From Demequina sp. (GTDB lineage: Bacteria; Actinomycetota; Actinomycetes; Actinomycetales; Demequinaceae): a stretch of DNA of 64,000 bases. Made by a program: the position numbers and the translations under genes. Of the stretch, positions 1 to 64,000 are shown piece by piece (position 1 is the stretch's first letter; each line of letters opens with the position of its first letter). The DNA is taken from assembly GCF_016278775.1 (NCBI RefSeq), contig NZ_JADQBF010000004.1, positions 62,001-126,000 of the forward strand, read 5' to 3'. The notes under the pieces were generated by a model that did not search any database, was not told where the DNA came from, and saw only the letters and a list, made by a program, of their open reading frames with translations.

Positions 1-183
1 GATGCGGTTGAACTCGAGAATCGTGCCGCCGAATAGCAGGGCTTCAGGGTTGAGGTCCCCGACAGACGGCGGGTGAAAACCCGTCGAGGTGAAGAGCCAC
101 TCGAAGAAGTTCTGCGACGTGCCTTCGGCGGTGCCGTCGTCGACAGCCGTCAGCGCGGTGGCGGCCAGGTTCAGCACTCGCAT
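1..183 (-). CDS. atpB: F1Fo ATP synthase subunit a, N-terminal part (cut by window edge)
   Basis: Reading leftwards from an ATG at 181-183, 61 residues of the membrane-embedded a subunit are visible before the window ends. This subunit forms the proton half-channels beside the c-ring. Residues 36-40 read FHPPS and the last visible residues are LEFNRI; I recognise both from actinobacterial a subunits. An AtpI-like gene lies 75 bp upstream on the same strand, the usual order at the head of an atp operon, so the rest of the operon should continue to the left. The assignment rests on a short stretch but agrees with context. Confidence 0.85.
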   Translation of the reverse strand, partial: MRVLNLAATALTAVDDGTAEGTSQNFFEWLFTSTGFHPPSVGDLNPEALLFGGTILEFNRI

Positions 184-258
184 CTCTCCCTGGGGTGGGC
201 GGCAGGGCGCGCGTTCACGTGGCGCCCGTGACTGTGTGGAACTGGACGCAAGCCTAAC

Positions 259-699
259 CTATGACCGCTCGCCGTTAGAACTCGATCCGGTGTACGAAAC
301 TCGAGATCTCCTCACCGCAAACAGGTCTATCGCCAACGTTGCACTGACGCCAATCAGCACGACAATCCCGAAGGTCGAACGGTCGATGCCGTCGACGCGG
401 CTCAGCAGCAATACTCCGACGACGATCACCGACATCTTGGCAAGCCACGCACCGCCGACGATGCTGGCGAAGACCGCGGGGTCGCGCCGATGACCCACGA
501 TCATCGCGCCCTGAGTCACCATCCCTGACAAGGCGGCGAGGGCGACCCCCGCGAGGGCGGCCCAGACACCATCAGGTCCGCGCAGGGCCGCCGCCGCCGC
601 TGCGCTCACCACCGCGATGGCGGCGAGCGAGATGCCCGTCGCGGTCAAGGCCCACCGGTACGCCCTGGCCTCCGCGTCGTCGTTCGTGTCACCCGCCAC
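259..699 (-). CDS. AtpI-like four-helix membrane protein ahead of the atp operon
   Basis: This 146-residue protein has four predicted membrane helices (about 16-38, 42-66, 73-99 and 105-126) and a short polar tail. Its size, topology and position directly before atpB match ATP synthase protein I, thought to help c-ring assembly or ion supply; the sequence itself is poorly conserved, so this is mainly a context call. I chose the GTG at 697-699. It is preceded by a GGGAGG ribosome binding site and overlaps the last 11 bases of the upstream wecA-like gene, implying translational coupling. A longer reading to 801 would run far into wecA and has no extra support. Confidence 0.7.
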   Translation of the reverse strand: MAGDTNDDAEARAYRWALTATGISLAAIAVVSAAAAAALRGPDGVWAALAGVALAALSGMVTQGAMIVGHRRDPAVFASIVGGAWLAKMSVIVVGVLLLSRVDGIDRSTFGIVVLIGVSATLAIDLFAVRRSRVSYTGSSSNGERS

Positions 700-1888
700 G
701 TTGGGCCTCCCGCTCCGTGTCCTGTTCCTGGTGGCGCCCTTCCGGCGTGATCTTACGCACCGGGGCCGCTGCCGCACCCATCCTGCGCCACGCGCGTCCA
801 AAGAACCGACGCAGCCCAGGTGAGAAGGTAATCGCCGCCGCCGTGACCAGCCCGATTGCGAGCATCAGGGCCGCGTACCGCAAACGCACCACCACCACCG
901 ACGCCGCGGAGAAGGAGAAGACAAACGTCCACAGCCACAGCACCGCGACGGCCCACCGATGGGAGTGGCCGAAACGTAGCAGCCGGTGATGCAGGTGGTG
1001 GGTGTCCGGCTGGAAGGGAGACTGGCCCTTGCCCAGGCGGCGGAGGAACGCCAGCCCCATGTCGAGCAGCGGGATAGCGACCACCGCGAGCGGCAACAGG
1101 ATCGGCAGGAATGCTGGGATCTGGGCGCGCTGACTGACCACCTCTGGGTCGATCTGGCCGGTCACGGTGATGGAGGCGGCCGCAAAGGCGAGACCCAGCA
1201 CCATCGATCCTGAGTCGCCCATGAAGATGCGGGCGGGGTGCACGTTGTGCGGGAGGAACCCCAGGCACGCTCCCACCATGACCGCCGCAAGCAACGTCGC
1301 GAGCGAGGAGTAGTCGCCTGGGGACGCGTCCCGAGCGAGGGCGTACGTATAGACCATGAACGCCACGCCCCCAATGGCCACCAGGCCGGCCGCGAGGCCG
1401 TCAAGACCGTCCACAAAGTTCACGGCGTTGATGGCGACCACCACGATCACCACGGTCGCGATCAAGGACAGGTAGCTATCGCCGATCGTGCGTCCACCGA
1501 TCGGCAGCGCGACGAGTTGGACACCTCCCCACGCCATCAGCAATGCGGCGAGGATCTGCCCTGCGAGCTTCGCCATCCAGTCGAGGTCCCAGACATCATC
1601 GACGACGCCGACGGCACACACCAGCCCCGCCCCTGCCATCACGGCCCAGGCGCTGTTCGACACCTCGAAGACTCCGGATAGGAACGGGATGGTCGAGGCG
1701 AGTAGCAGACCAGCGGCCAGTCCCAAAAAGATCGCGACTCCGCCGAGACGGGCCGTGGGCACCACGTGCACGTCGCGAGCGCGGACGGCCGTGACGGCAC
1801 CCAGGCGGATCGCCAAGTGGCGCATCGCGGGAGTCGCGACGTACGTGACGAGCGCGGACACCACGAGCAGCGTCAGGTAGACCTTCAT
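689..1888 (-). CDS. wecA: Polyprenyl-phosphate GlcNAc-1-phosphate transferase (WecA/MraY family)
   Basis: A 399-residue polytopic membrane enzyme that moves a sugar-1-phosphate from UDP-sugar to decaprenyl/undecaprenyl phosphate at the cytoplasmic face, the first step of cell-wall linker or polysaccharide assembly. Family motifs are clear: VDD at 96-98, NFVDGLDG at 157-164, PHNVHPARIFMGDSGS at 213-228 and the His-rich PDTHHLHHRLLRFGHS at 294-309. The set with the HHLHHRLL loop is typical of WecA/TagO rather than MraY proper. The ATG (1886-1888) follows the TAA stop of the upstream tsaC gene without a gap, and its own end overlaps the AtpI-like gene, so the run prfA-prmC-tsaC-wecA-atpI looks cotranscribed. 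Confidence 0.9.
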   Translation of the reverse strand: MKVYLTLLVVSALVTYVATPAMRHLAIRLGAVTAVRARDVHVVPTARLGGVAIFLGLAAGLLLASTIPFLSGVFEVSNSAWAVMAGAGLVCAVGVVDDVWDLDWMAKLAGQILAALLMAWGGVQLVALPIGGRTIGDSYLSLIATVVIVVVAINAVNFVDGLDGLAAGLVAIGGVAFMVYTYALARDASPGDYSSLATLLAAVMVGACLGFLPHNVHPARIFMGDSGSMVLGLAFAAASITVTGQIDPEVVSQRAQIPAFLPILLPLAVVAIPLLDMGLAFLRRLGKGQSPFQPDTHHLHHRLLRFGHSHRWAVAVLWLWTFVFSFSAASVVVVRLRYAALMLAIGLVTAAAITFSPGLRRFFGRAWRRMGAAAAPVRKITPEGRHQEQDTEREAQRGG

Positions 1889-2542
1889 TTACGCGCCTGC
1901 CTCCTCGTCGAAGGCCTGCACACCGACGATCTCGACGAGTTGGTCCCAACTCACGCCGCCTTCTCGCACCACCCGCAGTGCGGTACCGCTGGCATCCACG
2001 ATCGTCGACGCCAAGCCCAGCGCGCTGTCTCCTGCATCGAGATAGACGGACACGGCATCGCCCAACTGAACCTTGGCGTCGTCCGCCGTGGTGGCCGCCG
2101 GTTGGCCAGTCCGGTTGGCGCTGGTGACGGCGAGCGGCCCGGTCCGCGCGAGTAGCGCGAGAGCAGCGGCGTGGTCAGGGACCCTCAATGCGACGGTGCC
2201 GCGGGTCTCCCCCAGGTCCCACGCAAGGCTCGGCTGGGCCGCGACGATGACAGTGAGGGGGCCGGGCCAGCATGCCTCCATGAGCGCACGCGCCGGCGCT
2301 GGCACGTCGCGGGCGAGGCCGTCCACCGTGCGTACTGAGGGGATCAGCACGGGGGGCGGCATCTGCCGGTCGCGACCCTTCGCCGCGAGCACCCTGGCCA
2401 CGGCCTCTGGCTGGAACGCATCGGCGCCCACTCCATAGACCGTGTCGGTCGGTAGCACCACAACTTCGCCACGCGACAACGCATGGACGGCGGCGTCAAG
2501 CGACGGACCCCACGTGGCCGGGTCGAAGCAGGGCAGAATCAC
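1889..2542 (-). CDS. tsaC: L-threonylcarbamoyladenylate synthase (Sua5/YrdC/TsaC)
   Basis: Makes threonylcarbamoyl-AMP from threonine, bicarbonate and ATP, the precursor of the t6A37 tRNA modification. The YrdC-fold signature is near the N terminus: PTDTVYGVGADAF followed by the basic AAKGRDRQ segment. At about 217 residues it lacks the long C-terminal Sua5 domain, so it is the short TsaC type. A GTG at 2540-2542 gives an N terminus typical of the family; another in-frame GTG at 2567-2569 would add nine residues and cannot be excluded. It sits between prmC and wecA; prfA-prmC-tsaC is a familiar actinobacterial order. Confidence 0.9.
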   Translation of the reverse strand: MILPCFDPATWGPSLDAAVHALSRGEVVVLPTDTVYGVGADAFQPEAVARVLAAKGRDRQMPPPVLIPSVRTVDGLARDVPAPARALMEACWPGPLTVIVAAQPSLAWDLGETRGTVALRVPDHAAALALLARTGPLAVTSANRTGQPAATTADDAKVQLGDAVSVYLDAGDSALGLASTIVDASGTALRVVREGGVSWDQLVEIVGVQAFDEEAGA

Positions 2543-2581
2543 GCCCCCAGTGTGGCATGACGGGGGCACCGGGCGGACGTG

Positions 2582-3457
2582 TCAGCGCCGCCGCGCCACG
2601 AGCATTCGATCGCGGCCCGTGAGGTCTTGGCGTGTCTCGATGTGGTGGAAGTCTCCGGCGGCGAGGGCGGCGTCGCGCGCCTGCGCGCCCTGCACCTCCG
2701 CATGCTCCATGACCAGCAGGCCGCCCGGCCGCAGCAAGCGCGCGGCGGTGGCGATCACCGCGCGGGGAACGTCCAGCCCATCCTCCCCGCCTCCGTACAG
2801 CGCCAATGCGGGGTCGTAGTCGCGTACCTCTGGGTCACGCGGGACGGCTCCCGGCGGGATGTAAGGCGGGTTGGAGGCGACGACGTCGACGCTTCCGTTG
2901 AGATCTTCGAGCAGCGCTGCATCCGTGACATCGCCTGTCTCCACACGCGGTCCAAGATCTCCGGCGGGGCCGACGCGGCCGACGTTGGCGCGCGTCATCC
3001 GGGCCGCGTCCGGCGAGGCGTCTACGGCTACCACGATGGCTCGCCGGACTTCCGCGTGTACAGAGGCCGCGATCGCGCCCGATCCGCAGCACAGGTCCAC
3101 CACCAGCGGTGTGCCGCCTTCGTCTGCCAGCCGGGCAGCCTCGTCAATGGCGACTTCCGCGACCACCTCTGTCTCCGGCCGGGGCACAAAGACGGTCGGG
3201 TCGATCGTGAGCCTCACGTGACGGAACACCGTGTAGCCAAGGATGTGTTGCAGCGGCTCGCGGGCGGCGCGGCGAGACACCACCAGGGCGTAGTCGTCGT
3301 CAAAGCTCGCCGGAACGTCGTCCGGCTCAAGGACCGGGTACCGGGGCTCCCCCAACACGTGAGCGGCGAGTTCTCGGGCGTCGTGGTCGGGCGAGGGGAC
3401 CCCAGCCGCGGCGAGCGTTCGGGCCGCCTCGCGCACCCGCTCGCCGAGCCGCGCCAT
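2582..3457 (-). CDS. prmC: Release-factor glutamine methyltransferase (PrmC/HemK)
   Basis: SAM-dependent enzyme that methylates the glutamine of the GGQ motif in release factors, here presumably the product of the adjacent prfA. In its 291 residues the linker FVPRPETE is at 90-97, the SAM-binding DLCCGSGAIA at 121-130 and the catalytic NPPYIP at 196-201, all diagnostic. The ATG at 3455-3457 shares a base with the prfA stop codon (TAATG), so translation of enzyme and substrate is coupled. Length is normal and nothing is missing. Confidence 0.96.
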   Translation of the reverse strand: MARLGERVREAARTLAAAGVPSPDHDARELAAHVLGEPRYPVLEPDDVPASFDDDYALVVSRRAAREPLQHILGYTVFRHVRLTIDPTVFVPRPETEVVAEVAIDEAARLADEGGTPLVVDLCCGSGAIAASVHAEVRRAIVVAVDASPDAARMTRANVGRVGPAGDLGPRVETGDVTDAALLEDLNGSVDVVASNPPYIPPGAVPRDPEVRDYDPALALYGGGEDGLDVPRAVIATAARLLRPGGLLVMEHAEVQGAQARDAALAAGDFHHIETRQDLTGRDRMLVARRR

Positions 3458-4542
3458 TACTCCTCGTACGCGTCGAGCCGCGCGGCCTCGTCGGCGTCGA
3501 TCGCCGACTGGATCACCGGGCCAAGTTCGCCCGCGAGCACGTGATCGAGGTTGTACGACTTGTAGCCGGTGCGGTGATCCGCGATGCGGTTCTCCGGGTA
3601 GTTGTAGGTGCGGATGCGCTCGGAACGGTCAACCGTGCGCACTTGCGACTTGCGGATGTCGTGGGCCTCGGCATCGGCTGCCTCCTTTTGGGCGGCCAAG
3701 AGGCGGGCGCGCAGAATGCGCAGCGCCGACTCCTTGTTCTGGAGTTGGCTCTTCTCGTTCTGACAGCTCACCACGATGCCCGTGGGAACGTGCGTGAGGC
3801 GCACGGCAGAGTCGGTGGTGTTGACGGACTGTCCGCCGGGGCCGGAGGAACGGAACACGTCGACGCGCACGTCGTTCATGTCGATCTCGATCTCGGAGAC
3901 CTCTTCGACCTCTGGGTAGACGAGCACTCCAGCGGCAGAGGTGTGGATGCGGCCCTGGGACTCGGTGGCTGGCACGCGCTGCACGCGGTGCACCCCACCC
4001 TCGTACTTGAGGTGGGCCCACACGCCGTCTTGGGGCTCGGGATTGCCCTTGGACTTGAGGGCGACCGAGATGTCCTTGAAGCCGCCCATGTCCGTCTCTG
4101 TCGCCTCGAGCACCTCGGCCTTCCAACCCTTGGCCTCGGCGAACTTGAGATACATCTTCAGCAAGTCGCCAGCGAACAGAGCCGATTCCTCGCCGCCCTC
4201 TCCCGACTTGATCTCGAGGATCACGTCGCGGGCGTCGTCAGGATCGCGCGGGATCAGAATGCGGCGCAGGGTCTCCGTCGCCTGTTCGGCAGCGGCCTCG
4301 AGGTCGGGAATCTCCGCCGCGAACTCGGGGTCGGTCTCCGCCATGTCCCTCGCGGCGGCGAGGTCGTCTTGCGCGGCCTCCCATGCGTGGTGCGCCGCGA
4401 CAACGCGGCCCAACTCAGCAAACCGCCGCCCGAGCGTGCGCGCCCTCCCCCCGTCGGCGTGAACCGCGGGGTCGGAGAGCTGATGCTCGATCTCGTCGTA
4501 CTCGTCAAGCAACGGCTGGACGGCTGCGAATGCTTCTGCCAC
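3457..4542 (-). CDS. prfA: Peptide chain release factor 1
   Basis: A 361-residue RF1 that recognises UAG and UAA stop codons and triggers peptide release. The GGQ tripeptide is at 236-238 within [10 protein letters not shown]. The codon-recognition segment [11 protein letters not shown] begins near 190, and its PAT tripeptide marks RF1 rather than RF2. The gene lies 21 bp after rpmE and overlaps prmC by one base, giving an rpmE-prfA-prmC transcription unit. Length and domains are standard. Confidence 0.97.
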
Positions 4543-4563
4543 GTTGTCGCGACGCCCGGTCGC

Positions 4564-4773
4564 TTAGTCCTTGGCGCCGTAGCGCTTCTGGAACCTTGCC
4601 ACGCGGCCTCCGGTGTCCATGATCTTCTGCTTGCCCGTGTAGAACGGGTGGCAGGCCGAGCAGACCTCGACGTTGATCTTGCCGGACGTGACGGTGCTGC
4701 GGGTCTCAAACACGTTGCCGCAGGTGCACGTGACAGTGGTGGCCACGTACTCGGGGTGAATGTCCTTCTTCAT
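4564..4773 (-). CDS. rpmE: 50S ribosomal protein L31 (zinc-binding type)
   Basis: A 69-residue L31 of the large ribosomal subunit. The zinc-ligand cysteines C16, C18, C38 and C41 are all present, making it the C+ form that can be displaced by a cysteine-free paralogue under zinc limitation in some bacteria. It starts at ATG 4771-4773 behind an AAAGGGAG ribosome binding site. Rho, usually its direct neighbour in actinobacteria, is separated from it here by the 5068-6000 gene. About 295 bp upstream are non-coding and must hold its promoter. Confidence 0.97.
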
Positions 4774-5067
4774 GATCTCCCTTTAGGATGCTGCCGGGTC
4801 CGTGTGCATACCTTGCGACGGTGAACCGGCCAGCCAGCGTTCCATTCTGCCAGAACGGAGCGCCCCCGACTAATCGATGCTCCCGCGGACGCACGGACAG
4901 CCTGACTGAGCAGTTGCGCGGGCCACAGCCCGTGCACATCTCTAGCAGTGCAACAGCGCACGCGGTGAGGCGAGACCGTGCTGCGGTGCACTTGTAGCGA
5001 ACGGAAGTTCTCCACAGATCAGCCTCACGGGTTCCGCGAGCACTGTCGGCGACGGTTCGATGACATC

Positions 5068-6000
5068 ATGCGCATCATCGCCGGGCTGTCCCCTGCACGA
5101 GGGACTCTCGATGAATACCTCGAGGTGAACCGCCATAGCTTCTCACGCGCCGAACTCCTGGACGTCTGGTCGCATCGACGCCTCACCGCAGCGGTTCGTC
5201 ATGGATCCGTGGTGCGGATACTGCCCGGCATCTACTGTGGCGCGGCACACGCCCTCGACCCCATCGTCATGGGCGAGGCGCTCAATCTCTGGTATCCACG
5301 GGGCCTCGTGACCGGCGAACTGGCGCTTCACTTGTACGCTCAGGCGCTCCCGGTTCCGGCGCGAGTGGACCTTCTCGTGGAAGACGGTCAACACCTGCGC
5401 GCGCCCGACTGGGTGAGGCTTCATCAGACTGGCCCGTTGCGCGCGCAAGGGAGCCCTCAGGGTGTGGCCTCCGTCGTTCCCGAGCGCGCACTGTTGGACG
5501 CGTGGAGATACGCGGCGCCGCGCGACCGGCGCAGTGTGCTGTACGAGGCGCTCTGGGCGCGGGTCTGCACGTGGCGGCAGCTGCCGCGAGAGGCTGCGCG
5601 CACGCCACGGGTGGCGGGGCGACGCGAACTGGAGCAGGTGCTCGCATGGTTCGCTGAAGGCGCGACCTCACCGCTCGAGGTGCGGGCACAACACGAGACG
5701 TTCGCCGACGAGCGGTTCCACGAGTTCGAGTGGCAGGTCCACCTGAGGGTCGGGGCACGCAACGCGACTGTGGACATGCTGCACAGACGCGCGATGCTGG
5801 TAGTGGAACTCGACGGCGAGCGCTACCACTCGACGCCCAAGGCGCTGCGCTCGGATCGTGCTCGGGATGCGGACTTCCTCGCTGAAGGTTATGTGACCGT
5901 GCGGTTCGGTTGGGACGACGTGGTGCGGCGACCAGCGTGGTGTCGGGACCGGCTCCTGGCAATCATGACTACCCGGCTCGCGCCTCCTGGAAGTGCATGA
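5068..6000 (+). CDS. DUF559/AbiEi-like protein with a VSR-type nuclease-fold C terminus
   Basis: A 310-residue soluble protein. The N-terminal part (about 10-110) looks like the winged-helix and transcription-repressor-like region of AbiEi-type antitoxins (R-x-L-P-G-I-Y-C). The C-terminal 90 residues resemble the DUF559 endonuclease-like fold related to very-short-patch repair, with VVELDGERYH and a VTVRFGWDDVV strand near the end. Such two-part proteins are common in actinobacteria and their function is not established. I chose the ATG at 5068 because a TTCGAT hexamer lies 6 nt before it; a longer reading from 4978 adds unconvincing residues. It lies between rho and rpmE, so it may be acquired. 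Its stop codon sits inside a long inverted repeat. Confidence 0.65.
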   Translation: MRIIAGLSPARGTLDEYLEVNRHSFSRAELLDVWSHRRLTAAVRHGSVVRILPGIYCGAAHALDPIVMGEALNLWYPRGLVTGELALHLYAQALPVPARVDLLVEDGQHLRAPDWVRLHQTGPLRAQGSPQGVASVVPERALLDAWRYAAPRDRRSVLYEALWARVCTWRQLPREAARTPRVAGRRELEQVLAWFAEGATSPLEVRAQHETFADERFHEFEWQVHLRVGARNATVDMLHRRAMLVVELDGERYHSTPKALRSDRARDADFLAEGYVTVRFGWDDVVRRPAWCRDRLLAIMTTRLAPPGSA

Positions 6001-6080
6001 ACGCACGGTTGCGGCAATTGGCGTGCGCTCATGCACTTCCAGCGCGGGGGCCCGACGCCAAACCTGGCATCGGGCCCCCG
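5989..6080. terminator. Two stacked inverted repeats between convergent genes
   Basis: Arms 5989-6007 and 6022-6040 match at 18 of 19 positions, and the left arm contains the stop codon of the rightward gene. A second hairpin follows: 6046-6055 pairs perfectly with 6070-6079 (gggggcccga against tcgggccccc) and can extend inward. Together they separate the 5068-6000 gene from the end of rho. Neither has a T-tract, so a bidirectional structural terminator is inferred from position and symmetry. Confidence 0.55.
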
Positions 6081-6095
6081 TCGCGGAAGCGGAGA

Positions 6096-7970
6096 CTATT
6101 CCTTGTCTTCCGGCCCTGCAGGCGTGGTCTTGGCCACGGTCATCAGGAATTCGGCGTTGGTCTTGTTCTCCTTGAGACGCCCGAGGAGCAGCTCAATCGC
6201 CTGCTGCTGCTCGAGTCCCGTGAGGACGCGACGCAGCTTCCAGTTGACCTTGAGCTCTTCCGGGCTGATGAGGATCTCTTCGCGGCGCGTTCCGGACGCG
6301 TTGACGTCCACTGCCGGGAAGATGCGGCGGTCGGCCAGTTGGCGCGACAGCTTGAGCTCCATGTTGCCGGTGCCCTTGAACTCCTCGAAGATGACCTCGT
6401 CCATCTTGGAACCGGTCTCGACGAGCGCGGTGGCGAGGATGGTGAGCGAGCCGCCGTGTTCGATGTTGCGGGCGGCGCCAAAGAAGCGCTTGGGCGGGTA
6501 GAGGGCCGACGAGTCGACACCACCGGACAAGATCCGGCCCGACGCTGGGGCGGCCAAGTTGTAGGCGCGGCCGAGGCGGGTGATCGAGTCGAGGAGCACG
6601 ACGACGTCTTGGCCCATCTCCACGAGCCGCTTGGCGCGCTCGATGGCGAGTTCCGCGATCGTGGTGTGATCGTCGGCAGGGCGGTCAAACGTCGAAGCGA
6701 TGACCTCGCCCTTGACGGTGCGCTGCATGTCCGTGACCTCTTCAGGCCGCTCGTCCACGAGCACCACCATGAGGTGAACCTCGGGGTTGTTGACCGAGAT
6801 CGCATTGGCAATCGACTGCAACACGAGCGTCTTGCCAGCCTTGGGCGGCGAGACGATGAGGCCGCGCTGACCCTTGCCGATCGGCGCGACCAGGTCGATC
6901 ACGCGGTTGGTGAGGTTGCGCGAATCCGTCTCGAGGTGCAGGCGCGCCTGCGGGTACAGGGGCGTCAGGTCGCCGAAAGCCGGGCGGGCCTTGGCCTCTT
7001 CCACCGTCATGCCATTCACGGCGTCGATGCGAGCCAGTGCGTTGAACTTCTGGCGCTGGCCGCGCTCGCCTGCACGCGGCAGGCGGGCAGCGCCGGTCAC
7101 GGCGTCGCCCTTGCGCATGCCGTACTTGCGCACCTGGTTCATCGACACGTAGACGTCAGTCTTGCCGGGCAGGTATCCCGTGGTGCGGATGAAGCCGTAG
7201 TTGTCGAGGACATCGAGGATGCCACCTACCGGGGTCAGCTCCTCGTCATCCCTGACGTCGTCCTCGTCGTAGGAGTCGATAGGCGCGCTACCGCCTTGTT
7301 GGTTGTCGCGGCCACGGCCGCGGCTGCGGCCGCGTCCCCTGCGCCTGCGTCCAGAACGATCGTCGTCGTCTTGGTTGGCGTTGTCGTTGCCGCCCTGGTT
7401 GCGGTCATTGCCGCCCTGGTTACGGTCATTGCCGCCCTGGTTGCGGTCGTTGCCGCCCTGGTTGCGGTCGTTGCCGCCCCGGTCACCGCCACCTCGGTTG
7501 CGGTTGCCGCGCTGGCCCCTGTCGTTGCCGCCTTCGCCGCGCTCGTTCCCATCTTGCGTCGACTCGCCGGTGGCGGCGATGGCTACTGCCTCCTTGGCGC
7601 GGCGGGCGCGCTCGGCGGCGTCAGCTGACTCGGTTTCACGGTCGGTCTGACGCGCCGAAGTGTCGCCCTGCTCGCCATCACGACGCTCGGTGACGGGAAC
7701 CTGACCCGCGGCGTCGTTCGCGTTGTCCGTAGGCTTGTACGCATCGTCACCAAACTGGCGTGATGCGCCGTCGGCCGTCTCGGCCGGCTTCGAGGCCTGT
7801 TCGGTGCGCGAGGGTGTCGCTCCGCCGTTGCTGATGGCGGCGACAAGGTCGCTCTTCTTCATCTTGCTCACGCCAGCGACGCCGAGCTCGGAGGCAAGGG
7901 CCTGCAGCTGAGGAAGCTTCATAGCGGAAAGGGCCGCGTTGGTGTTGCCGGCCACGCTTGTGTCTGTCAC
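6096..7970 (-). CDS. rho: Transcription termination factor Rho with Asn/Arg/Gly-rich insertion
   Basis: Hexameric RNA helicase that ends transcription. The N-terminal Rho-N helix bundle (LPQLQALASELGV, then KMKKSDLVAAI) starts near residue 18; then comes a long, highly charged insertion. The RNA-binding region (about 255-330) and the ATPase follow, with Walker A PPKAGKT (Lys380) and later VDERPEEVTDM. At 624 residues it is much longer than the E. coli form, as in many actinobacteria. The insertion contains four copies of GGNDRNQ. Start is the GTG at 7968-7970, preceded by AGGAAAGGA. It lies downstream of the exporter genes rather than directly after thrB, the order I expect in relatives. Confidence 0.95.
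   Translation of the reverse strand: MTDTSVAGNTNAALSAMKLPQLQALASELGVAGVSKMKKSDLVAAISNGGATPSRTEQASKPAETADGASRQFGDDAYKPTDNANDAAGQVPVTERRDGEQGDTSARQTDRETESADAAERARRAKEAVAIAATGESTQDGNERGEGGNDRGQRGNRNRGGGDRGGNDRNQGGNDRNQGGNDRNQGGNDRNQGGNDNANQDDDDRSGRRRRGRGRSRGRGRDNQQGGSAPIDSYDEDDVRDDEELTPVGGILDVLDNYGFIRTTGYLPGKTDVYVSMNQVRKYGMRKGDAVTGAARLPRAGERGQRQKFNALARIDAVNGMTVEEAKARPAFGDLTPLYPQARLHLETDSRNLTNRVIDLVAPIGKGQRGLIVSPPKAGKTLVLQSIANAISVNNPEVHLMVVLVDERPEEVTDMQRTVKGEVIASTFDRPADDHTTIAELAIERAKRLVEMGQDVVVLLDSITRLGRAYNLAAPASGRILSGGVDSSALYPPKRFFGAARNIEHGGSLTILATALVETGSKMDEVIFEEFKGTGNMELKLSRQLADRRIFPAVDVNASGTRREEILISPEELKVNWKLRRVLTGLEQQQAIELLLGRLKENKTNAEFLMTVAKTTPAGPEDKE
7389..7472. repeat. Four tandem 21-bp units inside rho
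   Basis: Units 7389-7409, 7410-7430, 7431-7451 and 7452-7472 follow gccgccctggttgcggtcat plus one base, with one or two changes each; a partial fifth begins at 7473. On the coding strand each encodes GGNDRNQ. This is coding repeat expansion within the disordered RNA-binding insertion, not a CRISPR array, since no spacers are present. Confidence 0.9.
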
Positions 7971-7982
7971 TTGATTCCTTTC

Positions 7983-8016
7983 CTCGCACGAGCCACGGTG
8001 GCTCCAGAGGTGCGAG
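7983..8016 (-). promoter_or_regulatory. Hairpin in the 5' leader of rho
   Basis: Outer arms CTCGCAC (7983-7989) and GTGCGAG (8010-8016) pair perfectly. Inside them GAGCCAC and GTGGCTC can extend the fold. The structure lies directly upstream of the rho ribosome binding site (about 7974-7980), within a 235-bp leader. Rho autoregulates in other bacteria; a role for this hairpin is inferred. Confidence 0.4.
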
Positions 8017-8205
8017 TTGCCCACGTGCGCGCCATAGTGCGGAAACGTCGTCGTACACGACGCGCAATTCGTGGAATGGTGCTCGCCGGGGCACTTGGGT
8101 CCATCCGGGGAGCGCCTCAAGAGTAGCACCGGCGTGAGTGAGAGCGCAAAGACCCCTTGCCCACGGCACGGCGTTGCCGGCCGAGTCGCGTCGGGCGCAA
8201 CTGCC

Positions 8206-10059
8206 TCAGGAGTCGATCGGAGCAGCAAACTGCGCGTCGTACAGCCGCGCGTAGGCTCCGTGGGCCGCGAGCAGTTCGGAGTGGGTGCCCTGTTCCACAA
8301 TCGCCCCATGCTCCATCACCAGGATGACGTCGGCATCGCGAATGGTGGACAGTCGATGCGCGATCACAAAGCTGGTGCGATCCTTGCGCAGCTGCTCCAT
8401 CGCGTGCTGGACCAGTAGTTCTGTGCGGGTGTCGACGGAGCTGGTGGCCTCATCGAGGATGAGCACGCTGGGCCGGGCCACGAACGCCCGCGCGATCGTG
8501 ATGAGTTGTCTCTCACCGGCCGACAGGGTGCCGGAGTCGTCGTCGACCACCGTGTCGTAGCCCTCTGGCAGCGAGTGGACGAACCTGTCCACGTACGCCA
8601 TGCGTGCCGCATCGAGGATCTCCTCTTCCGTGGCAGACGGGCGTCCGTACGCGATGTTGTCCCTGATGGTGCCGCCGAACAGCCACGCATCCTGGAGCAC
8701 CATGCCCGTGCGGGAGCGCAAGTCGTCGCGAGTCATGTGCGCCGTGTCGACGCCGTCAAGGAGGATGCGGCCGCCGTCCAACTCGTAGAACCGCATCACC
8801 AGGTTGACGAGCGTCGTCTTCCCCGCGCCGGTGGGGCCGACGATCGCGACCGTCTTGCCCGGCTCGACCGTGAGCGACAGGCCGTCGATGAGCGGCTCGT
8901 CGTCCTTGTACCGGAAGGACACCTCGTCGAACTCGAGCTTGCCGTGGAACTCCTCAGGGGTGACCGGGTCCGCCGCGTCAGGCGTCTGGTCCTCGGCGTC
9001 GAGGAGTTGAAACACCCGCTCGGCGCTCGCCACGCCTGATTGCAGCAGGTTGGCCATCGACCCCAGTTGGCTCAGCGGTTGCTGGAATTGTCGGGAGTAC
9101 TGGATGAAGGCCTGGACGTCGCCCAGGGCAAGGTTTCCGCTCGCGACCTTGAGGCCACCGACCACGGCGATGCCGACGTACACCAGGTTCCCCACGAACA
9201 TCGCCGACGGCATGATGATGCCGGAAATGAACTGGGCTCCAAAGCTGGCCTCGTAGAGCTCCTCATTCTTCTGGGCGAACGTTGCCTCGACCTCGCGCTG
9301 GCGGCCAAACACCTTGACCAGCGCGTGCCCCGTGTACCCCTCCTCGATCTGTCCGTTGAGTTCGCCGGTGTGCTTCCACTGGTCGATGAACTTGGGTTGC
9401 GAGCGCTTGGCCACCGCGGTGACGATGCCCACCGTGAGCGGGATCGAGACGATCGCCACGAGCGCCAGTTGCCAGTCGATCGTGAGCATCATGATCAGCA
9501 CGCCCACCACGGTCAAGACCGAGTTGAACAACTGGCTTAGGGTCTGTTGGAGGGTCTGGGAGACGTTGTCGATGTCATTGGTGACGCGGCTGAGCAGTTC
9601 GCCGCGCTGGTGGCGGTCAAAGTAGTTCAGGGGCAATCGGTTGACCTTGACCTCGACCCGTTCGCGCAGTCGATACACGGTGCGCTGCGTGACGCCGTTC
9701 AGGATGTACCCCTGCAGGTAGCTGAGCAGCGAGGACGCGATGTAGATGACGGCCACCGCCATCAGGATGCGATGCAACCTGGAGAAGTCGATGCCGTCGC
9801 CAGTGAGGAAGCCCTCGAAGATGATGGTGGTTGCCTCGCCCAAGATCTTGGGGCCGATCACCGCGAGCCCCACCGCCACGGTGCCGATCACCAATACCGC
9901 GATGACGACGACGGCCTCCCGCCTGAGGAGCGTGCTGAGCCTCGCGACGGAGCCGCGGAAGTCTTGAGGCTTCTCCACCGGCATGCCAGCCATGCCGCCG
10001 CCGGGGCCGTGAGCCGGTCGCCCCATGGGGCGCGCCACGGGCTTCTCTTCGTCGCTCAT
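8206..10059 (-). CDS. ABC multidrug-type exporter subunit (canonical Walker B, altered signature)
   Basis: A 617-residue half-transporter: a Gly/Pro-rich N-terminal tail (about 1-30), a six-helix membrane domain (about 45-340) and a nucleotide-binding domain. Walker A GPTGAGKTT has Lys414 and Walker B ILDEAT has Asp536 and catalytic Glu537. The ABC signature reads LSAGE rather than LSGGQ. It pairs with the next gene upstream, whose defect is complementary, so the two probably form one asymmetric heterodimeric exporter of drugs or lipids. Start ATG 10057-10059 lies 16 bp after the stop of its partner. A TetR gene heads the same operon and likely controls it. Confidence 0.88.
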   Translation of the reverse strand: MSDEEKPVARPMGRPAHGPGGGMAGMPVEKPQDFRGSVARLSTLLRREAVVVIAVLVIGTVAVGLAVIGPKILGEATTIIFEGFLTGDGIDFSRLHRILMAVAVIYIASSLLSYLQGYILNGVTQRTVYRLRERVEVKVNRLPLNYFDRHQRGELLSRVTNDIDNVSQTLQQTLSQLFNSVLTVVGVLIMMLTIDWQLALVAIVSIPLTVGIVTAVAKRSQPKFIDQWKHTGELNGQIEEGYTGHALVKVFGRQREVEATFAQKNEELYEASFGAQFISGIIMPSAMFVGNLVYVGIAVVGGLKVASGNLALGDVQAFIQYSRQFQQPLSQLGSMANLLQSGVASAERVFQLLDAEDQTPDAADPVTPEEFHGKLEFDEVSFRYKDDEPLIDGLSLTVEPGKTVAIVGPTGAGKTTLVNLVMRFYELDGGRILLDGVDTAHMTRDDLRSRTGMVLQDAWLFGGTIRDNIAYGRPSATEEEILDAARMAYVDRFVHSLPEGYDTVVDDDSGTLSAGERQLITIARAFVARPSVLILDEATSSVDTRTELLVQHAMEQLRKDRTSFVIAHRLSTIRDADVILVMEHGAIVEQGTHSELLAAHGAYARLYDAQFAAPIDS

Positions 10060-10075
10060 GCCACTCCCTCCCCGC

Positions 10076-11809
10076 TCACGCTGCCTCCTCCGCGCGCAAC
10101 TGGGTCGACACGATCTCCCGATACGTCTCGGACGTCTCCAGCAACGCGGCGTGGGTACCCCTGGCGATGATGCGGCCGTCCTCCATCACCAGTATCTGAT
10201 CGGCGTCCATGATGGACGAGACGCGTTGGGCCACGACGATGACGGTGGCGCCTGCGACCGCCTTGCGCAGTGCCGCCCTCAGGCGTGCATCGGTCGCGGT
10301 GTCAAGCGCGGAGAAGGAGTCGTCAAATAACAGGATCTGCGGCGAACGCACCAGGGCCCTGGCGATCGACAGTCGCTGTCGCTGCCCGCCGGAAACAGTA
10401 GTGCCCCCTTGGGAAACGGGAGTCTCGAGTTGGGCGGGCATCGCCTCGACGAAGCCGCGTGCCTGAGCCACGGTGAGCGCCTCCCAGAGTTCCTCCTCTG
10501 TGGCGTCGGCCTTGCCGTAGCGCAGCGTCGAGGCAACGGTGCCCGCGAACAGGTAGGGCTTCTGCGGCACCAGGCCGATCGAGGACCACAGCGCATCCAT
10601 GTGGAGCTCGCGCACATCAACGCCGCCGACGCGCACCTGGCCGCCCGTCGCGTCGTACAGGCGGGGAATGAGGTTGAGCAGCGTCGTCTTCCCGGAGCCT
10701 GTCGACCCGATGATGGCGGTGGTGGTTCCGGGGGTCGCGGTGAATGAGACGTCCGCGAGCACCGGTTGCTCCGCGCCAGGGTAGGCGAACGAGACGCCGC
10801 GCAGCTCAACAGTGCCGGGAGTGGGCATGTCGGTGACGGGGTCTGCGGGCGGCACCACGGTGGATTCGGTCTCGAGTACCTCGCCGATGCGGTCGGCGGA
10901 GACGGCCGCGCGCGGCACCAACACAAACAGGAACGTCGCCATCATGACCGACATCAGAATCTGAATGAGATAGGTGAGGAACGCGAACAGCGCGCCCACG
11001 CCGATCTCACCCGACTGGACCCTGCTGGCGCCAAACCACAGCACGGCCACGGAGCCGAGGTTCATCACCACCATGACCAACGGGAACATGAGGGCCATGA
11101 GCCGTCCAGCGAGCAGCGCGGACTCCGTGACGTCGGCATTGGCCTTGGCAAACCGTGCGGTCTCTTCCGGCTCCCTCACAAAGGCCCTCACCACGCGCAC
11201 GCCGGTGAGCTGTTCCCTGAGCACCTTGTTGACCTGATCGATGCGCTTTTGCATGCGCCTGAAGTGCGGCACCATCCGCGAAATGACCGCACCGACCCCC
11301 GCGAGCAGTACGGGGATGGCGACCACCATGATCCACGCCAGCCCGATGTCTTGGTGGAGCGCCATGATGACGCCGCCGATCGCCATGAAGGGCGCGCTGA
11401 CCAGCAGGGTCGCGCTCATGAGCACGAGCATCTGCACTTGCTGCACGTCGTTGGTGGAGCGCGTGATGAGCGAGGGTGCACCGAAGTGCTGCACCTCGTT
11501 TTCAGAGAAGGTCCCGACGCGTCCAAAGACTTGGGCGCGCAGATCCCGGCCGACGCGCATGGAGAGCTTGGCGCCGAAGTACACGCCGGTGATGGCGCAC
11601 CCCGCCTGCAGAAACGACAGTCCCAACATGATGGTGCCGACGCGCCAGATGTAGCCGGTGTCCCCCGTGGCGACGCCGTTGTCGATGATGTCCGCGTTGA
11701 GGCCCGGCAGGTAGAGGTTGGCGATCGATTGGGCGAGCTGGAACACGAGGACGCCCCACAACAGTCCCTTGTAGGGCGCCACCGATTTCACCAGCAATGT
11801 CCACAGCAT
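10076..11809 (-). CDS. ABC multidrug-type exporter subunit (degenerate catalytic site)
   Basis: A 577-residue half-transporter with an N-terminal membrane domain (about 15-310) and a C-terminal ATPase: Walker A GSTGSGKTT and canonical signature VSGGQRQR. Walker B is followed by Asp497 instead of the catalytic glutamate (LLFDDS, Asp496-Asp497). In heterodimeric exporters one subunit typically carries this substitution and the other carries the altered signature of the same non-hydrolysing site, which is the pairing seen with the 617-residue neighbour. The ATG at 11807-11809 follows the TetR stop by 4 bp, so regulator and exporter form one operon. Confidence 0.88.
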   Translation of the reverse strand: MLWTLLVKSVAPYKGLLWGVLVFQLAQSIANLYLPGLNADIIDNGVATGDTGYIWRVGTIMLGLSFLQAGCAITGVYFGAKLSMRVGRDLRAQVFGRVGTFSENEVQHFGAPSLITRSTNDVQQVQMLVLMSATLLVSAPFMAIGGVIMALHQDIGLAWIMVVAIPVLLAGVGAVISRMVPHFRRMQKRIDQVNKVLREQLTGVRVVRAFVREPEETARFAKANADVTESALLAGRLMALMFPLVMVVMNLGSVAVLWFGASRVQSGEIGVGALFAFLTYLIQILMSVMMATFLFVLVPRAAVSADRIGEVLETESTVVPPADPVTDMPTPGTVELRGVSFAYPGAEQPVLADVSFTATPGTTTAIIGSTGSGKTTLLNLIPRLYDATGGQVRVGGVDVRELHMDALWSSIGLVPQKPYLFAGTVASTLRYGKADATEEELWEALTVAQARGFVEAMPAQLETPVSQGGTTVSGGQRQRLSIARALVRSPQILLFDDSFSALDTATDARLRAALRKAVAGATVIVVAQRVSSIMDADQILVMEDGRIIARGTHAALLETSETYREIVSTQLRAEEAA

Positions 11810-11813
11810 CGGT

Positions 11814-12401
11814 TTAGCGCCCTTCCTTGACGATGCCGCGCAGGATGAAGTCCACGAGCTCGTCAGTTTCTACGTCGCGATCGGCGGTGAACATCGGCAT
11901 CGAGGAGCCGAAGGCGAGCAGCCTGATGAAGAACACCGCGAGCGACTGGTCGACGCGAAGAGAATCGCTGTCTGGCGCGAACAGCGTGGCGAAAATTGCC
12001 GCCGCGCGAGCCTCGCCGCGCGGGTCGTTGCCGTGATCGTGAGCCGGCTTGCGGTGGCCAAGCGCCGAGATGATTCCGACGATGCCAGCGGACCTCTCCC
12101 TGAAGATGTCGACAACGGCCCTCACCTTGGACTTGAGCGCGAGCGAGGGGTCGATCTGCTCGAGCGCACGGAAGGTCGGCTCTGGGTCCATGAAGCGCGC
12201 GACCGCCTGCTGGATCAGCTCCTCCTTGTCGGCGAAGGCGCGGAAGATGGTGCCCTCTGCGATGCAGGCGGCGTCGGCGATGTCCTTGGTGGTGACGTCG
12301 GCTCCTTGACTCAGCAACAAGGGCACCACCGCGTCGAGAATCGACTCGCGCCTGTCCTCGACCGACATGCGGGGGGCGCGGCTCGGTGTCTGCGGGTTCA
12401 C
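11814..12401 (-). CDS. TetR-family repressor of the adjacent exporter operon
   Basis: A 195-residue regulator. The N-terminal helix-turn-helix is clear (RRESILDAVVPLLLSQG, then TTKDIADAACIAEGTIFRAF), followed by a variable ligand-binding domain. I chose the GTG at 12399-12401, which has TACAGT exactly 6 nt upstream and no Shine-Dalgarno sequence, so its mRNA is probably leaderless. A perfect 18-bp palindromic operator abuts that -10. Position first in the exporter operon implies autorepression with release by an exporter substrate. An alternative ATG at 12368 would remove the first 11 residues. Confidence 0.88.
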   Translation of the reverse strand: MNPQTPSRAPRMSVEDRRESILDAVVPLLLSQGADVTTKDIADAACIAEGTIFRAFADKEELIQQAVARFMDPEPTFRALEQIDPSLALKSKVRAVVDIFRERSAGIVGIISALGHRKPAHDHGNDPRGEARAAAIFATLFAPDSDSLRVDQSLAVFFIRLLAFGSSMPMFTADRDVETDELVDFILRGIVKEGR

Positions 12402-12407
12402 CAGGAC

Positions 12408-12431
12408 ACTGTAAGTGAGTGAGCACTCACT
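12408..12431. promoter_or_regulatory. TetR operator overlapping the regulator's promoter
   Basis: The 18-bp sequence agtgagtgagcactcact at 12414-12431 is a perfect palindrome of 8-bp arms around AG. It abuts the TACAGT -10-like hexamer (12408-12413 on the minus strand) of the TetR gene and lies 43 bp before the -10 of the divergent TRIC gene (12474-12479). Repressor binding would block the exporter operon and could affect the divergent gene. Confidence 0.8.
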
Positions 12432-12473
12432 CCGCAACTCGCGGTGACGCATGCGAGGTCGCCAACACGGGCC

Positions 12474-12488
12474 TACCCTGGGCACGTG
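12474..12488 (+). promoter_or_regulatory. Leaderless promoter of the TRIC-type gene
   Basis: TACCCT (12474-12479), then exactly six bases, then the GTG start at 12486; no purine-rich ribosome binding site is present. This is the arrangement expected when transcription begins at the start codon. Confidence 0.6.
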
Positions 12489-13205
12489 CCCCTTCCCGAT
12501 GTCCTCGAACTCCCGCTCGTGATCAACCTGATCGCGGTGTTCTTTGGCGCGCTCGGCGGCACCTTGCGGGCGGGCGAGGAGGAGCACACCGACCTTGTCG
12601 GAGTCTTCACCTTGGCCGCGGCCATGGGCTTCGGCGGCGGTCTGGTGCGCGACATCTTGCTGGGCAACCTGCCGCCCGCGGCCTTTCGCGATCCCTGGTA
12701 CCTGGCCGTCGCCGCTGGTGCGGCAGGGCTCGGCATGCTGTTCCTGTACTACCTGCGCAAGCTCGGCCCAGTGCTGTGGCCGATCGACACGATCGTCATC
12801 GGCCTGTTTGCATGCGTGGGAACCAACGCCGCGCTCATCGCCAACCTCGACCTGCTACCTGCCATCATCGTCGGCACCCTCGCCTCCGTTGGCGGCCTGA
12901 TTCTGACGGACCTGTTGCAAGGCAGGCCCTCGTCCATCATGTACGTCGGCCCTCCCAACGCCGTGGCTGGCATGGCCGGCGCGGTCGCGTACGCGCTGCT
13001 CTACACGGGAACTCGGCCGCTCGTGTCCATGGGAGTCGCCGTAGTCGCCACCGTGCTGGTGCGCCTGACGGGCCCCGTGTTCCACGTGACCGTCCCCCAG
13101 CCGCGCAAGCGGGCCTACGACCTCAGGGTCAAGCGCCGCGAGAGCAGCCGCCTCATGGCGCGCCGTCGGAGGTCAGGCAAGGGCGGCACGGAAGCCGTCG
13201 AGTAG
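12486..13205 (+). CDS. TRIC-type (UPF0126/YicG) membrane channel protein
   Basis: A 239-residue membrane protein with about seven hydrophobic helices in two related three-helix repeats. The conserved GGGLVRDILLGNLP motif is about 55 residues from the start, and a matching GLILTDLLQGRPSS segment occurs in the second half. Prokaryotic members of this family are trimeric cation (K+) channels; earlier annotation calls them UPF0126. The C-terminal tail is unusually rich in Arg and Lys. Start is the GTG at 12486 with a leaderless-type promoter. It is divergent from the TetR-exporter operon and convergent with thrB. Confidence 0.82.
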   Translation: MPLPDVLELPLVINLIAVFFGALGGTLRAGEEEHTDLVGVFTLAAAMGFGGGLVRDILLGNLPPAAFRDPWYLAVAAGAAGLGMLFLYYLRKLGPVLWPIDTIVIGLFACVGTNAALIANLDLLPAIIVGTLASVGGLILTDLLQGRPSSIMYVGPPNAVAGMAGAVAYALLYTGTRPLVSMGVAVVATVLVRLTGPVFHVTVPQPRKRAYDLRVKRRESSRLMARRRRSGKGGTEAVE

Positions 13206-13233
13206 GCGCGGCAGAGGCAGCCGCGGCGTCGCA

Positions 13234-14160
13234 CTAGCCGCGCGTGACGGCCACTCCGGGAACGGGGCCCATGGTGTGCACGCAGCGCCAGTGGTCATCG
13301 CCGATGCCCTCGGCCCAGTCGAGCGGCCCCGTCTCGAAGCCCGCGGCGCCCAGGTTCTGCCCGAGCACCAGCACTGAGGGACCCGCTCCGGAGACGACGG
13401 CCGCGACGCCCTTGCCGCGCAAATGCCTGACCATCGCGTCTGCCGCAGGGAGCATCGTGGCCCGATACCCCTGGTGCAGACGGTCCTCCGTGGCGGCGAA
13501 CAGTCGCTCGGGGTTGCCAGCCAAGGCGGCCACCAACAGCGCGGCGCGGCCCACGTTGAACGCGGCATCCGCGTGCGGCACCAACTCTGGAAGCACCGCG
13601 CGGGCCTGCTTGGTGGGCAGTACCGACTGAGGGATGAGCACTGCCGTCTCGATGCCTGGCGCCACGGTGAGCGGCACCGCGTGCGCGCCGTCCGCGTCTT
13701 GCCACGCAGCCGCCGCTCCCCCGTAGATCGCGGGCGCGGCGTTGTCGGGATGGCCCTCGAACTGAGTGGCCAAGCGCAGCATCTGCTCCGGGCCCAGCAA
13801 CTCCGGCTCGGCAATCAGGCCGCGCACCGCGGCAATCCCCGCCACCACAGCGGCTGCGGACGACCCGAGGCCCTTGCCGTGCGGAATCGAGTTATGCGCG
13901 ACGATGCGCAGGCCGGTATGGGAGGCGCCCACGGCGTCGGCCGCCTCCCTGATGGCTCTGACGATCAGGTGGGTCTCATCGCGAGGAAGGCTGTCTGCGC
14001 CCTCTCCCTCGATCTCGATCTCGACGGCGCGGGCGCCCAACGCCCACACCTCCACCTCGTCGGTGACGCCCAGCGCCATGCCGAGCGCGTCGAAGCCCGG
14101 GCCAAGGTTGCCAGCGGTCGCGGGAACGCTCACGCGGACGTGATCGGCGGCGTAACGCAT
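13234..14160 (-). CDS. thrB: Homoserine kinase
   Basis: A 308-residue GHMP-family kinase that phosphorylates L-homoserine with ATP, the step before threonine synthase. The ATP-binding motif PHGKGLGSSAA is at 93-103, and a C-terminal GAGPSVLVLG loop is present. The ATG at 14158-14160 lies 5 bp after the thrC stop, so hom-thrC-thrB is one operon. Rho, which I expect directly downstream, is displaced by about 5 kb. Confidence 0.95.
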   Translation of the reverse strand: MRYAADHVRVSVPATAGNLGPGFDALGMALGVTDEVEVWALGARAVEIEIEGEGADSLPRDETHLIVRAIREAADAVGASHTGLRIVAHNSIPHGKGLGSSAAAVVAGIAAVRGLIAEPELLGPEQMLRLATQFEGHPDNAAPAIYGGAAAAWQDADGAHAVPLTVAPGIETAVLIPQSVLPTKQARAVLPELVPHADAAFNVGRAALLVAALAGNPERLFAATEDRLHQGYRATMLPAADAMVRHLRGKGVAAVVSGAGPSVLVLGQNLGAAGFETGPLDWAEGIGDDHWRCVHTMGPVPGVAVTRG

Positions 14161-14165
14161 GTGCT

Positions 14166-15224
14166 CTACAGTCCCAGCACCGAGGCCGCGGCCTCAACAT
14201 CGACGGGGATGACGGTGGGGTCCAGGGTGCGGTCGCCCAGCGCGGTCGCCGTGTCCTTGAGTCCGTTGCCCGTCACGGTGCACGTGATGGTGGCGCCGCG
14301 CGGCACTTCGCCTGCCGCGGCGGCCGCCAGCAATCCAGCGATGGGCGCGGCCGACGCTGGCTCCACAAAGACCCCCACCTCGGCTGCCAGCCGGGCCTGG
14401 GCGGACAGGATCGCCTCGTCTGTGACGGCGCGAATCCACCCGCCGGACTCGTCCCTGGCGGCGACGGCCAGGTCCCACGACGCGGGCTTGCCGATGCGGA
14501 TGGCGGTCGCGACGGTCTCTGGGTCCTTGATCGGGTGACCGAGCACGAACGGCGCGGCGCCAGCGGCCTGCACTCCCCAAATCTTGGGTGTGCGCGAGGC
14601 ACGACCGGCCTCGGCGTACTCCTTGAAGCCCATCCAGTACGCGGAGATGTTCCCGGCGTTGCCCACGGGCAACATGTGGATGTCGGGGGCCTCGCCCAGC
14701 TGGTCGACAATCTCAAACGCTGCGGTCTTCTGACCCTGCAGGCGGTAGGGGTTGACCGAATTCACCAGCGCGATCGGATAGCTTTCGCTGAGTTCCCGCA
14801 CAATGTCGAGGCATTCGTCGAAGTTGCCGTCCACTTGCACCAGGTCAGCGCCATGAACGATCGCCTGCGCCATCTTGCCCGCCGCGATCTTGCCTTGGGG
14901 AATCATCACGACGCACCGCAGGCCCGCGTGGGCGGCGTAGGCGGCGGCCGATGCGGAGGTGTTGCCGGTCGACGCACACACGACGGTGTGGTCGCCGTCC
15001 TTCACCACTTGGGTGATCGCGGACGTCATGCCGCGGTCCTTGAACGACCCGGTGGGGTTCATGCCCTCGTACTTGACGAGCACCTCGGCGCCCACCTCCG
15101 ACGAGATCTTCTCGGCGTAGATGAGCGGCGTGCCGCCCTCGCCGAGCGACACGATGCGATCGCTCTCGTCAAAGGGAAGGTGGTCCAAGTACTCCCTGAC
15201 GATGCCCCGCCACACTTCAGCCAC
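14166..15224 (-). CDS. thrC: Threonine synthase
   Basis: A 352-residue PLP enzyme converting O-phosphohomoserine to threonine. The PLP lysine is K62 in [11 protein letters not shown]; a Ser/Gly-rich phosphate-binding segment ([11 protein letters not shown]) follows near 190. It belongs to the short monofunctional class seen in actinobacteria. Start ATG 15222-15224 lies 2 bp after the hom stop, and thrB follows after 5 bp. Confidence 0.96.
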
Positions 15225-15226
15225 GA

Positions 15227-16522
15227 TTACTCCCCTTCGATTCGGAGAACGGAGCGAATCTCGGCCACGGCGTCGGAGCCCCTCAAGGCATCCAGCACCC
15301 TCGTGACCTGTGACTCTGGGGCACGATGCGTGGAGATCACCACGGTCGCGAGGCCGGTATCGGCCCCTGCCACCTTCTGACGCACCTCTTCGATCGACAC
15401 CCCGTGCTGCGCGAGGGTGGACGCAATCCCTGCCAGCACGCCCGGCTCGTCGTGCACGGTCATGCGCAACTGGAACCGCGAGGACGTGGCCTCGATGGGA
15501 AGCACGGGATGGTCAGCGTAGTGAGACTCGCGTGGCCCGCGGCCGCCCTGCGCGATGTGCCGCGCGGCCGAGACGATATCCCCCAACACGGCCGACGCCG
15601 TGGGTACGCCACCGGCGCCCTGGCCGTAGAACATGAGTTCGCCTGCCGCCTCTGCCTCGACAAAGACGGCGTTGAAGGCGCCGTGCACCCCAGCGAGCGG
15701 GTGGCTCAACGCCACGAGCGCGGGATGCACCTTGGCGGACACGCCTCCGGCGGTGCGCTCCACGATGGCAAGCAACTTGATGACGTGACCGGACTCGGTA
15801 GCCGCCGCGACGTCGGCCGCGGTGATGGCGGAGATGCCCTCGCAGTACACGTCGCTCAGGTGCACGCGCTGGTGGAAGGCGAGCGACGCAAGGATGGCGG
15901 CCTTCGCGGCGGCATCGTGACCCTCGACGTCTGCGGTCGGGTCCGCCTCCGCGTAGCCGAGATCCTGAGCCTGCTTCACCGCGACGTCGTAGTCGAGCGC
16001 CCTGGTGGTCATCTCATCGAGCACGTAGTTGGTGGTGCCATTGACGATGCCGAGGATGCGCTTCACGTGGTCGCCTGCGAGGGACTCGCGCACGGGGCGG
16101 ATGATGGGGATCGCCCCAGCCACCGCGGCCTCGAAGTAGAGATCGACATTGGCCGAGTCGGCGGCCTCGAACAACTCCGGGCCGTGGGCCGCCAGTAGCG
16201 CCTTGTTGGCAGTGACCACCGCTGCGCCAGCGCCTATCGACTCGAGCATGTAGCTCTTCGCTGGCTCGATGCCGCCCATGAGTTCCACCACCAGGTCCGC
16301 GCGCTCGATGAGGCCGTGCGCGTCTGACGTGAGCAGCGAGGGGTCGATCACGGCGTCGCGCGGGGCGGAGGTGTCGCGCACAAAGATGCCTGCAATCTCG
16401 ATGGGTGCGCCGACGCGTTGCTCTAGATCGACCGCGTTTTCCGTGAGCAGTCGCACCACTTGGGTGCCGACGGTTCCGGGGCCGAAGAGGGCAATCTTGA
16501 CGGGGTTCGCTGGCTCAGACAC
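15227..16522 (-). CDS. hom: Homoserine dehydrogenase with C-terminal ACT domain
   Basis: A 431-residue enzyme reducing aspartate semialdehyde to homoserine, the branch point to threonine and methionine. It has the N-terminal dinucleotide fold ([11 protein letters not shown], 12-22), the central catalytic domain and a C-terminal ACT domain (about 355-425, [15 protein letters not shown]) that usually senses threonine. Start is GTG 16520-16522. TAGGCT lies exactly 6 nt upstream with no Shine-Dalgarno sequence, so the operon mRNA is probably leaderless; that leaves no room for a T-box or attenuator and suggests control by allostery. Confidence 0.96.
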
Positions 16523-16534
16523 GGGCCCAGCCTA
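16520..16534 (-). promoter_or_regulatory. Leaderless promoter of hom-thrC-thrB
   Basis: On the minus strand TAGGCT (16534 down to 16529), six bases, then the GTG start. There is no ribosome binding site. The upstream lipoprotein gene ends 27 bp further on, so read-through from it is also possible. Confidence 0.6.
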
Positions 16535-16560
16535 GCCGAGGCACGCCTCGCGGCAGGGCG

Positions 16561-17226
16561 TCACGCCACCGCGTCGTACAGGGCGTTGGTCCACTCCGCG
16601 CCCTCAGAAACAGGGAACACGTCCGTCGTGTCAATGTTGAAGAAGTGCAGCTGCACCGTGAGCCCGTCGGCCGACTTCTGGCACATGGCCAGAGAGTAAT
16701 CCTGCGGGCCAGCCTCACCGTCGAGGGTGACTGTCACGTCCGGGTTCAGGCGGCAATCGACGCCGTCGACCGTACTGACCGGATGCATCTCGTGCACCCC
16801 CGCACGCTCCTCCCACGCCTCGCCCTGGTCCTTCGACCACAGGCCGGGAGTGTCGCCCCTGACGACCACAGCGTCGACGCCGGCCCCCAGCCCCTCCGTC
16901 GTGTAGTAGCCCGCGCCAGCGTCGGCGCCGCCGTAAGCGGCCGAGATGCGCTGGGCCCAATCCTGGTAGGTAGGCGCCATGCCAGCGGCCGACTCGAGGC
17001 ACGAGCTCAACTGATCCGGACTGTCGTCATACGTCTTCTCGCACGCCTCGGAATAGACCCACAGGTCGCCCACCTGGTCAGGCAACTCGATCACGCTTCC
17101 GCCAACTGCCTGCGGCCCAGAGTCAGAGCCCGCGTCCGACGAACATCCCGCCAAGGTCACCACGGCAAGCACACTTGCGCCGGCCATCCATCTGCGCGAG
17201 TGCGCCCACCACGTGTGCGAAGTCAC
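16561..17226 (-). CDS. Secreted lipoprotein of unknown function
   Basis: A 221-residue protein with a type II signal peptide: basic N terminus, hydrophobic stretch, and lipobox L-A-G-C with the lipidated cysteine at C28, then a Ser/Gly/Asp linker. It should be anchored on the outer face of the cell membrane. The mature part is acidic and contains paired cysteines (CEKTYDD, SSCLES, CRLNPDV, AMCQKS) that could form disulfides. I recognise no enzyme motif. Start is GTG 17224-17226, behind a G-rich ribosome binding site. It precedes hom on the same strand with a 38-bp gap. Confidence 0.75.
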   Translation of the reverse strand: MTSHTWWAHSRRWMAGASVLAVVTLAGCSSDAGSDSGPQAVGGSVIELPDQVGDLWVYSEACEKTYDDSPDQLSSCLESAAGMAPTYQDWAQRISAAYGGADAGAGYYTTEGLGAGVDAVVVRGDTPGLWSKDQGEAWEERAGVHEMHPVSTVDGVDCRLNPDVTVTLDGEAGPQDYSLAMCQKSADGLTVQLHFFNIDTTDVFPVSEGAEWTNALYDAVA

Positions 17227-17366
17227 TGTCGCCCCCTAGAAACTGTGTCTCGGTACGCATCCCCGGCGCTTCCGACGGCGTCATGCTAGCGCACCGGTAG
17301 GCGCGGCGGCATGGGACGCGCGCCAGGGTTTCCCGCCGGGAGCCGATCATCCCGCACAATGGGCCC

Positions 17367-18257
17367 ATGGCCGAGCGGAGGGTGTTCGCGCGCGAGCGGT
17401 GGACCCCTCGCCGGATTGCGGGCTTTGCCGTGCGCTTCGCCGCGCTCCAACTGCGCTCCCTGGTGTTCGCGGCCGTCATCTTTGCCGCCATCGCCGTCAC
17501 GAGCGTCGTCTCCCTGCCCCTTGCCAGGTACGACGCCCTGCTGATCATCGGCGTGGCACTGACGCTTGGACTGTGGTGGGCTGGCTGGGAATCCGGCCGC
17601 GAGGTGGCGGTGATCTGCGCCTTTCACCTGCTGGGCCTCACGATGGAGGTCTTCAAGGTGCACGCCGGGTCGTGGGACTACCCGGAGAGCGCATTCACCA
17701 AGGTCGCTGGCGTGCCGCTGTACGCGGGCTTCATGTACGCGGCGGTGGGCTCGTACATCGTCCAGGCGTGGCGGCGGCTCGAGTTGCGCGTCACCCACTA
17801 CCGCCCGTTGCCGCTGACCCTGTTGGCGGTCGCGGCGTACCTCAACTTCTTCACGCACCACTGGATCTGGGACGTGCGGTGGCTCATCGCCGCCCTGTTC
17901 GTAGTGGAGATGCGCCGCACGATGGTGCACTTCACGGTGGGCAGGCGTCGCTACTTCATGCCGCTCGCTGCGGCGTTCGTGGCGATCGGCTTTGCGCTGT
18001 GGATCGCGGAGAATGCCGCGACGTTCTTGGGCGCGTGGCAATACCCCAACCAGGCAGAGATCTGGGAGGCGGTGCACGTGGGCAAGTTCGGATCGTGGTC
18101 CCTGCTCGTGTCTCTCAGCTTTGTGCTGGTGGCGACCGTCAAGCGCTACGAGGGCGAGTTGTACGGCGTGCGCGGGCAGCGTCCCGCCGTTCAGGTCGAG
18201 CCCCCGGCGCCACACGGCCTGCTACAACCGGGCGCGGCCGACGCAGATCCGGCCTAA
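17367..18257 (+). CDS. DUF817 family integral membrane protein
   Basis: A 296-residue membrane protein with about seven or eight hydrophobic helices. The conserved features I recall for DUF817 are present: EVFKVHAGSWDYPE (about 92-105), the HHWIWDVRW region near 168-176, and WIAENAATFLGAWQYPNQ (about 212-229). Function of the family is unknown. The ATG at 17367 is preceded by CACAAT and six bases, another leaderless-type start. It converges with the metallo-hydrolase gene, only 2 bp apart. Confidence 0.85.
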   Translation: MAERRVFARERWTPRRIAGFAVRFAALQLRSLVFAAVIFAAIAVTSVVSLPLARYDALLIIGVALTLGLWWAGWESGREVAVICAFHLLGLTMEVFKVHAGSWDYPESAFTKVAGVPLYAGFMYAAVGSYIVQAWRRLELRVTHYRPLPLTLLAVAAYLNFFTHHWIWDVRWLIAALFVVEMRRTMVHFTVGRRRYFMPLAAAFVAIGFALWIAENAATFLGAWQYPNQAEIWEAVHVGKFGSWSLLVSLSFVLVATVKRYEGELYGVRGQRPAVQVEPPAPHGLLQPGAADADPA

Positions 18258-18259
18258 CG

Positions 18260-19015
18260 TCACACGTGCGTTTTCACGCCTCGCGGTAGATCCACCACCC
18301 GACCGCCTAGGCCACGTCGCTCAAGCCCCGCCACGGCGTCGGCGCGCAACTCGGTGAAGTGCGCCCAGCCATCGACGTGGACGGGCACGACGGTGGCGTC
18401 AGGCCACATCGCAGCCACCCGTGAGGCGCGGGAGGCGTCGAGCGTGAGTGGCGCGGTGCCCCGGTTGATGACTTTGGCCGACCCCATGCAGAGCAGGGCC
18501 AAGCCCACGTCAGGATGGTCGGCGGCGATGCGACCCGCCACGGCCACCGAGGAGTTGTCGCCCGAGAAGTAGACGGTGGGCCACCCCTGGGCGCGCAGGA
18601 TGAAGCCGATGACGGGGCCAAGTACGGGGGCGAGGGCGCGCGGACCGTGTTGAGCGTGGACCGCCGTCACCGTCACATCTGCTTCGCCAACGACCACGCG
18701 AGTGTCGCCAGGCTTCATCCCCACCAGACCAGGCACGCGCTTGGCGCCCTTCGCCGTGGTGAGCGCGAGCGCCGCGTCCAGGGCGACCGCTCGTCCGGCG
18801 TCGTCAAGGTTGTCGGGGTGGTGGTCGTGAGAGACCAGCGCGAGGTCCACGGGCCCCAACTCCGCGGCGCTCACCGCTGGCCCTTCCGTCTTGGTCAGGC
18901 CGCTGCCATGGCGACCAGGGGGATCGAACGTCGGATCGGTGACGATGGTGAGTCCCGCGTAGCGCATCGCCACCGTCGGGCCGCCAACCAGGGTGAGTGT
19001 CACTGGAGAGGTCAT
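18260..19015 (-). CDS. Metallo-beta-lactamase-fold hydrolase (UlaG-like)
   Basis: A 251-residue MBL-fold protein. The metal-binding signature SHDHHPDNLD (His63, His65, His66) follows the typical N-terminal strand with TDPTFD; later HAQHGP and the VYFSGDNSS strand supply further ligands, and VPVHVDGWAHF lies near the end. Proteins of this group hydrolyse lactone or phosphodiester bonds; the substrate here is unknown. I start at ATG 19013-19015 (MTSPVTLTLVGG); upstream in-frame residues are not typical of the family. It is divergent from the phosphatase gene. Confidence 0.82.
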   Translation of the reverse strand: MTSPVTLTLVGGPTVAMRYAGLTIVTDPTFDPPGRHGSGLTKTEGPAVSAAELGPVDLALVSHDHHPDNLDDAGRAVALDAALALTTAKGAKRVPGLVGMKPGDTRVVVGEADVTVTAVHAQHGPRALAPVLGPVIGFILRAQGWPTVYFSGDNSSVAVAGRIAADHPDVGLALLCMGSAKVINRGTAPLTLDASRASRVAAMWPDATVVPVHVDGWAHFTELRADAVAGLERRGLGGRVVDLPRGVKTHV

Positions 19016-19083
19016 GCGTCGATCCTGGCACAACGCTCGCTGGCTGGCGGGTGCGCGCTGGCTGGCACGTGCTGGCCGGCATT

Positions 19084-19098
19084 TAGGGTGGACGCATG
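19084..19098 (+). promoter_or_regulatory. Leaderless promoter of the tyrosine phosphatase gene
   Basis: TAGGGT (19084-19089), six bases, ATG at 19096, no ribosome binding site. Confidence 0.6.
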
Positions 19099-19644
19099 AC
19101 TGAGCGCGCGAAGGTCCTGATGGTCTGCACCGGCAACATCTGCCGCTCCCCCGCCATGCATTACTTGGCTGCACGCGAGTGGGCCGAGGCGGCCGACGTC
19201 ACGTCGGCTGGCATTTCCGCAGAGGTCGGGATGGACGCCACCCCGGAGATCCGCCGGTCGGCTACATCGCATGGAGTCACCTTCCCCCGTCACCGGCCAA
19301 CCCAACTGACCGCGCAACTCGTGGAGCGCGCGGACCTCGTGCTGGTCGCCACCGAGCAGCATGCCCGCTGGATCGAAAGGGAGGTCGGCTACTGGCCCAA
19401 GCACATGTTCGGCCTGAAACAGGCGGCGGAACTAGCCACCAGGGCGCGGCCCCCGGAAGGCGACACCCCCGCCGAACGGCTGCGGGCCGCAGCAGGGGCG
19501 CTGCTCGTTGCCGGGCAACAGGAGCGCACCCCGCTACGCAGCCTCGATGACCCGTGGAGCCTTGACCAGGGCACCTACGACAGGGTGATGACCGAGATCG
19601 CAGACGCCGTGTCAACCCTCACCGAATGGGCCTCGCTGCGCTAG
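19096..19644 (+). CDS. Low-molecular-weight protein tyrosine phosphatase
   Basis: A 182-residue enzyme with the P-loop CTGNICRS near the N terminus (nucleophile Cys11, Arg17) and the general-acid DP motif at 152-153 (LDDPW). Such proteins dephosphorylate tyrosine kinases of polysaccharide export or act as arsenate-reductase relatives. The DP motif and absence of further redox cysteines favour the phosphatase. Start is the ATG 6 nt after TAGGGT. Its stop and that of the convergent acidic-protein gene share the palindrome ctag (19641-19644). Confidence 0.88.
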   Translation: MTERAKVLMVCTGNICRSPAMHYLAAREWAEAADVTSAGISAEVGMDATPEIRRSATSHGVTFPRHRPTQLTAQLVERADLVLVATEQHARWIEREVGYWPKHMFGLKQAAELATRARPPEGDTPAERLRAAAGALLVAGQQERTPLRSLDDPWSLDQGTYDRVMTEIADAVSTLTEWASLR

Positions 19645-19937
19645 CTCACTCCCCGAGCGTTCGGGGGAATGCGGAGGATGCCGTCGGCCCCACGTTCGGC
19701 CCGTCCCTCAAGCTCATCCGAACCGGTCGTGTGATCCTCGCGGCTTTCGGCGTCGATGTCGGGGTTGTCCTCTGACATAGCCGCTGCGTCGGACATCAAC
19801 TGCTCGTCCGGCTTGGCGGGCTCTTCGAACTCGCTGCGGCCGCGCTCCTCGCGCTCGCGCTCTACTTCTTCCGCGATGTCTTCAAGGGTCTGCGTGCCCT
19901 CCGTGACGTCCTTGTCGCTGTGCGTGGACTCGTTCAT
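19641..19937 (-). CDS. Small acidic, Glu-rich protein
   Basis: A 98-residue, highly charged protein without a membrane segment: a Glu/Arg-rich heptad-like stretch (about 16-35) suggests a short coiled coil, followed by a disordered Asp/Ser-rich tail. I chose the ATG at 19935-19937 since AAGGGAG lies about 9 nt upstream; a GTG 9 bases earlier has the purine run abutting it. I do not recognise a family. It could be a stress or packing protein; nothing in its sequence decides this. Confidence 0.6.
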   Translation of the reverse strand: MNESTHSDKDVTEGTQTLEDIAEEVEREREERGRSEFEEPAKPDEQLMSDAAAMSEDNPDIDAESREDHTTGSDELEGRAERGADGILRIPPNARGVS

Positions 19938-20073
19938 GGGTGTCACTCCCTTTCCGTATGTCCCTCGCTGGCGGAATGCCCGCCTACTAGGTGCAACAGG
20001 GGTGCGCCTGCGCGTGTTCCAATTCCCGTCCCGAACGGCCCTTACCAGGGATGACGCCGCAATGGGCGCGGTA

Positions 20074-21162
20074 CTAGATCTCTGCGCCGGAGTTGCGCAG
20101 CGTGACCGTCAAGTCGTGCGGACGCGACGCGATCGCAATCGCGTCCTCGTACGTCACGTGGCCCCCCGTGACCAGCTGGAACAGGTGCTGGTCGAAGCTC
20201 TGCATCTTGTAGTACTCGCCCTCGGTGATCAGGTCCACGATGGGCGGCTGCGTCGACGGGTCGACAATCGCCTCGGCGATGCGCCCGTTGTTGATCATGA
20301 CTTCAGCCACGAGCGCCCGGCCGGTGCCGTCCGCGCGCCGCACCAGTCGCTGCGAGATGATGCCGCGCAAGGTCTGGGAGAGCGTCGCACGCACCTGACC
20401 CTGCTCGTGCGGAGTGAAGAAGTCGACGATGCGGTTGATGGTGTCCTGAGCGTCCACGGTGTGCAGCGTGGCAAGCACGAGGTGACCGGTCTCGGCTGCG
20501 GAGAGCGCCGCGCGCACCGTCTCGATGTCACGCATCTCGCCCACGAGGATCACGTCGGGGTCCTGACGCATGGCGCCGCGCAGGGCGTTCATGAAGTCCA
20601 GGGTGTCCGAGCGCACCTCGCGCTGGCTGATGATCGCCTTCTTGTCGTTGTGCAGCACCTCGATCGGGTCCTCGATCGTGATGATGTTGACCTCGCGGTA
20701 GGTGTTGATGAGGTCGACCATCGACGCGAGCGTGGTGGTCTTGCCGGAGCCCGTTGGGCCCGTGACCAGCACCAAGCCGCGCGGCTCAAGCGCGAGGTCA
20801 GAGACCACCGGCGGAATCCCCAGCTCTTCCATCGGCTGGGCGCCAACGGCGACCCGGCGGAACACCAGGCAGTCAGTGCCGCGCGCTACGTACGCGTTGA
20901 CACGGAAGCGGCCCACTCCCGACAGGGAGAACGCGAAGTCGGCCTCGTGGATGTCGCGGAACTGCGCCACCAGGTCCTCTGGAAGCACCTGGGCCACCAT
21001 GTTGCGGGTGTCCTCGGGCTTCAGCGGCGGAACCTGCAGCTTGCGCAGGCGGCCGTCGACACGAATGCGCGGCGCAGACCCGACCTTGCAGTGGAGGTCG
21101 GAACCCCCTGTGGACGCGAGCGCGTGCAGGAGGGGTATGACGGAAACGGGCTGGTCGCTCAC
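20074..21162 (-). CDS. pilT: PilT-type twitching-motility ATPase
   Basis: A 362-residue hexameric secretion/retraction ATPase. The N-terminal domain (SDLHCKVGSAPRIRVDG, 21-37) is PilT-like. Walker A GPTGSGKT is at 135-142, followed by the Asp box EDPIEVLH, Walker B (DPDVILVGEMRD) and the His box (TGHLVLATLHT). These match PilT more than the assembly ATPase PilB. Start is the GTG at 21160-21162 with TGGAG upstream. No pilin or assembly genes are adjacent, so it is an orphan here; other pilus-type genes in the window (37.8-39.7 kb) are of the Flp kind. Confidence 0.88.
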   Translation of the reverse strand: MSDQPVSVIPLLHALASTGGSDLHCKVGSAPRIRVDGRLRKLQVPPLKPEDTRNMVAQVLPEDLVAQFRDIHEADFAFSLSGVGRFRVNAYVARGTDCLVFRRVAVGAQPMEELGIPPVVSDLALEPRGLVLVTGPTGSGKTTTLASMVDLINTYREVNIITIEDPIEVLHNDKKAIISQREVRSDTLDFMNALRGAMRQDPDVILVGEMRDIETVRAALSAAETGHLVLATLHTVDAQDTINRIVDFFTPHEQGQVRATLSQTLRGIISQRLVRRADGTGRALVAEVMINNGRIAEAIVDPSTQPPIVDLITEGEYYKMQSFDQHLFQLVTGGHVTYEDAIAIASRPHDLTVTLRNSGAEI

Positions 21163-21315
21163 GGTTGCTCCATCGGCATCACGGCACCTTGACTTGAGAA
21201 GGCTAACGCGTCGGGCACGCGGGTGGCGCCCCAGGCTCCTACAAGGCGGGCGACATGCGTGGGCCAGCGATGTGGAATGATGGAGGGTCGCTCGAACGAA
21301 CCCCAAGGAGTCACC

Positions 21316-21390
21316 ATGAGCAAGCGCGGTCGCAAGCGCAAGACGCGCGCCAAGTCCGGCGCCAACCACGGCAAGCGTCCCAACGCTTAA
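21316..21390 (+). CDS. Ribosomal protein bL37 (24 residues)
   Basis: A tiny gene encoding 24 residues, about half of them Lys or Arg. It opens MSKRGRKRKTRAKS and ends ANHGKRPNA, which closely fits the actinobacterial bL37 (AURKAIP1/COX24-like) protein found at the mycobacterial ribosome decoding-centre side. AAGGAG (21305-21310) precedes the ATG, and a strong intrinsic terminator follows at 21425. It is transcribed alone, divergent from pilT. Confidence 0.9.
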   Translation: MSKRGRKRKTRAKSGANHGKRPNA

Positions 21391-21424
21391 TTCGTGCAGG
21401 GTCATAGGGCCCTGAGACAACAAG

Positions 21425-21452
21425 GCCCGCGTCCGTTGACGCGGGCTTTGTT
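21425..21452 (+). terminator. Intrinsic terminator after bL37
   Basis: Stem gcccgcgtc (21425-21433) and gacgcgggc (21438-21446) with loop cgtt, followed by tttgtt. A-rich bases on the 5' side pair with the T-run, so it could also stop leftward transcription of rsrA. Confidence 0.85.
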
Positions 21453-21491
21453 CGTGGGCGTGCGCTCCCTTGCGCCGCCGCGAGACTCCTG

Positions 21492-21737
21492 CTAAACGCT
21501 CTCTTCCCGAGCCATCCTGAGGGTGCTCAGCACGCGTTCGCGCAGTTGGTGGGGTGCCTTCTCGCCGTGGGCTTGCGACACCAGCAACCGGATCTTCTCG
21601 TTGATGCGGAGTTCGGCCTCGCACGGCGGGCATTCCTTGAGGTGCGCGCCAATGCGCAACAACTCCTCATCAGTCAACTCGCCGTCGATGAACTCGAACA
21701 ACCGATCCACGGCCTCTTGGCATTGCCGCTTAGTCAC
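21492..21737 (-). CDS. rsrA: Zinc-binding anti-sigma factor (RsrA type)
   Basis: An 81-residue anti-sigma factor of the redox-sensing ZAS family. It carries the H-x3-C-x2-C motif as HLKECPPC (His32, Cys36, Cys39), plus an N-terminal cysteine in KRQCQEAV. Under thiol oxidation such proteins form a disulfide, lose zinc and release their sigma factor. Start ATG lies behind a GGAGG site, and it follows sigR by 72 bp, the classical sigR-rsrA pair. Confidence 0.9.
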   Translation of the reverse strand: MTKRQCQEAVDRLFEFIDGELTDEELLRIGAHLKECPPCEAELRINEKIRLLVSQAHGEKAPHQLRERVLSTLRMAREESV

Positions 21738-21809
21738 GTGTCACCTCCCCAACCGACGCACCGTACGCGCTCCATTGCGCTGCGGACATCCTCTGAATTG
21801 CCTTCACCA

Positions 21810-22388
21810 CTAGGACCCCGCCCTGTGGTCATAGATGCCGTGCTCTGCCGCGTACTCGCGCAGCTTCTCGCGCAGCAGCCGACGCCCGCGGTGCAGGCGA
21901 GACATCACGGTTCCCACTGGGGTGTCCATGATCTCGGCGATCTCTTTGTAGGCGAAGCCTTCGACGTCGCTCAAGTACACGGCCATGCGGAAGTCTTCGG
22001 ACAGTTCGGCGAGCGCGTTGCGCACCTGGTCGTCTCCGATGCTGTCGAGCGCGGTCTGCTCGGCCGATGCGAGCCCGGAGGACTGGTGGGTGGCGGCGGA
22101 GGCCAACTGCCAATCCTCGACGTTGTCTGCATCGGTGCGCTTCGGTTCGCGCTGCTTCTTGCGATACGTGTTGATGAAGGCGTTGGTCTGGATGCGGTAC
22201 AGCCACGCCTTGAGGTTGGTGCCGGGGGTGAACTTGTCTTGAGCGGCGAAGGCCTTGGCGTAGGTTTCCTGCACCAGATCCTCAGCGTCGGCGCCGTTGC
22301 GCGTCATTCTGAGCGCGGCGGCATACAACTGGTCCATGAAGGCCAGTGCATCGGTTTCGAAGTCGAATTCTTCGGTGTTGGTGGTCAT
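21810..22388 (-). CDS. sigR: ECF sigma factor SigR/SigH (disulfide-stress)
   Basis: A 192-residue group 4 sigma factor. Region 2 ([31 protein letters not shown], here cited only by its ends) is followed by a linker and region 4 ([20 protein letters not shown] and [14 protein letters not shown]). The TYAKAF and DNVEDW segments are typical of actinobacterial SigR/SigH, which directs thioredoxin, mycothiol and ribosome-associated genes. I start at ATG 22386-22388 with TAGGCT 8 nt upstream. RsrA is the next gene, and aroA lies close on the other side, a conserved neighbourhood. Confidence 0.92.
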
Positions 22389-22563
22389 CGCCGCTGAGCC
22401 TACCGGTCGACGGTGATGGGCAGGGAATGCTCGCCGGTTCAGGCCCGTGGCCCGGCGCCGCGTCGACCTTTCCGCCAGCATCGTCATGCCTCACAGAACA
22501 CCTGATGACGCGTCCCCATTCCCCACCGTGTGCGATTGCGCGGGCATGGGTAGTCTGGGAGGC

Positions 22564-23052
22564 ATGATGCGTTCACTAGCCCGTCCACTGTTGGCCTCTT
22601 GGTTTATCTATGGAGGCATTCGCGATGCCCTCGAACCTCAAGAACGTGCGGTCGCGGCCGAACCCGTCGTGGGGCCGCTCCTCAAAGAAGCCGGCGTCGA
22701 GGTTCCCGTCGAGACCCTGGTGAGGGTCCACAGCGCCGCCACCGCCGCGACGGCCGCCGTCCTGGCGTTGTCAAGAACCCCCCGCACCGCAGGCGTGGCA
22801 CTGACCGGACTTGCGGCCGTCACGGTCGCCACCGGCGCGCCGTTCTGGCGCCTGCCAGAGGGAGACGAGAGGGACGCGGCCCTCGACCAGTTCATGAAGA
22901 ACGTCTCCTTGCTCGGCGGGGCCATGCTCGCCGCCACCGCCGGACACAGCGCGGGGCACATGAAGCGCAAGAAGGCGAGCAAGGCCAAGGCGAAGGCAAA
23001 GGCGGAGAAGGCTAAGGCCGAGGCGGCCAAGGCCGGACGCAAGCGCAAGTGA
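22564..23052 (+). CDS. DoxX-like membrane protein with Lys/Ala-rich tail
   Basis: A 162-residue protein. The first about 125 residues form a four-helix membrane domain of DoxX type (LARPLLASWFIYGGIRDAL at the start). The last 27 residues are a run of Lys-Ala repeats resembling histone-H1-like or nucleic-acid-binding tails. Start is one of two adjacent ATGs (22564, 22567); TAGTCT ends 7 nt before the first. Its TGA overlaps the GTG of aroA (GTGA), so the two are coupled. DoxX proteins are linked to thiol and oxidative stress in mycobacteria, which fits the divergent sigR-rsrA pair. Confidence 0.8.
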   Translation: MMRSLARPLLASWFIYGGIRDALEPQERAVAAEPVVGPLLKEAGVEVPVETLVRVHSAATAATAAVLALSRTPRTAGVALTGLAAVTVATGAPFWRLPEGDERDAALDQFMKNVSLLGGAMLAATAGHSAGHMKRKKASKAKAKAKAEKAKAEAAKAGRKRK

Positions 23053-24401
23053 CGGTTCCGCTCCGCCAGGGCACCGGTCCCGGCGAGGTGTGGGATGCCC
23101 CGGCGCATGCGGTGCGGCACGGCGACACGGCGCTGGACGCGACCGTGGAGGTCCCCGGTTCCAAGTCGCTGACCAATCGCTTTCTGGTGCTCGCGGCCCT
23201 CGCCGATGCCCCGGTGACGATGCGCGGCGGTCTGGTGTCGCGCGATTCGGCTCTGATGATCGAGGCGCTGCGTGCGCTGGGCGTGTCCGTGGACGTGGGC
23301 GCCGACGCGTGGACCATCACCCCAGCACCGATGCACGGGGGCGTGCACATCGACTGCGGGCTCGCTGGGACGGTCATGAGGTTTGTGCCCCCTCTCGCCT
23401 TGTTGGCTGGCCTCGCTGGCGACATCAGGCCCATCACCTTTGACGGGGATCCCGGCGCGCGCGTGCGGCCCATGTTGGCGCTCATCGATGCGCTGCGCGG
23501 CTTGGGCGCCGTCGTGGACGACGACGGGCAGGGCACCTTGCCCTTCTCCGTCACCCCGCCCACCACCGTCCCGGACGCGGTGGACGTGGACGCCTCGGCG
23601 TCGTCCCAGTTTGTGACGGCGTTGCTGCTGGTCGCCCCCAGGCTTCCCGGCGGCCTCACCGTGCGCCACGTGGGCGAGGTGTTGCCGAGCCTTCCGCACA
23701 TCGACATGACGTGCGAGACGCTGCGCTCCGCTGGCGTGCGCGTGGACCAGCCTGACGAGCGCACCTGGGTGGTTCACCCAGGCGCGCTGAGACTGGGCGA
23801 CGTGCGGGTGGAGCCGGACCTCTCCAATGCGGGGCCCTTCATGGCCGCGGCGCTGGCCGCTGGCGGCACGGTGCGCATCCCTGGCTGGCCCGCCGTCACC
23901 ACGCAGCCGGGCGCGCTGTACCCGGAGCTCTTGGAACGCATGGGAGCCACCTGCGAGCTCGAGGGCGACGTGATGACCGTGACGGGCACCGGCGAGGTGC
24001 GTGGCATCGAGGCCGACCTCTCCCCCGCCGGCGAGATCACGCCCACCATCGCTGCGCTGTGCGCTCTCGCCACGGGTCCGTCGGTGCTCACGGGCATCGG
24101 GCACCTGCGTGGCCACGAGACGGACAGGCTTGCCGCCATCGCCACGGAGGTGGCGCGCATGGGCGGCACGTGCGAGGCGGGTGCCGATGCGCTTGAGTTC
24201 GCCGGTGCCCCCACGCCCGACGCTCCTGGCGGGGGCCTCTCAGGCGCCGACCTGGAGACGTATCACGACCACCGCATGGCGACCTTCGCTGCCATCGTGG
24301 GGCTGGTGGTGCCTGGCACGCGCGTCATCAACGTGGGAACCACGGCCAAGACCATGCCCGACTTCCCGCGCCTGTGGGCGCGGATGCTCAGCGACTCCTA
24401 G
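23049..24401 (+). CDS. aroA: 3-phosphoshikimate 1-carboxyvinyltransferase (EPSP synthase)
   Basis: A 450-residue enzyme joining shikimate-3-phosphate and PEP in aromatic amino acid synthesis. Motifs seen: VPGSKSLTNRFLVLAALA near 35-52, the GLAGTVMRF loop near 107, and the C-terminal YHDHRMA motif. The GTG start at 23049 overlaps the stop of the DoxX-like gene. Relatives place aroA directly before rsgA; here a leftward oxidoreductase gene lies between. Confidence 0.96.
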   Translation: MTVPLRQGTGPGEVWDAPAHAVRHGDTALDATVEVPGSKSLTNRFLVLAALADAPVTMRGGLVSRDSALMIEALRALGVSVDVGADAWTITPAPMHGGVHIDCGLAGTVMRFVPPLALLAGLAGDIRPITFDGDPGARVRPMLALIDALRGLGAVVDDDGQGTLPFSVTPPTTVPDAVDVDASASSQFVTALLLVAPRLPGGLTVRHVGEVLPSLPHIDMTCETLRSAGVRVDQPDERTWVVHPGALRLGDVRVEPDLSNAGPFMAAALAAGGTVRIPGWPAVTTQPGALYPELLERMGATCELEGDVMTVTGTGEVRGIEADLSPAGEITPTIAALCALATGPSVLTGIGHLRGHETDRLAAIATEVARMGGTCEAGADALEFAGAPTPDAPGGGLSGADLETYHDHRMATFAAIVGLVVPGTRVINVGTTAKTMPDFPRLWARMLSDS

Positions 24402-24427
24402 CCAGCCTTTGCCCACCGTCGGCGCCG

Positions 24428-25426
24428 CTACACCTCGACCCGCACGCCCTCCTCGAAGGACCGGATGATGGCCGTCGCCAACTCGAGCGCGCGTCGTCCC
24501 TCCCTGGCGTGCACAGGCGGCTGCTCGCCTGCCCGGAAGGCCGCGACCACTGCGTCGAAGTGCCTGTCAAACGTGTACTCGAACGTGCGGGCCTCGTCGT
24601 TGAAGTAGCCGGGCTCCCACACCTGCCGCGTCTCGTCGCCGGCCGTCGACACCGTGAGCCGCTTGACGGTGTCCTCGATGATGAGCCTGCCGGCGGTGCC
24701 GTTGACCTCCACCACGTGGGCGTCTGGGTAGGCGTAGGACGAGTCGTAGGACCCGACCAGGGAGCCCACCGCGCCGGAGGCGAACTGCAGCGCCACCGCG
24801 AGCGTCGTGTACACGCCGGGGCGCGTCATGTCGGTCATCTGCGCGGCGACGGAACTGATGGGGCCGCACAACTGCTCGAGCATGTCGAGGCCGTGCACCT
24901 GGGTCTCGATGAGGTTGGCGTGGGGGCTGGTGCCAAAGTTCGGCTCGCCGCCAAAGCGCCACGTGGCGAACACGACGTCTCCCAACTCGCCAGCGTCGAT
25001 CGCCGCCTTGGCGCGCTTGACCGGTTCCGCGTAGCGGTGGTTGAGGTTGATCGCGAAGAACAGGCTCTGCTTCTCGGCCTCGGCGAGCAGCGCGTCGGCC
25101 TCGTCAAGGTCGAAGACGAGGGGCTTCTCTACCAGCAGCGGGATGCCGCGTTGGAGGAGGTGCAGCGTCGGCTCGTAGTGCGCCTCGTTGGGCAGGCAGA
25201 CGGTGACCAGGTCTGGCCGTGCCTCATCCAGCATCGTGTCCAGGTCGGTGAACGGCGTCGTGTCGAAGTCCGCCGCGCGAGCGGCCGTGCGGTCCGGGTC
25301 ACGCCCCACGATGCCCACCAGTTCGGTGTCGCGACGCCGCGACACGATTCGGGCGTGCTGGGCGCCCCAGCCTCCGGCCCCCACCACGGCGATCCTGAGA
25401 ACCTCGTTCGTCGTCACGTCGTTCAT
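24428..25426 (-). CDS. Gfo/Idh/MocA-family oxidoreductase
   Basis: A 332-residue NAD(P)-dependent dehydrogenase. The N-terminal Rossmann fold has AVVGAGGWGAQHARIV. The EKPLVFDL motif supplies the catalytic-region lysine, and the C-terminal alpha/beta domain follows. Typical substrates are sugars, inositols or derivatives; nothing here identifies one. I start at ATG 25424-25426 behind GGAGG; a reading to 25465 adds 13 unlikely residues. It is inserted head-on between aroA and rsgA and has no sugar-metabolism neighbours. Confidence 0.88.
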   Translation of the reverse strand: MNDVTTNEVLRIAVVGAGGWGAQHARIVSRRRDTELVGIVGRDPDRTAARAADFDTTPFTDLDTMLDEARPDLVTVCLPNEAHYEPTLHLLQRGIPLLVEKPLVFDLDEADALLAEAEKQSLFFAINLNHRYAEPVKRAKAAIDAGELGDVVFATWRFGGEPNFGTSPHANLIETQVHGLDMLEQLCGPISSVAAQMTDMTRPGVYTTLAVALQFASGAVGSLVGSYDSSYAYPDAHVVEVNGTAGRLIIEDTVKRLTVSTAGDETRQVWEPGYFNDEARTFEYTFDRHFDAVVAAFRAGEQPPVHAREGRRALELATAIIRSFEEGVRVEV

Positions 25427-25484
25427 CGTCGAATCCTCCGTTGCACTCGCTCGGACCATCTCCACACTAGCCGCCGGGGATCGC

Positions 25485-25523
25485 TAGTCTCTGAGCATGA
25501 CGGAATCACCGGCGGGCGCGTGA
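25485..25523 (+). promoter_or_regulatory. Leaderless 8-codon leader ORF overlapping the rsgA start
   Basis: TAGTCT (25485-25490), six bases, then an ATG (25497) opening the reading frame MTESPAGA. Its TGA (25521-25523) overlaps the rsgA start as GTGA (25520-25523). rsgA has no ribosome binding site, so ribosomes finishing the leader could restart on rsgA. Confidence 0.5.
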
Positions 25524-26539
25524 CTGACTGGAGCCACTACGACGAATCGGACGCCAAAGTGCGCCCCTCGCGTAGTTCGCGCCCCCGGTCCAAGCTTCGG
25601 CCCGCCCATGACGACGCCGTGGACGGCTTTGTGGTGGTGGTGGACCGCGGCCGTTACACCGTGCGCACCGATGCTGGCCCGATCGTCATGGCCGTTAAGG
25701 CGCGCGAACTGGGCCGCCGCGGGCTGGTGGTGGGCGACCGCATCGGGTTGGTGGGGGACGCCTCGGGCACGCCCGACACCTTGGCCCGCATTGTGCGTCG
25801 CTACGAGCGCGTCAACTCCTTGCGCCGCACAGCCGACGACACGGACACCGCCGAGCGCGTGGTGGTCGCGAACGCGGACCAGCTCGCCATCATCGCGGCC
25901 GTCGCCGACCCGGAGCCCAATCCGCGCATCATCGACCGCTGCCTGGTGGCCGCCTTCGACGCTGGGATGGGCGCGCTGCTGGTGCTGACCAAGGCGGATC
26001 TCACCACGGCCGACGCGATGCGGGCTTTGTACGAGCCGTTGGGTGTCACTGTGGTCGAGACGTCCGTGATGCGCGAGGGCGGGCCGGAGGCTGACCCCGG
26101 CTTCCGGTTGCTGCGCGCGGCCCTGGTCGACTCCAAGACGGTGTTTGTGGGGCCGTCTGGGGTGGGCAAGTCGACGCTGGTGAACGCGTTGGCGCCCGCC
26201 GCTGACCGCGCCGTGGGGCGGGTCAACGACGTGACGGGGCGAGGGCGGCACACGTCTACTTCGTCCCTGATGCTTGAGGTTCCCAGCGGGGGGTGGATCA
26301 TCGACACCCCTGGTATTCGATCTTTTGGGCTTGCCCACGTGGACCCAGAACACATGATGAGCGCCTTCCCCGACGTGGCCGACTACGAGGCGGAGCACTG
26401 CCCGCGTGGCTGCACCCACCTGAGCGCCGCCGACGGTTGCGCGCTGGACGAGTGGGTGGGCGACAACCCCGACAGGGCCGTGAAGCTGGACTCGATCAGG
26501 CGGCTGCTGGTCTCGCGGGCGTCGGGCGATTCGTACTAG
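25520..26539 (+). CDS. rsgA: Ribosome small-subunit GTPase RsgA
   Basis: A 339-residue circularly permuted GTPase that checks late 30S maturation. After an OB-fold (about 35-110) the G motifs occur in permuted order: G4 TKAD 157-160, G1 GPSGVGKST 211-219, G3 DTPG 262-265. The C-terminal zinc module is C294, C298, H300, C307. Start GTG 25520 is the only good candidate; upstream in-frame residues run into non-coding DNA. HisN, its expected neighbour, is about 8.3 kb away beyond an accessory island. Confidence 0.95.
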   Translation: MTDWSHYDESDAKVRPSRSSRPRSKLRPAHDDAVDGFVVVVDRGRYTVRTDAGPIVMAVKARELGRRGLVVGDRIGLVGDASGTPDTLARIVRRYERVNSLRRTADDTDTAERVVVANADQLAIIAAVADPEPNPRIIDRCLVAAFDAGMGALLVLTKADLTTADAMRALYEPLGVTVVETSVMREGGPEADPGFRLLRAALVDSKTVFVGPSGVGKSTLVNALAPAADRAVGRVNDVTGRGRHTSTSSLMLEVPSGGWIIDTPGIRSFGLAHVDPEHMMSAFPDVADYEAEHCPRGCTHLSAADGCALDEWVGDNPDRAVKLDSIRRLLVSRASGDSY

Positions 26540-26600
26540 CGCTGTGTGCCCCGGGACTCGGCCGCGGCCGCACCCCCGGAGTCACGCGGCGTTTGGGGCA

Positions 26601-26681
26601 GAGTTCTCCCGAGTGGTCAGTTCAGGCGGCTTCGCGGGCAGAGTTCTCCCGTGTGTCCGTGGTGGAGACGGAGTTCTCGCG
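26601..26681. repeat. Three short direct repeats at the 3' end of the HNH gene
   Basis: GAGTTCTCCCG occurs at 26601 and 26641, and a one-base variant GAGTTCTCGCG at 26671, spaced 40 and 30 bp. The first two share a 16-bp core, GGGCAGAGTTCTCCCG. On the minus strand the two rightmost copies encode the RENS tetrapeptides at the tail of the HNH protein, and the leftmost lies just beyond its stop codon. Confidence 0.75.
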
Positions 26682-28139
26682 AGGGGGTTTGGCGGGCGCG
26701 TCGTCGCGCCCGTTGCCTGCGCCGTCGCTGGGTCCTGTTCCACTGTTGCCGAGGGTGACTGTGGCGAGTCCGCCGAGTCGTGGCGTCTGGGTGGGGTCGA
26801 TGTGGGGTGGTGGGATGAACCAGACTCGGTCACCCTTGATTTTGATGCCCCAGTGTTGTCGGTGGACGTCGTGGTGACATCTGGTGCACAACATGACGCC
26901 GTTGTTCAGGTCTGATCTCCCGCCGTGTTCCCACCACACGATGTGGTGGGCTTCGCAGTGTTCTGGTGGTGCGTGACACTTCGCACAACCCCCGTCCCGT
27001 TCCAACAACGCCAGGCGTTGGGCCTTCGTGAACATGCGGACGTTGCGTCCTTGGTCGAGGACCTCACTGGGCCCACCGAGGACGTGGGGTATCACTTCTG
27101 CGTCACCTGCGAGGCGGCGTAGTTCACTCACGGAAACGGGCTTTGATGTGCCGTCGATGCTGCCCAGCCCCACGCCACTGTTCAGGTCTGACAGGTTCAT
27201 GCGCACCACAATGGTGGTGCGCACCCCCGAGCTGGTGGTTTCCTTGCAGCCCAACGCATGGCGGGCCAAGTCATGCAGGGCGTCTGCACGCATCTGAGCG
27301 GGCGTGCGGTGATCCTGCTCTTGAGGGTCGCGGTCACGTCGGGCTCGGAGCTGGTGGGTGACCAACTGTTCCAACACTGTGCGAATCGGTGCCGCCGTGA
27401 CCGCGTCCAAGCGACCGTTCAGGGTCACCATCCCTGTGTGGTCTTCGGTCCAGGACAGATACCTCTCAGCGTGTTGATGCTTCTCACGTTCCGTGTGACC
27501 GGCCAGATCGGCCTTCGCGACCTCCCGGGCAACTAACTGTCGCACCTCCTTCACCGTGAGGCGCACCGCCTTGGCTACGAGGCGTTGCTCCAGTGCATGC
27601 AGTTGTTCACCGGGAACACGGTCTGTGAGTTGTTCAAGTCCCGCAGTGATGATCGCGGCCACATCCGTGGACAAGTCGCCCGCTATCGAGGCCGCAGTGA
27701 TGGCCGGGTAACGGGGCGCCGGTGGCGTTAGCGCCTGATCACCTTCGGAGGGATCGGGCGGAGTGGAATCGGGCGGAGTGGAATCGGACTCGGAAAGCAG
27801 CGTGGGTTCGGCAATGAACGCCCTGCCCGCTTCGATGGACCTCCACGCACCAGCTTGGGAGCCACCCGTGACGGACGCGACCATCGCCCCGGCGTTGCCA
27901 AAACCCTGCCGCCGCGCGAGCCCACCGCCGGGCAGCTCTGGGGTCGAGCGTCGTGCGGCATCACCAGCGAAACGTGCCCGCAGGGCGTCGGTCAACCTGC
28001 CCAACCTGGCCACGGCGTCGTACGCCCCCAGGAAGTCTTCCTCGGACAAACCCGCCACGTCCACACGCGCGACAGCACCGACGAGGCTACTGGCCTGGTC
28101 GATCTGTGCCACGTCTAACGACGCACCCTGGTTTGTCAT
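26622..28139 (-). CDS. DUF222/HNH endonuclease-like protein (REP13E12-type)
   Basis: A 505-residue protein with the two parts typical of mycobacterial REP13E12 proteins: an N-terminal DUF222 region (about 20-330) and a C-terminal HNH nuclease module near 395-450 (KCHAPPEHCEAHHIVWWEHG, then DLNNGVMLCTRCHHDVH). The HNH histidines and zinc CxxC pairs are intact, so it could cut DNA. Such genes are multicopy and mobile in actinobacteria, though mobility is unproved. A Pro/Ser linker (about 120-140) has tandem DSTPP units. Start is ATG 28137-28139; a TTG 12 bases earlier is possible. It forms the rsgA-side edge of the island. Confidence 0.85.
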   Translation of the reverse strand: MTNQGASLDVAQIDQASSLVGAVARVDVAGLSEEDFLGAYDAVARLGRLTDALRARFAGDAARRSTPELPGGGLARRQGFGNAGAMVASVTGGSQAGAWRSIEAGRAFIAEPTLLSESDSTPPDSTPPDPSEGDQALTPPAPRYPAITAASIAGDLSTDVAAIITAGLEQLTDRVPGEQLHALEQRLVAKAVRLTVKEVRQLVAREVAKADLAGHTEREKHQHAERYLSWTEDHTGMVTLNGRLDAVTAAPIRTVLEQLVTHQLRARRDRDPQEQDHRTPAQMRADALHDLARHALGCKETTSSGVRTTIVVRMNLSDLNSGVGLGSIDGTSKPVSVSELRRLAGDAEVIPHVLGGPSEVLDQGRNVRMFTKAQRLALLERDGGCAKCHAPPEHCEAHHIVWWEHGGRSDLNNGVMLCTRCHHDVHRQHWGIKIKGDRVWFIPPPHIDPTQTPRLGGLATVTLGNSGTGPSDGAGNGRDDAPAKPPRENSVSTTDTRENSAREAA

Positions 28140-28381
28140 GAAACCAGTCAACCACCACCCCCTGACATGCGCTTACCAGGCACGATGACCTGTGGACAGC
28201 CCTACCAAACCCCGCCTGGGCACGACGCCGCGCCCCACGCCCAACCGCACACCCCGCCGTCGACGTCGCCCTCGACGAACACCGCTGCGGCAAGGTTGGT
28301 GGGCGCCCGGGGGTTCCTGGCCCGGTCCCGTGCGCGGACGCCGTGTTGGATTCTCATCGCTCCGCGCGACAAGGGCCTCGA

Positions 28382-28864
28382 TCAGTCGCCGGGCGATTGT
28401 TGACCGCTCGTCGCCGAATGGTCGCCGCCTATGAACTCAACCCACATGCCCTTTGCGGTCCCATGGCCACAAGGCCCAGCAAAGAACGCCTCCCAGTCGG
28501 CGATCCCAAACCTTTGCGACGGGATCAGGACGATCTCTCCCTCCGGCACGCTCACTACGACAAAGTTGTGATCGTCAACGAACCACTCGCCAGAGGCGGT
28601 CACTCGTTCAAGTCTCGCCGGGTCGCAATCGCCTGCGGGCGCGATTTCTACGTCCGCGACCGTAGCCGTTCCGTTGGGGTCCAACGAGATTCGGGCACCA
28701 GTGCGCTTCAGGTCAATCCAGTCGCCGAAGAGTTCTGGTGCGCCGGTGCCAGTGCCAGCGCCCGAAGAACTCGCGCACGATGCCAGCAACGGCAAGGCGC
28801 ACGCCAAACCGACCCAGGCGAGTCGGGCACGCACCTGGATACTGCGCGGTTGTGTGGACGCCAT
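28382..28864 (-). CDS. Secreted lipoprotein D of the Rhs island
   Basis: A 160-residue lipoprotein: basic N terminus, hydrophobic stretch and lipobox L-A-S-C (Cys30), then a Gly/Thr linker. The mature domain is a compact beta-rich sequence (GDWIDLKRTGARISLDPNG) with two later cysteines. I do not recognise a named family. An excellent GGAAGGAG site precedes the ATG at 28862-28864. It is the last of four lipoprotein genes on this strand in the Rhs island. The 242 bp between it and the HNH gene hold nothing I recognise. Confidence 0.7.
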   Translation of the reverse strand: MASTQPRSIQVRARLAWVGLACALPLLASCASSSGAGTGTGAPELFGDWIDLKRTGARISLDPNGTATVADVEIAPAGDCDPARLERVTASGEWFVDDHNFVVVSVPEGEIVLIPSQRFGIADWEAFFAGPCGHGTAKGMWVEFIGGDHSATSGQQSPGD

Positions 28865-29008
28865 TGACGCTCCTTCCGGCGGACCCAATACGAGACCATC
28901 ATGAACCCATCGGTCGCCCTCACGGCCCAAGCTCGCGAGTCACCGATACCCTCGGCAGCCCCGCACGCCCCCGCAACGAGCCCGGAGTGGCGGATCACCG
29001 CAGGCTGC

Positions 29009-29560
29009 CTATAGGCCTGTCGGATCTCCCCACGCAACCGCTACCCACGCGGTGAGTTCAACGCCAGCGTAGTCGCTGAGCGAGAGTTCACCTTTGGCGT
29101 TGTGCCGTTCGAGCAAAGATGCGATCACCTCTGGTGTTGCCTCCACGTACGCCAGCACCTTCAGCCGAGAGGTGGACTCACGGTCCAACGTAAACTCGGC
29201 TGAGCACGTCCGCAGGGCGTACTCAAGTTGCAACGAGTTGGTGCCACAGGACTGGTCGACGAGAACGGCGGTGGGGTACGCGGCGACGACAGCGGACTCC
29301 AACTCCTCCATCAGCGCGGACGTGCCGCCGATCGCGTCAACGGGGGCGTACTTGGCACAAGATGCAGCAAGCACCCCCGGCTCGTTCTCTATGCCGATCC
29401 ATACCGGAGTCTCGGAGCAGTCCACGCTTGTACCACTCCATGGACCGTTCAAGGCCGCGAGTTCCGGCTCAACGTAGTCGCCACCGCCTGCACTGCAAGC
29501 CGACAAACCGACGAGGAGGACTCCAAGCCACATTGCGACGGGACTTTTCCGCCTAGACAT
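29009..29560 (-). CDS. Secreted lipoprotein C of the Rhs island
   Basis: A 183-residue lipoprotein with a short signal peptide and lipobox L-S-A-C (Cys22). The mature region has five cysteines (for example VDCSETP, ASCAKY, QSCGTN, RTCSAEF), suggesting disulfides outside the cell. No known domain is recognised. Start is the ATG 29558-29560. Base composition and codon use are less GC-biased than in the housekeeping genes on either side of the island. Confidence 0.65.
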   Translation of the reverse strand: MSRRKSPVAMWLGVLLVGLSACSAGGGDYVEPELAALNGPWSGTSVDCSETPVWIGIENEPGVLAASCAKYAPVDAIGGTSALMEELESAVVAAYPTAVLVDQSCGTNSLQLEYALRTCSAEFTLDRESTSRLKVLAYVEATPEVIASLLERHNAKGELSLSDYAGVELTAWVAVAWGDPTGL

Positions 29561-29723
29561 GCTTCCCAACCCTCTCCAGTCTTTCGCGGGTCCCTGTAGT
29601 CGCGGGGAGCCGACCCCAAAGCCGTCGTGTTGTTGGTCCGGTCCCCCGCATCAATGAACAACGACACTTCCAACGACGACGCAGGCAACAAGGCCGCCTG
29701 GCGTACCCCGTCGCACATCTTCG

Positions 29724-30041
29724 CTAGTTGAGGTCCGCACCGTCCAGGGTCACGGCAACACATCGACCGGTCATGCTCGAGTCGTCTGACCAGAGAAGTA
29801 ACGCGAAGGTCCACGAGTCTGACGAGGGGTCCCTCTCGAAATGAAGTTCTGTGAGCTCCACGTACTCCCATGGACCGGGGATCGAGTTCACGAAGTGGAA
29901 ATCGGTCACGCCACTCAGGTTCAGCTCATGGCGAGTCGACACGGCTCCGCGGGTCACGTGCACGAAGATGGCAAGACTCTGCGTGCAGACATCAAAAGCG
30001 ATGCGGTCTAGAGTGCTCCCCCACAACGGATCGGTGAGCAT
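29724..30041 (-). CDS. Hypothetical 105-residue cytoplasmic protein in the Rhs island
   Basis: A small soluble acidic protein (MLTDPLWGSTLDRIAFDV at the start) with alternating beta-type segments; no signal peptide or membrane helix. AGGAGG lies 8 nt before the ATG (30039-30041) and inside the end of the preceding short frame, whose TAA overlaps this start as TAATG, so the two are coupled. Size and location among toxin cassettes would suit an immunity protein, but that is only inference. Confidence 0.55.
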   Translation of the reverse strand: MLTDPLWGSTLDRIAFDVCTQSLAIFVHVTRGAVSTRHELNLSGVTDFHFVNSIPGPWEYVELTELHFERDPSSDSWTFALLLWSDDSSMTGRCVAVTLDGADLN

Positions 30042-30263
30042 TAACCAACCTCCTGGATCTTCCGGATAGTCTCGAGGATGTCGTCCAGAGACGAAGGGCC
30101 AATATCAACGTGCGTGAGCGCAGGATCCGTCGCCACCTGGCACGGCATCAATCGCAACCACCCACACGAGCGCAGGCCCCCCAAGGAACAACAGGGCGAC
30201 TTCTGAACCCCGTCGGATCGCCCGCGAGAGCGGTTCCCGCCGGGGTAGACGCTTCAATCGCAT
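30041..30263 (-). pseudogene. Small membrane protein split by a +1 frameshift
   Basis: An ATG at 30261-30263 behind GGGGGG opens a 52-residue frame (stop TGA at 30105-30107) with a basic N terminus and one membrane helix (VALLFLGGPALVWVVAI). A second frame, shifted by one base, covers 30148-30041 and encodes a plausible acidic amphipathic tail (SLDDILETIRKIQEVG), ending in a TAA that overlaps the next gene. Removing one base in the shared segment (30108-30148) would fuse them into one protein of about 73 residues. It is either a decayed gene, a programmed frameshift or a sequencing error. Confidence 0.45.
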
Positions 30264-30299
30264 GATCAATCACCCCCCCAAGGTCAGCGGTGGTCCTGG

Positions 30300-30509
30300 T
30301 CAAGGGTAGTCCACGTCCACCGCCACGACGGAGAGCTTCGCCGACGCCAAGGCGCCACCATCGACGACGGTAGCGTGCGTCATCGCTGACGATGCGGTGC
30401 TCGGGTCTTGGCCGCTTGCCTCCACATGAGCGCGACGGGACGTCTTACCCCGATTCGCACCCATGGTGGCATCAACGCGAACTACTCGACGGGACGCCGA
30501 AGGCTCCAT
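30300..30509 (-). CDS. Possible small ORF upstream of the split membrane gene
   Basis: A 69-residue frame whose last third (MTHATVVDGGALASAKL) shows strong G/C preference at third codon positions. It has no clear ribosome binding site and no recognisable family. It lies between lipoprotein B and the split membrane gene on the same strand. It may be genuine or a remnant. Confidence 0.25.
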   Translation of the reverse strand: MEPSASRRVVRVDATMGANRGKTSRRAHVEASGQDPSTASSAMTHATVVDGGALASAKLSVVAVDVDYP

Positions 30510-30543
30510 CGCATCGTTACTGTGCTCATCAGAAGGTCATCAA

Positions 30544-31080
30544 TCACGTCGTGAGTTCGAGCCAAGAGTCGGCCAACTCCCGATACTCATCCGGATCCAA
30601 CGCCCCCTCGCCCAACGCGAGTTCCAGGCGAGAACCGTTCTCGGGCTCGCGCAAGTCGAGCGGAACAAAGCTTGCGATCACAAATCGAGGCGTGCCGTCA
30701 AGAGCATCGCCGAAGAATGTGCATGACAGGCGGGAGTCGAGCGTTATTCCGCACACAGCGTCGTCAACGGATATATCGGCCAATTCTACTCGGCTCAGTA
30801 TCCACTCCTGTGATTGATTCATCTCGACATCCGGATAGGCGACTGCGCAAGTAGTGAATGACGTGAATTCTACGGAGTTGGAAAGCAGCTCTCCGCATGC
30901 GGCGGGTGACACTTCGAACACCTTGGGATCCAGCACAAGATCCTCGATGCTTGGCTTGGTCGGTTTGTCCGTTGAACTGCACGCCGCAACGGCAACCAAG
31001 AGAGATACCAGGGCCATTCGAGACAAGAGTGCCGACGTGGGGCGCTTGTTTCGCTGTGTGTTCGTCCGACATCCACTCAT
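30544..31080 (-). CDS. Secreted lipoprotein B, coupled to the orphan Rhs tip
   Basis: A 178-residue lipoprotein with a long N region, a hydrophobic core and lipobox V-A-A-C (Cys34). The mature part is acidic and carries at least four cysteines. Its ATG (31078-31080) overlaps the TGA of the displaced Rhs tip (ATGA). In polymorphic-toxin loci the gene in this position is normally the immunity gene; a surface lipoprotein would suit a toxin acting from outside the membrane. That role is inferred, not shown. No known domain is recognised. Confidence 0.65.
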   Translation of the reverse strand: MSGCRTNTQRNKRPTSALLSRMALVSLLVAVAACSSTDKPTKPSIEDLVLDPKVFEVSPAACGELLSNSVEFTSFTTCAVAYPDVEMNQSQEWILSRVELADISVDDAVCGITLDSRLSCTFFGDALDGTPRFVIASFVPLDLREPENGSRLELALGEGALDPDEYRELADSWLELTT

Positions 31081-31892
31081 GTCAAGCTGCCCTTCCCTCG
31101 AACTTTCGTTGCCTTGTCCATTGCCAGATCGAACAACTTGCTTGACCCGAAGACTAGTAATCCCTCCGACGTTAGCGCATCGAGCCGGTAACTCTCGTGG
31201 ACCCAGAGTTCCCATTGTGTGGAAATCTCTGGTTCCATAAGCATATCGAGGCTCCCATTGAGTTCGAGAAAGTCATCCGAGCCTGCGTACGCCCCAAAGC
31301 CCGCATCGTATACCCGCAGTATGAAGTCCACCTCGGCCAATTCCGGGACAGTTTGCACATTGCTGCGAATCTGGGTCGAGGGATAGCGAACCGAACCATC
31401 GCTTGCCACAGCAGGTTCCCCAAGCAAGTCAGCCAGCAGAAGCTCACGGTGGTAGAGATACCTATCCACGTAACTGTTCCAGACCTGAAGCCATGGGCGA
31501 TCAGGGTCGGTCGCCACCTTGTGTACCGATGGAGGCTTCAAGCCGAGATCGTCAGCAGTCGGCGCGCTCTCGATGATCTGCTGCGCCCCGTCGTCAGAGT
31601 CACGGGATTCCGACGCGCCCGGGAGAACCCTCGTGGGACGCTTCGGCACCGCCGGCTTTTGCCTCCCTGTGCCGGGGTTGAGGTCCTTGTGCGTGTTCCA
31701 GAACTTGTCCTCGTTGTTGACCGCGCTGCCCCTCGTACGGTCCGTCGCAGTGATCCGCAACCCACTCGCGTCCGTGTAGGTCACGGGGTTGTTCTCCGCG
31801 TACCGGTACGCGTCCAACGTGCGCGGGTCGCCCGGGTCCATCAACGGGTCCGGGCTGGCCAGCGGGAATGCTCCCGCCTCTGTGTCCAGACC
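31077..31892 (-). CDS. Displaced (orphan) Rhs C-terminal tip with unknown toxin-like domain
   Basis: The first about 45 codons repeat the end of the Rhs core (ASPDPLMDPGDPRTLDAYRY, NNPVTYTDASGL). The following about 220 residues differ entirely from the main tip: an acidic domain with PWLQVWNSYVDRYLYHREL and a C-terminal Lys-rich end. Such core-plus-tip fragments behind an intact cassette are known as orphan Rhs tips and serve as a reservoir for toxin switching by recombination. The frame has no Rhs start of its own; the Met of DPLMDP (31841) is the first internal ATG. It begins exactly where the immunity gene of the main tip stops. The domain is unrecognised. Confidence 0.75.
   Translation of the reverse strand, partial: GLDTEAGAFPLASPDPLMDPGDPRTLDAYRYAENNPVTYTDASGLRITATDRTRGSAVNNEDKFWNTHKDLNPGTGRQKPAVPKRPTRVLPGASESRDSDDGAQQIIESAPTADDLGLKPPSVHKVATDPDRPWLQVWNSYVDRYLYHRELLLADLLGEPAVASDGSVRYPSTQIRSNVQTVPELAEVDFILRVYDAGFGAYAGSDDFLELNGSLDMLMEPEISTQWELWVHESYRLDALTSEGLLVFGSSKLFDLAMDKATKVRGKGSLT
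31761..31857 (-). repeat. 97-bp Rhs core repeat, displaced copy
   Basis: Matches 33199-33295 at 93 of 97 positions in the same orientation, 1438 bp away. It encodes the conserved core end SPDPLMDPGDPRTLDAYRYA and onward to DASG, and is long enough for homologous exchange of the two tips. Confidence 0.92.
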
Positions 31893-32368
31893 TAGGGCAG
31901 ACCGCCCCCGACGCCCCGAAGTAGCGGCGAGAACTTGCTGTCTATGTGATCCAGTACCTCCAGTATCGCCTGTCTTTCGGCCTCTTCTTCGGTCCGACGA
32001 GCTTCGACCGCAAGCATCCATGCTCCTCGCATTGCGGCGGCTTTGCACCGTCCAGCAAGTTCGGGATCGTCTTCCGATGCGCCCGTGAGGATGAAGCGAA
32101 GTACTTCCAGAATCCAGACTCTTAGGTGCCCAGGGGGCTGGTCGGCAAGTGCCGCCATCATCACGTCAACGGTCGGTTCGGCAGCGCCGTACAACGTGTT
32201 CTGGGCGAAGGCAGACCCTTCGAGCCCCCACCAGAGTTCCGCCGCCTGCTCGGACGTCCCCGCCTCAAGAAACGTCGCGATTGCATTCTTCAGGTCCGTG
32301 CCGCTACCTTGCATCACTTCTGTCGCAGTCCAATCGATTGCATCGAGGACCATTCGAGAGAAACTCAT
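31892..32368 (-). CDS. Putative immunity protein for the Rhs deaminase toxin
   Basis: A 158-residue soluble, probably all-helical protein (MSFSRMVLDAIDW at the start; repeated acidic helices such as ERQAILEVLDHIDSKF). Its ATG (32366-32368) overlaps the TGA of the toxin-bearing Rhs gene (ATGA), the standard place and coupling for a cognate immunity gene. It has no signal peptide, as expected if it neutralises a cytoplasmic nucleic-acid deaminase. I do not recognise a named immunity family. The displaced tip begins at its stop codon. Confidence 0.7.
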   Translation of the reverse strand: MSFSRMVLDAIDWTATEVMQGSGTDLKNAIATFLEAGTSEQAAELWWGLEGSAFAQNTLYGAAEPTVDVMMAALADQPPGHLRVWILEVLRFILTGASEDDPELAGRCKAAAMRGAWMLAVEARRTEEEAERQAILEVLDHIDSKFSPLLRGVGGGLP

Positions 32369-33918
32369 GATGCCCCCCATGGGCCATCGTCGGCGGGAAC
32401 ACCTGGCGGGAACAGAGACTGCGGGAGCTGCGCCTGGCATCGTGGACAGATGGGAATATTCTGCCAGACGGGCGCACTCGTGGGGCCTCTCCAGCCCCAA
32501 ACCTCACTCATTTGGGCACCTGGTACGGCGCGTTGGGCGGCGATCTCCGCGTGAACCCCCGGAGACGATGAATGTGTGACTACATTCCCCGACTTATCCC
32601 TGGTGTTGACCCATGCCGCAGGCCCACGGTTCGGGCTTCCGTTCGGAAGGTGCTGTGGCTCCGGGTTCGGGACACGCTCGACCGACGTGGTGGCGGCGCG
32701 ACTCTTTCCGAGGGAGTAGGAACCGCCCGCGACTCCTGCGACTGCGATTGTTGCGGTGATCGCATCACTGTGGTCGCCATACCAGGCTAGAGAGCGGTTG
32801 AACCAGCCGTCGCGTTCACGCAGGTCCCGGATGGCCCTTTGCTTGAGCAGACCGACACAGTAGTCGTTGACTTGGCCAAAGCCCGCGTGCACATCCGAGC
32901 CACAGTCAACGGTGGACGTGACGAGCGTCGTACCGGTTGACGCCTCGTGATCGAAACTGAAGGTGTCGTCGTAGGACACCACGCCCGTACTCACGAACAA
33001 GGGGCCTGACGCCGGATCCCATCGACTCGCGGACCCATCACCTGGGCCGGTGTTGCCGCCGTAGCGTCCGCTCCTCACCTTCGCCCGTGAGTTCACCACC
33101 TTGGTGCTGCCGGTGTGGTAGTCCACCCCCGCGTTGGACTCCCTGCCCATGCAGTCCATCTCGGCGCGCCCGCCCGACGTCGTACACATCGACCTGAGCC
33201 CACTCGCGTCCGTGTAGGCCACGGGGTTGTTCTCCGCGTACCGGTACGCGTCCAACGTGCGCGGGTCTCCCGGATCCATCAACGGATCCGGGCTGAGGAA
33301 CCTGGACAACACCGGGTCGTAGTAGCGGGCATTCAGATACGTGAGCCCCGTGTCGGTGTCTTCCACCTGACCCAACCAGCCACGGTCAATGTCGAGGTCC
33401 TCAGTGCCACGGCGTGCCCCATACGGGGTATGCGCCGTGCGCTGGATGCTTTCCGTGACCGATGCGGCCCCAAACCCTGTCGCCGACGCCGGGTCCACGT
33501 TCAACCCCATCACGACTTGGGCGCTTCCTTGCACGTCACCGAACAGCAACGCCCAGTCAGGCTCACCCCCATTGGTGACCGTCACCGTCGCCACCGTCGC
33601 ACCACCAAACGTGACAAACCTCGTGCCCGTCACCCCACCAGGCACGGCCGCATCGGCATCGTCGACCTGCACATCCCCCACATACACACTCGCCGCCACC
33701 GGTGACGCCTCCGTGGTCAACTCACTGACCTGCACCTGCGCCACCCGTTGACCCGACGCGTCATACACATACACCCGCGCCCCACCAACCGTGGCTGGCC
33801 CGTCCGGCACACTCACGCTGAGTCCCACGACCGCCCCGACCGCTGCATGCGGACGTGGCTGCAGATGCTCGGGCGTCTGGAGCCCCACTCGCGACGTCAG
33901 CGGGGCGAGGCGTCGCAC
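32365..33918 (-). CDS. N-truncated Rhs protein with C-terminal deaminase-like toxin
   Basis: Residues about 10-240 are the end of an Rhs/YD shell and core (GWLGQVEDTDTGLTYLNARY, DPVLSRFLSPDPL, AYRYAENNPVAYTDASGL). The next about 275 residues are a variable tip. It ends with deaminase zinc motifs: H456-A-E458 and P489-I-C491-P-R-C494, 32 residues between Glu and the first Cys, as in secreted cytidine-deaminase-fold toxins. One mid-tip hydrophobic segment (AITATIAVAGVAG) may aid membrane passage. The roughly 1500-residue repeat cage and any secretion signal are missing: the frame starts inside lipoprotein A's last codons (GTG at 33918). It may be a remnant, or translated by coupling to lipoprotein A. 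Confidence 0.8.
   Translation of the reverse strand: MRRLAPLTSRVGLQTPEHLQPRPHAAVGAVVGLSVSVPDGPATVGGARVYVYDASGQRVAQVQVSELTTEASPVAASVYVGDVQVDDADAAVPGGVTGTRFVTFGGATVATVTVTNGGEPDWALLFGDVQGSAQVVMGLNVDPASATGFGAASVTESIQRTAHTPYGARRGTEDLDIDRGWLGQVEDTDTGLTYLNARYYDPVLSRFLSPDPLMDPGDPRTLDAYRYAENNPVAYTDASGLRSMCTTSGGRAEMDCMGRESNAGVDYHTGSTKVVNSRAKVRSGRYGGNTGPGDGSASRWDPASGPLFVSTGVVSYDDTFSFDHEASTGTTLVTSTVDCGSDVHAGFGQVNDYCVGLLKQRAIRDLRERDGWFNRSLAWYGDHSDAITATIAVAGVAGGSYSLGKSRAATTSVERVPNPEPQHLPNGSPNRGPAAWVNTRDKSGNVVTHSSSPGVHAEIAAQRAVPGAQMSEVWGWRGPTSAPVWQNIPICPRCQAQLPQSLFPPGVPADDGPWGAS
33199..33295 (-). repeat. 97-bp Rhs core repeat, main copy
   Basis: Partner of 31761-31857, with four mismatches. Recombination between them would delete the deaminase tip with its immunity gene and fuse the second tip to the main core. 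Confidence 0.92.
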
Positions 33919-34499
33919 TCCGCGGACTGCACCAGCAGGTCCCTTTCCCTGTCGATGTCTACGTCGACGACGGTCTCAAAGCCCGCGCCTTCGAAGAGCC
34001 ACGCCGAGCCAAGTTCGGGAAGATCTCCCTCGTAGAGCCTTGCGCTTGCGTACGTCCTCGACGTAGACACGTAGAACTCACCTACCCCTGCGAGGTCCTC
34101 CACCGGAAGCGCGTAACCGGTTGAGAAGTCAGAAAGGGGCACTGAGTCCGTCAGCGCGCCGGAGTTCACCGCCTGCGGAGACAGTGTGAACTCGACTACC
34201 CCCGGATTCGCACCAGCAAATCGTCCTTCGTGATCGATGATGGACACGTCCGAGTCGTCAACAAGGTCCTGGTCCGCACCAACACCAATGTTGATCTCGT
34301 CACCTGGACACGCTGGTACGAAGCCTGTCAACTCGTCTGCTCCGGTGCGAACCATGAGCACACGGACAGCGTCGACGTCATACGATTGAGGGTCGAACTG
34401 ATCGACGAGTCCAGAACAGCCGACGGTTCCGATTGATGCGCTGGCACAGAGAATCCACAAACTCGGGTGATGCACGCGCCTAGCGTAACCACGCTTCAT
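33897..34499 (-). CDS. Secreted lipoprotein A, overlapping the Rhs fragment
   Basis: A 200-residue lipoprotein with basic N terminus (MKRGYARRVHH), hydrophobic core and lipobox T-V-G-C (Cys28). The mature domain is acidic, beta-rich and ends in DRERDLLVQSAECDASPR; no family is recognised. I chose ATG 34497-34499; a reading to 34547 lacks a signal peptide-like start. Its last 22 bases overlap the first in-frame start of the Rhs fragment, so it could drive translation of the latter, or a recombination event placed the Rhs piece here. Confidence 0.65.
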   Translation of the reverse strand: MKRGYARRVHHPSLWILCASASIGTVGCSGLVDQFDPQSYDVDAVRVLMVRTGADELTGFVPACPGDEINIGVGADQDLVDDSDVSIIDHEGRFAGANPGVVEFTLSPQAVNSGALTDSVPLSDFSTGYALPVEDLAGVGEFYVSTSRTYASARLYEGDLPELGSAWLFEGAGFETVVDVDIDRERDLLVQSAECDASPR

Positions 34500-34530
34500 T
34501 CGGTCGCTGTGGCTCGCGATACCACCCCCG

Positions 34531-34733
34531 TCACATGGGGTTGCCATCTGGATCCTTCACGTTGTAGAGAGTTGGCTGCGGAGCTTCCACGCAATGCTCA
34601 CCCCACTCAGCACACGCTAGTTGGTTCTGGTAGCCGGTGCTGGCCACATTCTCGAGAGCCCAGCCACCAAGAGCCTGGGCAGTGAGCGCAGATGGGCACA
34701 GGCTCAACAAACTGCCTGCACACACCGCCCTGA
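34531..34733 (-). pseudogene. Remnant C terminus of an unknown gene at the island edge
   Basis: A leftward frame of about 65 residues with natural composition (LACAEWGEHC, then TLYNVKDPDGNPM) ends in TGA, 31 bp before lipoprotein A. It stays open rightwards into the hisN promoter but without a start codon other than a GTG at 34725. This looks like the tail of a gene whose front was lost at the island boundary. Confidence 0.35.
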
Positions 34734-34827
34734 CACCTTGATCGGTCGCGAGATCCCAACCCGCACCTTCGCCACCGACTCCGAGGCCGAGGTCACCGAG
34801 CGCGGCTTCCTCAGGTGCCGGTCCTAG
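34729..34827 (+). pseudogene. Remnant C terminus of a native gene before hisN
   Basis: The rightward frame ending at TAG 34825-34827 has G or C at the third position in about 28 of its last 30 codons (for example TLIGREIPTRTFATDSEAEV), like the housekeeping genes and unlike the island. It has no start codon with a ribosome site. It is probably the end of the gene that preceded hisN before the island entered. The product is not recognised. Confidence 0.4.
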
Positions 34828-34850
34828 TCCGGAATCGCCGCGGCAACAAC

Positions 34851-34865
34851 TACCCTGGCCCCATG
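34851..34865 (+). promoter_or_regulatory. Leaderless promoter of hisN
   Basis: TACCCT (34851-34856), six bases, ATG at 34863; no ribosome binding site. It lies 23 bp beyond the stop of the native remnant, so hisN has its own promoter at the island edge. Confidence 0.6.
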
Positions 34866-35672
34866 GCCTACGCCGATGACCTTGCCCTCGCCCTCAGCAT
34901 CGCCGACGAGGTGGACGCCCTCACCATCGCTGGCTCCCAAGGCGACTTCGCCGTGGAGCTCAAGCCGGACGACACCCCCGTCACCGCGATCGACCGCGCC
35001 GCCGAGCAACTGGTCCGTGACCGCCTCGCCACAGCAAGGCCAGGCGACACCATCGTCGGCGAGGAATTTGGCGTCACGGCAGGGACGGACAAGAACTCCG
35101 CAGGCGGCCGACGCTGGGTGGTCGACCCGATCGACGGCACCAAGAATTTTGTGCGCGGCGTGCCTGCCTGGGCCACGCTCATCGGCCTCCTGGACGGGGA
35201 CGACGCCGTGGTGGGCGTGGTCAGCGCCCCCGCCCTAGGCAGGCGGTGGTATGCGTCGCGCGGCGACGGAGCGTGGGGGGTCACGCGCCTCAATGGCTTT
35301 CCCACGGCGCCGCAGCGCCTTGCCGTCTCTTCCGTCACCGCCCTCGCCGACGCGTCGGTGTCCTTCAGTTCGCTCTCCGGCTGGGAGGCACGCGGCCTCC
35401 TCGAACCGTTCCTGGAGTTGACGCGCACGGCCAGGCGCACGCGCGCCTTCGGCGACTTCTGGAGCTACATGATGGTGGCGGAAGGCCTGGTAGACGTGGC
35501 CTGCGAACCGGAGTTGGCGCTGCACGACATGGTGGCCCTGGTGCCCATCGTCACCGAGGCCGGCGGGAGCTTCACCTCCCTTGCGGGCGTTCCTGGCCCC
35601 TTCGGGGCGGACGCCCTCGCCAGCAACGGCTCCCTTCACCACGCCGTCGTCGCGCTACTCGGCCAGAACTAG
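34863..35672 (+). CDS. hisN: Histidinol-phosphatase, inositol-monophosphatase family
   Basis: A 269-residue Mg-dependent phosphatase. The metal-binding motifs are GEEFG (near 74), DPIDGTKNFVRG (near 99) and the C-terminal LHDMVAL. Actinobacterial HisN proteins beside rsgA remove phosphate from histidinol phosphate in histidine synthesis; by sequence alone an inositol monophosphatase activity is also possible. Start is the leaderless-type ATG at 34863. It would normally follow rsgA closely, but the Rhs island lies between them. Confidence 0.88.
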   Translation: MAYADDLALALSIADEVDALTIAGSQGDFAVELKPDDTPVTAIDRAAEQLVRDRLATARPGDTIVGEEFGVTAGTDKNSAGGRRWVVDPIDGTKNFVRGVPAWATLIGLLDGDDAVVGVVSAPALGRRWYASRGDGAWGVTRLNGFPTAPQRLAVSSVTALADASVSFSSLSGWEARGLLEPFLELTRTARRTRAFGDFWSYMMVAEGLVDVACEPELALHDMVALVPIVTEAGGSFTSLAGVPGPFGADALASNGSLHHAVVALLGQN

Positions 35673-35690
35673 GACAAACTTCATACGGCG

Positions 35691-35710
35691 TGCCCCTCAC
35701 TTGGGGGGCA
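35691..35710 (+). terminator. Hairpin after hisN
   Basis: TGCCCC (35691-35696) pairs with GGGGCA (35705-35710) across an 8-base loop. There is no T-tract, so termination is only suggested by position. Confidence 0.35.
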
Positions 35711-35763
35711 GCGATGCCGATAGGACGGGCGTATCCCACTCGTAGGGAGGTCCGAGCACTCCA

Positions 35764-37329
35764 ATGGCGCACATCGTGCTGATAGTTGCCTACGCGGCCT
35801 CCGCTGTGAGCGTCGTGTCGCTGGGCATCGCGATTGTGCGCCGTGGCCGCCTCACGCCTGCCAGCATGGCGCTGCTCGCTCTCATCCTTTCCATCCTTGC
35901 TTGGACCGCTCTGGCGGTGTGGGGCGTGATCGTCCAGCCAGAGGACCTCCAGAGAATGCTGGCGTGGACGATGCCGGCGGCCGCGTCCGTCGTCGCGTCT
36001 GTGCGGGTATTGGTGTGGGCCTTGAGCGACGCGTCGTGGCGGCCCAGCGTGCGCGCCATCGTCACCATGAGCGGACACCCCATGGCGACCGTGCTCGCCG
36101 CCACGATCCCCGAACTGCGCGCACTCGTGGCAATCGACAACGGCGACGGCCTTCAGTACGGGCCGGTGTTCTGGGTACACGTCGCCGTGAGCTACCTCCT
36201 GCTCATGAGCGCCTTGCTGGAGATGGTCCACGCCAGGGCCCACATCCCGCTGCTCGCGCGGGGGCGCCTGGCCATGCTGATTGTCGCCTGGGTGGTCCCG
36301 TTCATCATCAACCTAGGCAAGGTCGTGTTCATCGATCCTGGCGGCCCCGACATCACGCCGCTGGGCTTCGCGTTCACCGCGGCGGCGCTGTACGTCGCGG
36401 TGGTGCGCGGCGGCTTCGCCGACCTTGCGCCCATCGCCAGGCACGAGGTATTCGAGCAACTCGTCGATGCCGTGTTTGTCATCGACTCCCGCGGCAACGT
36501 GGTGGACACGAACGCGAAGGCTCGAGCCCTCGCCGGTCTCGACGAACACGTTGTCAATGCACCATCCCTGCCATTCCACGAGGTGTTCCCTGCGCTTTCT
36601 CGGGTGGCGGGCACTCCCGGCGAACACGACGTGGTCGTGCGGGGCACACCGTTGGTTCTGGACATCGCCACCAACGACCTCACGGACCCGGGCGGGAGGT
36701 ACCTGGGGCGCACCGTCCGCGCCAGAGACGTCACGCAATCCACGATGCAGCGCCGTGAACTCGCGCGCATCCACAATCAACTTGCGCGCGAGGCAAGCGC
36801 GAATGAGGAGCTGAGGGCCGAGCTCGCCAACCAGGCGCTGCGCGATGAGGGAACCGGGCTCCACAACCGCAGATTCGTCATGGAACGCCTGCCGGAACTG
36901 GTCGAAGAATGCGAGAAGCACTCCACTCCGCTCAGCATCGCAATGGTGGACCTCGACCACTTCAAGGCCGTCAACGATACGTGGGGGCACTCCGTGGGCG
37001 ACCGCGTGCTCGCCGCAGTGGCGAAGGCCATGGAGGCCGCCACGCCCCCTGGCCTGATCGCGCGATTCGGCGGCGAGGAGTTCATCGCCTTGTTGCCGGG
37101 ACTCACGGCGGCGGAGGCCGCCGCGCGCGCCGACGCCATACGGGCTGCGTGTGCAGCCGTCGAGGTGCGCACGCGCGAGGGCGTCATCACTCTCACCGCG
37201 AGCGCGGGCGTCGCCTCGTGCGCGCCAGGCAACATCGACGCCTCCAAACTCATTGACGCGGCCGATGCAGCCTTGTACCGCGCCAAGGCCGCGGACCGCG
37301 ACCGAACGTGGGTCGCCGAGAGCGCCTAG
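35764..37329 (+). CDS. Membrane-bound diguanylate cyclase (7TM-PAS-GGDEF)
   Basis: A 521-residue protein: seven N-terminal membrane helices (about 1-225) of the histidine-kinase 7TM sensor type, a PAS-like domain (about 230-340, VFVIDSRGNVVDTNAKA), a short coiled coil (about 340-365), then a GGDEF domain with active site RFGGEEF (GGEEF at 436-440). It should make cyclic di-GMP from GTP. The RxxD inhibitory site usually five residues upstream is absent (LIARF preceded by TPPG), so feedback inhibition is unlikely. A GGGAGG site lies about 12 nt before the ATG. Confidence 0.9.
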   Translation: MAHIVLIVAYAASAVSVVSLGIAIVRRGRLTPASMALLALILSILAWTALAVWGVIVQPEDLQRMLAWTMPAAASVVASVRVLVWALSDASWRPSVRAIVTMSGHPMATVLAATIPELRALVAIDNGDGLQYGPVFWVHVAVSYLLLMSALLEMVHARAHIPLLARGRLAMLIVAWVVPFIINLGKVVFIDPGGPDITPLGFAFTAAALYVAVVRGGFADLAPIARHEVFEQLVDAVFVIDSRGNVVDTNAKARALAGLDEHVVNAPSLPFHEVFPALSRVAGTPGEHDVVVRGTPLVLDIATNDLTDPGGRYLGRTVRARDVTQSTMQRRELARIHNQLAREASANEELRAELANQALRDEGTGLHNRRFVMERLPELVEECEKHSTPLSIAMVDLDHFKAVNDTWGHSVGDRVLAAVAKAMEAATPPGLIARFGGEEFIALLPGLTAAEAAARADAIRAACAAVEVRTREGVITLTASAGVASCAPGNIDASKLIDAADAALYRAKAADRDRTWVAESA

Positions 37330-37336
37330 CGGAGGC

Positions 37337-37768
37337 TCAGTCCCCCAGCACCTCGGCGAGGTCATACCAGAGCAGGGTGCGGTCGGCGAGCCTCTCTGCA
37401 GCGTCGTCGTCGCCAGCCGCAGCGGCCTTGGCGTCGCTCGCCGCATCTTCCTCGTCCACGAATACGCACGCGATCGCGGCGGGATCAAGACGGCCAGCCA
37501 CCAGCACCGCCGCAGGGTGCGTCACCGCGTCAGGGACGGCATCGGCTCTGGAGACGTCGGCGGCAATGACGGCGCGCAAACGCGACCCTCCGTCGAGCGC
37601 CGAGGCCATCGCGGCGGCGTCGATCGCGAACTCGACCAACTCGTCTTCGTCAAGTGCGGCTATGGCCTCTCGCAACAAGTCCGTCACGGCGAAGGCGCGT
37701 TGGGGCTCCCACTGGCCGGACGTCTGGAGTGCAAGTTCGTCCACCGTGGCGGGGATGTAGACCCTCAT
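37337..37768 (-). CDS. DUF6912-like actinobacterial protein
   Basis: A 143-residue soluble acidic protein opening MRVYIPATVDELALQ, an N terminus I associate with the actinobacterial DUF6912 family; function unknown. An Ala/Asp-rich stretch near 110-125 looks like a flexible loop. Start is ATG 37766-37768, with CACACT exactly 6 nt upstream. It converges with the GGDEF gene, 7 bp apart. Confidence 0.6.
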   Translation of the reverse strand: MRVYIPATVDELALQTSGQWEPQRAFAVTDLLREAIAALDEDELVEFAIDAAAMASALDGGSRLRAVIAADVSRADAVPDAVTHPAAVLVAGRLDPAAIACVFVDEEDAASDAKAAAAGDDDAAERLADRTLLWYDLAEVLGD

Positions 37769-37816
37769 GTTCCCAGTGTGACCCTGCGCGACCAAGACTG
37801 CTTGGCGGCGCGCCCG

Positions 37817-39034
37817 TCACACCCTGCTGGGCGCCGGCACCGTGGCCAGACGAGCGGCCGACGCGACCGCCTGGATGCCCTTGCGGGCCGAGGATCGCGG
37901 CGCGCGTTCCCCGAGCGCCTGGCCAGCCAACGTCGCGGCGTCGCACGCACGCGGATCCCACCCGACGGTCCACACGTTCTCCACGGCGCTGTACCGGCGC
38001 AAGGCGTCGGCGACGGCCTCGCGCGGTCGCTGGCCGGCCACCGCCGCGCGCACCCGGTTGACCACGACGAGCCGCGGGGTGGTCTCGACGGGCACCACCG
38101 CGTCGAGTTCAGCGAGCGAGTGCACAAGTCTCTGAATGCCCAGCGGCTCCGCGCTGCCCACGGCGACCACCACGTCGGCCGCCGCGAGCGCGGACAGTGT
38201 CGCGCCGTTGCGTTGGGGAGCGTGGGTGTCGTATTGGAGTTCCTCGTCGCGCTCCAGGGAGAAGCCGCAGTCCACCACGGTGACGGCGGCCTGCGTGCGG
38301 AGCAACTCCCACACGGGCTCGAGCGCGGCAGTCGAGAGTTCCGTCCACCTCTCCGCGCGCGTCACCCCTGACAGGACCCGCAGCCCCTGGGAGGCATGCA
38401 ACGCGTGCCGACGCACGGTGTCTGCGCTAAGGGTTCCCTGCAACGACGCACGGGCGAGGGCGGCGATGCCTGGCGCCTCATCCAGCAGCCCCAAGGCCTG
38501 CGCCACGGCGCCCCCGTACGTGTCCACGTCCACCAGCACAGTCGGCTCCGCCAACGCTAGGTCGTAGGCCATGGACACCGCGAGCGTGGTGCGGCCCGGC
38601 GCCCCTGTGGGGCCCCACACTGCGATGATGATGCCCCGTTCCAGCGCGTCCACGTCGGGAGCCTCCGGAGGGGCCTCAGCAACAGCGGGCTTGTTCGTCG
38701 CAGCGCCGACCGACGTCAGCAACGCGCCAGCATCGTCGTCTGCGGCGAGCAGGTGAGCGATGCCGAGCCCGCGCAAGTGATCCGCGCCATCAGGGCTCGA
38801 CGGCACGCCCACCACGGCCACGCCCGCCGCCGCGAAGTCGGCCACCACTCCCCGGTGCAGGTGCGCCTGCTCCGACACCAACACCACGGAGCCGACGCCA
38901 GCGCGGGCCGCCGCCAGCGCCTCCGAGAGGTCGGCGCAACGACGCGCCACCGTCAGGCCCGGGGCCGCTCCCACCGCGGCCGCCACGGTGCTCTCGCGCG
39001 AGCCGCGGACCGCGATCAGCACCCCCACCGTCAC
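37817..39034 (-). CDS. CpaE-like ParA/MinD-family ATPase (Flp pilus type)
   Basis: A 405-residue protein. The N-terminal third resembles a receiver-like fold without phosphorylation signature; the C-terminal part is a MinD/ParA ATPase with deviant Walker A WGPTGAPGRTT (about 143-153) and VLVDVDTYGGAVAQ. CpaE proteins localise Flp/tad secretion machinery. The GTG start at 39032-39034 overlaps the stop of the SAF-domain gene (GTGA). Other tad genes (CpaF, TadB, TadC, pilin) are not in this window. Confidence 0.75.
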   Translation of the reverse strand: MTVGVLIAVRGSRESTVAAAVGAAPGLTVARRCADLSEALAAARAGVGSVVLVSEQAHLHRGVVADFAAAGVAVVGVPSSPDGADHLRGLGIAHLLAADDDAGALLTSVGAATNKPAVAEAPPEAPDVDALERGIIIAVWGPTGAPGRTTLAVSMAYDLALAEPTVLVDVDTYGGAVAQALGLLDEAPGIAALARASLQGTLSADTVRRHALHASQGLRVLSGVTRAERWTELSTAALEPVWELLRTQAAVTVVDCGFSLERDEELQYDTHAPQRNGATLSALAAADVVVAVGSAEPLGIQRLVHSLAELDAVVPVETTPRLVVVNRVRAAVAGQRPREAVADALRRYSAVENVWTVGWDPRACDAATLAGQALGERAPRSSARKGIQAVASAARLATVPAPSRV

Positions 39035-39651
39035 GCGGCACCACCCGCGAGGCCCACCACGGAGATCTCTCCGCGGGACGCCAGAGCGTCAAGGAACTCC
39101 TCGATGTCGCGCCGTGGAACCACCACGTACACCGTCTCGACCGACCCTGCAGAGAACGACCCGGACTCATGGTCAACCGACTCCACTACCAGGCCGGACG
39201 CGACCAGCGTGGTCTGTGGCTCGTCGGAATCGGTCCGAGTCAGGTAGACGTCGACGAGCGAACCGCGCTCCACACCGTCGGCAAGGGGCAGGCTGGTGCG
39301 CACCGCGATGGGCCTGCCGGTGAAGTCGCCCTGGTCGGCAAGCGCCGCGCGCGGCAACAGCTCGCCGTCGCCCACCACCCGCGTCACGACCTGGCCCCAC
39401 GGCTCCTCGCCAGGCTCCACGTACGTGCCGTCGGGGATCCGCACCTGGACCACCGTCACGTCGTCCCTTGCCAGCACTGTTCCCGGCGTCAACGCGTTCT
39501 TGGCGGCGTAGTAGGGCATGGTCGTGTCGGACGATCGCACGATGCCGGTCACCGCCGTCACGGAAATTGCGATCAACAGCAGTCCTACCAGCAGGCGCGG
39601 ATCGCGCCATCCAGGCCGTCTCAGCCGACCGGCTACAGGTGTGTCACTCAT
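39031..39651 (-). CDS. SAF-domain protein, CpaB/RcpC-like
   Basis: A 206-residue protein with one N-terminal membrane helix (about 20-40, LLVGLLLIAISVTAVTGIV), then an SAF domain (about 50-115, NALTPGTVLARDDVTVVQV) found in Flp pilus assembly proteins CpaB/RcpC. The rest is periplasmic-type. The ATG at 39649-39651 follows a GAGAGGGGGG site. It is coupled to the CpaE-like gene and divergent from an HTH gene. Confidence 0.78.
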   Translation of the reverse strand: MSDTPVAGRLRRPGWRDPRLLVGLLLIAISVTAVTGIVRSSDTTMPYYAAKNALTPGTVLARDDVTVVQVRIPDGTYVEPGEEPWGQVVTRVVGDGELLPRAALADQGDFTGRPIAVRTSLPLADGVERGSLVDVYLTRTDSDEPQTTLVASGLVVESVDHESGSFSAGSVETVYVVVPRRDIEEFLDALASRGEISVVGLAGGAA

Positions 39652-39747
39652 GCGAGACCCCCCTCTCAAGGTGGGATTCATCTTGCCGGACGTGCGCGCC
39701 GCGCGCCACCGCGCTGTGGAAAACCGGGGCGGGCGCTCCGCGGGTGC

Positions 39748-39762
39748 CACAATGGGGGCATG
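39748..39762 (+). promoter_or_regulatory. Leaderless-type start of the small HTH gene
   Basis: CACAAT (39748-39753), six bases, ATG at 39760. This is the C-variant of the TANNNT-N6-ATG arrangement. Confidence 0.4.
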
Positions 39763-39975
39763 ACTTCCCGGTTCCTGACACTCGCCGACGTTCAAGAGGT
39801 GCTCAACATCTCCTCGCCTCAGGCGTACTCCCTGGTGAGGTCAGGCGAACTGCCCGCGATCCAGGTGGGCGGGCGCGGCCAATGGCGCGTCGAGTCGGTG
39901 GAACTGGAGAACTACATTGCCCGCCAGTACCAGGCCACGCGGGCCAAGGTAGAGGCCAGCGGCGCTGAGGGTTAG
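39760..39975 (+). CDS. Small helix-turn-helix (AlpA/excisionase-type) DNA-binding protein
   Basis: A 71-residue protein that is almost only a MerR/excisionase-like winged helix: LTLADVQEVLNISSPQAYSL, then SGELPAIQVGGRGQWRVE and a C-terminal helix. Many actinobacteria carry this gene in the same vicinity of housekeeping genes, so it is probably a chromosomal regulator rather than a phage excisionase. It is divergent from the pilus-type genes and converges with the LSm-like gene, 8 bp away. Confidence 0.8.
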   Translation: MTSRFLTLADVQEVLNISSPQAYSLVRSGELPAIQVGGRGQWRVESVELENYIARQYQATRAKVEASGAEG

Positions 39976-39983
39976 CCCCCCTG

Positions 39984-40496
39984 CTACACCGCCGAACGCA
40001 CCCGCATGATCGCGTCGATCGGCACCGCCGACATGGCGCCCACCGAGGTTGACACCTCCACGTAGTCGGCGCCCACCACGGCGATGAGCCCCGTCACCTC
40101 TCCAGCGCCGTAGTCCATGATGACGCGCGCGCGATCACGAGCCAGCGCGCGCAAGGCGTGCCCGATCCCCAAGCGGCGCTCCACCTCACTCACGGTGGAC
40201 GTGCGCGGCGGCAAGCCGGACACCAAGGCCACGGCCCGCATCGGCACCAGGGTCTGCGGCCCACTCGCGCCCAACAGCAGCCACTGCACGGCCGCGTCGA
40301 CCACCACCCCGTGCACTGCCTCGCCGTCGCGAAGCGTCAACGCCACCGTTTGGCCCTTGGCGGTGAGCAGCCGTTCAGCCAGCTCGATCGACGCCCGCTC
40401 CGCACGGGTGAGGTCGGAGACGTCTGCCTGGAACTGCGCATCCTGAGCGGCGCTCAACTGTGTCTCAAGGTCCGCAAAGAGGTCATCCCATCGCAT
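39984..40496 (-). CDS. Conserved actinobacterial protein, possible Sm-like fold
   Basis: A 170-residue soluble protein. An N-terminal helix-rich part (MRWDDLFADLETQL, then SDLTRAERASIELAERLL) is followed by short beta strands around VALTLRDGEAVHGVV and LGASGPQTLVPMRAVALV, which recall an Sm/SH3-like barrel. The function is unknown. I chose ATG 40494-40496, which lies 6 nt after TACCGT and lacks a ribosome site. Confidence 0.65.
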   Translation of the reverse strand: MRWDDLFADLETQLSAAQDAQFQADVSDLTRAERASIELAERLLTAKGQTVALTLRDGEAVHGVVVDAAVQWLLLGASGPQTLVPMRAVALVSGLPPRTSTVSEVERRLGIGHALRALARDRARVIMDYGAGEVTGLIAVVGADYVEVSTSVGAMSAVPIDAIMRVRSAV

Positions 40497-40508
40497 GCAG
40501 ACACGGTA
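40494..40508 (-). promoter_or_regulatory. Leaderless promoter of the Sm-like gene
   Basis: On the minus strand TACCGT (40508 down to 40503), six bases, ATG. There is no ribosome binding site. Confidence 0.6.
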
Positions 40509-40614
40509 GCGAGGCCAGCTATCCACAGTCGCGGTCGACACGCCAAACGCATTCGTGTATACCTAACATCATCAAACTTCATCAAATGCAGTCAGACGAC
40601 GTTGAGGAGGGGCT

Positions 40615-41427
40615 ATGCGGATCATCGGCAGGTTGGCCGCGTGGGTGGCTGTGGTGGGAATGCCCGCAGTGGCGTGGGTACTGGCACAGATCGCATGGGC
40701 ACTATGGGACGGCCGCGAGGCAGTCGTGCACGTGGACGACCTCATGGCCATGGGCGCCGCGGGCTTTGGGGCAGTCGTGGCCGGGTATCTCGCGGCGACC
40801 GGCTGGGCGATGGTGCTGGGTGCGCTGCTCAGGGGTGGCAGGTCAGTGCCCCGCTCCATTGCGACCCTCGCCCCTGCGTCGTGGCAACGCGTCACCGCGA
40901 CCGCTCTGGGCGTGACCATGAGCGCCGGATTGGGTGCGCCAGCGCTCGCTACGCAGTCAGAGGCGCCGCAAGTGGGGTGGAGCGAGCCCTCCACGAGTCA
41001 ACCGGCCCATCCGGCCCACGCCAGCACCACCCTCGCCAGCCCTGCCGGGTGGGTTGTGCCTCCAGCCTTCACCACGCCCAGCGCGGGTTCGCCGGACGGC
41101 GGCACTGTCACCGTCGGTTTCACTCCCGCACCGGCGGCGGCTCCGACCGCGCAACACGCTCCCGCAGTGCAGCAGGCAGAGCAGGTCACTCCCGCGGGTA
41201 TGGTCGCCACCAGCGAGTCCCCCGATGCTGCCCAGACGTACACGGTGGTCCACGGCGACTCGCTGTGGCGCATCTCGGCCAAGATCCTGGGCCCAGAGGC
41301 GAGCGACGCCGCCATCAACAGGGCCTGGCCAGAGCTCTACGCCGCCAACGCCGACGCCGTGGGCCCCGACCCCGCTCTCATCCACCCCGGCCTCGTGCTC
41401 ACCGTGCCAGCCGGGCTCGGCTCATGA
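40615..41427 (+). CDS. LysM-domain membrane protein
   Basis: A 270-residue protein: two N-terminal membrane helices (about 5-28 and 48-70), a third hydrophobic segment near 95-110, a long Pro/Ala/Thr-rich spacer (about 115-195), and a C-terminal LysM domain (YTVVHGDSLWRISAKILG, about 206-265) that binds peptidoglycan. A GAGGAGGGG site lies just before the ATG at 40615. It overlaps the Rv3235-like gene (ATGA) and is part of the block before secA in many actinobacteria. Confidence 0.85.
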   Translation: MRIIGRLAAWVAVVGMPAVAWVLAQIAWALWDGREAVVHVDDLMAMGAAGFGAVVAGYLAATGWAMVLGALLRGGRSVPRSIATLAPASWQRVTATALGVTMSAGLGAPALATQSEAPQVGWSEPSTSQPAHPAHASTTLASPAGWVVPPAFTTPSAGSPDGGTVTVGFTPAPAAAPTAQHAPAVQQAEQVTPAGMVATSESPDAAQTYTVVHGDSLWRISAKILGPEASDAAINRAWPELYAANADAVGPDPALIHPGLVLTVPAGLGS

Positions 41428-41861
41428 CCGCCGTCGCCTACGCGGTTCCGCAGCCCGGCTTCACCCCGGCACCGCAACCACGGCCAACTCCGGCGCCACC
41501 GTCGGTCGTTCCCTCCGCGTACCGCAAACGGCGCGCACTCGGCGACCCCACCCCCTTGGCATGCACGGTGGCTCGCACCGCCATGGAGGTCGCACTCGGG
41601 GCGGAAGGAATCCACACCCTCACGCGGTGGATCACCCCCACCCTGCGAACATCTCTGCTCAAACAACGCTCGCTCGCGCGGCGTGCGGCCTATGTGGCCA
41701 GAGGAGACATCGCGGTGGCACGCATTCGCGTGTGCCGCGTGAGCGCCACTGCGGCGGAGGCAGGTCTCGTCCTCATGGAGGGCAAGATCGCCCACCCCGT
41801 CGCGATGCGCTTGGAGGCGTGCGCCGGGCGCTGGCTCATCACCGTCCTGGATTTGGGCTAG
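41424..41861 (+). CDS. Rv3235 family protein
   Basis: A 145-residue basic soluble protein. A Pro-rich N terminus (about 8-30) precedes a compact alpha/beta domain ending RLEACAGRWLITVLDLG, the conserved Rv3235-type tail. The Rv3235 family is usually found beside secA and has no known function. The ATG at 41424 overlaps the LysM gene stop. It converges with secA. Confidence 0.78.
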   Translation: MTAVAYAVPQPGFTPAPQPRPTPAPPSVVPSAYRKRRALGDPTPLACTVARTAMEVALGAEGIHTLTRWITPTLRTSLLKQRSLARRAAYVARGDIAVARIRVCRVSATAAEAGLVLMEGKIAHPVAMRLEACAGRWLITVLDLG

Positions 41862-41867
41862 TCCCGG

Positions 41868-44717
<2,850 letters not shown>

Positions 44718-44757
44718 GGTGCTATGTCCCGCCTTCCTGCGTGGGCCACCGTCCATC

Positions 44758-45651
44758 CTAGGTGGTTGCCAACTGAGGTTCTTGTCTGCGTGGGCGCAAT
44801 AGCGTGACAGCCGCGCCCAGCGCTGCCGCTCCGACCATACCGCTTGGCCCGAGCCGTTCCGCCAACACGATCACGCCCAGCACTGTCGCCACGAGGGGTT
44901 CCAAGAGCGCCACAATCGTGGCAACGAATGGCGGCACCGTTGCGAGCCCAGTAAGAAAGGCCGCGTACGCCACGGCGGTCATGGCAACACCCAGGACCAG
45001 GATGAGGGCCCATCCGCTCAGGCCACTTGCCGCGCCGATACCAGACAAGGCGGCCACAGGGATCAGCAGCACACCGCCAAACGTGAAGCCGATGGCGGTG
45101 AGGGGGATGGGGTGGAGTCCCTCGACGGGCTTGCGGTTGAGTACCGCGATGCCAGCGAACGTCGCGCCGTTCGCCACGGCGAGCAACCCGCCGAGCAAGC
45201 CGTTGGCACCCAGTTGCAGGGACCCCGACAGCAGCAACCCGAGGCCGACGAGCGCCAGAACCAACGCGAAGACGGTGCGCCGCGTGGGGCGAACCCGGTG
45301 AAAGGCCCAGTCGAAGACGGCGGCGAAGAACGGGGACGAGCCGATCCCGATGAGGGTGGCGAGGCCGACGGACGACAGGCTGATGGCGGAGAAGTACAGC
45401 GCCTCGAACAGCGCCGTCAGTGCGCCGGTTGCCGCGATGCGACGCCACGCCTGGGCACTCAGAGACCGCGGTCGCAGGCGGGGCACCACGATGACCACCA
45501 CGAGCAACGCCAGCCCGCCCACGAGCATCCGCCACATGGCAACGGAGAGCGGGCCAACACCCTCGTCGCGGGTGATGAGCGCGCCGACGACCCCTCCCGA
45601 ACCCCACAGCACGGCAGCAAGAGTCACCGCCAAGAAGTCACGAGTGCGCAC
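44758..45651 (-). CDS. EamA/DMT-superfamily transporter
   Basis: A 297-residue inner-membrane protein with ten hydrophobic helices in two EamA repeats ([20 protein letters not shown] in the first, and a second beginning near 150). These carriers export metabolites or amino acids; the substrate is unknown. The GTG at 45649-45651 is 6 nt after TACCCT with no ribosome site. It ends 41 bp before the secA start on the same strand. Confidence 0.85.
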
Positions 45652-45663
45652 CTGCGAAGGGTA
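45649..45663 (-). promoter_or_regulatory. Leaderless promoter of the EamA transporter gene
   Basis: On the minus strand TACCCT (45663 down to 45658), six bases, GTG. There is no ribosome binding site. Confidence 0.6.
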
Positions 45664-45755
45664 TCCGGCGCACGCTCCTCACAGGCACCGGCGCCCGGCG
45701 CTCGCCTCGGGGGGGCCGAGTTCGCCGGGCGCGGTGCCCTGGTGCGGAGAAGTCG

Positions 45756-46400
45756 CTAGGCGCTCTTGCGCTCCGCAGCGTCGCGGGACTCTGGGTCGAT
45801 GTGGATGACGCCGTACGTCCATCCGCGACGCCGATAGACCGCGCTGGGCAGTTGAGTCTCTGAGTCGAGGAACAGGTAGAAGTCGTGTCCCACCAGCTCC
45901 ATCTGGTCAATCGCCTCTGAGACGGTCATGGGCTCCGCAGAGTGGGTCTTGGAGCGGATCACGATCGGGGTGCCGTCGAGTGGGATCTCGCGCACCGAGT
46001 CTCCTGGTGCGCCTTCCCAGGACTCCACGTTCCCCACGGGCGGGGTAGCCGCGGCAGCGTCCGCCTCCACCACCTCGCGCAGCGACGGCGCTCCGTTGTG
46101 ACGGTTGGCGCGCCGTTCGTGCAGCTTGCGCAAGCGATCACCGATACGGGCTGCCGCGAGTTCAAGGGCTACGACGCGGTCGTCTGCCGACGCTTCGACA
46201 CGGATCACTCCGCGATCGTGAAGCGTGATCTCGACCCTTTCCGCATCGGCCGCCAATCGGGGGTTTCGTTCATGGACCACATGAACCTCGACCCGCGTTG
46301 CCTTCGGAGCCAATGCCGCGATCTTCTCCATCTTGGACGTGATGCGCTCACGCATGTCGTCGTTGACTTTGGTGTGGCGACCCACAATGGCAATGTCCAT
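45756..46400 (-). CDS. hpf: Ribosome hibernation promoting factor, long form
   Basis: A 214-residue HPF. The N-terminal RaiA domain (about 1-105, starting MDIAIVGRHTKVNDDMRERI) binds the decoding region. A linker and a C-terminal dimerisation domain (about 150-214, with EPMTVSEAIDQMELVGHDFYL cited in part) form 100S ribosome dimers. Start ATG 46398-46400 follows GAAGGAG. Position between secA and comF is usual in actinobacteria. Confidence 0.95.
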   Translation of the reverse strand: MDIAIVGRHTKVNDDMRERITSKMEKIAALAPKATRVEVHVVHERNPRLAADAERVEITLHDRGVIRVEASADDRVVALELAAARIGDRLRKLHERRANRHNGAPSLREVVEADAAAATPPVGNVESWEGAPGDSVREIPLDGTPIVIRSKTHSAEPMTVSEAIDQMELVGHDFYLFLDSETQLPSAVYRRRGWTYGVIHIDPESRDAAERKSA

Positions 46401-46450
46401 GGCAACTGCTCCTTCGAGTGATGCCGCGCTCTGGCGCGGCGGGACGGGAC

Positions 46451-46486
46451 GTGATGGGGGGCGCCGCTTCGCGCCTTTCGCATCAC
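46451..46486 (-). terminator. Hairpin between comF and hpf
   Basis: Outer arms gtgatg (46451-46456) and catcac (46481-46486), inner arms ggcgc (46460-46464) and gcgcc (46471-46475). It lies after the comF stop and before hpf on the minus strand, so it may end comF transcripts or shape the hpf leader. Confidence 0.45.
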
Positions 46487-46529
46487 CCCCTTCGACTCAG
46501 AAGGTGCGACCAGTTGGTCGTCGTAGTCG

Positions 46530-47324
46530 TCACGATACTTGCCCGGCGGCACGCGCGCCATACGCCGGAGCAGCGGCCAGGCAGAACCCCGCGGCGACCG
46601 TGAGGAATGTCACCTGGAGTGCGCTGGTAGCGGCCGCAATGGTCGCTCCTGTGGTGATGACGTCGTCCACTAAAAGTGCCCGCCCTTGAGCCCGGCCGCG
46701 GCCCACGGCGCGCACGCTTGACGCTTGTCGCCACCGTTCCCGGGCGCTCGACCCGCGCTGTTCCCCTGCGCCGATGGCGAGGGCTTTCACCACCCGCGCA
46801 TCCACACCAGCGTCGCGCAGGCCCGTCGCTGTTGAGTGGGCCAACAGCAGCGGCAGGTCGATGCCTCGGCGGCGGGTGCTGCGTCTGCGGGCAGGCACCG
46901 GCACCACCGAAATCGGGGAGCCCACGGCGTCGGCAATGTCACGGGCACCACGGCGCACTACCCCAGCAAAGAAGGCATCGAGGTCGCGCCTGCCAGCATC
47001 CTTCCAGGCCGACACCATGGCGTGGTTCGTGCCAGCGAGGCTGGCAATGGCCCACATGGGAAGTGGCGGTTGACCTGGCACGTCGAGCCGAGGAGCGGCC
47101 GACTCCGATCGCAGCGGCGGCTCCCACCAAGGTGCCTCGCACTCGTCGCACCAACGCACGTCACGTAGACCGCAGCCTGGGCACTGCACGGGCACCACCG
47201 CTCGCGCGACGTCGCGCGCGGCCTGGGCACACCACGCGGGCGGGCGGCGATGCCAGGCGGGCCAGCGGGAGCGCCACTCACTCAATGCTGCGGCTTGTGC
47301 CGTGCTGCTGCGAGACGTGACCAC
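46530..47324 (-). CDS. ComF-family phosphoribosyltransferase-like protein
   Basis: A 264-residue protein with an N-terminal double-CxxC zinc finger (C48, C51, C59, C62) and a C-terminal type I PRTase fold ending in the PRPP motif LLVDDVITTGAT (217-228). ComF proteins take part in DNA uptake in competent bacteria; in actinobacteria without competence the role is unclear. The start is uncertain: I chose the GTG at 47322-47324, but the frame is open upstream into lpqB. Confidence 0.85.
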   Translation of the reverse strand: MVTSRSSTAQAAALSEWRSRWPAWHRRPPAWCAQAARDVARAVVPVQCPGCGLRDVRWCDECEAPWWEPPLRSESAAPRLDVPGQPPLPMWAIASLAGTNHAMVSAWKDAGRRDLDAFFAGVVRRGARDIADAVGSPISVVPVPARRRSTRRRGIDLPLLLAHSTATGLRDAGVDARVVKALAIGAGEQRGSSARERWRQASSVRAVGRGRAQGRALLVDDVITTGATIAAATSALQVTFLTVAAGFCLAAAPAYGARAAGQVS

Positions 47325-47416
47325 CGCGTCATCGTGGCCCCGGCACGGCGTGCGCGGCGCACCGCATCGCCCGGGTTGGGGATCAGCGCCGCGGCACGGA
47401 CCTCGGCACGACACGG

Positions 47417-49126
47417 CTAGCCCGCGTAGGCGACGTCCCTCACCCCTGACAACTTGGGTGCCCAGCCGTTGCCGGACCTCGCCACCAACTCTCCGTCCGC
47501 TGACACGGCCTTGAGTGTGCGCACTCCGTTGCGCGCCGTCACGGAGACGGCGCCCGCATATGTCGTGAAGTCGGTGGTCCACCCACCGATACCCACGAGC
47601 GCCATTTCCCCAGATTCTTCGCCAAGCGCGACGACCGAGGTGCCATCGACCCATTCGAGGTCGATCGACGGCCTGACCGTTGACCCAAACGCCAACGGTT
47701 CGCCCACCGCGAGCGGGCGCCCGTCTTCGTGCCTGGCGATCGAGACCACCTCGAGGACCTGTTCCACCCCTGACCGGCTGAGGATCGCCAACCTGGCGCC
47801 GTCGCGGGACACCGCCACCGACTGGACGGAAGACCCGGCGAGCCACGGGGCAGCGATTTCTATCGTGTCTTGCTCAGGGGCCGCCACCGCAAGGACACCT
47901 TCAGACACGGCCTCAGTGCTCCACATCCATCCGTAGACATCAAAGGACGGGGCTACCATGCCGGTGCCCGGGATCACCTCGGTGGAGGGGATGATGGCAC
48001 CCTCCACTGGCGGCTCCGCGTCGTCCGCCGCCACCAGGCCACCTTCGGCCGCGAGCGCGGTGCTCACGTGCACCGATCCGCCCCACTGGAACGCGACCGT
48101 GGTTCCATCGAAACCCAGCGCGAAGCCGTCCGCAGTCTCGGGGACAACACCGGCGGCTGACGGCGTCACCGACGTCGCCTCACCGTCCCACAGCGCGAGC
48201 CGCCCGTCGACCACGACGAGTGCCTGTTCCCCCGGCAGTGCGGCGGGCTCGAGCACCACGGAGGCGTCACCACCAAGGGCAACAGCTCCCACCGTCGTCA
48301 CCACGTCCTGAACCAAGGGCAGCTGAGTGAGCGTCTGCAGCATCTGCTGTTGGGCGAGCGAACGCTGCGCGGGGTCGCCAGCGGACCCGAGCGCGAGCGC
48401 GACGTTTGCGACGCCGTCGGTCACCACCACCGAGTCGACGCCCAGGGCTGACCCAGGGGGGAACCCCGTCTGAACGCCGCCAGCCAACCATGCCGACGGC
48501 CCCTCGACGAGTTCGCGCGCGGCGGCGGTCGCAATCTGGTCGTTGTCGGCGAACCACCGCACTTCTGGCACCTGGGTGGCGCCGTTGGCGGCCGCGAAGT
48601 ACAGGCTCACCGGCCGAAAGAACCGCTCAAAATTGGCTGCCGACATCACCATGCCGTCGTCGAGTGCCGTGATGCGGTATCTGCCGAACTCGTCAATCCC
48701 CACCTTGAACTCGAGGTCCTTGCGGACGTCGGCGGAGGCGGTCACCATCACTCCGGAAGCATCGACTTCCGCGGCCACCGGAACGGAGTACGTGAAGGTG
48801 CCGTTGTCCTCGTTGTACGACGGAACCACCTGCCGAGAGTCGAAGACCGTGACCTGCGCGAGCGGGTCCCACTCGAGGGCGGCCGGCCCCGTGAGAAACT
48901 CGCGCGCCACGTCGAAGCCGCTGACCGAACCTCCCGCGGCGGCGGTGAGGAACCCTTGCACGATGGAGCGTGGCGTCGCGTTGGGCCCAGGGCCCGTCAG
49001 GATGGGCGGGATTGCCCCAGGCTGGACCACATCGGTGTCCCCTGGCCTGACATCCCCGCTCGTGGGGATCGACGTGCACGCCGCGAGCGCGAGGCACGTT
49101 GCCAAGATCACGAGGGCTCGCCTCAC
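47417..49126 (-). CDS. lpqB: Lipoprotein LpqB, partner of the MtrAB system
   Basis: A 569-residue lipoprotein: short signal, lipobox L-A-A-C (Cys17), a conserved TSIPTSGDV after it, a GerMN-like domain (about 200-290), and a beta-propeller-like C-terminal half. In mycobacteria LpqB interacts with the extracytoplasmic part of MtrB and tunes MtrA output. The GTG at 49124-49126 overlaps the mtrB stop (GTGA). The order mtrA-mtrB-lpqB is standard. Confidence 0.94.
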   Translation of the reverse strand: MRRALVILATCLALAACTSIPTSGDVRPGDTDVVQPGAIPPILTGPGPNATPRSIVQGFLTAAAGGSVSGFDVAREFLTGPAALEWDPLAQVTVFDSRQVVPSYNEDNGTFTYSVPVAAEVDASGVMVTASADVRKDLEFKVGIDEFGRYRITALDDGMVMSAANFERFFRPVSLYFAAANGATQVPEVRWFADNDQIATAAARELVEGPSAWLAGGVQTGFPPGSALGVDSVVVTDGVANVALALGSAGDPAQRSLAQQQMLQTLTQLPLVQDVVTTVGAVALGGDASVVLEPAALPGEQALVVVDGRLALWDGEATSVTPSAAGVVPETADGFALGFDGTTVAFQWGGSVHVSTALAAEGGLVAADDAEPPVEGAIIPSTEVIPGTGMVAPSFDVYGWMWSTEAVSEGVLAVAAPEQDTIEIAAPWLAGSSVQSVAVSRDGARLAILSRSGVEQVLEVVSIARHEDGRPLAVGEPLAFGSTVRPSIDLEWVDGTSVVALGEESGEMALVGIGGWTTDFTTYAGAVSVTARNGVRTLKAVSADGELVARSGNGWAPKLSGVRDVAYAG

Positions 49127-50745
49127 AGTTCCACCTCCGTCGACAACGACACCCGCGGTCCTACGTCGGGGAAGTCCTGCTCGCCCATCTCAAGCGGCAA
49201 CGGGTCGCGAAGACCGAGCCCCCGTGAGCCACACGGCAACATGAGCCGGAATGAGGCTCCTTCTCCCGGCCGCCCCGCCGCCTCGAGCACGCCATCGTGA
49301 AGCAAGGCGTCCTCCCTGGCGATCGACAGGCCAAGACCGGTGCCACCCATCGTGCGAGCGCGCGCTGGGTCTCCCCGCCAGAAGCGGTCAAAGACGCGCT
49401 GCGCCTGGGAGGGGGACAGGCCGACGCCGTAGTCACGCACCACGACGGCGATCGTGCGCGCGGTCGACGCGACGCCGATGTCGACCGGGCCGTCTTGGGC
49501 GTGTTCGATTGCATTGGACAACAGATTGCGCACGATGCGGCCCACGCGCGGCGCGTCCATAGACGCCATGTGCTGGCCCTCTTGCACCCACAGCCGCAGC
49601 GGCACCCCTTGATCAGCGGCGGCGGGAGCCAGCGTCTCGACCTGGTCCCTCACCACCTCCGCCACGTCGTGCGCCTCGAAGTCCAACTGCGCGGCACCAG
49701 CGTCGATGCGGGAAATCTCGAGCAGATCCGCGAGGAGCGCTTCGAACCGGTCGAGCTGCGTCGCCAGCAGTTCGGCGGAGCGTGCGACGGAAGGCGAGAA
49801 GTCGGCCCGCGCGTCGTGCAGAACGTCCGACGCCATGCGGACCGTGGTCAACGGCGTGCGCAACTCATGCGACACGTCTGACACGAAGCGGCGCTGGAGG
49901 CGGGACAGGTCCTCCATCCGGGTGATCTGGCGTTGAAGGGACGCAGCCATGTCGTTGAAGGTGGTGGCGAGGGTGGCCATCTCGTCGTTGCCCTTCACTC
50001 TCATCCGTTCCGACAGGTGGCCGTCGGCCAGCCGCGCGGCCACTCTCGCGGCGGCGCGCACAGGGCGCACGGCCTGCAGGGTTACCGTCCAGGTCATGAA
50101 GACCACGAGCAACACGAGGGCGGAGGCGCCGAGCGCGAGGACACGCTGGATGAGGGCGAGGGTGTCCTCCTCATCGGCGAGCGAGTACACGAAATACAAC
50201 TCATACTCTTCGGCGGACTTCAAGTCGAGAGGGGCGCCAACCACCACGGCCGGCGCGCCGGAAGGCAACTCGGCAGGCTGCCAGAACTGGTTCGACTCGT
50301 TCACCACGGAGGCACGGAGGTCTGGCGTGATGAGGGGTATCAGTTCCTGTTGGCCGAACAGAGTAAGGAACACATCCGAGTCGTTGTTGGGCGAGCGCAA
50401 CAGCACCAAGCTGCGCGACGCGCCCCCCAGCTTGTTGAGCGCCTGCAGCTGGTCGATCACCAGTTGCTGAAGTTCGCCGGGCGTCTCCGCCGTGGATGCC
50501 TCGAACACCTGTTGGGTGCTCTCGATGTCTCGGGCAGACTCCACAAGGATGCGCTCCACGCGCTTGTCCACTAGTCCGTCGCGAATCTCGGTCGTCACAT
50601 ACGCGCCCAGCACCGCCACGGCCGCCAGACCCACCACGAGCGTCGAGGTGATGACCCTCAGCAGCATGGACCTGGTCCAGCGGCGCCACAGTTTCTGGAC
50701 TGGCGCGAGCAGCATCATGCCCACCGCGCGCGCGCTGAATCTCAC
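49123..50745 (-). CDS. mtrB: Sensor histidine kinase MtrB
   Basis: A 540-residue kinase: two membrane helices (about 28-50 and 205-225) flank an extracellular sensor region, followed by HAMP (about 225-280), HisKA with phospho-acceptor His293 in VSDVSHELRTPL, and HATPase_c with NLLSNAIEHA and GGTGLGLSIA. MtrAB controls cell-wall hydrolases and division in actinobacteria. The GTG start at 50743-50745 overlaps the mtrA stop. Confidence 0.95.
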   Translation of the reverse strand: MRFSARAVGMMLLAPVQKLWRRWTRSMLLRVITSTLVVGLAAVAVLGAYVTTEIRDGLVDKRVERILVESARDIESTQQVFEASTAETPGELQQLVIDQLQALNKLGGASRSLVLLRSPNNDSDVFLTLFGQQELIPLITPDLRASVVNESNQFWQPAELPSGAPAVVVGAPLDLKSAEEYELYFVYSLADEEDTLALIQRVLALGASALVLLVVFMTWTVTLQAVRPVRAAARVAARLADGHLSERMRVKGNDEMATLATTFNDMAASLQRQITRMEDLSRLQRRFVSDVSHELRTPLTTVRMASDVLHDARADFSPSVARSAELLATQLDRFEALLADLLEISRIDAGAAQLDFEAHDVAEVVRDQVETLAPAAADQGVPLRLWVQEGQHMASMDAPRVGRIVRNLLSNAIEHAQDGPVDIGVASTARTIAVVVRDYGVGLSPSQAQRVFDRFWRGDPARARTMGGTGLGLSIAREDALLHDGVLEAAGRPGEGASFRLMLPCGSRGLGLRDPLPLEMGEQDFPDVGPRVSLSTEVEL

Positions 50746-51425
50746 GACGTGTGGCCGCCAGCCTTGTACCCCACTCCGCGCACGGTGAGCACAATCTCGG
50801 GATTCTCGGGATCGTGTTCGATCTTGGCGCGCAGCCGTTGAATGTGGACGTTGACCAACCGGGTATCGGCCGCGTGGCGGTAGCCCCACACGTCCTCGAG
50901 CAGCACCTCGCGGGTAAACACCTGACCCGGAGCGCGCGCGAGCGTCACCAGCACGTCGAACTCGAGAGGCGTGAGCTGCACCACCTCTCCGCCGCGGGTC
51001 ACCCGGTGGCCGGTGACGTCGATCTCAAGGTCGCCGATGCGCACGACGCCAGGCGAGATGTTGTCATTGCGGCGCAGCCTGGCGCGCACACGCGCGATGA
51101 GTTCGCGTGGCTTGAACGGCTTGGGGATGTAGTCGTCCGCCCCCGACTCCAAGCCGAGCACCACGTCGACGGTGTCCGACTTGGCCGTCAGCATGATGAT
51201 CGGCACGCCAGACTCGGCGCGGATCTCCCGACAGATGTCGATTCCCGACTTTCCAGGAAGCATCAGGTCGAGCAGGATCACGTCTGGTTGCTCGGCACGG
51301 AAGATGTCGACCGCCCGATCCCCGTGATCGCAGAACACCGGATGGAATCCGTCGGCTCGCAACACAATGCCCGTCATCTCCGCAACTGCTGGGTCGTCGT
51401 CGACCACCAGGATCTTTGCCACCAT
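50742..51425 (-). CDS. mtrA: Response regulator MtrA
   Basis: A 227-residue OmpR-type regulator. Receiver domain with acidic pocket D10-D11 and phospho-acceptor D53 (LLDLMLPG), conserved Lys in YIPKPF, and C-terminal winged helix (about 130-225) ending TVRGVGYKAG. It is usually essential and controls rpf, ripA and dnaA-region genes. I start at ATG 51423-51425, 6 nt after CATCAT, with no clear ribosome site. Confidence 0.96.
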   Translation of the reverse strand: MVAKILVVDDDPAVAEMTGIVLRADGFHPVFCDHGDRAVDIFRAEQPDVILLDLMLPGKSGIDICREIRAESGVPIIMLTAKSDTVDVVLGLESGADDYIPKPFKPRELIARVRARLRRNDNISPGVVRIGDLEIDVTGHRVTRGGEVVQLTPLEFDVLVTLARAPGQVFTREVLLEDVWGYRHAADTRLVNVHIQRLRAKIEHDPENPEIVLTVRGVGYKAGGHTS

Positions 51426-51523
51426 GTCGCCATGATGCCACGGCCCACCACTTGACGGGGCGCGCGCCTTGGGGGTGGGCCCGAGGCGTGGCAAGATGGG
51501 CGGCACACACGCGAGGAGGGGAC

Positions 51524-52699
51524 GTGACGGACAACGGCTCGTCGGGAAACGACGGTTGGGCCATGCCGGGCACGAACGTGCCGCCGCCTGGGCAGGCACC
51601 CCCTGGCGCACCAGGGTCCGGTTACGCTCCACCTCCAGCGCCCGGCTACGCCCCGCCACCGGCGCCCAACTACGCGCCTCCTCCTGTACCGCCAGGTGCG
51701 GGTGTGCCACAGCAGCCAGCACTGACCTACCGTTCGTGGCAGCCGGGCATCGTCGCGTTGCGCCCCTTGCCCTTTGGCGACTTCATCACGGTGCCCTTCA
51801 AGGCCATGCGCTTCAACCGCGCGGTGGTGGTGGGCGGACCGCTGTTGCTGTTCACCGTCAGTGCGATGCTCACGGCCCTCGCGATCTGGGCCGCGGCCAA
51901 CGACAGCGAGCTCAACCTGTTCTCCTACTACGACTCCTTCAAGGGAATATCCACCTCGACGATCGTTGCCGCGGTGATCGCGGGGCTTTCCTGGGTGGTC
52001 TCGGACGTGTTGGCATCCTCGATCGTTTACCCCGCCGTGGCGCGAGCCATGCTGGGAGAGCGCATCACGTTCTCGGCCGCAATGAAGGCCACCATGGCGC
52101 GCATCGGACACCTGTTGCTGTTGTCGGTGATCGCCGCCATACCGCTGCTCATTGTCGCGGGACTCGCGTTCTGGGGACTGGTCACCACGAATCCGAATGA
52201 TGACTCCGCTTTTGGCGCCGCGCTTCTGGGGACCATGGCCCTGATCTTGTTGGTGATGGTGCCCATCGCCTTCGCCATCAGCGTGTACTCGGTGGTCGCC
52301 CGCGGAGCCATCGTCTTGGAACGCGCGAACGCCATCCAGGCGATCAAGCGAGCCATCCAGCTCGTGCCAGGGCGTTTCTGGTGGTCGGTGCTCATCATGT
52401 TCGTGGTGGGGCTGATCGTCGGCGCCGTCCAACAGGCTTTCGGCTTCGTCACCCAGTTCGCCGCGATCATTCCGATGGGGCTCACGTCGAGCGGCAACGC
52501 CGACGCCGCGGTCGCGATCGGGTTCATCGTGGGGTACATCTTCCAGTTGATCGCCATCTGCGTGACGCAGTACTCGTTCTTTGGGTCAACAAGTGCGCTC
52601 ATCTACCTCGACATGAGGATGCGCAAGGAGGGCCTCGCGTTCGACCTGGCCAAGGCCGCAGAGGCGCGCTACGCCGCCGCTCAGAACTCCATGGCGTGA
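51524..52699 (+). CDS. Pro/Tyr-rich multi-pass membrane protein
   Basis: A 391-residue protein. The first 70 residues are Pro/Gly/Tyr-rich with repeated GYAPPPAP units. The rest holds about six membrane helices arranged as in DUF975/glycerophosphoryl-diesterase membrane-domain proteins (FITVPFKAMRFNRAVVVGGP near the start). GAGGAGGGG lies just before the GTG at 51524. It heads a rightward run through DUF4129, DUF4350, MoxR and DUF58 genes with 1-4 bp gaps or overlaps, so it is probably part of that membrane-associated system. Confidence 0.75.
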   Translation: MTDNGSSGNDGWAMPGTNVPPPGQAPPGAPGSGYAPPPAPGYAPPPAPNYAPPPVPPGAGVPQQPALTYRSWQPGIVALRPLPFGDFITVPFKAMRFNRAVVVGGPLLLFTVSAMLTALAIWAAANDSELNLFSYYDSFKGISTSTIVAAVIAGLSWVVSDVLASSIVYPAVARAMLGERITFSAAMKATMARIGHLLLLSVIAAIPLLIVAGLAFWGLVTTNPNDDSAFGAALLGTMALILLVMVPIAFAISVYSVVARGAIVLERANAIQAIKRAIQLVPGRFWWSVLIMFVVGLIVGAVQQAFGFVTQFAAIIPMGLTSSGNADAAVAIGFIVGYIFQLIAICVTQYSFFGSTSALIYLDMRMRKEGLAFDLAKAAEARYAAAQNSMA

Positions 52700-52700
52700 C

Positions 52701-53345
52701 ATGGCCATGGCCCCACGGAGCATCCCCATCGAGCCAGATGCAGAGACCGCCCGTCAATGGGTGGTCGACGAACTGGCCAAAGACGCCTACGACGCGACGG
52801 GCCGTTCGTGGCTTCAACGATTCCTTGACTGGGTAGCGAGCCTGTTCGATGGCGTCGGCGAGGCCACTGGCAACTTGGGCTTCGCCGGAGTGCCCGGCGC
52901 CGTGGTCGCGATCCTCCTGGCGGTCCTCTTGGTCGCACTCATCGTGTTCATCGTGTGGGGGCCGATGCGCGCCTCGCGCCGTCGCAAGGCCTCCCACGCC
53001 GTCTTCGAGGACGACGTGCGCGACTCGAAGGCGATGCGTTCGGCGGCAGAGCGCGCCGCCGCCCGTGGCGACTGGACACTCGCCGTCATCGAACGCTTCC
53101 GCGGCATCGTCCGTGATGTGGAGCAGGCCGGTTGGGTGGCCGTCTTTCCCGGCATGACCGCGTACGAGTTCGTCACCCAGGCTGGGGAGCGGGTGCCCGC
53201 GCTCACGAGCGAGCTCGACTGGGCTGGCGATCTGTTCGATCGGATCAGGTACGGGCACGACGCGGGAAGCAGGGCCCACTACGAACGCATGGTCGCGCTC
53301 GACTCCGCCACCGCGTCGGCCCGCGTCGTGGGAGCGACGGCATGA
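52701..53345 (+). CDS. DUF4129 domain protein
   Basis: A 214-residue protein with one central membrane helix (about 68-92, GAVVAILLAVLLVALIVFIV) and a cytoplasmic C-terminal DUF4129 domain (about 100-205, with RGIVRDVEQAGWVAVFPGMT). DUF4129 often pairs with MoxR-DUF58 operons. It starts 1 bp after the preceding stop and overlaps the next gene by ATGA. Confidence 0.82.
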   Translation: MAMAPRSIPIEPDAETARQWVVDELAKDAYDATGRSWLQRFLDWVASLFDGVGEATGNLGFAGVPGAVVAILLAVLLVALIVFIVWGPMRASRRRKASHAVFEDDVRDSKAMRSAAERAAARGDWTLAVIERFRGIVRDVEQAGWVAVFPGMTAYEFVTQAGERVPALTSELDWAGDLFDRIRYGHDAGSRAHYERMVALDSATASARVVGATA

Positions 53346-54571
53346 CCGCGACGCTCGAGCGCACGGACGACGGCTTTGTGCGCCGCAGCGAAGGTCCAGG
53401 GGTCAAGCGCCGTGTGGTTGGTGCCAAGTGGGCCATTGGCGGGGTGGTGCTGGTGACCATCCTGGCGTTCATCGCCTATGCGCAGCGCGCCGACAACGAC
53501 TACACGCCGCTGTCCATCAAGAACTATGAGCCCGGCGGCGCTCGAGCACTCGCGGAGGTAGCAGGCGACCAAGGGCTCGACATGCGCCAGATCGAATCTC
53601 TCAGTGACGCCCGCATCACCGACCCAGAGTCGACCACGTTGGTGATAGCCAACGGCGAGGCGCTGCAGGCTTTCCAGGCGCGCACCATCCTGGACTACCC
53701 AGGCGACGTGGTCATCATCGGCGAGAGCCATGCCCTCCTGACGGAACTCGGGGAGTACCTCTGGGTGGTCGAGTCGACGGAACGCACCCTCGAAGCGGGC
53801 TGCAGTCACGTCGACGCGCGAGCCGCAGGGACCGTCTCGACGTCTGGAGCGGTGATCGCGGGCACCACGGATGCCACGGCCCGCTACTGCTTCACCGCCT
53901 CCGACAACGGGGGCTCCACCGTGGTGTTCACGCACGGCACTGCAGGCGGGCGTGTGACGGCGGTAGCCGATCCCGCGATCGTCGTGAACGACACGATCGA
54001 CAACGAGGGCAACGCGGCGCTCGCCTTGCGGCTCATCGGCAAGCACGACAACGCCGTGTGGTACGTCGGATCACTCTTCGACACCACGATTCTCACCTGG
54101 ACGTCGCCAGACAACCCCCACGGCCCCGCCCAGCGGGATGACGTGCCAGCCTCGACTGACTTTCTCCCTCCGGGGACGGGCAACGCGGTGTTCGCCCTGG
54201 TATTGGCGATGTTCTTCGTGGCGCTGTGGAGGGCCAGGAGGTTCGGCCCCCTGGTTCACGAGCCGCTGCCGGTGGTGATTCGATCCTCAGAAGCGACGCG
54301 CGGGCGGGCCCGGCTGTACCGGAGCGCGGGAGCCTCCGGCCGTGCCGCGGCATCGCTGCGCGCCTCGGCCGCCACCCGCATCGGCGCCCGCATCGGCGTG
54401 CCGCGGTCATCCGGCAAGGCCGTCCTGCTGGCCGCCACCGCGAGGGCCGCCGGGCGACCAGTGGCCGAGGTTGAGGCAATCCTGTACGGCCCACCGCCAG
54501 GCAACGAGTCCGCCATGATGAGTCTGATAGAGCAGATCGACACACTCGAAAGAGAGGTACACCGAACGTGA
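53342..54571 (+). CDS. DUF4350 domain membrane protein
   Basis: A 409-residue protein: N-terminal helix (about 30-47), an extracellular DUF4350 domain (about 50-270; LSIKNYEPGGARALAEVA), a second helix (about 285-305) and a charged cytoplasmic tail. DUF4350 proteins occur almost only between DUF4129 and MoxR genes in actinobacteria, suggesting a membrane complex assembled by the MoxR ATPase. The ATG at 53342 overlaps the upstream stop. Confidence 0.82.
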   Translation: MTATLERTDDGFVRRSEGPGVKRRVVGAKWAIGGVVLVTILAFIAYAQRADNDYTPLSIKNYEPGGARALAEVAGDQGLDMRQIESLSDARITDPESTTLVIANGEALQAFQARTILDYPGDVVIIGESHALLTELGEYLWVVESTERTLEAGCSHVDARAAGTVSTSGAVIAGTTDATARYCFTASDNGGSTVVFTHGTAGGRVTAVADPAIVVNDTIDNEGNAALALRLIGKHDNAVWYVGSLFDTTILTWTSPDNPHGPAQRDDVPASTDFLPPGTGNAVFALVLAMFFVALWRARRFGPLVHEPLPVVIRSSEATRGRARLYRSAGASGRAAASLRASAATRIGARIGVPRSSGKAVLLAATARAAGRPVAEVEAILYGPPPGNESAMMSLIEQIDTLEREVHRT

Positions 54572-55731
54572 GCGACACCGCACCACGACCGGAAGAGCCC
54601 CAGTCCGCGCCCCCGCTGGCGCCGTCGGATGCTCCACCCACACCGCCAACCCCTCGCTTCTCCGCTGACCCCGGGGCCAGCTATGCCTCCGCCGCAGCCG
54701 ATGCCCCCGCGTCGGAACCTGCGTCGGAAGCTGCCCCGGCGTCGGCGTCGCAACCCTTCACCGGACCGAGCGACACCGTCACCTCCCCCGCCCGTGATGC
54801 GCTCGGACGCATCCGCATCGAGATCGGCAAGGCGGTGGTGGGCCAGGACCGCGCCGTCACTGGCCTGGTGATCGCGTTGCTGTGCAAGGGCCACGTGCTG
54901 CTGGAGGGCGTGCCAGGCGTCGCCAAGACGCTCTTGGTGCGCACCATGGCTCAAACCCTCGGGCTCGAGTTCTCGCGTGTGCAGTTCACGCCAGACCTCA
55001 TGCCTGGAGACGTCACCGGTTCGCTCGTGTACGACGCGCGCACCGCAGCGTTCTCCTTCCGCCAGGGGCCAGTGTTCACCAACCTGCTGTTGGCCGACGA
55101 GATCAACCGCACTCCTCCCAAGACGCAGTCGTCGCTCTTGGAGTCGATGGAGGAGCGCCAGGTGACGGTGGACGGCGACTCGTTGCCGCTGCCAGACCCG
55201 TTCCTCGTGATCGCGACCCAGAACCCCATCGAGTACGAGGGCACCTACCCGTTGCCAGAGGCCCAGCTCGACCGCTTCATGCTGAAGCTACCGATTGGGC
55301 TGCCTGAGCGCGCTGACGAAGCCTCCGTGCTGCGCCGCCACGCCGACGGCTTCAATCCCCGCGACCTCGCCGCCGCGGGTGTCGGCAGGGTCGCGTCCGC
55401 AGCAGACATCGAGGCGGGACGCCGGGAGATGGCCACCGTCGATGTGTCTGACGACATCATCAATTACGTGGTGGACATCGCTCGCGCCACCCGCGAGATG
55501 CCCTCCGTGTCGCTCGGCGTCTCACCTCGTGGAGCCACCGCACTCATCGCGGCGGCGCGAGCGTGGGCCTGGATGCGCGGCCGCACCTTCGTGTCCCCTG
55601 ACGACGTCAAGGCGCTTGCCGCCTGGACCCTCGCCCACCGCATGCAGCTGCGGCCGGAGGCCGAGCTTGAAGGCGTCACACGCGAGTCAGTGCTCACGTC
55701 TGTACTCGCGTCGGTGCCGGTGCCTCGCTAG
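54568..55731 (+). CDS. MoxR-family AAA+ ATPase
   Basis: A 387-residue protein. A disordered Pro/Ala-rich N-terminal 70 residues precede the AAA+ core: Walker A EGVPGVAKTLL, Walker B LLADEINRTPP, the sensor segment ATQNPIEYEGTYPLPEAQLD, and the C-terminal lid. MoxR ATPases act as chaperones that activate VWA/DUF58 partners, here encoded next. The GTG start at 54568 overlaps the DUF4350 stop, and the DUF58 gene begins immediately after its stop. Confidence 0.92.
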   Translation: MSDTAPRPEEPQSAPPLAPSDAPPTPPTPRFSADPGASYASAAADAPASEPASEAAPASASQPFTGPSDTVTSPARDALGRIRIEIGKAVVGQDRAVTGLVIALLCKGHVLLEGVPGVAKTLLVRTMAQTLGLEFSRVQFTPDLMPGDVTGSLVYDARTAAFSFRQGPVFTNLLLADEINRTPPKTQSSLLESMEERQVTVDGDSLPLPDPFLVIATQNPIEYEGTYPLPEAQLDRFMLKLPIGLPERADEASVLRRHADGFNPRDLAAAGVGRVASAADIEAGRREMATVDVSDDIINYVVDIARATREMPSVSLGVSPRGATALIAAARAWAWMRGRTFVSPDDVKALAAWTLAHRMQLRPEAELEGVTRESVLTSVLASVPVPR

Positions 55732-57024
55732 ATGTACATCACCGGCTGGACGGCACTCCTCGCAGTGCTCGGCGCGATTCCCGCGACGATCACCAGGAGT
55801 CAAGACATCGCGTGGCTGTGGATGTTCGGCGTGCTCGCGCTCGCCGCCATCGATGCCATCGCGGCGCCGTCCACCCGCTCCATCTCCGTACGTCGCACTG
55901 TGCCTCACTCGGTGCGCCTCACGGAGGCGACGCAGTCGACGCTGACGCTTGCCAACACGTCCTCTCGCCGCGTGCACGGCTCCGTGCGCGATGCCTGGCC
56001 GCCGTCGGCGGGAGCAGGGAAGAACCGCCACCGCTACTCGCTTGCGAGGGGGCGCACTCAGGTCTTCACCACGCCGCTCATGCCAACGCGGAGAGGGGAC
56101 CGCAAGGCAGCCCACGTGACCCTGCGGATGGAGGGCCCACTGCGCCTTGCGGGCCGACAGCGAGCGCTCCCTGTCGACACGTCGCTCAGGGTCCTTCCCG
56201 AGTTCGCATCGCGCAAGCACCTGCCAGCCCGGCTGGCGCGGCTACGTGAGCTCGACGGACTCAGCCCGATTCTGATGCGCGGGGCCGGTAGCGAGTTCGA
56301 CTCCTTGCGCGAGTACGTCATCGGCGACGACGTGCGCACCATCGACTGGCGCGCCACTGGAAGGCGCGCAGACGTGGTGGTGCGCACCTACCGCCCCGAA
56401 CGCGACCGGCGCGTCTTCATCGTGGTCGACACGGCTCGCCTATCCGCCGCACGCGTGGGTGACGCGCCCCGCCTCGAGGCCTCGATCGAAGCCGCGTTGC
56501 TGCTCAGTGCTCTCGCCTCGCGAGCTGGCGACCGCGTCCAGGTCACCGCGTTCGACCGCGTGGAGCGGGCGCGGGCTCAGGGCGCTTCCGGGTCGGCGCT
56601 CATGCCAGTGCTGGCGTCGGCGTTGGCTCCTGTGGAACCCCACCTCATCGAGACGGACTGGCCGGCCCTGGTGCGGCTCATCGGCGAGCGCCTGTCACAG
56701 CGTGCGCTCGTGGTGCTGCTCACCACCGTGGATATCTCGCTCGTGGACTCGGGGGCCCTGCAGGCGATTGCGGCACTCCAGCGAGACCACCACGTGGTGA
56801 TCGCCTCCGTCGACGATCCAGACGAGGGCACGATGCTCCAGGCACGCGGCGACGTGGAGTCGGTATACACGGCGGCGGCCGCTGCCCGCGGTCGCATCGA
56901 GCAGGACATGGTGGTGGCAAGGATCCGCAAGTCGGGCGCCGACGTGGTGAGCGCACTGCCAGACGACATCGCACCGCGGCTGGCGGACACCTACTTGGCG
57001 CTCAAGTCGTCGGGAAGGCTGTAA
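55732..57024 (+). CDS. DUF58 (VWA-like) protein
   Basis: A 430-residue protein with two N-terminal membrane helices (about 5-22 and 27-45), a beta-rich middle and a DUF58 domain around DSLREYVIGDDVRTIDWRAT (about 187-206), then a VWA-type fold with FIVVDTARL. The catalytic-like MIDAS is partly degenerate. It is the last gene of the MoxR operon, starting directly after the MoxR stop. Confidence 0.87.
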   Translation: MYITGWTALLAVLGAIPATITRSQDIAWLWMFGVLALAAIDAIAAPSTRSISVRRTVPHSVRLTEATQSTLTLANTSSRRVHGSVRDAWPPSAGAGKNRHRYSLARGRTQVFTTPLMPTRRGDRKAAHVTLRMEGPLRLAGRQRALPVDTSLRVLPEFASRKHLPARLARLRELDGLSPILMRGAGSEFDSLREYVIGDDVRTIDWRATGRRADVVVRTYRPERDRRVFIVVDTARLSAARVGDAPRLEASIEAALLLSALASRAGDRVQVTAFDRVERARAQGASGSALMPVLASALAPVEPHLIETDWPALVRLIGERLSQRALVVLLTTVDISLVDSGALQAIAALQRDHHVVIASVDDPDEGTMLQARGDVESVYTAAAAARGRIEQDMVVARIRKSGADVVSALPDDIAPRLADTYLALKSSGRL

Positions 57025-57095
57025 CGCGCGCCCGCAACCGTCGTGTCGCCTCCCGCTATCGAGCTAGCAGTGTCACAAACCGAGCCGCAGGGCTC

Positions 57096-58091
57096 CTAGT
57101 GCGCGACGGGAGCCATCTCCACGCGGAAGCCCTGTTCGGCGTCTCCAGAAGCTCCGCGCTGCGACGCCCACCTGCCCACCCCGAAGATGTAGAGCCAGAA
57201 CGCCAGGAAGGCCAACGCACCCACGGCAATCTTGAGCCACCACGCCATGTGCGAGCCCGTGATGTAGCCCTCGATGAGCCCCGACAGGAACAACGCGATC
57301 GTCAGACCCAAAGCCACGGACAGCAGCGTGCGGAACATCTCAGCGAGCGCTATCCCTCGAGGGAGCCTGCCGGGCACCAGGAGCGTCCAGAACACCTTGA
57401 AGCCCGCCCCAGCGGCCACGAACACCGCGCTCAACTCCAGCAGCCCATGCGGAATGATGAGCTGGAAGAAGATGTCCAGCATGTCGTGCTCGGCCATCAC
57501 GGCGCCTGCGACTCCCAACTGGATCACGGTGTTGTACATCAGGATCAGCGGGAAGACGCCCGTAATGCCGAGCACGATGCACTGCGCCGCGAGCCACGCA
57601 TTGTTGGTCCACACGAGCGCCGTGAAAGACGTCGAGTCGTACTCGACGTAGTAGCTCGCGAACTCCTCTTTAGCGATCTGCGCGCGCACCTCGGGCGGGC
57701 CGACCAGCTCGAGCGCCGCTGGCGAGTTCAGGGTGTAGTAGCCAGCCACCACGCCCATACCGACCACCACGAGAGCGGTGATGGCGCCCCACCACCGCAC
57801 GCGATACAGCGCGGCAGGCAACGAGGTGGTGAAATACCTGCAAATGTCGCCCGTGCGCACCTGGTGAGAGCCCGTGAGCCACACGCGGGAACTGCCGAGC
57901 AACATGGACAGCCGGGTGATCAGCGCAGGCTCGGGCGCGGCGGAACGCACCGTCGACAGGTCCGACGCGGTGGCGCGATACAGGCGCGTCATTTCGTCGG
58001 CATCGGCGCCGGTACGACGACGCTGGCGCGCCAATTGCTTGAGCCTGCTCCAGCGGGCTTCCCTCAAGGCGGAGAAGGCGTCGATGTCCAC
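57096..58091 (-). CDS. SpoIIM-like (stage II sporulation protein M family) membrane protein
   Basis: A 331-residue membrane protein with about six helices after an N-terminal soluble region of about 105 residues (MDIDAFSALREARWSRLKQL). The HGLLELSAVFVAAGAGFK motif in the middle is diagnostic of the SpoIIM family, which in non-sporulating actinobacteria accompanies RDD and MoxR-DUF58 genes. Start GTG 58089-58091 lies 29 bp from the divergent RDD gene. Confidence 0.85.
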   Translation of the reverse strand: MDIDAFSALREARWSRLKQLARQRRRTGADADEMTRLYRATASDLSTVRSAAPEPALITRLSMLLGSSRVWLTGSHQVRTGDICRYFTTSLPAALYRVRWWGAITALVVVGMGVVAGYYTLNSPAALELVGPPEVRAQIAKEEFASYYVEYDSTSFTALVWTNNAWLAAQCIVLGITGVFPLILMYNTVIQLGVAGAVMAEHDMLDIFFQLIIPHGLLELSAVFVAAGAGFKVFWTLLVPGRLPRGIALAEMFRTLLSVALGLTIALFLSGLIEGYITGSHMAWWLKIAVGALAFLAFWLYIFGVGRWASQRGASGDAEQGFRVEMAPVAH

Positions 58092-58120
58092 GCCGCTACC
58101 ATGCCATATATGGAGGGGCG
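58092..58120. promoter_or_regulatory. 29-bp divergent control region with CCATATATGG
   Basis: Between two divergent starts lies the perfect 10-bp palindrome ccatatatgg (about 58104-58113). GGAGGGG serves the rightward RDD gene. Leftward, CATGGT lies 6 nt before the GTG of the SpoIIM-like gene, so overlapping promoters share this short space. Confidence 0.5.
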
Positions 58121-58945
58121 ATGAGTATCGACGAGGAAATTGTTCTTGGCGAGGGCGTGGCGATCGACTCGGGCGCCGCGTCCGTGGTGATGCGCGCAGG
58201 ATCTGGCGCGATCGACGCGATCATCATGTACGTCGGCTTCGTGGTGTTGGTCAACGTCGCTAGCCCACTCCTGACCTCGGTCAACTTCGCCATCGTCAGG
58301 GCACTGACAATCGTGCTCTTCGTCGCGTGGTTCGTTGGCGTGCCCGCGCTCGTCGAAACCCTGACGCGCGGCCTCAGTGTGGGACGACTCGCGCTTGGCC
58401 TGCGCATCGTGCGCGATGATGGCGGCCCCGTCTCAGCACGCTACGCGCTCGGCCGTGCCCTGGTCGGCCTGTTCGAGGTCTATCTCAGCGCCGGCTTGTT
58501 CGCCGTGATCGCGTCGTTCATGTCGGCTCGCGGCAAGCGCATCGGCGACATGCTCGTCGGCACCTATGCCATGCGGACCAGGGGCGGGCGCAAGGCCATG
58601 CCCCCCGTCGTGATGCCCTTCGGCATGACCGAGTGGGCGCAACAGGCTGACGTGCGGCGGCTCCCAGACGGTCTGGCGCTCACGGCGCGGCTGTTCCTGG
58701 GGCGCGCCCACCAGATGTCCCACGACGCTCGTTACCGCTTTGGCACCGAGATCGCCGGACAGCTGGCGTCGTACGTAGCACCGCCCCCGCCAGAGGGAAC
58801 GCACCCCGAGACCTTCATCGCCGCCGTGCTCGCCACCCGCAGGGACAGGGAGTACGTGTCCGGCATCTCGGCTCAACGCCTCAACGCCGAAGAGTTTCAG
58901 CGGCTGTCAGTGCTGCCGTACGGGATTCAGGACAGCGACAACTAG
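58121..58945 (+). CDS. RDD-family membrane protein
   Basis: A 274-residue protein with an RDD-type membrane domain of four helices (about 20-150); the RDD motif itself appears as VRDDGG and later GKRIGDMLVGTYAMR. A cytoplasmic C-terminal half of about 120 residues follows, rich in charged residues (FHEIAGQ-like helices, VLATRRDREYVSG). The function is unknown, although several RDD proteins are ion or osmolyte antiporters. ATG 58121 follows GGAGGGG. It converges with ahcY. Confidence 0.83.
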   Translation: MSIDEEIVLGEGVAIDSGAASVVMRAGSGAIDAIIMYVGFVVLVNVASPLLTSVNFAIVRALTIVLFVAWFVGVPALVETLTRGLSVGRLALGLRIVRDDGGPVSARYALGRALVGLFEVYLSAGLFAVIASFMSARGKRIGDMLVGTYAMRTRGGRKAMPPVVMPFGMTEWAQQADVRRLPDGLALTARLFLGRAHQMSHDARYRFGTEIAGQLASYVAPPPPEGTHPETFIAAVLATRRDREYVSGISAQRLNAEEFQRLSVLPYGIQDSDN

Positions 58946-58958
58946 CCGCCGACCGCGC

Positions 58959-60398
58959 CTAGTAGCGGTAGTGATCGGACTTGAACGGGCCGTCGACCGG
59001 CACGCCCAGGTAGTCGGCCTGCGACGGAGTCATCGCGGTGAGGCTCACGCCCAGTGCGTCGAGGTGCAACCGCGCCACCTTCTCGTCCAGTTCCTTGGGA
59101 AGCCGGTGCACTCCCAGCGGGTACGCGTCGACGTGGGTCCACAGTTCGATCTGCGCGAGCACCTGGTTGGTGAACGATGCCGACATCACAAAGCTGGGGT
59201 GGCCCGTCGCGTTTCCGAGGTTCATGAGTCTGCCCTCGCTCAGCACGATGATCGAGTGACCGTCCGCAAACGTCCATTCATCCACTTGCGGCTTGATCGG
59301 CTCGCGCTTGGCGCCAGACCGGGAAAGCCCCGCCATATCGATCTCGTTGTCAAAGTGGCCCACGTTGGCCACGATCGCCTTGTCCTTCATGGCGGCCATG
59401 TGTTCCACACGGATGATGTCCTTGTTGCCCGTGGTCGTGATGAAGAAATCAGCGCGGTCAACGTAGTCCTCGACGCGTGTCACCTCGTAGCCGTCCATCG
59501 CCGCTTGGAGGGCGCAAATCGGATCCACCTCTGACACCACCACCCGAGCGCCTTGTCCGCGCAGCGCCTCCGCGGCTCCCTTGCCCACGTCCCCGTAGCC
59601 GCACACGAACGCGATCTTGCCGCCCATGAGCACGTCGGTGGCGCGGTTGAGCCCGTCAGGCAGCGAATGCCTGATGCCGTACTTGTTGTCGAACTTGGAC
59701 TTGGTCACAGAGTCGTTGACGTTGATGGCGGGGAAGAGCAGCTCGCCGCGCGCGTGCATCTGGTCAAGCCTGTGCACACCTGTGGTGGTCTCTTCGCTCG
59801 TGCCGACGATGCCTGCAGCCATGCGCGTGAAGCGCGTCGGGTCCGCGGCGAGTGAGCGGCGCAGCACGGCCCTCATCCCCTCGACCTCCGCGTTGTAGGC
59901 GGGGTCCTCCTCTTCGAGCGGGGGCGGCACCGCGCCAGCCGTCTCGAAACGCACACCCTCGTGCACCAGCAGCGTCGCGTCTCCGCCGTCGTCCAGGATG
60001 ATGGTGGGCCCATCGTGGCCCTCCCACGTGAGAATCCTGTCGGTGTACTCCCAGTACTCCTGGATGGTCTCGCCCTTGATCGCGAACACCGGCACTCCGC
60101 CCGGCGCGCTGTAGGTTCCAGGGCCGACGACGATGGCCGCTGCCGCGTCATCTTGGGTGGAGAAGATATTGCACGACGCCCATCGCACCTGGGCACCGAG
60201 CGCCGTCAGGGTCTCGATCAACACGGCCGTCTGCGTGGTCATGTGAAGCGATCCGGCGATGCGCGCGCCCTTGAGCGGCTGCGCGTCCCCGAACTCCTCG
60301 CGGAGCGCCATCAGGCCAGGCATCTCCACCTGGGCCAAGCGAATCTGGTGGCGGCCGGAGTCGGCCAAGGCGAGGTCGGCGACGATGTGCTCAATCAT
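58959..60398 (-). CDS. ahcY: Adenosylhomocysteinase
   Basis: A 479-residue NAD-dependent enzyme that splits S-adenosylhomocysteine to adenosine and homocysteine. Motifs: [17 protein letters not shown] near 48, [16 protein letters not shown] near 236, the NAD-binding [15 protein letters not shown] near 275 and the C-terminal KSDHYRY. The length includes the roughly 40-residue insert of bacterial types. It starts 21 bp after the stop of a small membrane protein gene, so no SAH riboswitch lies directly before it. Confidence 0.97.
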
Positions 60399-60419
60399 GG
60401 GGGTCTTCTTTCGGTGGGT

Positions 60420-60893
60420 TCACGAGCGGTGGGCGGCCCAGCGCGCCACCGCCTCAGCAGCGGCGGGCTCCAGGTAGATCGTGAAGGGCTGGTGTTCGGC
60501 GCTGGCCAGCGTCACCTCGGCCATGCTCGGGGAGGCAGGACCGTTGACGGCCATGACGGCGCCAAGTTTGACGGTGCTTGACGGTTGATGAATGCGCACC
60601 GGCGCGCCTTGTTGCTCGTAATGATTCATCACGAGGTCGCCCGCCGAGGTGATGGTCACGACGAGTCGTGACCCGGTTCGATGCGCCCCCCACCACACCG
60701 TGCCGAATCTCTCGCCCGGACGAAGGCCGAACTTGGTGAAGTAGAAGGCGCTCACCGTGGGCTGAACCGCGGGCTTCTTCGACGCTCTCACCAGCGCAAT
60801 GATTCCGGCGACGATGCCACCGATAATGACCAGCGGAATGAGTAGCCCCATGAAGAGTTGGCCGAAGGCGTAGCCGGAGTCGTATGCGTCCAC
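60420..60893 (-). CDS. Small single-helix membrane protein
   Basis: A 157-residue protein with one N-terminal membrane helix (about 11-34, GQLFMGLLIPLVIIGGIV), a basic KK stop-transfer and a cytoplasmic beta-rich domain of about 110 residues. I do not recognise a family. AGGAG lies just before the GTG at 60891-60893, overlapping the spacer after the manB stop (10 bp away). It lies between manB and ahcY on the same strand, possibly as one operon. Confidence 0.65.
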   Translation of the reverse strand: MDAYDSGYAFGQLFMGLLIPLVIIGGIVAGIIALVRASKKPAVQPTVSAFYFTKFGLRPGERFGTVWWGAHRTGSRLVVTITSAGDLVMNHYEQQGAPVRIHQPSSTVKLGAVMAVNGPASPSMAEVTLASAEHQPFTIYLEPAAAEAVARWAAHRS

Positions 60894-60902
60894 CAGCCGC
60901 TC

Positions 60903-62324
60903 CTAGTTCCGCTCGCGGATCACGGCGAGCGCACGGTCGCGGACGCGTTCCATCACCTCGCGGTCGGCGGCCTCCACGTTGAGCCGCAGCAGCGGCTCCG
61001 TGTTGGAGCCGCGCACGTTGAACCACCACAACTCCCCTGAAGATCCCCAGTGGGTGAACGTCAGCCCGTCAAAGTCGTCGACGTCGACACCCTCGCCAGA
61101 GAACGCCTCCCGCACGCGCTCGAGGGATTCGGGCACTGAGCCGACGCGGGAGTTGATCTCGCCCGAGGCTGGGTACGGGTCGTGCGTCGCCAACAGGGTG
61201 GACAGCGACGCGTCCGACTCCCCCAGCGCGGCCAACACGTGCATGGCCGCGAGCATGCCGGAGTCGGCAAAGTAGAAGTCCCTAAAGTAGAAGTGAGCCG
61301 AGTGCTCTCCCCCAAACACGGCGTCCACGTCGGCCATCTGCGCCTTGATGTTGGAGTGGCCTACTTTGGAGCGCACGGGCTCAGCACCGGCAGCCGACAA
61401 CTGCTCAGGGACCGCTCGCGAAGAAATGAGGTTGTGGATCACCTTCGCAGTGCGCCCGGCCGCGGCCTCCCTGGCCGTCTCTCGCAACCCCACGAGGCAC
61501 GTGATGGCGGACGCGCGCACAATCTCGCCGCGCTCATCCACCGCGAAGCAGCGGTCGGCGTCGCCGTCGAAGGCCAGGCCGATGTCGGCGCCGTGCTCCT
61601 TGACCGCCGCCTGGAGGTCGCGCAGGTTCTCCTCGTCGAGGGGGTTTGCCTCGTGGTTGGGAAACGTGCCGTCGAGCTCGAAGTACAAGGGGATGATGTC
61701 GAGCGGCAGCTCGGGCAGGCCCGCGGCGGTTCCGAGCACCGCTGGCACCGTGTAGCCGCCCATCGCGTTGGCGGCATCCACCACCACCTTGAGTCGGCGC
61801 CCGCCCTCCAGGGGAACAAGGCTGCGTAGGAACGCCGCGTAGTCGGCGAGCATGTCTCGCTCGGTGGCGGCACCAAGGTGCGCCGCTGGCGTTGGCGGCT
61901 CCACCAGATAGCGGGAGGCCAGCTCGCGCACCTGCCCCAGCCCGGAGTGCTCGCCCACCGCCCTGGCGCGCGCGCGGCACATCTTCATGCCGTTGTACTC
62001 GGCTGGATTGTGGCTCGCGGTGATCATGATGCCTGGTAGATCAAGCGTTCCAGAGGCAAAGTAGAGGCCGTCTGTCGAGCACAGGCCGATGCGGGTGACG
62101 TTCACGCCGCGGGCGGTCAGGCCCTCTGTGATGGCGTCGGCCAAACCAGGCGAGCTGTCTCGCATGTCGTAGCCGATGGCGACGGTGTCCTCGCCGTCAG
62201 GCAACACAATGGCGTCGGCGAAAGCGGAGCCGATCGCGCGGGCGACGTCGTCAGTGAGGTCCTCTCCCACCACCCCTCGCACGTCATAGGACTTGATGAG
62301 GCCGCTCAGATCTGGTGGGTTCAC
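60903..62324 (-). CDS. manB: Phosphomannomutase/phosphoglucomutase
   Basis: A 473-residue alpha-D-phosphohexomutase. The phosphoserine loop is MITASHNPAEYNG (about 100-112), the metal loop is FDGDADRCF (about 253-261), and the sugar loop GGEHSAHFYFRD lies near 334. It interconverts mannose-6-P and mannose-1-P for GDP-mannose and glycan synthesis. The GTG start at 62322-62324 is 7 nt after TAGGCT, another leaderless-type promoter. Confidence 0.95.
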   Translation of the reverse strand: MNPPDLSGLIKSYDVRGVVGEDLTDDVARAIGSAFADAIVLPDGEDTVAIGYDMRDSSPGLADAITEGLTARGVNVTRIGLCSTDGLYFASGTLDLPGIMITASHNPAEYNGMKMCRARARAVGEHSGLGQVRELASRYLVEPPTPAAHLGAATERDMLADYAAFLRSLVPLEGGRRLKVVVDAANAMGGYTVPAVLGTAAGLPELPLDIIPLYFELDGTFPNHEANPLDEENLRDLQAAVKEHGADIGLAFDGDADRCFAVDERGEIVRASAITCLVGLRETAREAAAGRTAKVIHNLISSRAVPEQLSAAGAEPVRSKVGHSNIKAQMADVDAVFGGEHSAHFYFRDFYFADSGMLAAMHVLAALGESDASLSTLLATHDPYPASGEINSRVGSVPESLERVREAFSGEGVDVDDFDGLTFTHWGSSGELWWFNVRGSNTEPLLRLNVEAADREVMERVRDRALAVIRERN

Positions 62325-62365
62325 GCGGTCAAGCCTAGCGAGCCGCCGCCGCAGTGCGGGCCGCT

Positions 62366-62725
62366 CTAGCCGTCGGACGCCACCACGCGCAGGTGGCCGC
62401 GGCGCGGCTCGGAAGCCAGCGGAGGGCGAGGGTCAGCGAGCGGGGCGGTCACGGGCTTGCCAGCCTCACGTACTGCCCTCGCGAGAGCGTCAAGATCGTC
62501 AGGCGACGGCCCCTGCTCCTCGAAATCCTGGTGGATGTGCACCACGTTCCAGCCTCGCGGCGCAGTGAAGCGCTCGGCGTGCGAGGAGCACAGGTCGTAA
62601 CTGTGAGGCTCGGCTTCGGTCGCGAGTTGCCCGACAACAACGGTGGAGTCCGCGTAGACGTAGGTGAGTGTCGCCGCGGCGGGGCGTGCACACGCCGTCT
62701 TGGAGCACTGCCTGGTTGCCATCAC
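62366..62725 (-). CDS. DUF3499 family zinc-finger-like protein
   Basis: A 119-residue protein. Conserved C-x4-C (CSKTAC) at the start and a later C-x2-H (LCSSHAERF) suggest a zinc site, followed by PRGWNVVHIHQDF; this pattern is the actinobacterial DUF3499 family, function unknown. Starts at GTG 62725 or ATG 62722. TAGCGT lies 7 nt before the GTG with no ribosome site. It is divergent from the metallopeptidase-family gene, a common pairing. Confidence 0.85.
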   Translation of the reverse strand: MMATRQCSKTACARPAAATLTYVYADSTVVVGQLATEAEPHSYDLCSSHAERFTAPRGWNVVHIHQDFEEQGPSPDDLDALARAVREAGKPVTAPLADPRPPLASEPRRGHLRVVASDG

Positions 62726-62732
62726 AGCAGTG

Positions 62733-62822
62733 ACGCTACCTTTCGGCGGTGGCCCCGAGCCGTCACCACGCCGGGCGTCGCCTCGTCCGCTACCGCCACC
62801 GAGGCGTTAGGGTCACGACATG
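62733..62822. promoter_or_regulatory. Divergent leaderless promoters of DUF3499 and metallopeptidase-family genes
   Basis: Rightward: TAGGGT (62808-62813), six bases, ATG 62820. Leftward: TAGCGT (62738 down to 62733), seven bases, GTG 62725. Neither has a ribosome binding site. About 95 bp separate the two starts. Confidence 0.6.
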
Positions 62823-63221
62823 AGGCGAGACACGCACGGCAGGGGGCCACGAAGGCCGCTCATTCCGCCGACGCTGCCCGGCTATCGCACGCGCGCGGAG
62901 GTGTTTGACGAACTTGCGGCCGAAGGCTCTGAGCGCCTCGCGAGCAGGTGGTCGAAGCAATGGGGCCGGGTGGAGTTTGGCGTCGAGGACGTGCCGCCGT
63001 CTGAACCCGCGCCGTGGGAGCACGGCGTGCCCCTGGGGCGGGTGTTCCCTGGCGAGTACGGGGCGCCCACGCGGGTGGTGCTGTACCGGCGACCCCTCGA
63101 GCAGCGGGCGTCTGCTGACGAACTTCCCGGCTTGGTGCGGGACATCCTCGCCGAGCAGGTGGGACACCTGTTGTCGATGAGGCCAGACGAGGTGGACCCC
63201 GACTACGGGGCGACCGACTAG
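62820..63221 (+). CDS. Metallopeptidase-family protein lacking HExxH
   Basis: A 133-residue protein whose neighbourhood (beside DUF3499) and C-terminal half (TRVVLYRRPLEQRA, then VRDILAEQVGHLLSM) fit the small zincin-like metallopeptidase family (PF06262 type). The canonical HExxHxxG zinc motif is replaced by LAEQVGHLL, so peptidase activity is unlikely. The ATG at 62820 follows TAGGGT by 6 nt. Confidence 0.7.
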   Translation: MRRDTHGRGPRRPLIPPTLPGYRTRAEVFDELAAEGSERLASRWSKQWGRVEFGVEDVPPSEPAPWEHGVPLGRVFPGEYGAPTRVVLYRRPLEQRASADELPGLVRDILAEQVGHLLSMRPDEVDPDYGATD

Positions 63222-64000
63222 CCTCCGCCAGACGCCGGGTAGGTGTCGGGCAGCACCGTCGCCGTCAAGAACGTCGTGCTGATGTCGACGGGCGCGGCGG
63301 ACGCGATGTAGCCATCGGGCGACGTCATGACAAAGGCCCACGCCGAGACGCCTTCGATGTGAATGCGTGCGCCCTGCGCTGCGGTGATCGGTACCCACTG
63401 GACCGTGCGGGCGGCGATGTCGGCGGATCCCACCACCTCGTCGGCGTCGCCCAGAACCTCAACCTGCGCCGCGACCGGCGAGTAGACGGCAAGCCGCGCA
63501 CCGTCGGAGGGAACCACTGCCGACAGTGTGGTGGGCGTGCGCACGTCCATGGCGGGAACCCAGGTGTGGTCGTAGGCAACGTCTGCCGCGAGGCCCTCGC
63601 GCGGCGCACGCGCGACCACGGTGCGGGCGGAGGCGAGCACCGGCTCGTCGGAACGCACCTCGATGGCTCCGAGCCTGTCGGTGGGTACGTCGATGTCGGT
63701 GACCACTCCAGGATCGAGCGTGATCGCTTGGCCCACCGACCACGATTCGATTCCCTCTGGGGACACGAGCGACAGCTCCACACGGGCGCCGTCCGGCGCC
63801 ATGAGCCGCACGGTGACCGCCGGTCCTGGGATCGCTACGGCAGGGGTGGCGGACCCAGTGTCGGTGTTGCCGCTCGCCGCGTCGTCGTTGCGTACCGCCT
63901 GCGCGTCGGCATTGACCACCGGAATGGCCGAGTCTGTCGCTGGCGCGCTCGCACCCACCCAGGTGGTGCCAGCGGGTTGGAAACCCTCCAGCCGGGAGTC
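63218..64000 (-). CDS. DUF5719-like secreted protein, C-terminal part (cut by window edge)
   Basis: 261 codons including the stop of a longer gene that enters from the right edge. Residues are Val/Ala/Thr/Pro-rich with repeated beta strands (VTVRLMAPDGARVELSLV, VLASARTVVARAPREGLA), as in actinobacterial DUF5719 proteins located next to a glycosyltransferase gene; the family is exported and of unknown function. No membrane anchor is visible in this part. It converges with the metallopeptidase-family gene. Confidence 0.65.
   Translation of the reverse strand, partial: DSRLEGFQPAGTTWVGASAPATDSAIPVVNADAQAVRNDDAASGNTDTGSATPAVAIPGPAVTVRLMAPDGARVELSLVSPEGIESWSVGQAITLDPGVVTDIDVPTDRLGAIEVRSDEPVLASARTVVARAPREGLAADVAYDHTWVPAMDVRTPTTLSAVVPSDGARLAVYSPVAAQVEVLGDADEVVGSADIAARTVQWVPITAAQGARIHIEGVSAWAFVMTSPDGYIASAAPVDISTTFLTATVLPDTYPASGGG

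Follow-up and report, generated by a model that had tools for sequence, protein, structure and literature searches.

A conserved mini-ORF with stop-start overlap and leaderless-type spacing precedes rsgA in Demequina genomes in which rsgA is separated from aroA

Main finding and proposed role

An eight-codon mini-ORF, the stop codon of which overlaps the start codon of rsgA, is conserved in those Demequina genomes in which another gene separates rsgA from its usual upstream neighbour aroA. In the genomes compared, this architecture was directly seen to be conserved and to occur always and only where aroA and rsgA are split. The comparison supports a conserved, stop-start coupled mini-ORF, the position of which behind a -10-like element is that expected for leaderless initiation. 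With moderate confidence, it is proposed that this mini-ORF would bring ribosomes to rsgA in place of aroA.

From the sequence we infer where transcription would start, that the mini-ORF would be translated, and that ribosomes would re-initiate after it. The most likely 5' end of the rsgA mRNA is the A of the mini-ORF ATG (25497). With no leader ahead of this 5'-terminal AUG, ribosomes would load on it directly, read the eight codons, terminate at the TGA inside GTGA, and then re-initiate on the overlapping rsgA GTG, which appears to have little Shine-Dalgarno sequence of its own. The peptide itself would be unimportant, the mini-ORF serving to supply rsgA with a ribosome. For most Demequina, it is the end of aroA that seems to be placed to deliver ribosomes to rsgA; with an oxidoreductase gene in between, a promoter plus mini-ORF would replace aroA, so that rsgA keeps a close upstream stop. 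In mycobacteria, leaderless RTG starts are reported to be efficient and RTGA-coupled leaderless small ORFs to be enriched (PMC4633059).

If the proposed role is right, coupled leaderless small ORFs extend from mycobacteria to Demequina. Translation of rsgA in these species may then depend on more than the gene's own start, even though the gene looks like one with a separate promoter and a poor start site. The genus would also offer a natural comparison of rsgA behind aroA with rsgA behind an eight-codon frame, by which the purpose of the upstream ORF becomes testable.

Organization of the rsgA locus

The window, i.e., the whole stretch of DNA that was analysed, comprises 64 kb of a Demequina genome of 2.5 Mb. 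The gene rsgA (25520-26539, + strand) has a GTG start and encodes RsgA, a GTPase of 30S maturation; the protein of 339 amino acids scored 147.5 bits against TIGR00157 (cut-off 100). The mini-ORF (25497-25523, + strand), predicted to be leaderless, consists of eight sense codons (MTESPAGA) from the ATG at 25497 to the TGA at 25521-25523; this TGA falls within the first four bases of rsgA, GTGA (25520-25523, + strand). The -10-like element of the presumed rsgA promoter, TAGTCT, occupies 25485-25490 on the + strand. Its last T sits 7 nt before the A of the ATG, leaving a spacer of six bases. All three elements, the -10, the eight-codon ORF, and the overlapping TGA, had been described in the first-pass annotation and can be read directly in the sequence. 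The gap between ATG and GTGA, given there as 21 bases, is in fact 20 bases long (25500-25519; ATG-N20-GTGA), and the spacing between the -10 and the ATG fits the leaderless start that had been claimed. A scan with the sigma-70 consensus detected no promoter at the mini-ORF/rsgA site, and the assignment of TANNNT as a -10 thus rests on comparison and conservation. Rfam at the gathering threshold gave no match in 25000-26700.

The mini-ORF is located between rsgA and a divergent ORF for a Gfo/Idh-type oxidoreductase (24428-25426, - strand), on the other side of which lies aroA (23049-24401, + strand; TIGR01356, 344.6 bits, cut-off 287.25), the gene that normally precedes rsgA and shares a stop-start junction with it. 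The oxidoreductase is named by general type only, as its score stayed under every equivalog cut-off. Its ATG at 25426 is the likelier start because GGAGGA precedes it; the longest ORF, starting with a GTG at 25465, looks less likely. On the - strand, a TAGTGT at 25464-25469 is a possible -10 of this divergent gene with its Shine-Dalgarno-led ATG at 25426, and TANNNT is also present at this place in the four closest genomes.

Comparison across the genus

A match to rsgA was obtained in all 44 Demequina genomes, 43 of which were readable at the N terminus; in the remaining one (G005), a fragment, the match begins at residue 34. In 34 of the 43 readable genomes aroA is located directly upstream of rsgA, with a 4-nt GTGA overlap in 19, abutting genes in eight, and a gap of 5-9 nt in seven. 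In the other nine (G000, G003, G013, G018, G029, G059, G006, G023, and G031, here called insertion-type genomes), the oxidoreductase gene, on the reverse strand, lies between aroA and rsgA. Insertion-type species include D. maris, D. rhizosphaerae, and D. lignilytica, whereas D. phytophila is aroA-adjacent. The block TANNNT-N6-ATG-N20-GTGA, always with eight sense codons, precedes rsgA in 9/9 insertion-type and in 0/34 aroA-adjacent genomes, and no mixed state of insertion and mini-ORF block occurs among the 43. The conservation of the block before rsgA, which had been put forward as a check on the annotation, was thus confirmed in every genome in which rsgA is not behind aroA; retention of the promoter with loss of the mini-ORF, the situation that would have spoken against it, was seen in none of the nine. 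As the nine rows are related, simple counts overstate the significance.

Across all 43 readable genomes, an upstream stop codon lies between a 4-nt overlap with the rsgA start and 9 nt from it. Since 34 of them have rsgA behind aroA and are without the mini-ORF, the broadly kept trait is a nearby upstream stop codon rather than leaderless initiation. Outside the genus, an aroA match ends within about 115 nt upstream of rsgA in 65 of 68 loci, a set in which some genomes are represented twice, L086 has no aroA match at that place, and L115 and L116 are cut off.

Conservation within the block

Among the 35 columns before the GTG, 11 are invariant in the nine genomes. The preset bases of TA...T and ATG account for 6/6 of these, and 5 of the 29 other columns are invariant, including a C at -1. 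The hypergeometric probability is 0.00028 for the six preset bases and 0.011 for ATG alone, in rows that are related. In the 20-column interval from ATG to GTG, only 3 columns are invariant. In each of the nine genomes the TANNNT of the block is the sole one on its strand in the 120 nt before rsgA; about 0.5 per 120-nt stretch is expected from base composition.

A purine at +1 is a start-site preference of RNA polymerase. The mycobacterial enzyme is reported to favour C at position -1, with a pyrimidine at +2 (PMC4633059). The invariant C at -1 of the block agrees with this and counts in favour of the proposed reading, but these preferences may also account for some of the conservation of the ATG.

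The nine peptides read MTESPAGA, MMESPAAA, MTQSLAAT, MTNSPAVT, MPSTPDHA, MPRTPDIL, MPAMPDPT, and MPSTPDRT (twice), and no residue beyond Met1 is conserved across them. What is kept is position, length, and overlap, not the peptide. No clear codon-level constraint was detected in the mini-ORFs, GC by codon position being mixed, and neither conserved sensing codons or residues nor a known RNA switch, as would mark an attenuator or a stalling uORF, was found. A contrast between a varying distance from the oxidoreductase gene to rsgA (55-144 nt) and the constant block was discarded, as these figures begin at different oxidoreductase residues. Measured to one motif, which could be located in five of the nine genomes, this distance ranges from 123 to 138 nt; as it differs so little itself, not much weight can be given to the constant spacing of the block.

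Chance expectation and look-alike sites

In the 64-kb window there is a single match to the exact pattern TANNNT-N6-ATG-N20-GTGA, against a mean of 0.01 in 100 shuffles; the 2.5-Mb genome likewise has one match, and the backward control has two there. Over the 44 Demequina genomes it was found 15 times, nine of these at rsgA and six elsewhere, as compared to ten in the backward control. When the limits were relaxed to a spacer of 5-8 and 3-25 codons, the window yielded three sites; 12 further spacer bins of equal width gave 0-5 sites each. The occurrence in a single genome is thus within chance, and it is the conservation that constitutes the evidence.

At 58097-58124 of the window, TACCAT-N7-ATG-GAG-GGG-CGA-TGA, a frame of four codons, overlaps the ATG of an ORF (58121-58945) that was named RDD-type by eye. 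This ORF has a match in 44/44 genomes; 30 loci were taken and 22 compared. The mini-ORF is common to only three of the 22 (G000, G003, and G013), while 18 keep TACGATGCCA instead and, judged by eye, mostly have purine-rich sequence ahead of the start. Here, then, the situation that would speak against a mini-ORF did arise, which shows that conservation is a test that can be failed; the rsgA mini-ORF passed it, and this look-alike serves as its negative control.

The loose search also gave a site at 62737-62820, where a TANNNT with a spacer of 6 is followed by a GTG, 24 codons, and a TGA overlapping the ATG of a 133-aa ORF. The exact pattern is also present away from rsgA in three genomes (G024 C14:32687, G032 C2:201733, and G064 C11:38158), where a palindrome, TGCACATATGTGCA, spans the mini-ORF ATG; it is possibly an operator over a leaderless start.

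Strength and folding of the rsgA start site

The predicted pairing energy with the anti-Shine-Dalgarno sequence at the rsgA GTG ranges from -3.2 to -5.9 kcal/mol among the insertion-type genomes (all nine), compared to -6.9 to -9.8 kcal/mol in aroA-coupled relatives with the GTGA overlap. The latter range is that of 12 of the 19 such relatives, which share a type of N terminus. Random 17-mers from the window have a median of -3.0. The dependence of RsgA synthesis on re-initiation that had been suggested in the first-pass annotation would fit this weak Shine-Dalgarno sequence. Folding of the first 68 nt of the presumed transcript left the G and T of the GTG paired (mean unpaired probability <0.15) in 8/9 genomes, as against 34 % of 400 random stretches. 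Such pairing is common in GC-rich sequence, which is a point against reading it as a sign of coupling. The 5' ATG averages >0.6 unpaired in 7/9 genomes and in 49 % of the controls; being barely above control, its openness is not distinctive. As the rows are related, the start-site energies and the folding results are only suggestive.

The mini-ORFs are without the embedded Shine-Dalgarno sequence seen in aroA tails. Removal of such embedded motifs is reported to have lowered re-initiation in four of five E. coli gene pairs (PMC6728339), and the coupling at rsgA may thus be weak.

Evolutionary history

In both the rsgA+aroA tree and the rpoB tree, the nine insertion-type genomes fall on separate branches, with four changes in each; well-supported branches force three changes in the former and four in the latter. 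The insertion/mini-ORF trait is thus scattered. The rsgA+aroA tree was built from 44 rows, to which the genus contributed 39 of its 44 genomes (all but G005, G008, G010, G019, and G034); the others are L074 and four outgroups. The rpoB tree covers 42 of the 44 genomes (G005 and G060 being left out); six of its rows have an odd base make-up, and G007 is a fragment with a long branch. In an oxidoreductase tree of 15 rows, five of the nine insertion-type oxidoreductases group firmly and the other four have no firm position. Between the two insertion-type groups, nucleotide identity is 75-81 % for the oxidoreductase gene and 70-75 % for rsgA. An old insertion followed by repeated replacement by aroA-adjacent alleles via recombination fits these data, as does the spread of the inserted allele by recombination.

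Two further observations concern these loci. The genomes G025 and G026 (L008 and L009), sisters by rpoB, differ in their RsgA N termini and in their junctions (GTGA overlap and TGA-ATG, respectively), which suggests allele exchange at the aroA-rsgA junction. In L179 (G021), a genome without the insertion, an oxidoreductase homologue of 79 % identity (1168-2151) is located approximately 4.3 kb upstream of rsgA.

In 17 of the 19 genomes with the GTGA overlap, AroA, with an MW..ML tail, has a Met codon at -23 from the GTG, which is the place of the mini-ORF ATG. The eight-codon register is that of the last-but-one AroA Met in these relatives. The mini-ORF was considered as a vestige of the aroA tail and this was rejected: in a comparison of nine mini-ORFs with 11 tails over 16 columns, identity was 24 % at offset 0 and 17-40 % at other offsets. 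As the mini-ORFs are unlike the tails in that register, descent from aroA remains a guess. It is also possible, albeit only as a tentative suggestion, that operon splitting selects for a leaderless coupling mini-ORF, in that, once an insertion has parted aroA from rsgA, a promoter with an ATG at +1 exactly eight codons before GTGA takes over and rsgA would thereby remain one stop codon downstream of a translated frame. If true, mini-ORFs of this type would be a general repair for broken translational coupling, and the origin of coupled leaderless small ORFs would be explained.

Alternative explanations

The main rival to ribosome delivery by a translated mini-ORF is the action of the 5'-terminal AUG itself: it would recruit ribosomes to the end of the mRNA, these or a nearby 30S subunit would start translation at the rsgA GTG 23 nt downstream, and translation of the mini-ORF would be irrelevant. 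A precedent has been described for E. coli ptrB, where loss of the 5'-AUG reduced downstream expression to <8 % and a start-stop mutant kept 40 % (PMC4965119), and the lack of peptide conservation is in line with it. However, the rival leaves unexplained why length and frame are invariant such that the stop stays inside GTGA (9/9), and why an upstream stop lies beside the rsgA start in all 43 readable genomes; it is regarded as unlikely. Somewhat less credence is given to the idea that the mini-ORF is incidental, a 23-nt leader that happens to begin with ATG, rsgA being translated directly from its GTG at a low level. The single-genome occurrence is, after all, within chance, the ATG partly matches the start-site preference of RNA polymerase, and GTGA is partly dictated by the rsgA start and second codon. 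Ribosome profiling in M. tuberculosis also bears on this idea, as short ORFs were reported to be widely translated, much of which was suggested to be noise (PMC9094748). Against it stand the conservation in 9/9 genomes despite diverged inner codons, the weak Shine-Dalgarno sequence at the rsgA GTG, and the look-alike before the RDD-type ORF, which is shared by just three of 22 loci.

The first-pass annotation had gone further in making RsgA respond to ribosome state. In such a regulatory uORF, leaderless loading of 70S ribosomes together with re-initiation would make RsgA output follow ribosome availability. Leaderless mRNAs are reported to load 70S ribosomes directly (PMC9031893), and the RsgA of Staphylococcus aureus to bind (p)ppGpp (PMC8579695). 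Nevertheless, a regulatory role of this kind is considered very improbable: in 34 of the 43 genomes rsgA follows aroA and lacks a start of this kind, no peptide residue beyond Met1 is conserved, and the same architecture is described before other genes in M. tuberculosis (PMC4633059), so that sensing of ribosome state by RsgA finds no gene-specific support.

Comparison with known systems

Literature searches, one of them limited to the matches listed, returned no paper on rsgA coupling in Demequina. The arrangement is of a known kind, that of RTGA-coupled leaderless small ORFs; the fresh point is that it stands where relatives have an operon partner. In the mycobacterial type described by Shell et al. 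(2015, PMC4633059), a leaderless small ORF likewise ends in a TGA that overlaps the next RTG, in the -1 frame, and ribosome delivery is the proposed role. RTGA coupling to the next gene was reported for 23 of the 220 leaderless small ORFs of M. tuberculosis, which exceeds the 32 of 1000 random sites, and the linkage was sometimes kept without peptide conservation (PMC4633059). The Demequina mini-ORF agrees with this type in its overlap (GTGA in the window and in all nine insertion-type genomes), in its length of eight codons (5-50 amino acids in the mycobacterial type), and in the keeping of linkage rather than peptide across the nine genomes. It differs in its occurrence in Demequina, in its position before rsgA, in having eight codons in all nine species, and in standing in the place of aroA, which overlaps or abuts rsgA in related species. 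Transcription starts and ribosome footprints were measured by Shell et al.; for Demequina, the corresponding steps are predicted from sequence.

A review states the ribosome-delivery idea and draws a parallel with MIRUs (PMC12548453). MIRUs (mycobacterial interspersed repetitive units), as described there, are short repeats that carry an ORF with them and go in directly at a start codon; as would be the case in Demequina, coupling of a gene survives an upstream insertion through a small ORF that overlaps it by 4 nt. In Demequina, by contrast, what lies upstream is an opposite-strand gene, and the small ORF seems to be driven by a separate promoter.

In the E. coli ptrB-type uAUG mRNAs (Beck et al. 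2016, PMC4965119), a 5'-terminal AUG also opens a short uORF and can raise expression of the next gene; some such AUGs are reported to act partly without translation of the uORF. A Shine-Dalgarno sequence is present at the main gene in those mRNAs, whereas that of Demequina rsgA is weak and the stop of the mini-ORF overlaps the start of the gene. The ATGA/TGATG pairs studied by Huber et al. (2019, PMC6728339) are similar in that an overlapping stop and start couple genes; these are gene pairs of archaea and E. coli in which an internal Shine-Dalgarno sequence usually helps, and the available sections of that report contain no leaderless mini-ORF. Coupling was reported there to be strict in 13 of the 14 overlapping pairs tested in an archaeon and E. 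coli.
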